A stretch of 42,611 nt of DNA from assembly GCA_007375725.1 (NCBI GenBank), contig VMEV01000009.1, positions 1-42,611 of the forward strand, given 5' to 3'. The position numbers and the translations under genes were made by a program. Below the pieces are notes generated by a model, which was given only the letters and a program-made list of their open reading frames with translations, was not told the origin of the DNA and did no database searches. Below, one piece after another: positions 1 through 42,611 of the stretch. Numbering within the stretch: position 1 is the first letter of the stretch; the number at the start of each line of letters is the position of its first letter. Origin of the DNA: Parcubacteria group bacterium Greene0416_36. GTDB lineage: Bacteria > Patescibacteriota > Patescibacteriia > VMEV01.

Positions 1-104
1 TTATTCTTTTTCATAGGAAGGATGATTTTAATGGTTACTAAACATTTCCATTATCTCATCCCTTCTTTTTTATTTACACACTTTTAGTTTACAGTACCAT
101 ATCG

Positions 105-872
105 TTGGAGATTTCTAATTATGAAACGTTAGGTTTAAAAATTAGTGCCGTTAAGGAGTCTAAGCGTAAAGAATTATTAGATTTAGATGACCCGAGGAAG
201 CCTTCAAAAATCGTTTCATTATCTCAAGGTTTTTCCGATGTTGAATTATTTTCTGCATGGCTCACAGATAAACGAAATCCTTCATTGGTGAAGGGAGTGA
301 CGAATTTTTTTGATGAGGTGGAAGATTTTTATAAAATCGATCAGAGGGTATCTATGTCGTCACATGTAAAGACATCTTTGCAATCATTTTTATCGAAAAA
401 TAGTATTGCTTCGATTGTCGAAATGTCGAGCAAAATCAAGGGTGAGGAGAATACTGAAAAATTGGGTAAAGAGAAAGTTGAGGAGGAGAAAAAAAAGATG
501 GCAGATGAACAGAAAGTCGAAGAATCGAAGAAAGAAGAAGAGGCAAAAAAACAAGAACAGCCAAAGAAAACGGGTGGGGATGAAGTGATTGGATTTGAGC
601 GGGGGTTCGTGGTGTCAGGGAAGCCTAAAATAATATCTGCCGATTTGGGACCTGTAATGAGAAAAGAAGGTGCCGAAAAAGGGGTCCGGAAGATGGCCGA
701 AAAATCGGCCGAGAAAAATGCCACGGAGGCAAAAAGTACAAGTACGAGAAGTTTTTATTCGGATTCGTCTGCATCATTTTCAGAAGGGAGTGCGGACCTT
801 TCATCAGGTCCCAAAAAGATGAAAAAAGAAAAGAAAGGCATTTGGCAAACAATTAAAGGTTGGTTTTCCTGA
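105..872 (+). CDS. hypothetical protein with Lys/Glu-rich charged middle region (TTG start)
   Basis: 255-aa ORF, low-complexity EEKKK segment; no family recognised. Confidence 0.55.
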   Translation: MEISNYETLGLKISAVKESKRKELLDLDDPRKPSKIVSLSQGFSDVELFSAWLTDKRNPSLVKGVTNFFDEVEDFYKIDQRVSMSSHVKTSLQSFLSKNSIASIVEMSSKIKGEENTEKLGKEKVEEEKKKMADEQKVEESKKEEEAKKQEQPKKTGGDEVIGFERGFVVSGKPKIISADLGPVMRKEGAEKGVRKMAEKSAEKNATEAKSTSTRSFYSDSSASFSEGSADLSSGPKKMKKEKKGIWQTIKGWFS

Positions 873-946
873 GAATGATTACGGGATCATATTTTGGGAT
901 TTGACGAAAGCCTCGAAACGCGTTAAAAATGATCCTGTAGTCATTT

Positions 947-1020
947 CGGGGTATGGCGCAGTTGGCTAGCGCGCATGCATGGGGTGCATGAGGCCGCAGG
1001 TTCAAGTCCTGTTACCCCGA
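947..1020 (+). tRNA. tRNA-Pro (anticodon GGG)
   Basis: Acceptor CGGGGTA/TACCCCG, anticodon stem CATGC/GCATG with loop ATGGGGT (GGG at 34-36), T arm GCAGG-TTCAAGT-CCTGT, discriminator A; CCA not encoded. Confidence 0.93.
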
Positions 1021-1084
1021 CCCTTCGACTTCGTTGGCCCTTTAGGGCCGAACTTCGCTCACGGTCTGCGACCGTTACGGTTGA

Positions 1085-1139
1085 CCCCAAAAAAAACGTA
1101 GGGATGTTGCATTGCAACATCCCTACGTTTTTTTTGGGG
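1085..1139. terminator. perfect inverted repeat between convergent tRNA-Pro and rpmB, probable bidirectional terminator
   Basis: CCCCAAAAAAAACGTAGGGATGTTGC-ATT-GCAACATCCCTACGTTTTTTTTGGGG. Confidence 0.75.
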
Positions 1140-1151
1140 CTAAAATATTTT

Positions 1152-1343
1152 TTACGCCGCAACCGCGTATTTTTTCACCGATCTGATGCACGAGGTGCAG
1201 ATTTTGATTTGCTGTCCGTCGAATTTTCGGGATTGCAGATTGATATAATTTTTTGCCAAAGTTTTTTGGTTGGAATGGGAGCGCGTCGTGGTTTTAGCCG
1301 GTCCTCGTCCGCAAACATCACATGATCGAGACATAAAAAACAA
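1152..1343 (-). CDS. rpmB: 50S ribosomal protein L28 (start may be the second Met)
   Basis: MSRSCDVCGRGPAKTTTRSHSNQKTLAKNYINLQ...CTSCIRSVKK is L28-like, with CxxC pairs. Confidence 0.88.
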   Translation of the reverse strand: MFFMSRSCDVCGRGPAKTTTRSHSNQKTLAKNYINLQSRKFDGQQIKICTSCIRSVKKYAVAA

Positions 1344-1370
1344 TTACGAATTAAGAATTACGAATTGAAA

Positions 1371-1452
1371 CAACAAATCCCCCTTAATCCCCCTTTGACA
1401 AGGGGGAGACTGCGCCCTCCCTTGTCAAAGGGAGGGTTGGGGAGGGATTTAG
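1371..1452 (-). repeat. double-hairpin repeat DHR copy 1 (reverse orientation, 3' end eroded)
   Basis: caacaaatcccccttaatccccctttgacaagggggag...ccctcccttgtcaaagggagggttggggagggattt. Confidence 0.9.
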
Positions 1453-1594
1453 GAGATACAAATCAACACTAAATTAACATATTATGGGATTATAATCAAT
1501 ACTTTATTTTCATGAATGAATTTTGTACTGTGAATAATAGTAGTTATCAGTTTTTGGCTGTTACCTAAATCCTGAATCCTAAATCCTAATCTTT

Positions 1595-2227
1595 ATGTTT
1601 CTCGATCAGCTTTTCACTCATCCCGCGGTTGCGATGGCTTTCGCGGCGGCGATCCTTTTGGCTCTGACGGTCCATGAATTCGCCCATGCCCTGGTGGCTT
1701 CGTGGTTTGGCGATGATACCGCGGAGCGGGAGGGGCGCCTGACCCTCAATCCTCTCCCCCATTTGGATCCTTTTGGGACTTTGATGCTCCTTTTGGTGGG
1801 ATTTGGGTGGGGGAAACCTGTGCCCATTGACCCGCGGAATTTCAAGAATCCCAAGCGAGACAGTGCCTGGGTGGCGATTGCGGGTCCCTTATCCAATCTA
1901 TTATTCGGACTATTCGCAGTCATGCTCTACCGAATTTTGGGGGCAGGCGGGGTGGCGGGGGATAGCCTGGTCTACGGGTTTCTATTTTATCTTGTGAATA
2001 TCAACGCGGTTCTCATGCTTTTTAATTTGATTCCCCTGCCGCCTCTTGACGGATCCAAGATTCTTTTTGCGTGTTTGCCCGAGAAGTATCGGGAGTGGGA
2101 GTGGCAGCTCGAGCGTACGGGGCCGATGATCCTTCTTTTCCTAGTGATTATCGACTCTTTTACCCCCATTTCGATCTTTGGGACACTGTTTGGGGGGATA
2201 CTGAATACAATCAACCGATTGTTGTAG
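1595..2227 (+). CDS. site-2 protease family (peptidase M50) membrane protein
   Basis: HEFAHA zinc motif, NLIPLPPLDGSKI motif, multiple hydrophobic helices. Confidence 0.88.
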   Translation: MFLDQLFTHPAVAMAFAAAILLALTVHEFAHALVASWFGDDTAEREGRLTLNPLPHLDPFGTLMLLLVGFGWGKPVPIDPRNFKNPKRDSAWVAIAGPLSNLLFGLFAVMLYRILGAGGVAGDSLVYGFLFYLVNINAVLMLFNLIPLPPLDGSKILFACLPEKYREWEWQLERTGPMILLFLVIIDSFTPISIFGTLFGGILNTINRLL

Positions 2228-2253
2228 GTGAAATGATGCGGATTACAATTTAA

Positions 2254-2337
2254 CAACAAATCCCTCCCCAACCCTCCCTTTGACAAGGGAGGGAGCTGTT
2301 TCCCCCTTGTCAAAGGGGGACTAAGGGGGATTTGTTG
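2254..2337 (+). repeat. double-hairpin repeat DHR copy 2 (forward)
   Basis: caacaaatccctccccaaccctccctttgacaagggaggg...cccccttgtcaaagggggactaagggggatttgttg. Confidence 0.95.
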
Positions 2338-2351
2338 CTTTCATTTCGTTC

Positions 2352-2401
2352 AAAAAAACTGTAAGGGGTCCGACGTTACGTCGGACCCCTTACAGTTTTT
2401 T
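2352..2401. terminator. GGGGTCCGACGT palindrome with A/T flanks
   Basis: AAAAAAACTGTAAGGGGTCCGACGT-T-ACGTCGGACCCCTTACAGTTTTTT. Confidence 0.7.
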
Positions 2402-2416
2402 GATTCCCCTCACATA

Positions 2417-2443
2417 TTGATTTTTCCTTAATAATTATATAAT
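2417..2443 (+). promoter_or_regulatory. candidate promoter upstream of uvrA
   Basis: TTGATT, 15-nt spacer, TATAAT; short spacer lowers confidence. Confidence 0.4.
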
Positions 2444-2479
2444 ATAAGAACTATTAAAAATCGATTTTCAATTTTATCT

Positions 2480-5299
2480 ATGAATAAAAATTCTTCCGTG
2501 ATTCGGATCAAAGGCGCGAGAGTCCATAATCTGAAAAATATTGATTTGGAAATTCCCAAAGGGAAGCTGGTGGTCATCACGGGACTCTCGGGATCGGGGA
2601 AGTCATCCTTGGCTTTTGATACGATTTACGCGGAAGGACAGCGGCGATATATGGAGAGTTTGTCGTCCTATGCCCGGCAGTTTCTGGGCAATATGGAGAA
2701 GCCGGATGTGGATTTGATCGAAGGGTTGTCACCGACGATTGCCATTGACCAGCGGGCTGCTTCCAATAATCCGCGCTCCACGGTAGGCACGATCACAGAA
2801 ATTTATGATTATTTTCGTGCTATTTTCGCAATTATCGGCCGGCCTCACTGCCCCTACTGCGCCAAAGAGATTTCCAAGGACACTCCGGCAGGGATGGCCA
2901 AGCGGATCTTGGAGCTCTCTATGGAGTTTCCCGTGTATATTGTGGCTGAAGCGGTTAAGGAACATAGGGGAGATCCATTTACCGTGCTGGAAGAATTGGC
3001 CAAAAATGGTTATCGAAAAGTTCGCATCAATGGAAAGATGATGGATATTACCGTGGCCGTGGACGAGAGCTATGAGCGCAGCAAAACTTATTCCATTTCC
3101 GCGGTCTTTGCTCCCGCTATCACGGCGGGCGCCACGAAAAATGGGGTTTTGGACATGGTCCGACTGGCTCTTGAATTTGGAGACGGGGTGATTTTTGCAG
3201 TATCTGAGGATGGATCTCGGGAACATCGATTCAGCCAGAATTTTGCCTGTCCGCAGTGCGGTTTTCTTTTGCCGGCGATCGAGGGACGGAGTTTTTCATT
3301 CAATAGTCCCCAGGGAGCGTGCGCGGAATGTACAGGACTCGGCACCACTATTTCCGTGGATCCGGTTTTGGTGATCGCCAATCCCAAACTCACCTTGGCC
3401 GAGGGCGCCATCCGCGCGTGGAGCAAGCTGTTTGTCAATCAAAACGGGCACATGGAAGAGCTGGAGACATTCGCCGCGAGATATAAAATTTCCATGAATG
3501 ACCCAGTCGAATCTCTTTCCGATCGGGATATCAAGTTGATTTTATACGGAGATGCTCATTTCCGCGGAGTGATTCCTTATCTGGAAGAGAAATATAGGAC
3601 GACGGATTCGGAATATGTGCGGCGTGAAATTGAGAAATACATGCGCGTAGTGGTCTGCAAATCCTGTGGAGGCAAGCGTCTCAAAAAGGAAATGTTGGGA
3701 GTGATGGTGGGCGGCCTGTCCATAGGCGATTTGACGCATTTGCCCTTGGAAAAATTAAATACGGTTCTCGGGGGTTGGATATCCGGAGTCATGTCCAAAG
3801 AATCATCCGCTCTTGAGAAATTATCCAAAAAAGAGCTGGATATTGCCGGAGCCGCTTTGGTCGAGGTGGCCAAGCGTGTTTCGTCCATTTGCGAAATCGG
3901 GCTTTATTATGTGAATCTCGACCGCGCGGGCATGACCCTCTCGGGCGGCGAGTTGCAGCGTCTCCGTTTGGCCACCCAGATTCATTCTCTCTTGGTGGAT
4001 GTGGTGTATATTCTCGATGAGCCGTCCATCGGCCTCCATCAGCGGGACAATGACCGATTGATCGATTCCTTGAAGAAACTCCGCGATTTGGGCAATACCG
4101 TGATCGTGGTCGAGCATGATGAGGCTACCATGCGGGCCGCGGATTTGGTTATTGATATGGGCCCCGGAGCCGGAGCTCTTGGCGGCGAGATTTTAGCCAT
4201 CGGCACGGCAGCTGAGATCGAAAAATCACAGCGATCCCTTACCGGACAGTATTTATCGGGAGAATTGGAAATGGAACTGCCTGAAAAATTGCGAAAAGGC
4301 AGCGGCAAGACTATTTCCGTGGTGGGGGCGACAGCCAATAATCTACAAAATATCACGGTGGATATTCCTCTCGGGAAAATGGTGTGCGTGACGGGTGTGT
4401 CCGGATCCGGAAAATCGACTCTTATCGGCGATATCTTGGCGCGCGCGCTTTCCGCCCATTTCTACCGAGCCAAAGAACAGCCCTTGGCCCACAAAGAAAT
4501 CCGAGGCCTCGATTATATCGACAAAGTGATCAATGTGGATCAGTCGCCGATCGGCCGAACTCCCCGGTCAAATCCGGCCACATACACGGGTATTTTTACT
4601 TATATTCGCGATTTATTTGTCGAGATACCCGAATCCAAGATCAAGGGATTCAAAGCGGGCCACTTCAGCTTCAATGTGCGCGGAGGACGGTGCGAGACCT
4701 GTCAGGGAGACGGCATGATGCAAATCGGCATGCAGTTCCTCGATGATGTGTATGTGCCGTGCGAGGATTGCCATGGCACCCGCTATAGCCGCGAAGCCTT
4801 GGAGGTGCTCTACAAAGGCAAAAACATCGCGGCTATTCTGGACATGACTGTGTCCGAGGCGCGAAAATTATTTGGCGATGTGCCGGTGCTTTACCATAAG
4901 CTCGATACACTCTATGAAGTGGGGCTTGGTTATATTCGCCTGGGGCAGAGTGCCACGACTCTCTCCGGCGGAGAAGCCCAGCGCATCAAGCTGGCCACGG
5001 AACTGTCTCATCGCTCGACCGGAAAGACCCTTTATATTCTCGATGAGCCGACCACCGGGCTCCACTTCGAGGATACAAAGCGGCTCCTCCTTCTCTTGGG
5101 CCGACTCGTGGACCGTGGCAATACCGTCCTCGTGATCGAGCACAATCTCGACGTGATCAAATGCGCGGACTGGATCATCGACATGGGCCCCGAAGGCGGC
5201 CTACGCGGGGGACAGGTCGTGGGAGTCGGGACACCCCACGACATCGCCAAGATTGCGGCGTCTCATACGGGGAAATATCTTAAACAGATTTTGAAATAA
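2480..5299 (+). CDS. uvrA: excinuclease ABC subunit A
   Basis: Two ABC ATPase modules ([45 protein letters not shown]), zinc CxxC motifs, [12 protein letters not shown]. Confidence 0.98.
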
Positions 5300-5344
5300 T
5301 TTTTTTGTCAAGTCGACAATTTGGGGTGTGGGGATTAAGATTGT

Positions 5345-5426
5345 AAAAATTAGGCATTAGGCTTTAGTAATTAGCTTTTAGGAAGAAGCTAAAAAGCTAA
5401 AGCCTAATGCCTAAAGCCTAATTTTA
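5345..5426. repeat. word-repeat hairpin (TTAGGC/TTTAG words) directly upstream of asnS
   Basis: AAAATTAGGCATTAGGCTTTAG...CTAAAGCCTAATGCCTAAAGCCTAATTTT. Confidence 0.8.
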
Positions 5427-5432
5427 AAAAAT

Positions 5433-6728
5433 ATGAAACGAGATTTTATAGGGGAACTCTCAAGGAAAGTGGGGGAGAAGGTTACTTTGGCGGGGTGGGT
5501 TTTGAATTTGCGGTCGAGCGGGCAGATCATGTTTTTGGAGCTGCGCGACGGGTCGGGATTTATCCAGGCCATTGTCGAGAAGACTTCGGCTGGCGAGACT
5601 CTCTGGAATCTGGCCCAGACTCTGACTCTGGAGTCTTCAATAGAGGTAGAAGGTCTGGTCAAGAAGCATCCCAAAAAGGAAAATGTGTATGAACTGGACG
5701 TGAAATCCCTGAGAGTGGTGGGGACTTCTCCGGATTATCCGATTGGAAAGAAAGAGCATGGCCCAGATTTCTTGCTTGAGAACAGGCAGTTGTGGCTCCG
5801 AGTGCCTTCTCAGTGGGCGATTCTGCGAATCCGCCATCTGGTCAAAGCCTCTCTTCAGGAATTTTATAATTCCGAAGGGTTTGTGGAGATCGACACTCCG
5901 ACTTTCACGCCCACTCCCTGCGAGGGAACCACGGATCTTTTTGAAGTGCAGTATTTTGACAGGAAGGCGTATCTCACTCAGAACGGCCAGCTGTATCTCG
6001 AGGCGCTCGCCATGGCGCATGGAAAAGTGTACGATCTTTGCCCGAATTTCCGCGCGGAAAAATCCAAGACTCGAAAGCATCTGACGGAATTCTGGACCCT
6101 CAACCCGGAACTCGCTTTTTGCGAGCATGAAGAGAGTCTGGCTCTCCAAGAGCGCGCGGTGAAATATTCTGCGGCCTATATTTTGAAGCATGGACGGCGC
6201 GAACTCGAAGTCTTGGAGCGCAATATTCCGGATCTCGAAGCCGTGGTCGCCAAGCCTTTTATTCACTACGAATATCCCGACGCGATCGCCGAATTGCAAA
6301 AGCGCGGATCAGCTATTAAATATGGCGACGATTTGGGCGCGGACGATGAGGTCCTCTTGACTCAAGATAGTGATGTTCCGGTGATTGTGAAAAACTGGCC
6401 TGCGGAAATCAAGCCTTTTTACATGAAGCGGCATCCGTCGGATCCCAATCGCGTGCAGAATGCCGATATGCTGGCCTCGCGAGGATTTGGAGAGATCATT
6501 GGGGGCGGACAAAGAGAAGATGATTACCTGATCATGAAAAAAAGAATGGAGGACCAGAAAATGCCCATGGAAGTTTTTGGCTGGTATTTGGAACTCCGCA
6601 AATACGGCAGCGTCCCTCATTGCGGTTTCGGTATGGGAATCGAACGCCTTACCCGCTGGATGGGTGGCATTCACCATATCCGCGAAACCGCCGCGTTTCC
6701 GAGGATGCTGAATAGAATTACACCGTAG
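5433..6728 (+). CDS. asnS: asparagine--tRNA ligase
   Basis: OB-fold anticodon-binding N-terminus then class II core: TPTFTPTPCEGTTDLFEV, FRAEKSKTRKHLTEFW, CGFGMGIERLTRW. Confidence 0.92.
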   Translation: MKRDFIGELSRKVGEKVTLAGWVLNLRSSGQIMFLELRDGSGFIQAIVEKTSAGETLWNLAQTLTLESSIEVEGLVKKHPKKENVYELDVKSLRVVGTSPDYPIGKKEHGPDFLLENRQLWLRVPSQWAILRIRHLVKASLQEFYNSEGFVEIDTPTFTPTPCEGTTDLFEVQYFDRKAYLTQNGQLYLEALAMAHGKVYDLCPNFRAEKSKTRKHLTEFWTLNPELAFCEHEESLALQERAVKYSAAYILKHGRRELEVLERNIPDLEAVVAKPFIHYEYPDAIAELQKRGSAIKYGDDLGADDEVLLTQDSDVPVIVKNWPAEIKPFYMKRHPSDPNRVQNADMLASRGFGEIIGGGQREDDYLIMKKRMEDQKMPMEVFGWYLELRKYGSVPHCGFGMGIERLTRWMGGIHHIRETAAFPRMLNRITP

Positions 6729-6730
6729 GG

Positions 6731-6815
6731 CAACAAATCCCTCCCTAACCCTCCCTTTAACAAGGGAGGGCGCTTGTGTCCCCCTTGTCAAAGGGGGATT
6801 AAGGGGGATTTGTTG
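6731..6815 (+). repeat. double-hairpin repeat DHR copy 3 (forward)
   Basis: Same consensus; begins 2 nt after the asnS stop. Confidence 0.95.
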
Positions 6816-6836
6816 TTTGGATACCAAAGCATTTAC

Positions 6837-6885
6837 AAAAAAATGTAAGGGGTCCGACATAACGTCGGACCCCTTACATTTTTTT
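6837..6885. terminator. GGGGTCCGAC palindrome, second copy of the 2352-2401 element
   Basis: AAAAAAATGTAAGGGGTCCGACATAACGTCGGACCCCTTACATTTTTTT. Confidence 0.75.
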
Positions 6886-6889
6886 GTCC

Positions 6890-7159
6890 TTATTTCTTCT
6901 GCCCCGCCTGTATCATCTCCGCCACCTGATTTAATTTGTCATTGATCAGAATCATGTCTTTTTGAAGCGATTCCATTTCTTTGGCTTCAAGGCGTGATTT
7001 TTGCATGAGGGTCTGCTGGGTGGCGATTTGGGTGATTTGGGTCTGGAGAGTATTCTTGATCATCATGATCTGGAAAAAGACGATGACCGAGACGACAAAA
7101 CTTCCCAAAACGAGAATGTATAGGACGAATAAGTGTTGAGGATGTTGTTTGTGAAGCAT
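6890..7159 (-). CDS. small membrane-anchored coiled-coil hypothetical protein
   Basis: 89 aa, one TM helix (LFVLYILVLGSFVVSVIVFF) then Gln/Lys-rich helix. Confidence 0.6.
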   Translation of the reverse strand: MLHKQHPQHLFVLYILVLGSFVVSVIVFFQIMMIKNTLQTQITQIATQQTLMQKSRLEAKEMESLQKDMILINDKLNQVAEMIQAGQKK

Positions 7160-7274
7160 AGGTGAAATGGGTTAGTAGTGAGTAGGTGGTAGTGAGTGAT
7201 TATTTGAAATAAGTATATGCTTTTCTGGGGGACGCGACAAAAGCTGTCATAGCTGGTGATCCTCGGTGATTATT

Positions 7275-7382
7275 GTCATTGCGAGACTCCGCGTTTTAGC
7301 GGAGGCAAAGCAATCTCGCGTTAGTACCCATTCCGACACGAGATTGCTTCATCCCCGCTAAGGCGCGAGTCTTCGCAATGAC
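7275..7382. repeat. imperfect inverted repeat bounded by GTCATTGCGAG ... CGCAATGAC
   Basis: gtcattgcgagactccgcg...caaagcaatctcgcg...cacgagattgcttc...cgcgagtcttcgcaatgac. Confidence 0.85.
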
Positions 7383-7447
7383 ATTACGTTTCGGACACCA
7401 CGAAGGAAATTATGGTATACTAAAAATATTCTAGTCTAGATTCTTTT

Positions 7448-8659
7448 ATGAAGCAAAAAAAGGAGGGGGGGGCTTACAATCCGTTTTTCTATATTTATTT
7501 TTCGTGGAGAATGTTTGTAGGTTTTTTGATTTTTTTTCTATTTTTTAATTTTATATTAGACACGGTGATTGCTCGTTTTACCACTGGTCTTCTAGGCGAG
7601 TTGCTCTTCAATAAATTAGGTCGGGATGTATTAGTTTTGACGGGAGCTTCTTTTCTTTTGGCGTTTTTTTCGACTTTTCTTTACGGCAGTATTGTCACTC
7701 GGCTTCTCAATGTTTTTTCGGAAGTGCTCATGAAATTATGTTCCGATATGCTGGACGGAAAATATGATTTTGTCTGCGCGGATAAAAGCTGTTACGAGCT
7801 CCTGAAAAAGGCGGTAAAATACGAGACATTCAAGCAATTGGGTTTGAAGATCAGCTCTATCCACAATGGATTTAAAGAGGAGCTCGCTCATTTGGAACGT
7901 GAAATGAAAAAGAAAAAAAAGATTTTCGAAGATCAGTCCGAGTATGTGGCGATTATGTCCCATAAGCTCCGTACTCCCATTTCTGCGGTGCGTTGGAATT
8001 TGGAGATGCTCTTGGGCGGTGAATTCGGCGCACTCAAACCCAAACAAAAGGAGATTTTGGAAGATGCGGCCAGCGCCAATGGGAAGACTATTACCTTGGT
8101 GGACGAATTGCTCAAAATTTCGAGATTGGAAAGTGGCAAAGAATCATTAAAAGTAGAATCTTTTTCATTAAAAGAGGCCATTGATGCGGATATTGAGTCT
8201 TTCATGTTTAAGATTAAGGCTCATAATGTGGAAATTGTTCGCCGTTATCCGCACTCAGATATTAAAATCCAGACCGACCGGAAGTTTTTTGATGAAATTA
8301 TGCGCAATTTTATCGATAATGCCGTCAAATATAGCGCGGTGTCCGGCAGGCGCGGAGCTGTGGAGATTGGGTATCGGCAGGAGTCTGCCAATAAAATAGG
8401 GGTGTGGGTTCGGGATAATGGGGTGGGTATTCCAGAGAAAGAGCGCAAGCATCTTTTTCAGAAGTTTTTCAGAGCCTCTAATGTTTTGAGTTTAGATACT
8501 GAGGGGTCAGGATTGGGGTTATTTATTTGCCGAAAGCTGGCGCGGCTTATTCGCGCTCGGATTGATTTTACTTCCAAAGCAGGCGAGGGAAGCGTTTTTA
8601 GTCTTTATCTCCCGATATCGTCAAACATAAGGGGAAATACGGAAGGGTATGAAGAATAA
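7448..8659 (+). CDS. membrane sensor histidine kinase (HK1)
   Basis: TM segments, H-box IMSHKLRTPISAVRWNLE, N-box NFIDNAVKYS, DNGVGIP, GSGLGLF. Confidence 0.9.
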   Translation: MKQKKEGGAYNPFFYIYFSWRMFVGFLIFFLFFNFILDTVIARFTTGLLGELLFNKLGRDVLVLTGASFLLAFFSTFLYGSIVTRLLNVFSEVLMKLCSDMLDGKYDFVCADKSCYELLKKAVKYETFKQLGLKISSIHNGFKEELAHLEREMKKKKKIFEDQSEYVAIMSHKLRTPISAVRWNLEMLLGGEFGALKPKQKEILEDAASANGKTITLVDELLKISRLESGKESLKVESFSLKEAIDADIESFMFKIKAHNVEIVRRYPHSDIKIQTDRKFFDEIMRNFIDNAVKYSAVSGRRGAVEIGYRQESANKIGVWVRDNGVGIPEKERKHLFQKFFRASNVLSLDTEGSGLGLFICRKLARLIRARIDFTSKAGEGSVFSLYLPISSNIRGNTEGYEE

Positions 8660-9116
8660 AGGGTTCACCTTGATTGAGCTGATTATCACCGCAGCCTTGG
8701 TTTTGCTTATGACGGCTGTGGCGCTTCCGCCGCTCGGAAAATATATGGTGGGGAATTCCACGGCCGAATCAGCATCGGAAATGAGCACCTTTATTCAAAC
8801 CGCTAGGAATCGGGCCATTCATGGGAACTTCAATGATTCCTACGGTGTTCGTCTCTTGTCGGACCGGTTTATTTTGTTCAAAGGCGCCGTATTCAGTGCA
8901 GGTGAGTCCGATAATCGGACGACTTTGCTCCCTCCGGGACTGGAAATCGCGGATGTGACTCTTGCCGGCGGCGGAACTGATATTATTTTCACTGATATCC
9001 TCGGCCGCACGAGCCAGCCTGGTTCCGCTAAAATCCGCGTGATCGGTTCTCCGGACCATTGGCTGGTGACGGTGAGTGCGGAGGGGGTGGTGGAGACAGG
9101 GTGGGTGGATTTATAA
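8649..9116 (+). CDS. prepilin-type N-methylation protein, minor pseudopilin (GspH-like)
   Basis: MKNKGFTLIELIITAALVLLMTAVALPPL type III signal; start overlaps the HK1 end. Confidence 0.85.
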   Translation: MKNKGFTLIELIITAALVLLMTAVALPPLGKYMVGNSTAESASEMSTFIQTARNRAIHGNFNDSYGVRLLSDRFILFKGAVFSAGESDNRTTLLPPGLEIADVTLAGGGTDIIFTDILGRTSQPGSAKIRVIGSPDHWLVTVSAEGVVETGWVDL

Positions 9117-9117
9117 G

Positions 9118-9204
9118 CAACAAATCCCTCCCCAACCCTCCCTTTGACAAGGGAGGGGGTAGCAGCCTCCCCCTTGTCAAAGGGGGACTGAGGGGGATTT
9201 GTTG
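9118..9204 (+). repeat. double-hairpin repeat DHR copy 4 (forward)
   Basis: Same consensus, 1 nt after the pilin stop codon. Confidence 0.95.
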
Positions 9205-9230
9205 CTCTCATTCTACATTATTCATTAGAT

Positions 9231-12200
9231 ATGTTTTCTTCCTTTCTAAAAAATCAACTCGGCCAATACTTTATCGATGCTATTATCGGCATTGCGTTTT
9301 TCGCGTCCATCGTGGGGTCGGTGTTTTTGATCGTGCTCAATGTTTATAAATCGACGAATTCGAATGCGGATTATTTTGAGGCTTTGTCGCTCGCGAGAGA
9401 GGGAATTGAGGCCACGCGCAGTATCCGAGATGAATCTGTGCTTAATTTGACGAATGGAAATCATGGATTGGCGCAGTCAGGAGGGAAATGGGTTTTTTCG
9501 GGGACATCGGAGACGATTGAGAAATTCACACGCATGATTGAAATTTCAGATGTCAGTCGGGATTCTGGTGGCAATTATGTTTCTTCCGGGGGAACCGTGG
9601 ATTCTCAATCGAAGAAAGTGATTTCTCGTGTTTCTTGGATTGCTGATTTGGGTACCCGACAGGTATTTTTAGAAGATTTTATTGTGGCTGATATGCGTCC
9701 TTTTAGCTGGAGGGAATCTACGGATACCGATTTTAACGATGGAACGTTTACGAATTTACAACTGGCGGGAGCAGGAGAAGCCGCTCAGATTCAGTTGAAT
9801 TTTGTGGCCGGAGGTGAAGCCAATAAATGGGTACCTGGAGGGGGACAGATATTTACCGATACAACCGATCTGAATTTTAATCAGGGAACTTTCAGTAATA
9901 CTCAAGTGATTGATACGGGTGCCTTAGCTCGCGTGTCCTTGGCTCAAGAAATTAAATGGGATTCTTTTGATTTTCCTTTTGGCACAGCCAACATGAATTA
10001 TGCTTCTACGAATTGGGCGGTTGGAGATAAGGGAGTGATTTTTAAATGGAGCGGTTCCCAATGGTTTCAGGTGACTTCTCCAACGACTAAAATTTTAACC
10101 AGTGTCAGCGAAGTAAGCGCTACTGAAGCTTATGCTGTCGGTAATGATGGCAGGGTTCTGCGATATAGCGGGGCGAGTTGGTCGGCATTATCTTCTCCTA
10201 CCAACTTTGATTTGAAATCCGTGTCTATGATTTCTTCGACCGACGGTTTTGCGGTGGGGAATAAAGGAAAGGTTATTCGTTGGAATGGGACCAGCTGGGG
10301 CTTGATGAGTTCACCCACCAGCAAGGATTTGCTCAGTGTGTTTATGATTTCTTCCAGCGATGGATGGGCGGTTGGAGACAATGGAACCATCATTCGTTGG
10401 GATGGTACAAGCTGGTCTGCAGTTTCTTCTCCTGTGAGTACTTTTTTAAATAGTGTATGGATGGTTTCTGCTACTGATGGGTGGATTGTGGGAAGTCTTG
10501 GGACTATTTTGAGGTGGAATGGCACGGCTTGGAGTACGGTTACGTCTCCGGTGAATAAGCGTCTCAATGGAATTTCTATGATTTCTTCGACCGATGGTTT
10601 TGCTGTCGGGGCTCAGGGGACGATTATTCGTTGGAATGGAACCGCGTGGTCCAGTTTTTCCTCGCCTGTTAATGAAACATTGAAAAGTGTTTTTTTGAGT
10701 TCCTCTATTTTTGGTTGGATTGTGGGGCAAAGGGGAGTGGTTTTGCGTTGGGATGGAACCGTGTGGAATGTTCACGAACAAGCTTCCATTGATAATTTTA
10801 ATAGTATTGATTTATTAACTTCTACTTTTGGCATATTAGCGGGAAATAAAGGAGCTATTTTGCATTGGGATGGATCCACGTGGACACCTTTTTTGTCACC
10901 TACCTCCAAAAATTTGAAAGGAGTTTCTGTGATTTCAGCAACGGATGCTTTTGCTGTGGGGGATACTGGAACGATTCTTCGTTGGAATGGGACCGCTTGG
11001 GCGACAGTCACTTCTCCTGTTTCGGTTAATTTAAATAGTATTTCCATGCTTTCCGGTACAAACGGATTTATAGTCGGCGACAGCGGAACGATTATCCGCT
11101 GGAATGGAACGAGCTGGTCTAGTTTGGCGTCTCCGACGACTGAAAATCTCAATTTTGTTTTTATGCTGTCAGCTTCTGACGGATGGGCCGTGGGGGCCAA
11201 TGGCAGCATTATTCGCTGGAACGGGACCAGCTGGTCTTCCGTGAGTTCACCGGTGACCGCTATCCTTAACAGTCTCTATTTTGTTAGTGCCTCTGATGGC
11301 TGGGCTGTGGGGAATACAGGTACGATTATTCGTTGGAATGGAACAGTGTGGTCCATTGTGTCTTCTCCAATTACCAAAAATCTCAATGGAGTAGGGTTAA
11401 CTTCTTCCACCTCAGGCTATATTGTGGCTGATGGCGGCCGCATTTTGAAATGGAATGGTACAAGCTGGACTACCTTTGTATCTCCGAGCGCTAAGAGTTT
11501 GTTTGCTATCGGTCTTGTGACCGCTTCTAATGGCTGGGCTGTAGGACAATCGGGTACCATTATCCAGTTGTCCAATTTTTTCTTTACTACGGGGACATTT
11601 CTTTCAAGGATTTTTGATGGGGGCTCAGTGAGTGTTTGGAATACATTAAATTGGGTTGAAAATAATTTTGCCGTGACTGATTTGACCATTGCCACGAGAA
11701 CGGGAAATGTTGCGATTCCTGATCTGTCATGGTCCTCTTTTTCAGCCGAAGTGACGAATCCGGGATCTTCTAATATTACTTCCCCTAATGGACGTTATTT
11801 TCAGTATCGTGCAACGTTTACGACTTCTGATGTGAGAGTTTCTGCGGAATTAGACGAAATTAATATTAATTTTAATGCCCCTACGACCACCAATCATTTG
11901 AACGGTTTGAGCATGGTCAGCGCGGTGGATGGATGGTTTGTTGGAAATTCGGGTACCATTGGACGTTGGAACAATGTGGTGTGGCAATTGGTCACTTCGC
12001 CAACTGTGGCGAATTTGAATGAGGTGGATATGGTTTCCTCTTCTGATGGTTGGGCAGTAGGCGCTCTCGGGACTATTATTCGGTGGAATGGAAGTGCCTG
12101 GAATACCGTGGCTTCCCCCACGAGCAACGCGCTTAATGATGTGGATATGGTTTCTTCATCCGATGGTTGGGCCGTCGGAGCCGGTGGAACTATTGTGCGT

Positions 12201-12998
12201 TGGAATGGGGCGAGTTGGAGTGTCGTCAGTTCACCCGTGAGTACTACACTGGAAAATGTCCATATGATTACGGCTTCGGACGGCTGGATTGTGGGCGCTA
12301 GCGGTACTATTTTGAAATGGAATGGATCTACGTGGTCTGTGGCTACCTCTCCCACCGTGGAAAATCTTTTTGGCCTTCATTTTGTCTCTTCAACAGATGG
12401 TTGGGCAGTGGGCGCTTCGGGAAAAGTTTTGAGATATACAGGTGCTTCCTGGACGGAATTTGTGGATGCCGGTTCGGCGATTTTGCGGGATGTGTTCATG
12501 GTCAACAGTTCTGATGCGTGGATTGTGGGAGATGCAGGAACATTGCTGGATTGGAATAATGTTTTTTGGCTGATTTCGGATTCTCCAACCGGTGAAAATA
12601 TCAATGCTGTTGAGATTTCTCCCTCAACAACTCAAGGTTGGGCTGTCGGGGGAACTGGGACTATTTTGCAGTTTACTAATACTGCTCAGGTTCCCAGTTT
12701 TGTCGCCCTCGGCACTTATTTATCGTCTATTTTGAATTCTGATTTTTTATCTACTTTATGGATCGGTACATTTTGGGGAGAACTTTTAGGTGCTAATACC
12801 AATATCAGCGTTTCTGTCCGAACGGGTGATGAACCCGTGCCCGATATTACATGGACTCCCTTTTCTAGTGAATTTTTAAATCCGGGTGGAAATATTTCAT
12901 CACAGGTGGGGCAATATTTACAATATCGTTTAAAATTGACATCGGTGGATGGTATTAATACTCCCACTTTGCAAGATATTACGGTGACATACCAATAG
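9231..12998 (+). CDS. giant pilin-like protein: hydrophobic pseudopilin N-terminus, 14 propeller repeats, beta-rich domain, 7 propeller repeats, beta-rich domain
   Basis: N-term FIDAIIGIAFFASIVGSVFLIVLNVY + AREGIEATRSIRD; repeats of type SSSDGWAVGDNGTIIRWDGTSWSAVSSPVSTFLNSVWMV. Confidence 0.85.
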   Translation: MFSSFLKNQLGQYFIDAIIGIAFFASIVGSVFLIVLNVYKSTNSNADYFEALSLAREGIEATRSIRDESVLNLTNGNHGLAQSGGKWVFSGTSETIEKFTRMIEISDVSRDSGGNYVSSGGTVDSQSKKVISRVSWIADLGTRQVFLEDFIVADMRPFSWRESTDTDFNDGTFTNLQLAGAGEAAQIQLNFVAGGEANKWVPGGGQIFTDTTDLNFNQGTFSNTQVIDTGALARVSLAQEIKWDSFDFPFGTANMNYASTNWAVGDKGVIFKWSGSQWFQVTSPTTKILTSVSEVSATEAYAVGNDGRVLRYSGASWSALSSPTNFDLKSVSMISSTDGFAVGNKGKVIRWNGTSWGLMSSPTSKDLLSVFMISSSDGWAVGDNGTIIRWDGTSWSAVSSPVSTFLNSVWMVSATDGWIVGSLGTILRWNGTAWSTVTSPVNKRLNGISMISSTDGFAVGAQGTIIRWNGTAWSSFSSPVNETLKSVFLSSSIFGWIVGQRGVVLRWDGTVWNVHEQASIDNFNSIDLLTSTFGILAGNKGAILHWDGSTWTPFLSPTSKNLKGVSVISATDAFAVGDTGTILRWNGTAWATVTSPVSVNLNSISMLSGTNGFIVGDSGTIIRWNGTSWSSLASPTTENLNFVFMLSASDGWAVGANGSIIRWNGTSWSSVSSPVTAILNSLYFVSASDGWAVGNTGTIIRWNGTVWSIVSSPITKNLNGVGLTSSTSGYIVADGGRILKWNGTSWTTFVSPSAKSLFAIGLVTASNGWAVGQSGTIIQLSNFFFTTGTFLSRIFDGGSVSVWNTLNWVENNFAVTDLTIATRTGNVAIPDLSWSSFSAEVTNPGSSNITSPNGRYFQYRATFTTSDVRVSAELDEININFNAPTTTNHLNGLSMVSAVDGWFVGNSGTIGRWNNVVWQLVTSPTVANLNEVDMVSSSDGWAVGALGTIIRWNGSAWNTVASPTSNALNDVDMVSSSDGWAVGAGGTIVRWNGASWSVVSSPVSTTLENVHMITASDGWIVGASGTILKWNGSTWSVATSPTVENLFGLHFVSSTDGWAVGASGKVLRYTGASWTEFVDAGSAILRDVFMVNSSDAWIVGDAGTLLDWNNVFWLISDSPTGENINAVEISPSTTQGWAVGGTGTILQFTNTAQVPSFVALGTYLSSILNSDFLSTLWIGTFWGELLGANTNISVSVRTGDEPVPDITWTPFSSEFLNPGGNISSQVGQYLQYRLKLTSVDGINTPTLQDITVTYQ
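9999..11570 (+). repeat. 14 tandem protein repeats, exact 39-aa / 117-nt spacing (last partial)
   Basis: Unit 14 starts exactly 13x117 nt after unit 1; D-G-W-x-VG...W-NGT-W...SP motif. Confidence 0.9.
11919..12690 (+). repeat. 7 further tandem 39-aa repeats (last partial, with 1-aa insertion)
   Basis: Unit 7 starts exactly 6x117 nt after unit 1 of this block. Confidence 0.9.
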
Positions 12999-13092
12999 CT
13001 AGGCTATTAGGCGTTAGGCCATTAGCTTATTAGGAAACAGTAAACAATTTTTTGTTGCTACCTAAAAAGCTAATGCCTAATAGCCTAATGCC
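12999..13092. repeat. word-repeat hairpin (TTAGGC/ATTAGC words) before the next pilin gene
   Basis: GGCTATTAGGCGTTAGGCCATTAGCTTATTAGG ... CCTAAAAAGCTAATGCCTAATAGCCTAATGCC. Confidence 0.8.
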
Positions 13093-13102
13093 TTTTTTCC
13101 AT

Positions 13103-13618
13103 ATGTTTTCTCAAAAAGGATCATCCCTCGTCGAAGTCATCTTCTACATCACCGTCCTAGCTCTGTTCGTGATTTCCATGACGATGTTTAATATTGATCT
13201 GCTCTCAGGATCAGCCAAGCTTCGCACGATTCAGTCCGTGCAGGATAATTTGCGTTTTCCGATTCATAAAATGTCCACCGATATTCGGCGGTCGACGGGG
13301 GTCAATATTGGGTCATCGGTATTCGATACTCACCCCGGAGTTTTATCACTGCAGATGGCCTCAGCCGGAGAAGATCCGACGGTCTACAGTATCTCGAGCG
13401 GACGGCTCCGTGTCCAGCGCGGTGCCGCGTCTCCCGAATTCGTCACGAGTTCGAACGTGATCGTGACTAATCTTGTTTTCAAGAATCTCAGTGTCTCAGG
13501 CAAAACCCGTAATATTCAGGTTTTATTGACTGTCTCTCACGATAATCCCGAAAATATAAATGAGTATTCCTGGACCGAGAGTTTTCAGATCACGGGGCAA
13601 AGTAGGAAGTTTCCCTAA
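13103..13618 (+). CDS. pseudopilin (PulJ/GspJ-like)
   Basis: MFSQKGSSLVEVIFYITVLALFVISMTMF; the longer ORF start lies in the hairpin repeat. Confidence 0.75.
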   Translation: MFSQKGSSLVEVIFYITVLALFVISMTMFNIDLLSGSAKLRTIQSVQDNLRFPIHKMSTDIRRSTGVNIGSSVFDTHPGVLSLQMASAGEDPTVYSISSGRLRVQRGAASPEFVTSSNVIVTNLVFKNLSVSGKTRNIQVLLTVSHDNPENINEYSWTESFQITGQSRKFP

Positions 13619-13620
13619 AG

Positions 13621-13697
13621 AATGAAGAATTAAAAATTAAGAATTAAGAATAGGGTGTGTTTGATGTTCATTCTTAATTCTTCATTCTTAATTTTTA
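13621..13697. repeat. word-repeat hairpin (GAATTAA words)
   Basis: GAATGAAGAATTAAAAATTAAGAATTAAGAAT ... ATTCTTAATTCTTCATTCTTAATTTTTAATT. Confidence 0.8.
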
Positions 13698-13700
13698 ATT

Positions 13701-14093
13701 ATGAATGAGAAAGGAATGTCCATCATGCTTTCCGTACTTGTCATCATGAGCGTCTCGCTCCTGATTGCTTTGTCGATCGGGATTTTGGGGTCCGCGGAGC
13801 TGGAGGTGGCGAGTTCTTCGGTGCTTTCGGAGAACGCTTTCCATATCGCCGACCTCTGCGCCGAAGAAGCCGCCACTAAACTCCGCGCCAATAGCTCCTA
13901 TACGGGCGAATCAATCACCTTCTCCGAAGGGTCGTGTACAATTACGGTCACCGGCGCCGGCACTAAGACGATTGACTCCGTCGGCGTCCTCGGCGACTTC
14001 ACCCGAAAAGTCCGTGTCATCGGCACCATCGCCGCCAACTCGCAGGGAAACGCGAAGAAGTTTAGTATTACGAGCTGGGAGGAAATACCCTAG
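13701..14093 (+). CDS. PilX-like pilus-associated minor protein
   Basis: MNEKGMSIMLSVLVIMSVSLLIALSIG hydrophobic start; position in pilin cluster. Confidence 0.65.
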   Translation: MNEKGMSIMLSVLVIMSVSLLIALSIGILGSAELEVASSSVLSENAFHIADLCAEEAATKLRANSSYTGESITFSEGSCTITVTGAGTKTIDSVGVLGDFTRKVRVIGTIAANSQGNAKKFSITSWEEIP

Positions 14094-14129
14094 GCTAGTG
14101 AGTGGGGAGTAGTTTGTAGTGAGTAGTAC

Positions 14130-14170
14130 GTCATCCCCGAGAGCCCCGTAGGGCGGATCGGGGATCCAGA
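14130..14170. repeat. GTCATCCCCGA...TCGGGGATCCAG inverted repeat, short copy
   Basis: gtcatccccgagagccccgtagggcggatcggggatccag; shared with 36596-36670. Confidence 0.85.
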
Positions 14171-14212
14171 CCGATCAGTCATTAAAGATAAATTGGCTGG
14201 TTATACTACTTC

Positions 14213-14240
14213 CCTCCTAAAAGGAGGATTTTATTTTTTA
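14213..14240 (+). terminator. intrinsic terminator after pilin cluster
   Basis: CCTCCTaaaAGGAGG followed by ATTTTATTTTTT. Confidence 0.6.
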
Positions 14241-14385
14241 CAGACCCATCTATTAACGAGAAGGCGATAAAGTTGGTAAAATTGATCAAATATTAGCCAT
14301 TTTATAATTTGCATTTAAATATAAAATGTGTTATACCATTTGCATGGTACGTTCGTTTTTTAGGTGATTTTGCAGGAGATTTGAG

Positions 14386-14874
14386 ATGAAAATAGCAACT
14401 AATGTTATTTTTTCCGTGTTCACGAATCGACTCGTTAATGAAATTCATACTATTCTGACCGTGAACGACTGGTATGCAGAAAAAACATCTGCAGAACTAA
14501 AAGAAGAATTCGGCTCGAATTTGTGTGCACCGTTTGATGCCCATTGCGAAAAAATAACAAAAGAGAGTTCAACTTCAGAAATTTTATTGGCTCTCCAAGA
14601 AGAGGTCAATATTGTTATGATGGGAACACCAACTCCTGTGTGGAAGATATGGCAATCCAATGCTTCCCGATTTTTTAAAGCAACACTTGAAATATTGGAT
14701 ACCCGTATATTGAATCCAACTGAATCCAGATTTCTGGAGCTGATTGTTGAGGAGGTAACACTCAGGACCGAACGTCTGACACTTGATGAAACCGATGATT
14801 TTTTTGTACAAGATTGGAGGAACGATATGCGACGATTGTACGAAGAAATCGATATAAAGAGTCGATACCTTTAA
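14386..14874 (+). CDS. hypothetical protein
   Basis: 162-aa ORF; no family recognised. Confidence 0.6.
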   Translation: MKIATNVIFSVFTNRLVNEIHTILTVNDWYAEKTSAELKEEFGSNLCAPFDAHCEKITKESSTSEILLALQEEVNIVMMGTPTPVWKIWQSNASRFFKATLEILDTRILNPTESRFLELIVEEVTLRTERLTLDETDDFFVQDWRNDMRRLYEEIDIKSRYL

Positions 14875-14894
14875 AAAAAATTGAAAATTTTTCT

Positions 14895-15003
14895 AAAAAC
14901 ACCTTCGTCTAATCCACGGAGGTTGTTTGTTTTATTGGGGAATTATTCTCCGCTTTGTCAAGTATTCTTTTCGCACCGGATTCGCTAAGATGAGGGTGTT
15001 TTT
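14895..15003. other. long imperfect inverted repeat, candidate structured RNA or MITE-like element
   Basis: AAAAACACCttcgtct ... agatgagGGTGTTTTT with nested CGGAG...CTCCG. Confidence 0.45.
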
Positions 15004-15019
15004 TGATAGTGTAGAAATG

Positions 15020-15044
15020 AAACCGTGACAAAATGTCACGGTTT
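15020..15044. promoter_or_regulatory. perfect 11-bp hairpin upstream of NYN gene (operator or RNA hairpin)
   Basis: AAACCGTGACA-aaa-TGTCACGGTTT, no T-run. Confidence 0.5.
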
Positions 15045-15073
15045 GAAGATAAATTGTTTGATTTGATACATAT

Positions 15074-15571
15074 ATGAAAAAACAGGAAAAAAATTATGCC
15101 TATATAGACGGAGCGAATCTTTATAAAGGGTTGGAGCAGTTAGGATGGAAATTGGATTATAAAAGATTTCGTATTTGGTTATCTGAGAAATATCGAGTGA
15201 GCCACGCTTACTTATTTTTAGGATTGGTTCCGAAATATAAAAATTTATATAATAAACTTCAAGAAGATGGCTATACCTTGATATTTAAAGAAGTGACTTA
15301 TGATGGGAATGGGAGAGTAAAGGGAAATTGTGATGCTGATATTGTAGTTCGGGCCATGAAGGATACTTATGAAAATAATTTTGATAAAGCTGTCTTTGTT
15401 TCGAGCGATGGAGATTATGCTTGTCTTATTTCTTTTTTGATGGAAAGAAATAAATTGATGGTGATTTTATCTCCCTCATTAGAGAAACGCTGTTCTATTT
15501 TACTCAAACGTACTGGGGCTAAAATTTCTTGTATCGATGATCATAAAGTTATCCTGAAAAAAAGAGGATAA
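15074..15571 (+). CDS. NYN domain (LabA/DUF88-like) putative ribonuclease
   Basis: YIDGANLYKGL, KGNCDADIVVRAM, VFVSSDGDYACLI acidic PIN/NYN motifs. Confidence 0.85.
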   Translation: MKKQEKNYAYIDGANLYKGLEQLGWKLDYKRFRIWLSEKYRVSHAYLFLGLVPKYKNLYNKLQEDGYTLIFKEVTYDGNGRVKGNCDADIVVRAMKDTYENNFDKAVFVSSDGDYACLISFLMERNKLMVILSPSLEKRCSILLKRTGAKISCIDDHKVILKKRG

Positions 15572-15580
15572 AAAGAAAAA

Positions 15581-15817
15581 GCCCCCGGTACAGACGAACT
15601 GTACAAGGGTCTCTTTCGTAGTAATAAATATATGATAATCCATCTGGATAAAAAAGTCAAATACTCTAAAAATGCAATAAAAAAGGCCCCATAAGGACGG
15701 AACCTTATAGGGTGATCTTTTTCATTCGTGATTCAAATAATGATAGTATAGATATTGTGATCATGCAAATTTTCTGTATACGAAAAACACCGCTTAAGGA
15801 CGGAACATTAAGAGGTG
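15581..15817. ncRNA. array of three related hairpins with ACG(G)AA loops at 103-nt spacing
   Basis: CCC-g-GTACAG-ACGAA-CTGTAC-aa-GGG; CCC-ATAAGG-ACGGAA-CCTTAT-a-GGG; CACC-g-CTTAAGG-ACGGAA-CATTAAG-a-GGTG. Confidence 0.5.
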
Positions 15818-15963
15818 CTATAGATAAGTCAGTTGAATTCCGCGCATAATTTTTATAGAAATAGGCTTTTTTATTGCATTTCTATATGCTGCTTATGCAG
15901 GATTTATAACTGTTTTATCTATATTTCATGTGGATGTGTCTATATTAGGACAAAATAAATTTT

Positions 15964-17958
15964 ATGTCTATTCGCAATCAAATCATTTCCATTCTAAAAA
16001 ATATTTTAGGCGAACAGCTTGATATTTCTTTGGAACACCCCGCTGACAATAAAAACGGCGATTATTCGACGAATATTTGTCTGCGTTTGGCTAAGGAAGT
16101 GAAGAAGTCTCCGAGAGACTTTGGGTTGGATTTGATCGAGAAAATCAAGGCTCATCCAGAGGCAAAATTATTTTCAAAAATCGAACTGGCCGGGCCCGGG
16201 TTCGTGAATTTTTATTTGTCTCCCGAATTTTTGGCGGGGGAATTGGGCGCGATTCTCGAGAAGAAAGAAGCTTATGGCGAATTGACCTTGGGCCAGGGCA
16301 AGCGCGTAATCGTCGAGCATACCTCGGTGAATCCCAATAAAGCCATGCATGTGGGGCATCTGCGAAACAGCATTCTCGGCGACAGCATCGCGCGGATTCT
16401 CCGAAAATGCGGGTACTCCGTGCAGGTGGAGAATTATATTGATGATACGGGGGTCCAGCTGGCGGATATTGTGACAGCTTTTGAGGTTTTGAAATCCAAG
16501 GAAGACCCGCATCAAAAATTCGATCATATTTGCTGGGATTTATACACGGAAATTCAAAAGCAATTGGCGGCCAATCCGGAATTGGAAATCAAAAAGAAAG
16601 AAATTCAGACGCAATTGGAAGAAGGCTCGGGAGAATTTGCGGAGAAAGGGAAAGAATTGGTGCGAAAAGTTCTCAATGAACAAATGAATACCATGGCCCT
16701 GTTTAATATCACTTATGATCTTTTACTCGCTGAAAGTTCGATTTTGTCGAGTGGTTTATGGAAGGAAGTGTTTGAAGAATTGAAGGAAAAAAATATTGCT
16801 GTATTCGAAAAAGAAGGCGCGCATGCGGGGTGCTGGGTGGTCCGGGATTTAGATTTGCCCAATGCGGAGAATATGAAAAATTCGGACAAGGTTTTGGTCA
16901 CCGGCCACGGAAATGTGGTGTACACGGCCAAAGATATCGCGCATCATTTGTGGAAATTCGGTTTGGTTGGCGGCGATTTTGGGTATGAATTATTTGAGGT
17001 TCAGCTCAAAAACTATGATTCTTCTTTGAAAGATTTGAATCCATCGTTATATTCAGCGATTTTTAATCAGCATTACTCAAATCCTTATTTTACTGTGTCT
17101 AAAGAAGAGGGGGAAACGGGCGTGGCGTTTGGAAAAGTGGATCTATGCTATACGGTTGTCGATATCCGGCAGGCCTATTCTTTCGATGTGATCAAGGCCG
17201 TATTTAAGAAATTGGGATTTGAAAAACAAGCCGACGCACTCAATCATGTGGCTTATGGTTTTGTCTCTTTGTCCCGAAATACTGCCAAAGAATTAGGTGT
17301 GGATGTGTCGGACAATGCCGCATCGTATCCGATGAGCGGACGGAAAGGCATTGGCGTGAAAGTGGATGATTTATGGAAAATTATATCCGCGAAGGTGAAA
17401 GGGAAAATACTGGAAGGCGGTAAGGGCGTATTGCAATACGCCCTTACATCAGCGGAGGTGGAAAAAGTCGTTTGGTTTATCTCCGGCGGCGCACTCAAAG
17501 CCTATATGCTCAAATTCAGTCCTCATCAGGAATTGGTCTTTGATTTTGACGAGGCCCTCAAAATGACCGGCGATTCTGGGCCATATTTGCAGTATACCCA
17601 CGCGAGGATTTGCGGGATTTTGAGGAAGGGCGGGCCGCTTTTTGTAGGGACGTACGTACAATTCGCAAGACACCTAGAGGGGAAATTATCCAAACCCACC
17701 GAACTCGACCTCCTCCGAACCCTCTATCTCTTCCCTGAAATGGTCGAACTTGCTGCGCGTGAGGTGTCTCCCCATTTTATCTATTCCTATTTGATTACCC
17801 TCTCTCAGAAATTCAATTCATTTTACGCCAGCTGCCGTGTATTGGGGGCTGAGAACCCGGATATTGAAAAGTCTCGCCTTGCTCTGATCGCAGGGACGGC
17901 GCAGATTATCAAAAATGGGCTTAATTTGTTGGGGATTGAGGCACCGGAGAGGATGTAG
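15964..17958 (+). CDS. argS: arginine--tRNA ligase, apparently with a palindrome-derived insertion
   Basis: VEHTSVNPNKAMHVGHLRNSILGDSIARIL (HIGH-like), MSGRKGIGVK, C-terminal DALR-like region. Confidence 0.95.
   Translation: MSIRNQIISILKNILGEQLDISLEHPADNKNGDYSTNICLRLAKEVKKSPRDFGLDLIEKIKAHPEAKLFSKIELAGPGFVNFYLSPEFLAGELGAILEKKEAYGELTLGQGKRVIVEHTSVNPNKAMHVGHLRNSILGDSIARILRKCGYSVQVENYIDDTGVQLADIVTAFEVLKSKEDPHQKFDHICWDLYTEIQKQLAANPELEIKKKEIQTQLEEGSGEFAEKGKELVRKVLNEQMNTMALFNITYDLLLAESSILSSGLWKEVFEELKEKNIAVFEKEGAHAGCWVVRDLDLPNAENMKNSDKVLVTGHGNVVYTAKDIAHHLWKFGLVGGDFGYELFEVQLKNYDSSLKDLNPSLYSAIFNQHYSNPYFTVSKEEGETGVAFGKVDLCYTVVDIRQAYSFDVIKAVFKKLGFEKQADALNHVAYGFVSLSRNTAKELGVDVSDNAASYPMSGRKGIGVKVDDLWKIISAKVKGKILEGGKGVLQYALTSAEVEKVVWFISGGALKAYMLKFSPHQELVFDFDEALKMTGDSGPYLQYTHARICGILRKGGPLFVGTYVQFARHLEGKLSKPTELDLLRTLYLFPEMVELAAREVSPHFIYSYLITLSQKFNSFYASCRVLGAENPDIEKSRLALIAGTAQIIKNGLNLLGIEAPERM
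17420..17447. repeat. perfect 28-bp palindrome inside argS
   Basis: GTAAGGGCGTATTGCAATACGCCCTTAC equals its reverse complement. Confidence 0.9.
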
Positions 17959-18045
17959 CAACAAATCCCCCTCGGTCCCCCTTTGACAAGGGGGAGGCTG
18001 CTACCCCCTCCCTTGTCAAAGGGAGGGCTGGGGAGGGATTTGTTG
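17959..18045 (-). repeat. double-hairpin repeat DHR copy 5 (reverse)
   Basis: Begins at the nucleotide after the argS TAG. Confidence 0.95.
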
Positions 18046-18069
18046 CCGGCTGTTTCTACTTCCTAATTT

Positions 18070-20256
18070 ATGATCAACTACCGCACCGAACTCAATTCCG
18101 AGCAGTATGAAGTCATCGAGAAAGGCGGTGGTTATTCTTTGGTTTTGGCGGGGGCGGGGAGCGGGAAGACGAGGACGCTCGTATATCGTGTAGCCTATTT
18201 ACTTGAGCATGGCATAGCGCCCGAGAATATTCTGCTCCTGACATTTACGAATAAAGCGGCGCGGGAAATGATGGAGCGGCTCTACGAACTTCTTGCGGGA
18301 AGAAGCGATGTTCGCATCACGGGCATTTGGGGCGGGACCTTTCATTCCATGGCCAACCGGATTCTCCGCCGATACGCGGGAGCCATTGGATTCTCGAATT
18401 CATTCGCGATTCTGGATGAAGACGATTCTGAGGATCTTTTGAAGGAGTCTTTAAAAAGCGTGGTTCCTGAAGCTGATAAATCGTTTCCCAAGACCCGTGT
18501 TATCCGTTCCATGATCAGTTTCGCCAAAAATAAGGGGGTATCGGTTAGCGAATTGCTCGCCGAGAAATACGCCCATATTCCGGATGAGGTGGCCTCCCAG
18601 ATCCGCCAGATCGCGGGACTGTACGAAGAGAAGAAAAAGAAAGCCTCTTCCATGGATTTTGATGACCTTCTTTATTATTGGAATTTGCTTTTGGATGATC
18701 CGCGGATTCGTCAGGAGTTGGGGGGACAATTCAAATATATTTTAGTGGACGAGTATCAGGATACGAATTATATTCAGTCTTCCATAGTCCGGAAATTATC
18801 TTCCGTGGCTAATAATTTGCTGGTGGTGGGGGACGATGCTCAGAGTATTTATTCCTTTCGAGCGGCGACCATTTCCAATATTTTGGGGTTTCCTAAGGAT
18901 TTCACGCCTTCTCAGGTATTCCGCATTGAGACCAATTATCGCAGTGTTGCGGGGATTCTCAATCTTGCAAGCGCCTCGATTGCCAGAAATATCAAACAGC
19001 ACAAAAAGACCCTCAAAAGCGCGAGAGAGGGTGGAGACAAGCCGAATTTGGTGTATGTTCGTAATAATCTTGAGCAATCGTCTTGGGTCGTTTCCCAAAT
19101 TCGCCGACTAGAGAGTCAGGGAGTTTCTAAAAAAGACATTGCCATTCTTTTTCGATCTTCTTTTCATATTTTGGAACTCGAACTTGAGCTCAATCGGGCG
19201 CGCATTCCGTACGCTGTGCGCGGGGGCATGCGTTTTTTCGAGCAGGCTCATGTGAAAGATATTTTGGCCTATTTGCGTTTGGTATCTAATCCGGCCGATG
19301 GAGTATCGTGGCGCCGCGTCCTCAAAATGCGCGACGGGATCGGCGAGAAAACCCTCGATTTTATTTGGAGAGAACTCGAGTCGCGGCCAAGCTTCGCGGA
19401 GCAGGTCATGATTCTCTCTGAACTGGGCGTTTCCACCAAAGCCAAACAGTCCCTGCTCGAAGTGCAGGATCTACTGGGCCTCTTTTTGGGCGGCACGGCC
19501 TTGCCTCTTCGTGAATCCATTCTCGGCATTCTCGAGAAGTTTTATCGCACGTATCTCCAAGCAAATTTTGAGAATTTTAAAGAACGCGTGGCGGATCTGG
19601 AAGGACTCCTTGAATTCGCGTCGCAGTACCAGACCTGGGATCTCTTTTTGGCTGATACGGCGCTTTCCGAGAAATTCGACAAGGAAGAGAGCGGGGGAGA
19701 TCATCTCATTCTCTCCACGATTCACCAGTCCAAGGGGCTTGAGTGGAAGGCCGTGTTTATTTTGGCTTTGGCGGACGGGAGTTTCCCTCATTTTCGATCT
19801 TTTGATAATCAGGAAGAACTTGAAGAAGAGCGGCGTTTATTTTACGTGGCCTGTACACGAGCGAAAGATCATCTTTACTGCATGGTCCCTCAGATGAGCA
19901 TGACCAATGGTGAATTGCGCGTCAATCAGCCTTCGGTCTTTGTCAAAGAAGTGGACTCCGGTTTATTCAAAAAAGAAGGGACGAGTGCGGGATCCTCTTA
20001 TCTCGACCGCCTCAATATCGATTCCGGTTTCCGCCCCTCCGGCTCTGGTTTTGGTGTTGGGGGGAGTGGCTCTTCTTTATACAGGTCCAAGGGCAGGGCT
20101 GATGAAATGTACGACTCTTCGGGCGACGGATATGAGGAGCCTTTCCTCAAAGTTGGCGATGACCGCATCTCCGCCTCCCGCGAAACTGCCCTTGAGAGAG
20201 CGGCCCGAAAATCCAAGTCGAGAGGAGTTTTTTGGGATAGTTTGAAGAAATCGTAG
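18070..20256 (+). CDS. UvrD/PcrA-family superfamily 1 DNA helicase
   Basis: AGAGSGKTRTLVYRVAYLL Walker A, LLLTFTNKAAREMMERL, VDEYQDTNYIQ, STIHQSKGLEWKAVF. Confidence 0.95.
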   Translation: MINYRTELNSEQYEVIEKGGGYSLVLAGAGSGKTRTLVYRVAYLLEHGIAPENILLLTFTNKAAREMMERLYELLAGRSDVRITGIWGGTFHSMANRILRRYAGAIGFSNSFAILDEDDSEDLLKESLKSVVPEADKSFPKTRVIRSMISFAKNKGVSVSELLAEKYAHIPDEVASQIRQIAGLYEEKKKKASSMDFDDLLYYWNLLLDDPRIRQELGGQFKYILVDEYQDTNYIQSSIVRKLSSVANNLLVVGDDAQSIYSFRAATISNILGFPKDFTPSQVFRIETNYRSVAGILNLASASIARNIKQHKKTLKSAREGGDKPNLVYVRNNLEQSSWVVSQIRRLESQGVSKKDIAILFRSSFHILELELELNRARIPYAVRGGMRFFEQAHVKDILAYLRLVSNPADGVSWRRVLKMRDGIGEKTLDFIWRELESRPSFAEQVMILSELGVSTKAKQSLLEVQDLLGLFLGGTALPLRESILGILEKFYRTYLQANFENFKERVADLEGLLEFASQYQTWDLFLADTALSEKFDKEESGGDHLILSTIHQSKGLEWKAVFILALADGSFPHFRSFDNQEELEEERRLFYVACTRAKDHLYCMVPQMSMTNGELRVNQPSVFVKEVDSGLFKKEGTSAGSSYLDRLNIDSGFRPSGSGFGVGGSGSSLYRSKGRADEMYDSSGDGYEEPFLKVGDDRISASRETALERAARKSKSRGVFWDSLKKS

Positions 20257-20338
20257 ATTTTTTCCTCTTTAAAATGGGTGGATAAAATGTTAGTATAATA
20301 TCAGTAGGAGGCTATAATACTGTAATTTTTCTAATGAT

Positions 20339-20914
20339 ATGGACCCACAAACTTCAAATATTTTTCAGCAATACGCCAATATTTTTATCCCCTTGGGAGT
20401 TTCTCTTATTTCTACGATCGGAGCCTTGTTTATTTATAAAGAGAAAATTTGTAATCTGGAGAAAAATGTCGCCAAATTATTGGAAGGATTGCAGGATGTC
20501 CGAGATAAAGCAATCGCGTGCGAAGCGACTATTAAGGCGAATGAGCCATTTTTGAAAAGAAAAAGTCCTATTTCTTTATCTGAAAGAGGTGTAGAACTAT
20601 TGGAAAAGAGCGGGGGCAAAAAAATGGTTGATGAGAATCTTGATTTATTTACCAATACCGATGAATTCAGAAAAATTCAGCATGCCTATGATCTTCAAGA
20701 ATATGCGTTTAATCGAATTAAAGAGATGAAAGAGGCCGTGATTTTGGATCATTTTAAAGATTATTTATTCCGAGAAGGACTTCAGTTTGAAGATGCTTAT
20801 CCTGTAATGGGTGTTTATTTGCGAGATATATTGCTCAAGAAGAAAAATCTAAATGTGGAGGACATTGATGCTGAAAATGAGAAAAAGCAGGAGGGGGAAA
20901 TGGCTCAAAAATAA
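20339..20914 (+). CDS. hypothetical membrane-anchored protein
   Basis: 191 aa, one N-terminal TM then coiled-coil/helical region. Confidence 0.6.
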   Translation: MDPQTSNIFQQYANIFIPLGVSLISTIGALFIYKEKICNLEKNVAKLLEGLQDVRDKAIACEATIKANEPFLKRKSPISLSERGVELLEKSGGKKMVDENLDLFTNTDEFRKIQHAYDLQEYAFNRIKEMKEAVILDHFKDYLFREGLQFEDAYPVMGVYLRDILLKKKNLNVEDIDAENEKKQEGEMAQK

Positions 20915-20924
20915 TAGAGCGATT

Positions 20925-20958
20925 AAAAAAATACTGATTGCACAATCAGTATTTTTTT
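20925..20958. terminator. bidirectional terminator between convergent genes
   Basis: AAAAAAATACTGATTG-ca-CAATCAGTATTTTTTT. Confidence 0.85.
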
Positions 20959-20980
20959 ATTTATGAGAATCTGAGTGCGT

Positions 20981-21559
20981 TTATTTATTCCTTTTTTTGA
21001 GAAACCCATTCGCCAACGTAATTGGCATGACGCTGTGGCAGTCGGTGATTTTGTTGATGTAGATCCAATCGAGAGCTTCCTCTAAATTAATTGTACGGAC
21101 TTCCCGGATCCCTTCCTCATTTTTGTTATGGTCTGGAGTTTGGATGAGATTTTGGGCAAGCCATATATCGCCTTTTAAGCTCGAATAGCCGGAAGATTCT
21201 TGCATCCATCCGAGTTTTGTCCATGTTTTTGCGATGATTCCGGTTTCTTCTTGTAATTCTCTTTTGGCGGCAGTGAGTGAGTCTTCTCCATCTTCGATAT
21301 TGCCTGCGGGGATTTCCCATGACCATGTTTGGCAAGGATATCGGTATTGTTCTAGAAGATAGATCTTTTGGTTTTCATCTAGAGCCACCACATAAATTGT
21401 CTCGTGTTTTTTTCCTAGAACATAATAGTTTCCGGGTGTTCCGTCTGGTCGAGTGACGGTGTGATGTTCTATATGATAGTAGGGATTTTTATGAGCTATT
21501 TCGCTTTTGTGCGTTTTCCACGGACTATTTTTGGGATCCATATATTTTATTTTGTTTTC
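20981..21559 (-). CDS. NUDIX hydrolase (ADP-ribose pyrophosphatase-like); true start likely near MLENKIKYMDPKN, approximate
   Basis: Nudix box GNIEDGEDSLTAAKRELQEETGI; upstream 5' extension of the ORF is palindrome-encoded. Confidence 0.85.
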   Translation of the reverse strand, partial: ENKIKYMDPKNSPWKTHKSEIAHKNPYYHIEHHTVTRPDGTPGNYYVLGKKHETIYVVALDENQKIYLLEQYRYPCQTWSWEIPAGNIEDGEDSLTAAKRELQEETGIIAKTWTKLGWMQESSGYSSLKGDIWLAQNLIQTPDHNKNEEGIREVRTINLEEALDWIYINKITDCHSVMPITLANGFLKKRNK

Positions 21560-21591
21560 AAGCATTAAATGAACTGATCGGAGATTATCAC

Positions 21592-21629
21592 AATTTGTAG
21601 AGACGCGCCATGGCGCGTCTCTACAAATT
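21592..21629. repeat. perfect palindrome AATTTGTAGAGACGCGCCATGGCGCGTCTCTACAAATT
   Basis: Self reverse complement; same core at 38091-38126. Confidence 0.95.
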
Positions 21630-21728
21630 TCCCCTCTTTTCTCCAAATAATTATGCTATACTAAAAAAATCTGAATTGTCGCGTTCTATTATTCTTGCTG
21701 AAAATAAAAACAAAAATCTAAATCTCCT

Positions 21729-22760
21729 ATGCCGGAGGGAAAAAAGACTAGTATCTTCGAACTGCTGGACCCGAAAGTCATTTTGGGGACTTTTTTATTT
21801 GGTTTTATCGTGCTCGAGCTCACGGTTTTAATGGGCGTATTCATTATTGCCGGAGGATTCTGGGGGGCGTGGAAAATGATTCTCCTGTTTTTTGTTTCGT
21901 CGATTTTCCTCTATGTCATGTGGGTGGGGTCGTATATTCAGCGGCAGGTGCGGGCGTACACCCGTTTTTACGAAGAAAAATCGGCCAATGTTGAGCGCAG
22001 GAATACCCTGCTCGAGCAGAAAACTGAAAAACAGGAGGCTGAACTCGCCACTTGCCGTGCGGATGTGAAAGTGAAATCTAAGCTCGTGGAGTACACCAGC
22101 ACCCGCATGCTCACCCCGCTCAAAACCCTGAAAATGGACATGGAAATGCTTTTGGGCGGACAGCTGGGAAAGGTGGAGGATTCGCAAGCCGTGTTTTTGC
22201 GACTTTTACACCGGAAAAACGTGCAGATTATCTCGAGCATGGAAGATATTCTCCTGGTCGATGAGATTCAAAGCGGACGGTGGCAATTGGTGATGGAGCA
22301 GTCCAATATCGAGATTTTATTGGATGTGAACTTGGAAGAAGTGAAGGGTTTATTGAATTCGAAAAATCTCGCGATCAAGCGAAGCCGGAAGGGCGGGATG
22401 ATTCCGGATTTTCCGATGGACAGCTATAAGATGAAGAAAGCAATTCTGAAGCTGATTTCTCAAGCTATTACTTTCTCCAAAGACAATGGTGAAATCACGA
22501 TCCTATTGGAAAATAAACCAGAATCGGTTGTTTTATCAGTTGGAGACGCAGGGACGGGTTTGTCCTCAACGGACGTGGAACGTATTTTTAGCCCCTTTTT
22601 CAGCGCGGGCAATATTTCACTCGCTCATCCGGAAGCCTCCGGACTCAATCTTTTCATTGTAGAAAAAATTGTGGAAGCGCATGGCGGCCAGATTCGGTTT
22701 AGTTCGGAATTGGGCAAAGGGTCGACTGTGACGGTCGTGTTTCCGAAAATACGCAATTAA
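21729..22760 (+). CDS. membrane histidine-kinase-like protein lacking the phosphoacceptor His (pseudokinase)
   Basis: H-box position reads TSTRMLTPLKTLKMDMEMLLGG; N-box LISQAITFS; G2 ASGLNLF. Confidence 0.8.
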   Translation: MPEGKKTSIFELLDPKVILGTFLFGFIVLELTVLMGVFIIAGGFWGAWKMILLFFVSSIFLYVMWVGSYIQRQVRAYTRFYEEKSANVERRNTLLEQKTEKQEAELATCRADVKVKSKLVEYTSTRMLTPLKTLKMDMEMLLGGQLGKVEDSQAVFLRLLHRKNVQIISSMEDILLVDEIQSGRWQLVMEQSNIEILLDVNLEEVKGLLNSKNLAIKRSRKGGMIPDFPMDSYKMKKAILKLISQAITFSKDNGEITILLENKPESVVLSVGDAGTGLSSTDVERIFSPFFSAGNISLAHPEASGLNLFIVEKIVEAHGGQIRFSSELGKGSTVTVVFPKIRN

Positions 22761-22764
22761 ATCT

Positions 22765-23667
22765 ATGAAAGAATCGATTAACAAGAAGCGCTTGGCAAAA
22801 TCATCCATTTCTTTGGAGACTAAGGAGATGGATCCTTCGGTATCTAGAGTAGATTTTGAAGATTCGAACGTTTCTCCAAAATCCTCTTCTCAGTGGCAAA
22901 AAGAAGGGCTCCGGACCAAACGCCTCTGCCAAAAGGAAATCCAAAGCCTCCAAGGGAAATTGGATGAGCTGGGCGCGCTCAATCAGACAAAATCTCAGTT
23001 CATCGAAGTAGTGTCCCATCAGCTCCGGACCCCGCTCAATGCGATGCGCTGGAATCTGGAATTGTTTCTCTCGGGTGATCTGGGCGAACTCTCTCCGGAG
23101 CAAAAACAGTTTGTCGGTTTATCGTATGCCGTGCATCAGAAAATATTAGGAACCATTGAGGATTTGCTCATTGCCTTAGAAATCGAGGAGAAAAAATATG
23201 TGGTGGAGTATGAAGAGGTGGACCTGTATTCGCTGATCAAATCCGTACTTCTGGAACTCGACCCGATCATTACGGCCAAAGGGCATGAAATCAAAATCGA
23301 TCCCAAGCTCGCAAAGCTGGAACCGTTTAAAACCGATTCTCGCAAACTCAAAATGATCCTCTGGAAAATTTTGGATAATGCGGTCAAATATACCAATGAA
23401 CATGGGAAAATCGAATTGTCTTTGCTTTCGGCTCCCGAGCAGCTGGTTTTGGTGATAAAAGATAATGGTATTGGCATCCCCAAAGGATCCCAGTTCAAGA
23501 TTTTTCAAAAATTTTTCAGAGGTTCTAATGCCTCGCTTCTCGAACCCGATGCCTCGGGTCTGGGGCTTTTTATTGCCAAATCTTATATCCGTCTTTTGGG
23601 CGGGGATATTTGGATTGAATCGGAAGAGGGAAGAGGCACGACCGTGCATGTGGAGATGCCGGTGTAG
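22765..23667 (+). CDS. soluble sensor histidine kinase (canonical motifs)
   Basis: VVSHQLRTPLNAMRWNLE, KILDNAVKYT, DNGIGIP, ASGLGLF; no TM segment. Confidence 0.9.
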   Translation: MKESINKKRLAKSSISLETKEMDPSVSRVDFEDSNVSPKSSSQWQKEGLRTKRLCQKEIQSLQGKLDELGALNQTKSQFIEVVSHQLRTPLNAMRWNLELFLSGDLGELSPEQKQFVGLSYAVHQKILGTIEDLLIALEIEEKKYVVEYEEVDLYSLIKSVLLELDPIITAKGHEIKIDPKLAKLEPFKTDSRKLKMILWKILDNAVKYTNEHGKIELSLLSAPEQLVLVIKDNGIGIPKGSQFKIFQKFFRGSNASLLEPDASGLGLFIAKSYIRLLGGDIWIESEEGRGTTVHVEMPV

Positions 23668-23751
23668 CAACAAATCCCCCTCAATCCCCCTTTGACAAGG
23701 GGGAAGCTCCTCCCTCCCTTGTCAAAGGGAGGGCTGGGGAGGGATTTGTTG
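23668..23751 (-). repeat. double-hairpin repeat DHR copy 6 (reverse)
   Basis: Begins at the nucleotide after the kinase TAG. Confidence 0.95.
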
Positions 23752-23768
23752 CCGGCCGTTACTTATTT

Positions 23769-23798
23769 CAAGAATATTTGAATTCTTGGAATATTTTT
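23769..23798 (+). terminator. hairpin plus T-run
   Basis: CAAGAAT-atttga-ATTCTTG then gaatattttttt. Confidence 0.5.
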
Positions 23799-23880
23799 TT
23801 TAAAATGAGGACGCATTATTGTTTTTAACAGCCGCGCCGCGCTTATAATGACATTGCGCGGCATGATTTTGTCAAATCAT

Positions 23881-24813
23881 ATGATTGAAGTTATTAATTT
23901 ATCCAAAAATTACGGGACTTTTAAGGCTCTGGACGACATTTCTTTTTCTATTAAAAAGGGGGAGATTATCGGGCTTTTGGGGCCCAATGGGGCTGGAAAA
24001 ACAACCACGATGAAGATTCTGACCTGTTATCTGGCGGCATCGTCGGGGAAGATTTTGGTGGATGGCTTGGATATCTCTGAGCATTCCATTGAGACTCGCA
24101 GAAAAATCGGCTATTTGCCGGAAAACGCGCCTCTCTATGAGGACATGACGGTGTGGGAATACTTGGATTTTTCGGGAGCTGTTTTGGGACTTGGAGGAGA
24201 AGCCAAACGAGGCAAAATAGATGAGGTGGTTGCTTCCTGTTCCTTGGGCGATAAAAAACATGAACTCATTACCCATTTGTCCAAAGGTTATCGGCAGAGA
24301 GTGGGGCTCGCGCGCGTGCTCTTGGGCGACCCTGAAATTTTGGTATTGGACGAACCGACTGTGGGCCTCGACCCTAATCAGATTGTCGAGATCCGTGAGC
24401 TGATCAAGAAAATCGGGCGCTCCAAAACCGTGATTCTGTCGAGCCACATTTTGTCCGAAGTGGAAGCGACTTGTGACCGTGTGCTCATCATCAAAGGCGG
24501 GCATATCATCGCTACGGGTACGCCAGAGGAGCTTCGCGCGTCAAAAGGCGGCCAGTCCCGAATCATGATCGTGCTCGAGGATATTTCTGGCCGAGATCCC
24601 GTTTCCGCACTTGGCGGGGTTCCAGGCGTGACCGGCGTCGAGAAGATCAAGTCGCATGAGACTGGAGTCGTGATTTGTTCGGTTATCTGCGAAGGGGGAA
24701 AAGATTTAAGGAAACCCCTCATTGCCTTTTTACGCGATCACGGTTTTGTCTTACTCGAATTATCTCGAACTCAGCTGAGCCTCGAAGATATTTTTGTACA
24801 ATTTACTAAATAA
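23881..24813 (+). CDS. ABC transporter ATP-binding protein (GldA-type)
   Basis: GLLGPNGAGKTTTMKIL, LSKGYRQRVGLARVLLGDPEILVLDEPTVGLDP; start MIEVINLSKNYG. Confidence 0.9.
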   Translation: MIEVINLSKNYGTFKALDDISFSIKKGEIIGLLGPNGAGKTTTMKILTCYLAASSGKILVDGLDISEHSIETRRKIGYLPENAPLYEDMTVWEYLDFSGAVLGLGGEAKRGKIDEVVASCSLGDKKHELITHLSKGYRQRVGLARVLLGDPEILVLDEPTVGLDPNQIVEIRELIKKIGRSKTVILSSHILSEVEATCDRVLIIKGGHIIATGTPEELRASKGGQSRIMIVLEDISGRDPVSALGGVPGVTGVEKIKSHETGVVICSVICEGGKDLRKPLIAFLRDHGFVLLELSRTQLSLEDIFVQFTK

Positions 24814-24817
24814 TCAT

Positions 24818-25531
24818 ATGGGTCGAATTTGGGCTATTGCGAAAAAAGAATTATCGGGGTACCTCAATTCTCCGGCCGGCTATATTTTTTTGTCGGTGTT
24901 TTTGGTTTTTTCTTCCTGGATTTATTGGAGAACTGTTTTTTTGGTGGGAGAAGTGTCGTTCCGTTCGTTTTTTAACTATATTCCTTGGATTTTCCTCTTC
25001 TTGATTCCGGCGATTTCCATGAAGCTGTGGTCGGAAGAGAAGAAGCTCGGGACTATGGAAGTATTGCTTACCTGGCCGATTCGTGACTGGGAGGCAATTT
25101 TGGGAAAATTTTTCGGGAGTCTCGGGTTTCTGATTTTGGCTCTGGCTGGGACTTTGATTTCTCCGCTGGCTCTCTCTTATCTGGGATCTCCAGACTGGGG
25201 GATGATTTTTTCGGGATATATGGCTTCTCTCTTGCTAGCCGCGTCGTATTTGGCCATCGGCATGTGGGCGTCGGCTTTGTCTCGAAACCAGATCGTGGCT
25301 TTTATCATGGGTGTGCTGTTTATTTTTATGCTTCTGCTCGCCGGATCGGAAATGTTTTTGTATTTTGTGCCTGTTTTCCTGACTCCGATTTTGTCTTATT
25401 TGTCGTTGGGAACTCATTTCGACAGTATTGCCAAAGGGGTAATTGATAGCCGGGATGTCTTGTATTACTTCTCTGTGATTTTCTTTTTCTTGTATTTGAA
25501 TAAATATTTGTTGTCGTTGAGGAAGAATTAA
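24818..25531 (+). CDS. ABC transporter permease (GldF-type ABC-2)
   Basis: MGRIWAIAKKELSGYLNSPAGYIFLSVFL..., six hydrophobic segments. Confidence 0.85.
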   Translation: MGRIWAIAKKELSGYLNSPAGYIFLSVFLVFSSWIYWRTVFLVGEVSFRSFFNYIPWIFLFLIPAISMKLWSEEKKLGTMEVLLTWPIRDWEAILGKFFGSLGFLILALAGTLISPLALSYLGSPDWGMIFSGYMASLLLAASYLAIGMWASALSRNQIVAFIMGVLFIFMLLLAGSEMFLYFVPVFLTPILSYLSLGTHFDSIAKGVIDSRDVLYYFSVIFFFLYLNKYLLSLRKN

Positions 25532-25535
25532 TCAG

Positions 25536-25622
25536 CAACAAATCCCTCCTCAACCCTCCCTTTGACAAGGGAGGGGGTAGTAGCCTCCCCCTTGTCAAAG
25601 GGGGATTGAGGGGGATTTGTTG
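25536..25622 (+). repeat. double-hairpin repeat DHR copy 7 (forward), inside the ABC operon
   Basis: Same consensus. Confidence 0.95.
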
Positions 25623-25634
25623 CTATCATTTAAT

Positions 25635-27263
25635 ATGAAAATAAAAATTTCTTTTAAAGGCTTGGATAATTTCACCGTAGTCCTCTTAGTCGGGGCGATT
25701 TTGGTGCTGATCAATGTGGCGGTGGTGTCGCATTTTTATCGTTTGGATTTGACCGAAGACCAGCAATATTCGATTTCAGATGTTTCTCGTCGAAGTGTCG
25801 CCAATTTGAGTGATTTGGTGACGGTCAAAGTCTTTTTCTCTGAAAAGTTGCCGCCGAATTTATCGCCATTATCGCTCTATGTGAAAGATATCTTGTCGGA
25901 ATTTTCGGCCTATTCTAAGGGCAATTTTCGTGTTCAGTTCATGGATACGGAGAGTGAAGAGGCGAAGAAAGAAATCCGCGCTCTGGGGATTCCGGTCGTC
26001 CAGATGAATGTGCTCGAGAAAGACCGCTGGCAGGTGCAAAATGGCTATTTGGGCATAGCGTTCTACAATCAGGATCGGCAGGAGATTATCCCCGCGGTAC
26101 GCTCCACGTCCAATTTCGAATATGATATTTTGGCTGCAGTCAAAAGGGTGACATCGTCCGAAACCCGCACCGTCGGATTTTTGACCGGACATGGGGAACA
26201 TCTGATTCGGCAAGTCGCCACGCAAGAAGAAGAGAAATTACAGGATTATCTGGCTTTGTCCCAATCTCTAATTCGCAATTATGAGGTCAAAGAAGTGAAT
26301 CTGTCGGATGGGAACGCCATTTCGGGAATCGATACTCTCGTCGTTGCTGGCCCCAAGAAAGAATTATCGGATCGTGATTTATTTGAAATCGATCAGTTTT
26401 TAATGGGGGGAGGGAAATTGATCGCGCTGGTCGATGGGGTGGATCTGCTCCCTAATTTGACGGTTGAGTCTGTGCGTACTCGACTAGAAGACCTACTTGC
26501 TCATTATGGGGTGGCGGTGGGCAAGGATTTGGTATTGGATAATGTGAATGAAGTAGTGCCTTTTAATACGGGAGTGGCGCAATTTCTATTGCCTTATCCC
26601 TTCTGGCCAAAAATCAGCGGGGAGGGATTCAGTCGTGAGAATCCGATCACGAGCCGCCTCGAGTCCATGACGATTTCTTGGCCCGTGGCTTTGTCGTTTA
26701 CGAATCCGGATTCCAAAGATATCGAGCAAGTCACCTTAGTGAAAACTTCGCCCGAATCATGGATGTCGCTCGGTTCTTATAATATTTCTCCGGATCAAAA
26801 ATTCAGCACGGAAAACTTCTCTTCTTATCCCCTTGCTGTGTTCATGTCGGGGAAGTGGAAGAGTTATTTCGCCCTCAAGCCCGTGCCCGCGCTCTCGGTT
26901 CTGGATCCGAAGACTGGCAAGAAAAATCCGATTCCCGCTTCGATTTTGGGAAGAGCGGTGGTGAGTGAAATGAAAGAACCCTCCCAGATCATCGTGGTCG
27001 CGGATTCGAATTTCGCGTCTGACAGTTTTGTCCGCAATTTTGGCGATAATTTGAACTTTATGCTCAATTCGGTGGATTATGTGACGCTCGACCCCGACTT
27101 GATCGAGGTTCGTTCCAAGTCTATTTCCGCCCGGCCTTTTGGCAATTTGTCCGAAGAAAAGAAGGGGTGGGTCCGCGGGATCGCTATTGCCGGTGCGCCG
27201 ATTTTGTTTATTGGATATGGGCTGCTAAGGTCGTGGCGGAGACGGGCTAAAATGGGGAGATAA
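25635..27263 (+). CDS. GldG-type ABC auxiliary protein
   Basis: N-term TM, VSHFYRLDLTEDQQYSISDVSRRSVANL, GFLTGHGE, C-terminal TM. Confidence 0.85.
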   Translation: MKIKISFKGLDNFTVVLLVGAILVLINVAVVSHFYRLDLTEDQQYSISDVSRRSVANLSDLVTVKVFFSEKLPPNLSPLSLYVKDILSEFSAYSKGNFRVQFMDTESEEAKKEIRALGIPVVQMNVLEKDRWQVQNGYLGIAFYNQDRQEIIPAVRSTSNFEYDILAAVKRVTSSETRTVGFLTGHGEHLIRQVATQEEEKLQDYLALSQSLIRNYEVKEVNLSDGNAISGIDTLVVAGPKKELSDRDLFEIDQFLMGGGKLIALVDGVDLLPNLTVESVRTRLEDLLAHYGVAVGKDLVLDNVNEVVPFNTGVAQFLLPYPFWPKISGEGFSRENPITSRLESMTISWPVALSFTNPDSKDIEQVTLVKTSPESWMSLGSYNISPDQKFSTENFSSYPLAVFMSGKWKSYFALKPVPALSVLDPKTGKKNPIPASILGRAVVSEMKEPSQIIVVADSNFASDSFVRNFGDNLNFMLNSVDYVTLDPDLIEVRSKSISARPFGNLSEEKKGWVRGIAIAGAPILFIGYGLLRSWRRRAKMGR

Positions 27264-27350
27264 CAACAAATCCCTCCCCAACCCTCCCTTTGACAAGGGA
27301 GGGAGCAACAGCCTCCCCCTTGTCAAAGGGGGATTGAGGGGGATTTGTTG
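27264..27350 (+). repeat. double-hairpin repeat DHR copy 8 (forward)
   Basis: Begins at the nucleotide after the gldG-like TAA. Confidence 0.95.
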
Positions 27351-27367
27351 CTTAATTTATAAAATCT

Positions 27368-28333
27368 ATGGTATATAAAAAAATGATCGTTTTGGGTGTA
27401 GGGGCGGTGATTTTGGCGGGATATGTTTTTTGGTGGAATAGTCCGGAGCGCCGGAGGGAAATAGAGAAAAAAGCTTCCGAAGTGGTGATTTTTGAGGATT
27501 TTGATTCTGCTTCCATTTTTCGGATTGAAGTGTCGAAGAAGGACAGTGTCGTGAAATTGGCTAAAGATGGCGAGGTCTGGAAGGTGCTCTATGGGACTGG
27601 AGAATCTTATCCCGTGGTCACGGCTTATATGGACAGCACATTTAGTTCGCTTGGAAATCTGAAAGCCGGGGATATCATTTCAAAAAATAATTCTTATCTT
27701 GAGGGGTTTGAATTGAGCGAGGATCTGGCGGTTCGAGCGAAATTTTATGGCCTAGATGGCGAGGTTCTATATGATCTATATTTGGGAAAATCCGGCCCGG
27801 TGTATCCGTCACAGTATATTCGTTTCGAGGGGAGAGAGGGCGTGATCTTGGCCAAAGAGGCGCTTCGGACGATTTTGGATCGTGGTGTGACGGGGTGGAG
27901 AGACAAAAAAGTCGTCTCGTTCGTAGAGGCTGATTTATTAGGATTTTCTTATGAATGGCGAAAGGGCGGCGTCTATCGCCGATATGAACTTTCCAAGGAA
28001 AGCGGCAAATGGGAATTGATTTTCCCTACTAAGCTCGACGCCGATGACTATTTGTCCGACCGATTGTGGGGCACGGTTTCCAATCTGGTGGCTCTTGATT
28101 TCGTCCCCAAGAAAGACAGCCAGAATTTGGCCTTATTGGGATTGGGCGAGGGCCTTGATTATGTCAAAGTGATTCTCAAAACCAAGAAAGGCGACATTGT
28201 CCTCCATGTAGGAATCAAAGACAAAAACGGCGCCTACTACGCCAAGGTGGACGGCCGCGATACAGTCTATTTGATCGACTCGGAGATTGATATTTTGACT
28301 AAGCAGACGGTGGAGACGATGAGGAAGAAATAA
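27368..28333 (+). CDS. DUF4340-like protein
   Basis: N-term TM, W.V...YPV...L..L...., follows GldG as in known loci. Confidence 0.75.
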   Translation: MVYKKMIVLGVGAVILAGYVFWWNSPERRREIEKKASEVVIFEDFDSASIFRIEVSKKDSVVKLAKDGEVWKVLYGTGESYPVVTAYMDSTFSSLGNLKAGDIISKNNSYLEGFELSEDLAVRAKFYGLDGEVLYDLYLGKSGPVYPSQYIRFEGREGVILAKEALRTILDRGVTGWRDKKVVSFVEADLLGFSYEWRKGGVYRRYELSKESGKWELIFPTKLDADDYLSDRLWGTVSNLVALDFVPKKDSQNLALLGLGEGLDYVKVILKTKKGDIVLHVGIKDKNGAYYAKVDGRDTVYLIDSEIDILTKQTVETMRKK

Positions 28334-28342
28334 AAAAAAGTT

Positions 28343-28370
28343 CGAGCTACTTGTTTTGGCAAGTAGCTCG
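28343..28370 (-). terminator. hairpin between convergent genes, terminator for the - strand gene
   Basis: CGAGCTACTTG-ttttgg-CAAGTAGCTCG with A8 on the 5' side (T-run on - strand). Confidence 0.75.
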
Positions 28371-28386
28371 GGTGGGAATTGAGACT

Positions 28387-28932
28387 TTATTCTTTTACGA
28401 TTTTGGTTTCAATTCCTATTTTTTGGAAAAATTCTAAAATGTTTTCCTCTGTGGTTTTTCCTCTCAATTCCAAATTTTCCTGGTAATTCGCTTCGGGAAT
28501 AGCGAAGCCGAATGATTTGTTTTTTAGATCGTCGCAGTTTTTTGCTTCGAAATATTTGAAGATTTTTTTCATTTCAGATGCTGGGATAAAGACATCTAAA
28601 CTCCAGAAGTAGTGTTTTGGATTACACTCTTCTTCTTCGTATTTTTTTTCTGATGGGGTTCGTAAGTCTTCATACCGAAATATAAAGCTTTTTTCAGCCA
28701 GGGAGAGGGTGTACCCGAGCTCCCCTGTGCTGCACTCTTCTAGTTGTGGAGTCCTAGCTATTTCGAACTCTACTTTAACTGTAATTATTTTCTCCTCCTT
28801 CGCTTGAGTGTAAGGAGGCGTAGAGATAATATCTGTAAATAATCCAGACATTGATAAAATCAGAAAAAATAATATAAATTTTCTGATGCCATCTCCACCG
28901 CCGTAATAGGAGTAACTTGTTCCTTCATCCAT
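28387..28932 (-). CDS. hypothetical exported or membrane-anchored protein
   Basis: 181 aa, hydrophobic segment FILFFLILSMSGLF near N-terminus. Confidence 0.6.
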   Translation of the reverse strand: MDEGTSYSYYGGGDGIRKFILFFLILSMSGLFTDIISTPPYTQAKEEKIITVKVEFEIARTPQLEECSTGELGYTLSLAEKSFIFRYEDLRTPSEKKYEEEECNPKHYFWSLDVFIPASEMKKIFKYFEAKNCDDLKNKSFGFAIPEANYQENLELRGKTTEENILEFFQKIGIETKIVKE

Positions 28933-29149
28933 TTTATATCCTTTAAAAAGTGATTTGTGAAAGAAAATCTCTAAAATGATAAAAAAAATATATACTATTC
29001 TTACTATTATGTCAAGTGCGTGGTTTGGGTGGGCTGTATTTATTGGGGCTAATCCGGATGTGAAGGGGTTGTAAACTTTGTTTTTTTGTATAGCATTTGG
29101 GTTATATTATGCAAAAATGAGATTTCTTGCTTAATATGAGTAAAACAAT

Positions 29150-30232
29150 ATGCAAAAACAGCCTTTCAAAAACAAAAAAGTCATAGTCGGTTTCTCCGGC
29201 GGGGTGGACTCGTCGGTGGCGGCGTATTTGCTCAAAAAAGAGGGATATGAGGTCTCGGGGGTATTCATGAAGAATTGGTCGGAGACGAAGGATGAAGAGG
29301 GGATTTGCTCTTGGAGAGAGGACCGCGACGCGGCTCTCCGCAGTGCCGCTTTTTTGGGTATTCCATTCGAAATGGTGGATTTTGAGGCGGAGTACCGCGA
29401 GCGGGTCTTTGAATACATGACGCGCGAATATGCTCTGGCTCATACGCCCAATCCGGATGTGATGTGCAATCGAGAGATCAAGTTCGGAGTTTTTTTGAAA
29501 TATGCTATGGACCGGGGGGCGGATTTTATTGCCACGGGACATTACGCCTCGGTCAAATTCATCAAAAAAAAATCCATTTATAAACTCTACAAAGGCATTG
29601 ATCTTTCCAAAGATCAGGCTTATTTTTTGCATCAATTGAATCAGGATCAGCTCTCCCGAACCCTCTTTCCATTGGGGGAATATTACAAAAGCGAGGTGCG
29701 TCGAATTGCTGCAAAGATTGGCCTTCCTAATGCGGCACGGCCTGACAGCCAGGGAATTTGTTTTATCGGTAAAGTTTCCATGGAGGAGTTTTTGAAGAAA
29801 AAGATCGCTCCGCACAAAGGACCGATTGTGACGGTGGGTGGGGAAGCGATAGGCGAGCATGAGGGCGTGGAATTTTATACCATCGGTCAGAGAAAGGGCA
29901 TTCGCGTCCCGGGGAAGAATCCGTATTATGTTGTCGAGCGAAAATTAAAAGAGAATGTGTTGGTGGTCACGGATGATGCGGAGGATCCGAGGCTTTATAC
30001 AAAAAGCGTTTTTTGTCAGGATTTTCACTGGATTGCACCAATAGATAAGGCATTTCCTTTTAGTGTCAAAGCCCAAATTCGCTATCATCAGAAAGATCAG
30101 TCCGCGTTTGTTTCTCGAGAGGGAACTAGGATTCGGGTTGATTTTGATGAGCCCCAATGGGCCGTGTCTCATGGGCAGTCCGCGGTTTTATATCGAGGAA
30201 GAGAGTGTCTGGGGGGCGGGGTGATAGGGTAA
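29150..30232 (+). CDS. mnmA: tRNA-specific 2-thiouridylase
   Basis: GFSGGVDSSVAAYLLKKEGYEVSGVFMKNW, NPDVMCNREIKF, PDSQGICFIG. Confidence 0.97.
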   Translation: MQKQPFKNKKVIVGFSGGVDSSVAAYLLKKEGYEVSGVFMKNWSETKDEEGICSWREDRDAALRSAAFLGIPFEMVDFEAEYRERVFEYMTREYALAHTPNPDVMCNREIKFGVFLKYAMDRGADFIATGHYASVKFIKKKSIYKLYKGIDLSKDQAYFLHQLNQDQLSRTLFPLGEYYKSEVRRIAAKIGLPNAARPDSQGICFIGKVSMEEFLKKKIAPHKGPIVTVGGEAIGEHEGVEFYTIGQRKGIRVPGKNPYYVVERKLKENVLVVTDDAEDPRLYTKSVFCQDFHWIAPIDKAFPFSVKAQIRYHQKDQSAFVSREGTRIRVDFDEPQWAVSHGQSAVLYRGRECLGGGVIG

Positions 30233-30241
30233 TAAATTTGG

Positions 30242-30247
30242 TATAAT
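30242..30247 (+). promoter_or_regulatory. candidate -10 (GGTATAAT context)
   Basis: tttGGTATAATg; similar words at 7416, 32176 and 41663. Confidence 0.4.
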
Positions 30248-30250
30248 GAA

Positions 30251-30335
30251 CAACAAATCCCTCCCCGTCCCTCCCTTTGACAAGGGAGGGCGCTTATGTC
30301 CCCCTTGTCAAAGGGGGATTAAGGGGGATTTGTTG
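30251..30335 (+). repeat. double-hairpin repeat DHR copy 9 (forward)
   Basis: Same consensus. Confidence 0.95.
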
Positions 30336-30357
30336 CTTATTTTAATATATTTTTATT

Positions 30358-32130
30358 ATGTTTCCAAAAGTATTTTCTTCTCTTCTATTCGCTTTCTCTT
30401 TTCTAGTTGCCATTCCCAATGCCCACGCCGCGACTCTGACTATTTCTCCTGCTCCTAATGCCCCGCAGGATGCTAATGTCACGGGAGGCGATAATACGGA
30501 ATATAATTTGATGTATTTTCAAATACAGGCGCCGAGCGACAGCGGAATGATTCTCAAAAAAGTGCGGCTCCAGTTTTTTCGTGAAGACATGACAACTCCT
30601 TTTATTTCGGGAGAATTGCAGGCACTCAAGCTCAATTTGGAAAACAATACCCCGGTCGATAGCATCGGTCGATCACTCATTGCCGGAGTAACGGACCTGC
30701 TCATGGACTATACGATTGCCCAGGGCGTGACCGCGAAATTCATTGTCCGCGGTAAAGTCTCGCCGAATATTCCCAGCCGAGCGATACGGATCAAAATTTG
30801 TACCACTTGTGTGGAGGCGGTGACGGCGGGATCTAGTCAGCCGGTGACCGTCACTGGTGAGGCAATTGCAGCTCTCAATGTTTTTGAGCAGGGGTTCCCT
30901 GATTTGGAAGTGGCGAGCGTGTCCTGGACTCCCAGTGTGATCCGGGTGCCGGATCCGGAATTATTTAAGGTCTACCATGTGCTCACTCAAGAGGAGATTG
31001 CGGCTCTGGAGATTCATTTTTACGTCAAAATCAAAAATACGGGGAAAGTCCGGGCCAATCTTAAAGATTCGCGTTTAGCCATGCACTATAGAACTTTAGG
31101 GAGCCGTATTTTTGAGCATTATTTTACGAGTGACTTTTTTGTGGATGTTGGCGGAACAAAGGACTTCGATTTTATTATTCCCGCTTCAACTGGGATCCGT
31201 AATGATGCGGGGGATAAGACCTTGTTTGTGGTCGTGAATGACAATTACGCCTTCCCCGAGTCGGATCATGATGATAATGATCTCATGTTCCGGATGGCGG
31301 TGTCTGGCAATGAAAAACTATTTATGGAAGTGTCTCCGAACTCTCCCATACTTCGGGAATTAGCCAGCGGCGCTAAAGATCGAGAGCTGGCCGAGTTCCG
31401 ATTTTTGGCCACGGAGTCACCCGATGGAATCGCTTTGAAACAGGTCGTGGTGGGGTTGACCGAGTGTAAAGGTGGGGAGGTAACCAATATTCGTATCATC
31501 GAGCGCTCCACAGGGAAGGCCTTTGGGGGAGTGGCTGTGGACGCGGCAGGTTCGGCTCGGGTTGTGATCGATCCCGCCCTTCGCGTGGGGGTGGGGAGTT
31601 ATGTGAGGCTCGTGGTATTGGGAGATATTACCCGATTTTGCGCCGCGAGCTTTGGCATGGAACTCCGAGAGGTTGTGGCGGACGCTAATTTGGGGGCAGT
31701 GAAGTTTCCGATCGCGGCAGGTAGGGTCCGAATTATAGCGAGTCTGCCTGCTTCTCTTGTCCCAGTTACTCCGCAATTTATTCCCTTGCCAGTTCCTGTG
31801 ATTGTTCCTCCTGTTGTCGGCACCCCTATTCTCCAATCGCCTGTATCTGTGGGCATGCATTTTAGTTATGGCAGATCTAGAACTTCGTTGTCTATGGAAG
31901 CTCAATTGGCCCGCGAATTAAAAGCGAAACTGATTGAGTACTCTAAACGTCCTACTTTGACCATCCATGCCCGGCACTGGTCTTATTATGTGAATGCTTA
32001 TGTCTATGGCGGATACCCCATAGACGCCTTAGCGAAGTCTTTAATTTTTGGCGGGAAAACCGTGCACCCCTCTATTCCTTGGATTCAGTGGAAAGAAGCC
32101 AAAGATTATAAAATGTATATCGTGAAATAA
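30358..32130 (+). CDS. secreted surface protein with CARDB-like segment and C-terminal GGKTVHP motif
   Basis: Signal peptide MFPKVFSSLLFAFSFLVAIPNAHAA; PDLEVASVSWTPS...FYVKIKNTGKVRANL; C-term VNAYVYGGYPIDALAKSLIFGGKTVHPSIPWIQW. Confidence 0.7.
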   Translation: MFPKVFSSLLFAFSFLVAIPNAHAATLTISPAPNAPQDANVTGGDNTEYNLMYFQIQAPSDSGMILKKVRLQFFREDMTTPFISGELQALKLNLENNTPVDSIGRSLIAGVTDLLMDYTIAQGVTAKFIVRGKVSPNIPSRAIRIKICTTCVEAVTAGSSQPVTVTGEAIAALNVFEQGFPDLEVASVSWTPSVIRVPDPELFKVYHVLTQEEIAALEIHFYVKIKNTGKVRANLKDSRLAMHYRTLGSRIFEHYFTSDFFVDVGGTKDFDFIIPASTGIRNDAGDKTLFVVVNDNYAFPESDHDDNDLMFRMAVSGNEKLFMEVSPNSPILRELASGAKDRELAEFRFLATESPDGIALKQVVVGLTECKGGEVTNIRIIERSTGKAFGGVAVDAAGSARVVIDPALRVGVGSYVRLVVLGDITRFCAASFGMELREVVADANLGAVKFPIAAGRVRIIASLPASLVPVTPQFIPLPVPVIVPPVVGTPILQSPVSVGMHFSYGRSRTSLSMEAQLARELKAKLIEYSKRPTLTIHARHWSYYVNAYVYGGYPIDALAKSLIFGGKTVHPSIPWIQWKEAKDYKMYIVK

Positions 32131-32210
32131 ATGATATATTACCCTATCCTTATTGTTTTTGTCTCATTTATAAGGTATAATTGGTTGAATTTAAATATTT
32201 TAAATTAAAT

Positions 32211-33011
32211 ATGTTCAATTTTCTTCGAACCCTTCGAAATTATACATTTTTAGCTTTTGTATTGGTTTTTCTTCTTATTTTGGTTGTGAACTCTTTCCGA
32301 ATTGTGGGACCCGGCGAAAAAGGACTCATCATTACTTGGGGAGCCGTGTCGGACAAGATTTTGTCCGAAGGCATTCATTTCCGATTTCCAATCATGCAAA
32401 AAGTCGTAGTCCTCAATGTCAAAACGCAGAAAGCGGAAAGCGAGGCGATTTCGTATTCCAGAGATCTTCAGAGTGTGGATACCACGATTGCTCTCAATTA
32501 TCACCTTGATCCCAATTCTATCGATAAGCTATGGCAGGAACTAGGCGCGGATTACCGCGAGAATATTATCGATCCTGCGGTTCAGGAAAGCGTCAAGGGC
32601 GCCACGGCTCAGTTCACCGCTCAGGAGTTGATCGAACAGCGTCCTAAGGTAAAGGACGAGATTCTTCTTCAGCTCAAGAATCGTCTGACTGGCAAACACA
32701 TTGTGGTGGATGATTTTTCCATCATCAATTTCGACTTTTCCGATTCCTATGAAGTCGCCATCGAGGCCAAGCAGGTATCCCAGCAGGGAGCGCTCAAGGC
32801 CGAAAATGATCTCCGGCGCATCAAAACCGAGGCCGAGCAGCGTATTGCCCAAGCGCAGGCCGAGGCCGAAGCCATCCGCATTCAGGCTGAATCCATCTCC
32901 AAACAAGGAGGCGACGCCTATGTCCGGCTCAAGACCGTCGAACAGTGGGACGGCAAACTGCCCACCTACATGCTCCCCAACTCGACCGTGCCATTTGTGG
33001 AGTTGAAGTAG
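32211..33011 (+). CDS. SPFH/prohibitin-family protein
   Basis: N-term TM, FRIVGPGEKGLIITWGAV, AEQRIAQAQAEAEAIRIQAES. Confidence 0.9.
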   Translation: MFNFLRTLRNYTFLAFVLVFLLILVVNSFRIVGPGEKGLIITWGAVSDKILSEGIHFRFPIMQKVVVLNVKTQKAESEAISYSRDLQSVDTTIALNYHLDPNSIDKLWQELGADYRENIIDPAVQESVKGATAQFTAQELIEQRPKVKDEILLQLKNRLTGKHIVVDDFSIINFDFSDSYEVAIEAKQVSQQGALKAENDLRRIKTEAEQRIAQAQAEAEAIRIQAESISKQGGDAYVRLKTVEQWDGKLPTYMLPNSTVPFVELK

Positions 33012-33051
33012 TATAACTAACAGAGAACGAAGAAAAATGACAATCATTTTT

Positions 33052-34074
33052 ATGAAAGATCAACTCAAAAAAATTCACGCGGATGGTATAGAAAAGATCA
33101 GTAAAATAACCTCTTCTCCGTCCTGGGACTCGGCGCATTTGGAATTTTTCGGAAAAAAAGAAGGTCGTTTGTCGGGGATTTCCAAGGGCCTCAAAGATTT
33201 GTCGGTGGAAGAGAAGAAAGAATTGGGATCTCTTGTGAAATCCGTCTGGTCCGAACTGGAAGATTTGCTTACCCGCAAAAAAAAAGAATTGGATAATAAA
33301 ATTGATTGGGCGGCCGAAAAAATTGATCTCACTTTGCCCGGAAAGATATCCGGCGGACAATCCTTGGGAGCCTTGCATCCTCTGACTCAAATTCGCCAGC
33401 AAATCGAGGATATTTTTATTTCCATGGGGTTCATGGTTTTGGATGGCCCGGAACTCGAATCCGATTATTACAATTTTGAAGCCCTCAATATTCCTCCCCT
33501 GCATCCGGCGCGCGATATGCAGGATACGATGTGGATGGAAGACGGCAATCTCATGCGCACCCAGACCTCGGCCATTCAGGTCCGCGCTCTCGAGAAATAC
33601 GGCGCGCCGCTTCGGGCCATTATTCCCGGACGCGTGTTTCGCTACGAGAATGTGGATGCCTGCCACGAGCATACTTTTTATCAGATCGAAGGCATGATGG
33701 TGGGGAAAAACATCACCATCGCCAATCTCATCGCCATGATGCGAGAACTCCTCGGTGGCGTGTTCAAAAAAGACGTCAAAGTCCGTCTACGGCCGGGTTA
33801 TTTTCCTTTCGTGGAACCGGGTTTTGAAATGGATATTAACTGCCTTATCTGCGGCGGCAAAGGCTGCTCGGCCTGCAAACATTCCGGTTGGCTCGAGATT
33901 CTCCCCTGCGGCATGATTCACCCCAATGTTCTCTCGGCCGGAGATGTCGACACCAAGGAATACGGCGGTTTCGCCTTCGCCTTGGGCCTCGACCGCCTAG
34001 TGATGATGCTTTACGGCATCGAAGACATCCGGCATTTTCATGCGAATGATGTAAGGTTTTTGAAACAATTTTAA
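33052..34074 (+). CDS. pheS: phenylalanine--tRNA ligase alpha subunit
   Basis: LHPLTQIRQQIEDIFISMGF, HPARDMQDTMW, RTQTSAIQVRAL, FALGLDRLVMMLYGI. Confidence 0.97.
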   Translation: MKDQLKKIHADGIEKISKITSSPSWDSAHLEFFGKKEGRLSGISKGLKDLSVEEKKELGSLVKSVWSELEDLLTRKKKELDNKIDWAAEKIDLTLPGKISGGQSLGALHPLTQIRQQIEDIFISMGFMVLDGPELESDYYNFEALNIPPLHPARDMQDTMWMEDGNLMRTQTSAIQVRALEKYGAPLRAIIPGRVFRYENVDACHEHTFYQIEGMMVGKNITIANLIAMMRELLGGVFKKDVKVRLRPGYFPFVEPGFEMDINCLICGGKGCSACKHSGWLEILPCGMIHPNVLSAGDVDTKEYGGFAFALGLDRLVMMLYGIEDIRHFHANDVRFLKQF

Positions 34075-34075
34075 A

Positions 34076-34150
34076 TTAGGAAGTAGCTGGTAGGAGGTAG
34101 GAAGTAGCTTCGCTGCAAACCTACCTCCTACCTCCTACTTCCTACCTCCT
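34076..34150. repeat. word-repeat hairpin (GTAGGAG words) between pheS and pheT
   Basis: GGAAGTAGCTGGTAGGAGGTAGGAAGTAGC-ttcgctgcaaa-CCTACCTCCTACCTCCTACTTCCTACCTCC. Confidence 0.85.
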
Positions 34151-34154
34151 CGCT

Positions 34155-36593
34155 ATGATCATTTCTCTCAACTGGCTCAAAAATTACGTGGATATTCCAA
34201 AGGATATCGATCCCTCAAAGCTCGCGTCTTTGTTTTTGCTTCACACGGCCGAAATTGAAAAAGTCGTGCGGGAAGATGCCTGTCTGGACAAAGTCGTGGT
34301 CGCCCGCATCGAACGAATCGAGCCTCATCCCAATGCGGATAAACTTAAATTATGTTTCGTGGAGGCGGGGCAGGGAAGACCCATTCAGATTGTCTGCGGA
34401 GCCTCTAATGTTTATGTCGGCATGTGGGCGCCGCTAGCGCTTGTCGGCGCTCGTGTTTCTTGGCATGGCGAGAAAATGGTGACCATCGAGCATTCCAAAA
34501 TCCGCGGAGTGGAAAGCGAAGGCATGCTCTCGGCTCCGGAAGAACTCCTTTTATCTGGCTTGTTTAAGGATGACGGCATTATTGATCTGGGAAAAACGGG
34601 AGTGCCTTTCACCCCCGGCCAGAATTTCCGCGATGCGTTGTCTCTCGATGATGTGTATCTCGAACTCGACAATAAATCCGTCACCCATCGGCCCGATTTG
34701 TGGGGCCATTATGGACTGGCCCGAGACGTAGCCACGTTTTTGGGTTCGATTTATCGAGATGAGGCCATGCCTCTTCCGGCCCTTGCCAATGATTTTCCTC
34801 TTTCCGTAAAAGTGGATGACTCGTCGATTTGTTCCCGATACATGTCGGTGGCCATCGACGGCATCACCGTGGGCGAATCTCCCTGGTGGCTCAAGAAAGC
34901 GGTGATGGGTTTGGGATACCGGTCCATTAACAATATCGTAGATCTGACCAATTATGTGATGTGGGATGTGGGCCACCCGCTCCATGCCTATGATCTGGAT
35001 AAAACGGGTTCCGGCGACATTCATGTGCGCTGGGCCAAGAGCGGGGAAAAGATCGTCACTCTCGACGGCAAAGAACGAGAACTCAATGAATCCATGGTGG
35101 TGGTGGCGACTCCGGACCGGCTGCTTCTGTTGGGCGGAATCATGGGAGGGAAAGACTCTGAAATCGGCGCCTCTACTCGCCGAATCATCCTTGAGTCTGC
35201 GACTTTCGATCCAGCCATCACACGCCGCACTGGTGTGGCTTTGGGACTTCGAACCGACGCTTGCATTATGTACGAAAAGACCCTCGATCCTGAACGGGCA
35301 ACTCGCGCCATGATGAAATTCATTACCTTACTCGGAACTATTTGTCCGGGAGCCAGGGCTATATCTAATACCGCCGATATTTACAATCATCACTACAAAG
35401 TGGATCCGATTTTCTTTTCCCCCGAATTTTTGGCCTCCCGAGTTGGGATCCAAATCGAGAAAGATTTTATTTTGAAAGTGCTTCATTCCATGGGTTTTGG
35501 AACTATTGAAGTGACAGGCGGCTGGAGGGTGACCGTGCCGTCGTGGCGCGCAACCAAGGATATCAGCATTTCCGAGGATTTGGTCGAAGAGATCAGCCGC
35601 ATGTATGGCTATGACAATATTCCTCTCCGCTTTCCCGAGGCCTCTATTCAGCCTCCGGCCGATGATTGGCAGAGAATCTTGCTTCGTAAAACTCGAGACG
35701 CTTTTGTGTCTCTGGGTTATTCCGAAGTGTACAATTATTCCTTTTGCGGCAAACAGGAAATGGCTTTGGGCAAAGACCCCGAGGAGTCCTATCTCCGAAT
35801 CGAAAATCCCGTGTCCAAAGAGCATTCTTTTGTCCGGCGTTCTTTGATTCCGGGACTTATTGCCAATATTGAAAAAAATTACCGGACCTCGGCGTCTTTG
35901 TCATTCTTTGAGATTGGCAAGACCTTTATCCGCGAGTCCCGCGGGGACCGAACCGACAAAACGGGTCTGGAATCATTGCCTCTTCAGGAAACGTATTTGG
36001 GGCTGGCGGTGACCTCGCCTGAAAATGAGACTCCGTTTTTTGCGCTGAAAGGAGCCCTGGCCGAGTATTGGAAATCCATTGGCGTGGAAGCCGAATATCG
36101 TGAAGATTCGGCAGAATTCGTGTGGAATAATCCCCCGAGAACCGTATCGATTTGGGTTGGCGGAAAGCAAGTCGGGTATCTCTCTGAGTTTCACCCCGTC
36201 ATCGCCCGCCGTCTCGGCATCCCGACTCGCGTGGGACTTGCCCACATCAATATGGACGCCTGCGTCGAGAGTTTCTCCCGCGTGTCCCGCCGATATAAGG
36301 CTGTGTCTCTGTACCCGACCGTGGAACTCGATTTGGCCATAGTCGTGGACGCGTCCGTGACATGGAAACAAGTCTCCGACACGGTCCTCGCTTCCGGCTC
36401 CGGCCTCGTCCGCGACGCCCTTCTCTTCGACGTCTACTCCGGCGACAAAGTCGAGTCAGGCAAAAAAAGCTTCGCCTTTCATGTCCACTACCTCTCTTCC
36501 GAAAAAACACTCACCCTCGATGAAGCGAAATCCGCGGAAAAAGAGATTTTGGAGAAATTGGAGAAGGGATTGGGGGCGGTGCTACGGACGTAG
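34155..36593 (+). CDS. pheT: phenylalanine--tRNA ligase beta subunit
   Basis: MIISLNWLKNYVDIP, HPNADKLKLC, B5 and FDX-ACB-like regions. Confidence 0.97.
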   Translation: MIISLNWLKNYVDIPKDIDPSKLASLFLLHTAEIEKVVREDACLDKVVVARIERIEPHPNADKLKLCFVEAGQGRPIQIVCGASNVYVGMWAPLALVGARVSWHGEKMVTIEHSKIRGVESEGMLSAPEELLLSGLFKDDGIIDLGKTGVPFTPGQNFRDALSLDDVYLELDNKSVTHRPDLWGHYGLARDVATFLGSIYRDEAMPLPALANDFPLSVKVDDSSICSRYMSVAIDGITVGESPWWLKKAVMGLGYRSINNIVDLTNYVMWDVGHPLHAYDLDKTGSGDIHVRWAKSGEKIVTLDGKERELNESMVVVATPDRLLLLGGIMGGKDSEIGASTRRIILESATFDPAITRRTGVALGLRTDACIMYEKTLDPERATRAMMKFITLLGTICPGARAISNTADIYNHHYKVDPIFFSPEFLASRVGIQIEKDFILKVLHSMGFGTIEVTGGWRVTVPSWRATKDISISEDLVEEISRMYGYDNIPLRFPEASIQPPADDWQRILLRKTRDAFVSLGYSEVYNYSFCGKQEMALGKDPEESYLRIENPVSKEHSFVRRSLIPGLIANIEKNYRTSASLSFFEIGKTFIRESRGDRTDKTGLESLPLQETYLGLAVTSPENETPFFALKGALAEYWKSIGVEAEYREDSAEFVWNNPPRTVSIWVGGKQVGYLSEFHPVIARRLGIPTRVGLAHINMDACVESFSRVSRRYKAVSLYPTVELDLAIVVDASVTWKQVSDTVLASGSGLVRDALLFDVYSGDKVESGKKSFAFHVHYLSSEKTLTLDEAKSAEKEILEKLEKGLGAVLRT

Positions 36594-36595
36594 CT

Positions 36596-36670
36596 GTCAT
36601 CCCCGACTCGCCTTCGCAAAACCGCTTCGGCGGAGCAAAGGAGCCCCGTAGGGCGGATCGGGGATCCAGG
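36596..36670. repeat. GTCATCCCCGA...TCGGGGATCCAG inverted repeat, long copy
   Basis: Shares both ends and CCCCGTAGGGCGGATCGGGGATCCAG with 14130-14170; 2 nt after the pheT stop. Confidence 0.85.
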
Positions 36671-36749
36671 CCGATATAATGGAGACATCGATATATTTGT
36701 TGATACCTGAGTTGAGGTAGAAAAATTTTGTTTATTTTTTCAAAAAAAT

Positions 36750-37036
36750 ATGTCTCGAGAAATAAAAAATATTCAAAAAAAATTGTCCCTTTATTGAGAC
36801 AGAATGGAATCCACCATGCTGGGATTTTCGGTTCGACCGCCCGAGGAACTCGCCGGAAGACAAGCGATATCGATATTTTAGTGCAAATTGATAAAGATTT
36901 GAGTCTTTTGGAAATTATCCATCTGGAGAATAATCTGGGAGATTTATTGGGTAATAAAGTGGAATTAGTCGAATACGATTCGATCAATCCTCTGGTTCGT
37001 GATGCGATTTTGGGGGAAGAAGTGCGGATTTTGTAA
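36750..37036 (+). pseudogene. small nucleotidyltransferase (MntA-like), apparent frameshift at A8 36775-36782
   Basis: MSREIKNIQKK in one frame, IVPLLRQNGIHHAGIFGSTARGTRRKTSDIDILV in the next; GS...DID motif. Confidence 0.7.
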
Positions 37037-37055
37037 GATTATAGAAAATGCAAAA

Positions 37056-37102
37056 CCTCGTACGCTATTTACGAGCAACCATCCGGAAGCCCACGTACGA
37101 GG
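37056..37102. other. hairpin with 9-bp perfect outer stem
   Basis: CCTCGTACG ... CGTACGAGG. Confidence 0.45.
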
Positions 37103-37206
37103 AATTACTCGCTTGAGGGTAGTATATCTGATTTTGTATAGATAATGAAATTATTATTGGGATTTGATAATTTTTTACAGTATTTTACAGTAGGCTGGCT
37201 ATAAAA

Positions 37207-37241
37207 AAATCTCTATCACAATTTATTTAAGATAGAGATTT
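37207..37241 (-). terminator. terminator for - strand gene 37249-37959
   Basis: AAATCTCTATC...GATAGAGATTT with A7 on the upstream + side. Confidence 0.7.
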
Positions 37242-37248
37242 GAGGGAG

Positions 37249-37959
37249 TTATTGTGATTTATCAAGTGCATTAATTTTCGTAATATCCCCATTTAAAATA
37301 ATGGGATTCATAGCCTGTATTGTATTTTCATAATGCATTTTAGGAATGGGATGCATCAAATAAATTCTTTTGTTCATGTTATACGCAATTCCCATTTGCA
37401 AAAAAGTAAAACCATCTATGAATCCTGGGATAGATTGAGATTCTAAATTTAGAACTAAAACGGCATCGCTGTTCTCAATTTGTTTAGTGTAATCGTTTTT
37501 TATTAGGTCAAGAGGATTTTGAGCTTCAGCTATCGCGGAAGCATTGGTAGTATTTTGCCCGTCCTTTTGTAGTTTTTGTTTGATTTCATGCATTTTATTT
37601 TCAGGCGTGATATTTTCGCAAATGAATATTTTCATATTCTTGCCTTTGAGTGTGAGATCTAAGATCACGAGTGATTGCAATATTTCTGAGGGTTTTATAC
37701 AATTTCCTGCTTTTGATAAACGGAGCCGATTTCGTTCAATTTTAAAACGAAATTTATCCTGTGATGTCTTTGTCGAACAACAGAAGGCGTTAAGAGATAT
37801 TTTTTCTTCTTCTAATAAATCTTGGATTTCACATATCCAATTTGGATTTTCACAGAAACAGGTAAGGCATGTTATTTCTGTGGGAGTACTATCGGGCTCA
37901 CGTGCTCCATTCGAGGCGAATAGTTTTATTAACCCTCTCTTAATTTTTTCAAAATCCAT
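37249..37959 (-). CDS. two-part protein: unknown N-terminus plus nucleoside 2-deoxyribosyltransferase-like C-terminus
   Basis: C-term MKIFICENI...YTKQIENSDAVLVLN...GFIDGFTFLQMGIAYNMNKRIYLMHPIP. Confidence 0.5.
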   Translation of the reverse strand: MDFEKIKRGLIKLFASNGAREPDSTPTEITCLTCFCENPNWICEIQDLLEEEKISLNAFCCSTKTSQDKFRFKIERNRLRLSKAGNCIKPSEILQSLVILDLTLKGKNMKIFICENITPENKMHEIKQKLQKDGQNTTNASAIAEAQNPLDLIKNDYTKQIENSDAVLVLNLESQSIPGFIDGFTFLQMGIAYNMNKRIYLMHPIPKMHYENTIQAMNPIILNGDITKINALDKSQ

Positions 37960-38090
37960 CGATTTTTCCTCCTTAAAAGGATTAGCATTTTATATTTTTA
38001 AAGGGCATATAAAATTAATCACATATTCTTATATTTTACAAGTAGTTGAGGCGGAAAATTTTCTGTAAGATGAATTTTGATTAGGTGTTT

Positions 38091-38126
38091 ATTTGTAGAG
38101 ACGCGCCATGGCGCGTCTCTACAAAT
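38091..38126. repeat. perfect palindrome ATTTGTAGAGACGCGCCATGGCGCGTCTCTACAAAT
   Basis: Same core as 21592-21629. Confidence 0.95.
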
Positions 38127-38162
38127 AAAGGGCACAATTCATCGAGCCCTTACAAAAGTAAT

Positions 38163-41100
38163 ATGCCCCCCTTCACCCACCTCCACGTCCACTCCCATTT
38201 CTCCCTCCTCGACGGCCTGCCAAAAATCAAGGCCTTGGTTAAGCGTGCGAAGGAATTGGGGATGAATTCGCTCGCGATCACGGATCATGGCGTGATGTAT
38301 GGGTGCGTGGAGTTTTTTAAGGCGTGCAAGGATGAGGGGATTAAGCCGATTATTGGAGTGGAGGCTTATGTGGCGATAGATAAGATGACGGAGAAAAGGC
38401 CGAATATTGATAATAAGAATTATCATTTGATACTGCTCGCCCAAGATTTTGAAGGGTATAAAAATTTGATGAGGCTGACGTCGAAGGCTCATCTGGATGG
38501 TTTTTATTATAAGCCTCGCATTGATCATGAGCTTTTAAAACGGTATTCGAAAGGACTGATCGGTCTTTCCGCGTGCCTCAAAGGTGAGGTGCCGCGAGCG
38601 ATTTTATATAAAAAGCATGAGGACAGTATCGAGATGATCCGCAAGTATCAGAATATTTTTGGGGCCGAGAATTTTTATCTGGAAATGCAAAGTCATCCGG
38701 AAATCAAGGAACAGTTGGCGGTCAATGCGGAATTGATCAAACTGGCGAAAGTTACGGGCGCACCACTGGTCGGGACCAATGATTCTCATTATTTGAAACC
38801 GACCGACGCTCCGGCACAGGATGTGCTTTCGTGCATCAGCACTGGAAAATTGGTTTCCGACACGCATCGCATGAACATGACGCACATGGACGCATCGCTC
38901 AAGTCTCCCGAACAGATGATCGAGTTTTTTAAAGATACTCCGGAAGCTATTGAGAATACGCAGAAAATCGCGGAGCGCTGCAATGTGGATATTCCCCTGG
39001 GGAAATTTTTCTTTCCGAAATTCATTTTGCCGGAGAATCACACTTCGGATTCTTTGCTTCGAGAAAAAGCCCTCCGAGGATTGGTGGGCCGCTATAAATT
39101 ATCAGGTGAGGAAAATTTATCCGAAGAAAAGATCGTCGCTTTGGCCACTGAGAAAATTCCCGAGGTTCTCTCCCGCCTCAATTACGAGCTGGATCTGATC
39201 AAGACCAAGGGGTATAGTGCGTATTTCTTGATCGTGTCGGATTTTGCCATTTGGGCCAATGGAGCCGGGATTATTACCACCACGAGAGGTTCGGCCGCCG
39301 GATCGGTGGTTTCGTACTGCATTGGCATTATTCAAATCAATCCGCTCGATTACAATTTGCCTTTCGAGCGATTTCTGAATCCTTTCCGCGACAGCGCGCC
39401 GGATATTGATACGGATATCGAGGATCTGCGGCGCGGGGAGGTCATTGACTATGTGGTGGGGAAGTACGGCAAGGACAATGTCGCGCAAATCATCACTTTC
39501 GGATCTATGAAAGCGAAAGGTGCCGTGCGCGACGTGGGGCGCGCCTTGGGCAAGCCATACGCCATTCCCGACCGCATTTCGAAGCTGATTCCAGAGGGAT
39601 CGCAGGGCTTTGCCATGACTCTCAAGCGGGCCAAGGAAGAAAGCGAGGATCTCAAAAAGGCGTATGACACTGAACCGGAAACCAAGGAAATTCTGGATCT
39701 CGCGGAAAAAGTCGAGGGATGCGCGCGCCACGCATCCGTGCACGCGGCGGGCGTGGTGATTTCGCCGACTGAACTCAATGATTTTTGTCCGCTCCAGTGG
39801 GACACGGATAATAAATTCATCATGACTCAGTATGAGATGAAGGCGGTCGAAGATGTCGGACTCGTCAAAATGGATTTCTTGGGTCTGCGAAACCTCTCCA
39901 TGATCGGCAAATCGCTTGAGATTATAGAGAGGACCAAGGGAGTCAAAATCGATATTTATAATATTCCCCTCGACGACAAAAAGACGTATCAAATGCTCTC
40001 AAAAGGCCATACCTATGGGGTTTTTCAGCTCTCAGGCGACGGCATGACGAAATATCTTACCGAACTCAAACCGGAAAAAATCACGGATATCATGGCCATG
40101 GTGGCTCTGTATCGTCCGGGGCCTATTGCCTCGATTCCCGAATACATCCGCCGCAAAAACGATCCGAGTCTCGTGACATACTTAGATCCCCGCATGGAAG
40201 AGATCATCAAGATTTCTTACGGCATTATCACTTATCAGGATGATGTGCTCATGACCTCGATCAAACTCGCGGGGTACACTTGGGGAGACGCGGACAAACT
40301 TCGCAAAGCCATGGGTAAAAAGATTCCCGAAGAAATGGCCAAGCAGAAGGAAAAATTCATCGAAGGCGCGATCAAGGGGGGCATGACGCCGGAGAATGCA
40401 CAGGAACTTTTCAAGCTCATCGAGCCTTTTGCCGCGTACGGGTTCAACAAGGCGCATGCCTGCTCTTACGGCACGGTGGCGTATCAGACCGCGTATCTTA
40501 AGGCCAACTACACGGCTGAATTCATGGCCGCCTACATGACTTGTGAGTCCGGGGACAATGACAAGATCGCGGAAGCCATCGGTGAGTGCCGCTCCATGGG
40601 ACTGGAAGTTTTACCCCCAGAAATCAATGAGAGTTTGGATACGTTCACGGTTATTGGTGATCGCCAGATTCGTTTTGGATTCTTGGGCATCAAAAATATT
40701 GGAGAGGGAATAGTGAAGACCCTTATCAAGGAGCGCGCCGATCATGGGCCTTTCAAAAATCTCGCGGATTTTGTGGGAAGAGTGCGTGACCGCAGTTTTA
40801 ATAAGAAAAATTTGGAGAGTTTGGCCAAGTCCGGGTGTCTGGATGCTTTTGGCGAGCGGAACCAAATTATCTCGAATGCTGAATCTATCCTCAACTACGC
40901 GCGCATCCAGCATCGGGCGCATGAATCCGGGCAGGGAGGACTTTTTGGCGGGGGAGGGGGAGAGGCCAAATTGCATCTCTCTACCGTTCCTGCGGCCAAA
41001 ACCAGCGAGCGGCTCCTCTGGGAAAAAGAACTCTTGGGCGTGTACATTACGTCTCACCCTTTTGGAGAAGCGTATCTCAAAGTCGCGGGCAAAAGTACGC

Positions 41101-41603
41101 CTCTGGCCAATCTTGGCTCCGTGTCCAACGGCTCAGGCATTACTGTTTCCGGAGTGATACAGACCACCAAAAAAATCGAGACCAAAAAAGGCGATCCCAT
41201 GATGTTCGTCAAAGTCGAGGATATCAAGGCCTCGGTGGAGATTGTCGTATTTCCCAAAACATTCAAGAAGTTCGAATCGCTTTTGATGGAAAATCAATTC
41301 ATCACGGTTGAGGGGAAACTCGGCGAGAAAGACGGTAAAAGATTCGTGGCCGCGGACACTATTGCTCCTCTCACCCCTCCGGATCGTTTGATTATCTCGG
41401 TTTCTTATCCCCCTCCCGCTGAACTCAAACCTGCGCTCGAGCAAGTCGTGGCGATTTACCCCGGTGATCTATTGGTCTATCTACGTTTTGTCACTTCCAA
41501 TGACGAGAAAATGATGGAAACTGCGTATCGTGTTCGGGGAGATATTCGACTTGTGGAGGAATTGAAAAAAAGGATTTCAGGGTTGAGAGTGGAAGTGGTG
41601 TAA
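38163..41603 (+). CDS. dnaE: DNA polymerase III alpha subunit
   Basis: MPPFTHLHVHSHFSLLDGLPKIKALV (PHP), RGSAAGSVVSYCIGI, PDIDTDIED, C-terminal OB fold; ORF-track start at 38085 lies in a palindrome. Confidence 0.97.
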   Translation: MPPFTHLHVHSHFSLLDGLPKIKALVKRAKELGMNSLAITDHGVMYGCVEFFKACKDEGIKPIIGVEAYVAIDKMTEKRPNIDNKNYHLILLAQDFEGYKNLMRLTSKAHLDGFYYKPRIDHELLKRYSKGLIGLSACLKGEVPRAILYKKHEDSIEMIRKYQNIFGAENFYLEMQSHPEIKEQLAVNAELIKLAKVTGAPLVGTNDSHYLKPTDAPAQDVLSCISTGKLVSDTHRMNMTHMDASLKSPEQMIEFFKDTPEAIENTQKIAERCNVDIPLGKFFFPKFILPENHTSDSLLREKALRGLVGRYKLSGEENLSEEKIVALATEKIPEVLSRLNYELDLIKTKGYSAYFLIVSDFAIWANGAGIITTTRGSAAGSVVSYCIGIIQINPLDYNLPFERFLNPFRDSAPDIDTDIEDLRRGEVIDYVVGKYGKDNVAQIITFGSMKAKGAVRDVGRALGKPYAIPDRISKLIPEGSQGFAMTLKRAKEESEDLKKAYDTEPETKEILDLAEKVEGCARHASVHAAGVVISPTELNDFCPLQWDTDNKFIMTQYEMKAVEDVGLVKMDFLGLRNLSMIGKSLEIIERTKGVKIDIYNIPLDDKKTYQMLSKGHTYGVFQLSGDGMTKYLTELKPEKITDIMAMVALYRPGPIASIPEYIRRKNDPSLVTYLDPRMEEIIKISYGIITYQDDVLMTSIKLAGYTWGDADKLRKAMGKKIPEEMAKQKEKFIEGAIKGGMTPENAQELFKLIEPFAAYGFNKAHACSYGTVAYQTAYLKANYTAEFMAAYMTCESGDNDKIAEAIGECRSMGLEVLPPEINESLDTFTVIGDRQIRFGFLGIKNIGEGIVKTLIKERADHGPFKNLADFVGRVRDRSFNKKNLESLAKSGCLDAFGERNQIISNAESILNYARIQHRAHESGQGGLFGGGGGEAKLHLSTVPAAKTSERLLWEKELLGVYITSHPFGEAYLKVAGKSTPLANLGSVSNGSGITVSGVIQTTKKIETKKGDPMMFVKVEDIKASVEIVVFPKTFKKFESLLMENQFITVEGKLGEKDGKRFVAADTIAPLTPPDRLIISVSYPPPAELKPALEQVVAIYPGDLLVYLRFVTSNDEKMMETAYRVRGDIRLVEELKKRISGLRVEVV

Positions 41604-41606
41604 ACA

Positions 41607-41650
41607 GAAAAAAAGGTAGGGGCACAGCGCGCTGTGCCCCTACCTTTTTC
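41607..41650. terminator. palindrome/terminator after dnaE
   Basis: AAAAGGTAGGGGCACAGCGCGCTGTGCCCCTACCTTTTT. Confidence 0.8.
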
Positions 41651-41662
41651 ATTTTTTTACGG

Positions 41663-41668
41663 TATAAT
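41663..41668 (+). promoter_or_regulatory. candidate -10 TATAAT (GGTATAAT context)
   Basis: acGGTATAATga about 55 nt upstream of the 41724 ATG. Confidence 0.4.
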
Positions 41669-41723
41669 GAATTTGTATTGTTTGTCTGGTTTAGAGTGGG
41701 AAGATAAAAACAAATATTACTTT

Positions 41724-42611
41724 ATGTTTTTTAAGGAGGAATTAAGGCGGAAATGTCTGAAATTGTTTTTGATTTTAGACGCTTTTTTAATTATTGGAAT
41801 TTTAGTTTGGGGAGTTTTATCCATTCATTTGATGGATAAAGATTTTAAGAAAGAATTGGCTCAAGTAGCCGAAATCTTGCCCGCGCGTGCGGCCACCACT
41901 TTCACGGTCAATACTTCGATTTCAGTCGCGAATACGACATTCGATAATGATGATATTACCTGTGACGGCGCGATCACGCTCACGATTGACGGAGCGCATC
42001 CGTTTGCGAGTCTGGCGCTCATCAATGGGTGTACATTGACGCATTCGATTTCGACGACTACAACCATCAATAAATTAAATCTCACGATTGCGGGGACTTT
42101 GTCGGTTTGTTCGACGTGCACGATCGATGTAACGGGGCGTGGATTTTTGGGGGGATCAAATGGGGGAGCAACAAATCTTGGTCGGACGAGCAATGGGGCT
42201 GGAGGACAACAAGATGGGACCGGGCCAGCTAATGCGGGAAGTCATGGAGGATTGGGAGGGCGTCAGAGCACTGCACTGGCAAAGAATGCGGCCTATGACA
42301 GTATCGTGAATCCGTCCGAGCCGGGAGGGGGGGGTGGTAATGCCTCCCTGAATGATGGAAATGATGGGGGCGGCGTTGTTTTAATCACTGTCGGAACTTT
42401 GACATTGAATGGGACGATCAAGGCAGACGGCGAAAGCGTGACGCAGAAATGCGGCGGGGCTGGAGGCACGATTAGAATTATAGCAACGACGGTGCAAGGT
42501 TCAGGGAGTATTCAGGCAAAAGGAGGATTGAGTGCTTCAGTAGGAGCTTGTAATAATTTTGGAGCTGAACGTGTGTCAGGGGGAGGGGGACGAATTGTGG
42601 TCAAATATGCG
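41724..42611 (+). CDS. large Gly/Thr-rich surface protein with N-terminal TM anchor, truncated at window end
   Basis: Manual translation: MFFKEELRRKCLKLFLILDAFLIIGILVWGVLSIHL...; open for 296 codons to the edge, hence missing from the ORF track. Confidence 0.75.
   Translation, partial: MFFKEELRRKCLKLFLILDAFLIIGILVWGVLSIHLMDKDFKKELAQVAEILPARAATTFTVNTSISVANTTFDNDDITCDGAITLTIDGAHPFASLALINGCTLTHSISTTTTINKLNLTIAGTLSVCSTCTIDVTGRGFLGGSNGGATNLGRTSNGAGGQQDGTGPANAGSHGGLGGRQSTALAKNAAYDSIVNPSEPGGGGGNASLNDGNDGGGVVLITVGTLTLNGTIKADGESVTQKCGGAGGTIRIIATTVQGSGSIQAKGGLSASVGACNNFGAERVSGGGGRIVVKYA

Follow-up and report, generated by a model that had tools for sequence, protein, structure and literature searches.

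A Patescibacteria PilV/GspI-type minor pilin with three predicted YCF48-type seven-bladed propellers, a probable binding head of the pilus tip

Among the systems described so far, the modular type IV pilins stand closest to the protein analysed here. These proteins, such as PilB and PilC of Streptococcus sanguinis, carry large binding modules behind a pilin module and are expected at the pilus tip; the modules described include vWA, lectin and others, Patescibacteria examples are already among the proteins surveyed, and a multi-domain protein of 860 residues is named as the most extreme case (PMC8179133, PMC9934059). The second close relative is PilX2 of TM7x (Nanosynbacter lyticus, Saccharibacteria), a minor pilin with a single seven-bladed propeller of the RCC1 type and no predicted PilD signal, which is needed for normal host binding and whose deletion lowers that binding (PMC12206443). 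The PilY1/PilC tip adhesins likewise display a propeller at the pilus tip together with minor pilins, but they are not pilins themselves and their C-terminal propeller belongs to a different family (IPR008707). YCF48, in turn, is a single propeller that serves photosystem II assembly.

In the window, i.e., the whole stretch of 42,611 nucleotides that was analysed, we found a gene in which a pilin-type start is joined to propellers of the YCF48 type:

9231-12998, plus strand: fusion gene for a PilV/GspI-type minor pilin with three YCF48-type propellers (1255 aa, no internal stop)

The arrangement corresponds to that of the modular pilins, and the YCF48-type propellers provide an extra C-terminal domain that is not specific to pilus biology. 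The differences lie in the propellers themselves, which take the place of the modules listed above, and in size, as the protein is longer than the 860-residue example named there and its relatives exceed 2000 residues. Like TM7x PilX2, it is read as a Patescibacteria minor pilin with a seven-bladed propeller fold, but it has a PilV/GspI-type carrier, three propellers instead of one and another propeller family; no RCC1 match was found by Pfam. The PilC-type propeller family (IPR008707) was also absent from the Pfam matches, and, in contrast to PilY1/PilC, the N-terminus is of the pilin type. The initial annotation had set the design of a pilin helix with tandem propellers apart from known tip adhesins, which overstated its novelty: the fusion is not a new kind of protein because modular pilins (PMC8179133) and a propeller-bearing minor pilin of Patescibacteria (PMC12206443) have both been published. 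What is new is the PilV/I carrier subunit, the YCF48-type propeller family, the number of propellers and their stepwise variation by seven blades across the class. In a literature search that covered few subscription journals, no paper combined a pilin with YCF48-type propellers.

The N-terminal part of the protein can be divided into three segments (here and below, a slash marks the predicted cleavage position):

9231-9263, plus strand: predicted prepilin leader, residues 1-11, MFSSFLKNQLG/QYFID (alignment with PilV-family members; -1 and +5 conserved in the family)
9264-9695, plus strand: pilin module, residues 12-155, long helix and beta sheet (AlphaFold2; family HMM matches)
9696-9962, plus strand: connector, residues 156-244, with the motif GGGxxFTDTTDxxFNxGTF (AlphaFold2 pLDDT about 30; motif kept in homologues)

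In the AlphaFold2 model, a helix of 67 residues (2-68) is followed by a pilin-like beta sheet, with pLDDT mostly between 87 and 97. The position before the predicted cleavage site is G or A in all 53 relatives of the N-terminal family and +5 is E in 51 of them, while the genome encodes one prepilin peptidase; the proposed prepilin peptidase site is therefore borne out at the level of the family. Of the two exceptions at +5, one is a gene truncated at the contig start and the other has D, as does the fusion protein itself. Pfam N_methyl was matched by 24 of 28 family N-termini, and the NCBIfam models matched among these 28 were GspI (16), PilV (10), GspJ (3), GspH (1) and GspK (1), although the GspI/PilV matches among the relatives were weak (best 3e-5). 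At E 0.05, none of the Pfam or NCBIfam pilin models matched the N-terminus of the fusion protein alone; the pilin assignment is thus drawn from the relatives. In a PDB profile search, the pilin module matched pilin N-termini and unrelated proteins alike, and only weakly. In the C6 cluster of the same genome, a paralogue of 285 aa aligned with residues 11-112 at 38%. The earlier reading of a pilin-like start thus holds for the fold and the family signal, whereas the protein's own N-terminus, with no model match and Asp at +5, does not carry it. Placing the first ~155 residues in the PilV/GspI-type minor-pilin family appears largely right as a family-level assignment of a divergent copy, and at that level a class III prepilin signal and a pilin module, both as predicted, are found together as in modular type IV pilins.

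The same observations bear on whether the helix could be a mere transmembrane anchor, in which case the protein would be an ordinary membrane protein that exposes its propellers at the cell surface and has no role in a pilus. The missing model match of the N-terminus would suit such an anchor, as would the fact that in other phyla the same blades mostly follow ordinary signal-peptide-like or lipoprotein-like starts. We nevertheless regard it as very improbable, given the family-wide class III signal features, the GspI/PilV matches of the relatives, the predicted pilin fold and the location of the relatives' fused genes inside type IV pilus operons. The minor-pilin assignment is further strengthened by synteny, for which the neighbouring features are given below:

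7448-8659, plus strand: sensor histidine kinase (Pfam HisKA 8e-12, HATPase_c 5e-23)
8649-9116, plus strand: FimT/GspH-like minor pilin, H position, starting MKNKG/FTLIE (Pfam N_methyl 9e-6, over the cut-off, and GspH 0.004; NCBIfam GspH 3e-5)
9117-9206, no strand assigned: 90-bp palindromic repeat between the FimT-like gene and the fusion gene
13103-13618, plus strand: PilW/GspJ-like minor pilin, J position, QKG/SSLVE (weak N_methyl 0.09; sequence; position, which is the same in relatives)
13701-14093, plus strand: PilX/GspK-like minor pilin, K position, EKG/MSIML, no Glu5 (hydrophobic N-terminus; weak PilV 0.011 and ComGG 0.046; position, which is the same in relatives)

The order FimT-[fusion]-PilW-PilX is the H-I-J-K order of minor pilins, and in relatives the fused gene occupies the same slot in the full operon PilB-PilC-FimT-[fusion]-PilW-PilX-PilM-PilA. 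The fusion gene hence lies in the position of the I subunit, between FimT and PilW and followed by K, both in its own cluster and in those of its relatives; the GspI/PilV sequence family expected of an I subunit is indicated through the relatives, the fusion copy alone being unmatched. This differs from TM7x PilX2, since the K position is taken by a separate gene at 13701-14093. K subunits are expected to have no Glu5 (PMC9934059), with which the PilX-like gene agrees. No ATPase or platform (motor) gene was found beside this pilin cluster; four PilB-type ATPases, a shorter fifth homologue and the prepilin peptidase are encoded elsewhere in the genome, which also contains two more minor-pilin clusters, their PilV genes measuring 285 and 169 aa. 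The histidine kinase gene, whose stop codon lies past the start of the FimT-like gene, is therefore probably co-transcribed with the pilin cluster.

Ordinary GspI/PilV proteins comprise only about 100-200 aa. The protein resembles them in its signal region, in the family-model matches and in gene position but differs by an added arm of 1100 residues, which is composed of the following parts:

9963-10781, plus strand: propeller 1, blades 1-7, residues 245-517 (repeat scan, AlphaFold2, Foldseek; boundary at the confidence dip at 517-519)
10782-11600, plus strand: propeller 2, blades 8-14, residues 518-790 (repeat scan, AlphaFold2, Foldseek)
11583-11882, plus strand: beta-sandwich or jelly-roll-like domain 1, residues ~785-884 (AlphaFold2)
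11883-12704, plus strand: propeller 3, blades 15-21, residues 885-1158 (repeat scan, AlphaFold2, Foldseek)
12705-12995, plus strand: beta-sandwich or jelly-roll-like domain 2, residues ~1159-1255 (AlphaFold2)

The claimed 14 + 7 propeller-type repeats were recovered from the open reading frame, a unit scan, autocorrelation and a shuffled control. Repeat-profile scores ranged from 31 to 112 for the 21 units vs. 17.6 for the best match in shuffled protein; the autocorrelation per residue at lag 39 was 2.6 for the 14-unit block and 1.6 for the seven-unit block, compared with about -0.3 for the best of the lags other than multiples of 39. The phasing of exactly 117 nt (39 aa) that had been reported for both blocks was true for all 13 intervals of the 14-unit block and for five in the seven-unit block, but the last interval of the latter is 40 aa. 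The step between the two blocks is 133 aa. A very recent tandem amplification of the blades was rejected because blade pairs are only ~35-70% identical in DNA and their third codon positions are well diverged.

The HMM comparison that had been proposed assigned the repeats to the YCF48/PSII_BNR family (Pfam PF14870, 6.7e-28, 98 bits vs. a cut-off of 27), and YCF48 structures were the best PDB sequence matches. The blade sequence family and the seven-bladed fold are thus shared with the YCF48/PSII_BNR propellers (2xbg, 5ojr), while the function is not: the equivalog model of the photosystem II assembly factor, NF010237, scored 99.6 bits against a cut-off of 326, and the protein is accordingly no YCF48 orthologue. 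A second, separate YCF48-type match lies elsewhere in the same genome (L200, G000:C11:17442-17903) in an open frame of 367 aa.

In the AlphaFold2 model of residues 1-892, the 14 blades mostly exceeded a pLDDT of 90, with a dip at 517-519. The best Foldseek matches of the double propeller included the tandem seven-bladed pairs AIP1 and Utp21 (TM-score 0.63 for Utp21), and propeller 3, taken from a model of residues 775-1255, matched YCF48 5ojr with a TM-score of 0.72 and the designed seven-bladed propeller 7big with 0.82. Moreover, the identity between blades 1-7 and 8-14 was highest in register (permutation p 0.013). Based on the confidence dip, the tandem-propeller fold matches and the in-register likeness, the 14 + 7 units most plausibly represent three closed seven-bladed propellers, with no gap between propellers 1 and 2; the initial suggestion of three such propellers, which a predicted solenoid would have contradicted, agrees with these closed rings. 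Blades 7 and 8 follow each other with no linker, as they would if the 14 units formed one 14-bladed ring or an open solenoid. We consider both forms extremely improbable, as they are at odds with the dip, with the double-propeller matches, with the in-register likeness and with the predominance of seven-blade blocks among the relatives; furthermore, published propellers have four to twelve repeats (PMC6805158). The two beta-rich domains that had been noted are both present and 35% identical to each other. A PDB search gave no sequence relative for them and they were modelled at moderate confidence, for which reason no ligand class is claimed.

A search for homologues with the same pilin-propeller fusion, as had been suggested, was successful. 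A PilV-type N-terminus and YCF48-type blades in a single gene were detected in 17 of 240 genomes of the class, which we take to be ABY1, i.e., in 16 others besides the genome of the fusion gene, and two more fusions (L058 and L059) come from named genomes outside that count. Relatives with a taxon name belong to Ca. Uhrbacteria, Ca. Buchananbacteria and other Patescibacteria. Among 18 fusions, 35 of the 40 resolved blade blocks have 7, 14 or 21 blades, with G197, of irregular layout, left out of the count, and one to five propellers are present per protein. A strict multiple-of-seven rule was rejected, as only six blades passed the scan threshold in five terminal blocks: the tails of L163 and L164 would still accommodate a diverged seventh blade of the kind found in the protein at 9231-12998, while the last blocks of L059, L166 and L168 look like six blades or damaged sequence. 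The blocks are mostly separated by the same beta-sandwich domain, and the distance from blade start to blade start is most often 131-137 residues. The largest fusion is L164 (2-6604, G236), which has at least 2201 aa and five propellers in a gene cut by the contig start; L165 (5593-11211), the irregular fusion of G197, has 1873 aa.

The same blades are common in Chloroflexi, Deltaproteobacteria and other groups, often as proteins with 14 blades behind a signal-peptide-like start; none of the blade-bearing open reading frames from outside Patescibacteria in the 80 best contigs had a pilin start. Conversely, large members of the same pilin family that are devoid of YCF48 blades have Laminin_G_3 (up to four matched stretches), LVIVD repeats or H_lectin. 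The pilin is therefore the shared feature of the family and the binding-type module the variable one. Proteins of this kind, with laminin-G, LVIVD or H-lectin modules and 1194-1732 aa, were seen at L177 3907-9102, L173 4267-8808, L176 8894-13159 and L184 5447-9028.

Taking the family membership, the operon position and the exchange of modules together, we consider it likely that the protein is a modular type IV minor pilin of the PilV/GspI (I-subunit) type, the propeller arm of which would act as a tip binding head for a ligand of a partner or host. Family membership, operon position, the closed seven-bladed propellers, their varying number and the swap for lectin-type modules in relatives were obtained by computation; cleavage, incorporation into the pilus, tip position, adhesion and the type of ligand are inferred from PilV/GspI biology, the modular pilins (PMC8179133, PMC9934059) and TM7x PilX2 (PMC12206443). 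According to this model, the prepilin peptidase would cut after Gly11 and the N-terminal helix would pack with FimT, PilW and PilX into an H-I-J-K complex that starts or caps the pilus. The C-terminal arm (double propeller, beta-sandwich, propeller, beta-sandwich) would then be displayed at the tip, where it would most likely attach to a polypeptide or glycan ligand on the partner or host cell, and the pilus, once bound, would anchor the cell and draw it in. DNA uptake, surface sensing or contact with another surface protein would be equally conceivable tasks for a subunit whose arm has ~1100 residues. The overlap of the histidine kinase gene with the first pilin gene and the two-component genes that also adjoin the pilus operons of relatives would accord with a modular minor pilin that has a job other than adhesion to a cell, such as capturing DNA, sensing surfaces or contacts in connection with that kinase, or attaching to a non-living surface, and among the modular pilins ComZ is cited for a role in binding DNA (PMC8179133). 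Such a job seems unlikely overall, as surface ligands are indicated both by the exchange of the head with lectin-type domains and by the precedent of TM7x.

For most Patescibacteria the means of host recognition and attachment are obscure, and nearly all of these bacteria are uncultivated. A pilin family with a fixed operon slot and an exchangeable head offers a concrete and countable candidate for a recognition element, and it takes the single-propeller case of TM7x into a different class, with a different subunit and a different propeller family. It is also conceivable, though we propose it only tentatively, that in this class the PilV/I subunit serves as a common socket onto which large, exchangeable tip heads dock, with propeller number (one to five, in seven-blade steps) and swapped lectin modules forming the repertoire that sets the partner cell of each species. 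The candidate head can be tested as a purified protein with no need to cultivate the organism.

Genes for histidine kinases and/or response regulators directly adjoin pilin or pilus clusters at 7448-8659 in the window and, in relatives, at L011 6763-8790, L037 11726-14763, L038 5096-5473 and L042 5031-6171, which suggests a conserved sensory link to the pilus. The 90-bp palindromic repeat upstream of the fusion gene, which could affect the expression of this gene, belongs to a set of at least 40 copies in the 1.03-Mb genome, with identities of 93-100% (40 of 126 first-look candidates were scored); other copies are located at 17957-18046, 25535-25624 and 27264-27352. In the remaining gaps of the pilin cluster, at 13000-13090 and 13625-13705, imperfect inverted repeats of the TTAGGC/GCCTAA type and the AATTAAGAAT type were seen by eye.

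Follow-up and report, generated by a model that had tools for sequence, protein, structure and literature searches.

RNA-controlled toxins and NYN ribonucleases

Type III toxin–antitoxin modules (ToxIN, CptIN and TenpIN/AbiQ) combine a small ribonuclease with a short structured RNA, are mobile and fall into cognate families of RNA and protein, and in these respects they resemble the locus described here (PMC5086642). Their construction is different: in type III modules a single promoter serves both genes, the RNA lies upstream of the toxin with a terminator between them, the RNA is made of tandem repeats that are processed into pseudoknots and the toxin has the ToxN fold, whereas here the RNA converges on the 3′ end of the NYN gene from its own promoter, each tandem copy is a unit of its own with a single 44-nt hairpin, and the partner has an NYN (PIN-like) fold with 2qip as its best match (PMC5086642). 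AbiF-RCd22 of Clostridioides difficile offers another parallel, an RNA that neutralizes a protein toxin by direct binding (as we infer for the present RNA) and that acts both in cis and in trans; its protein belongs to the Abi_2/AbiF family and not to NYN, and the RNA motifs differ (PMC12373285). An NYN nuclease fold that works with small RNAs is also known from a type III CRISPR locus, where the CRISPR-associated protein, a Mn2+-dependent ssRNA nuclease, trims crRNA but, unlike the pair considered here, has no partner hairpin RNA gene (PMC11346440). Finally, the arrangement recalls type I modules, where a short RNA with a strong promoter of its own lies opposite the toxin gene strand, but the leader and loop of the present RNA show no cognate bias towards the start region of the NYN gene. 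In type I systems the toxins are for the most part small membrane peptides, and the RNAs act by base pairing with the toxin mRNA.

The Patescibacteria form a very large and almost uncultured group from which few small RNAs have been described. The RNA presented here is a compact family with a predicted strand, promoter, structure and protein partner, found in about one in three genomes sampled from one class; a search of the open-access literature, with most subscription papers and preprints outside its reach, returned no description of the family or of its pairing with NYN. If the RNA is an antitoxin, RNA-based toxin neutralization would be extended to proteins of the NYN/PIN fold and to genes in convergent order, and the small RNA–protein pair would be open to direct laboratory testing.

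The locus and its three RNA copies

The window is the whole stretch of DNA that was analyzed, 42,611 nucleotides of contig VMEV01000009.1 from Parcubacteria group bacterium Greene0416_36. The features of the locus are listed below; R1 denotes the covariance model of the minus-strand RNA.

15074..15571, plus strand: gene of an NYN-domain ribonuclease of 165 aa, a putative toxin (Pfam, invariant Asp residues, AlphaFold)
15571..15627, minus strand: small RNA copy 1, with leader, hairpin with loop UUCGU and U-tract (R1 72.1 bits, E 5.6e-13 per genome)
near 15625, minus strand: predicted transcription start of copy 1
15632..15660, minus strand: promoter of copy 1, TTGACT-17-TATCAT, the best promoter-like site of the region, conserved in relatives
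15675..15734, minus strand: small RNA copy 2, loop UUCCGU (R1 43.0 bits, E 3.3e-6 per genome)
15740..15769, minus strand: promoter-like site of copy 2, TTTGCA-18-TATCAT, weaker than that of copy 1
15784..15827, minus strand: small RNA copy 3, type 2 (GCACC...GCGGTGT), probably a remnant (R1 26.9 bits, E 0.0077)
15819..15923, no strand assigned: dispersed inverted-repeat element of ~105 bp (four other copies in the genome, 84–98% identical)

A sequence-only reading of the plus strand had pointed out three hairpins between the NYN gene and argS, with an ACGAA loop at 15594 and ACGGAA loops at 15697 and 15800, and loops and stems were all found at these positions, although the upper stem of copy 3 contains a G-A mismatch. 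Each copy folds better than dinucleotide shuffles (z-scores of -3.3, -2.6 and -2.7 for copies 1, 2 and 3), and nowhere else in the 42.6-kb window, on either strand, does an ACG(G)AA loop sit on an unbroken stem of at least 6 pairs. An exact 9-mer search of the organism's own genome gave no further hairpin copies among the matches listed. The same reading had stressed a spacing of exactly 103 nt; the loop positions hold, but a repeated 103-nt unit does not, as the sequences between the hairpins are not repeats of one another. Tandem duplication of such a unit was rejected as an explanation because these sequences do not align (local-alignment p 0.14–0.86). A promoter plus its RNA measures 90 nt for copy 1 and 95 nt for copy 2, which accounts for a hairpin spacing near 100 nt.

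The hairpins are the body and terminator of predicted minus-strand RNA genes of ~55 nt. Copy 1 belongs to the adjacent NYN as its cognate RNA and copy 2 is a further unit with a weaker promoter, both promoters being sigma-70-like, on the minus strand and convergent with NYN. No promoter scoring above 8/12 was found upstream of copy 3; this copy is probably a remnant of type 2 that lost its promoter when the ~105-bp dispersed repeat displaced it. This repeat (15819..15923) has imperfect terminal inverted repeats with the ends TATAGATAA and TTATCTATA.

Strand, structure and promoter of the RNA

On the strand opposite NYN, the flanks carry TTGACA/T-(16–18)-TATAAT-like elements followed by a leader of ~10 nt (ATCACTAC), the hairpin (44 nt; most members have a loop of 6 nt) and a T-tract. 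The promoter scores at least 10/12 in 52 of the 77 flanks; among the controls, 22 of 1540 random windows and 53 of 1540 shuffles did so. The RNA had been placed on the plus strand by the sequence-only reading, and here the relatives point the other way: in 54 full-length relatives collected via the NYN protein, stem positions read on the minus strand show 82 G-U against 10 A-C combinations, and since a G-U pair on the minus strand appears as an A-C mismatch on the plus strand, this excess identifies the minus strand as the transcript, with loops UUCGU and UUCCGU.

The differing stem sequences of the three copies had been taken as a hint of covariation, and true covariation was indeed found among relatives. 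For a 17-pair structure in 18 sequences, 39 double-change cells were counted against 13.3 in shuffles. In 50 loci collected via the NYN protein, from which near-identical records of the model-building genomes were removed by hand where recognized, the covariation score was 0.373 against 0.168 ± 0.009 and double-change cells numbered 91 against 25.6, all slid structures scoring far lower. Sequence is conserved in the tip (GG-U..GU-CC), the leader and the lower stem, while the upper stem changes freely with its pairing kept; variation is confined to this paired upper stem, and a variable guide segment is absent. Neither a pseudoknot nor internal repeats were found in the RNA.

An RNA of no known family had been suspected, and the Rfam scan agrees, since no family passed the gathering threshold at the window sites or in representative relatives. 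Guanidine-II (mini-ykkC) RNAs have ACGR loops, and this candidate was dropped because Rfam returned no hit to it even with E relaxed to 10. The Rfam matches to trpB and RUF4 are sub-threshold chance matches. CsrA/RsmZ-like ANGGA loops were rejected as well (copy 1 has no GGA and the RNA is not on the plus strand), as was an integron attC site, because the RNA promoter and the wobble pairs lie on one strand.

The NYN partner and the distribution of the pair

The 165-aa protein matches Pfam NYN with 60.2 bits (cutoff 24.2), and residues D12, D87, D112 and D114, the conserved acidic active site of the NYN ribonuclease family, are invariant in 25 homologs. Its AlphaFold model (pLDDT 90.7) has as best PDB match the NYN/LabA-like protein 2qip. 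Sequence and predicted structure thus support the assignment of the partner to an intact nuclease family. The protein also matches PADLOC defence models weakly (HEC-09 35 bits, LabA/NYN 30 bits); among phage records none matched it.

When the NYN–argS intergenic region was compared by blastn with 76 genomes of the same class, hairpin 1 was found at 79–85% identity directly after NYN in genomes of other families, in most of which the NYN proteins are only about 54–64% identical, and copy-3-like hairpins were found after another group of NYN homologs. Because the hairpins are conserved directly after NYN in the genomes of other families, their partner is NYN and not argS. Among 286 genomes of the class, 99 have an R1 match at E up to 0.01, and R1 also matches genomes of other classes of the phylum. 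The 85 RNA-first loci with at least 35.8 bits comprise 58 with an intact NYN, 14 with NYN fragments and 13 with none; in one of the fragment cases (L102) the gene is a distant NYN-like one that lies elsewhere in the locus, hence 71 of the 85 RNAs abut NYN. All 71 are convergent, the RNA overlapping or abutting the NYN stop codon. The strong matches thus adjoin NYN genes and are not just the ordinary terminators that a covariance search of relatives might have returned. The 13 weak matches (at most 34.8 bits, L162–L174) include none beside NYN; they were not accepted as family members and were treated as terminators.

The NYN alignment, used to scan named genomes, yielded a protein-first set of 80 loci. 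Most are from named Patescibacteria, including Wolfe-, Nomura-, Magasanik-, Uhr-, Harrison- and Komeilibacteria; the set also includes two Bacteroidetes bins and one Nanoarchaeota bin, which are probably mis-binned. R1 is present at the NYN 3′ end, in convergent orientation, in 78 of the 80, and of the two exceptions one runs into Ns (L220) and the other shows no RNA there (L208). The first set of relatives also contains a subfamily NYN without RNA (L034). A single non-convergent case was seen, in genome G033 (L027/L083; L083:2317-2372), where NYN is followed downstream, on its own strand, by an apparent variant RNA that has a separate promoter. Comparative sequence analysis establishes the module well: the gene for the RNA, the strand it is read from, the structure of the RNA and the pairing with NYN.

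Mobility and decay of the pair

The pair is found among many different neighbours: 66 upstream genes fall into 61 clusters and 68 downstream genes into 59. One genome (G028) carries two identical tandem modules and one viral contig (L307) carries the RNA–NYN pair. The two partners decay unequally: of 85 intact RNAs, 27 have a broken NYN beside them or none at all, and an intact NYN lacks the RNA in 2 of about 105 cases. The Fisher p of 4e-9 for this difference is indicative only, as the two sets share members and were not sampled in the same way, and assembly frameshifts could account for some of the NYN decay. Of 15 orphan RNAs examined, 14 have a promoter scoring 9–12/12 and the last one 8/12, and NYN remnants accompany several of the orphans. 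The distances of NYN and of RNA are correlated with r 0.60, a value reached in none of 2000 permutations, although such a correlation is also expected from shared descent, and type 2 RNAs fall in one NYN clade in 9 of 9 cases. Three RNAs without an intact adjacent NYN (L099, L102 and L148) are convergent with genes that look Fic-type by eye from their translations.

Possible function of the RNA

We consider it somewhat probable that the pair is a mobile, convergent toxin–antitoxin module similar to type III, in which the RNA inhibits NYN by direct binding. The module would join two genes tail-to-tail on opposite strands, that of NYN and, under a strong promoter, that of an RNA of ~55 nt made up of a ~10-nt leader and one long hairpin ending in a U-tract. 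The NYN protein may recognize the GG-U..GU-CC tip, the lower stem and the leader, and binding would block or sequester the nuclease, making the RNA the putative antitoxin and NYN the putative toxin. Should the RNA be shorter-lived than the protein, as it is in known systems, the nuclease would be freed when the locus is lost or when transcription is arrested, for example by a phage. The extra RNA copies in the window may be spare or foreign antitoxins left by lost modules. An antitoxin that binds the protein is favoured over an antisense RNA or a cofactor because of the asymmetry of decay, the retained orphans, the cognate pairing and the lack of a base-pairing signal to the NYN start; the antitoxin role itself is what these genomic patterns suggest.

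Control of NYN by a cis-antisense RNA, as in type I systems, is unlikely. The RNA would pair with the 3′ end of the NYN mRNA, or its transcription would collide with that of NYN, and NYN expression would be lowered; the convergent layout with the RNA at the NYN stop codon suits this, the complementarity to the 3′ end being automatic and so uninformative. Yet orphan RNAs keep promoter and structure without any NYN, copies 2 and 3 of the window do not overlap NYN and the apparent variant in G033 is on the same strand as NYN. Covariation in the upper stem and a conserved loop are not needed for antisense pairing alone, and leader and loop show no cognate-specific pairing to the NYN start region. 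It is similarly improbable that the RNA is a cofactor or guide which assembles with NYN into an active ribonucleoprotein that might serve, for instance, in phage defence: the pairing is tight and the weak PADLOC matches would fit, but the RNA outlives NYN and has no variable guide segment. Still less likely is a trans-acting regulatory RNA with targets of its own, tied to NYN through its processing or degradation by that enzyme; a conserved leader and loop and the retention of orphans would agree with such a role, but the pair moves jointly between scattered chromosomal sites and unrelated RNAs accompany different NYN subfamilies. The serial regulator or terminator array between NYN and argS that had been proposed from the sequence, be it ordinary bidirectional terminators between convergent genes or a plus-strand array regulating argS, is hardly tenable: A-tracts and T-tracts do lie on both sides of the hairpins and the terminator consensus is matched, but a conserved minus-strand promoter stands directly behind the hairpin and points away from argS, hairpin sequence is conserved across families, association with NYN is near-obligate, core NYN paralogs have no hairpin and the argS link fails, the neighbours on that side forming 59 clusters among 68 loci.

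Other NYN subfamilies and further features of the window

Weaker NYN homologs fall into two sets, one with strong convergent promoters and different RNAs, the other formed by core paralogs (about 25% identity) without promoter or convergent RNA. Within the first set, eight NYN 3′ flanks (L332–L335, L337–L339 and L353) share an RNA of ~80 nt whose first hairpin covaries and which has a terminator, L327, L328, L329 and L354 have mutually similar RNAs, and L036 and L076 have a third kind. Returning to the protein-binding antitoxin, we regard it as an even chance that these modules make up a new class of RNA-controlled ribonuclease toxin–antitoxin systems in Patescibacteria, in which several NYN subfamilies would each have an unrelated convergent RNA antitoxin and arrays of orphan RNAs would protect against incoming modules.

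The ~80-nt RNA, convergent with another NYN subfamily, reads GUCUUUYGGUU...AACYGAAAGGGUAUUACAUCC. The apparent RNA families at L327, L328, L329, L354; at L036, L076; and at L325, L326 read CUCUGGGGU..AGCUCCAGAUUUUUU; ACUAAACG..CGUUUAUUU; and GGCGGAACCAAA, and are convergent with other NYN subfamilies.

Elsewhere in the window, a 1255-aa ORF at 9231-12998 consists of many repeats of ~40 aa (..SSDGWAVGNNGTIIRWNGTSW..) and is adjoined by pilin-like ORFs at 13052-13618 and 13701-14093. A tandemly doubled 10-mer, AATCCCCCTT/AAGGGGGATT or a near variant, occurs at six sites (1376-1395, 6791-6810, 23673-23691, 25599-25617, 27327-27345 and 30311-30330).
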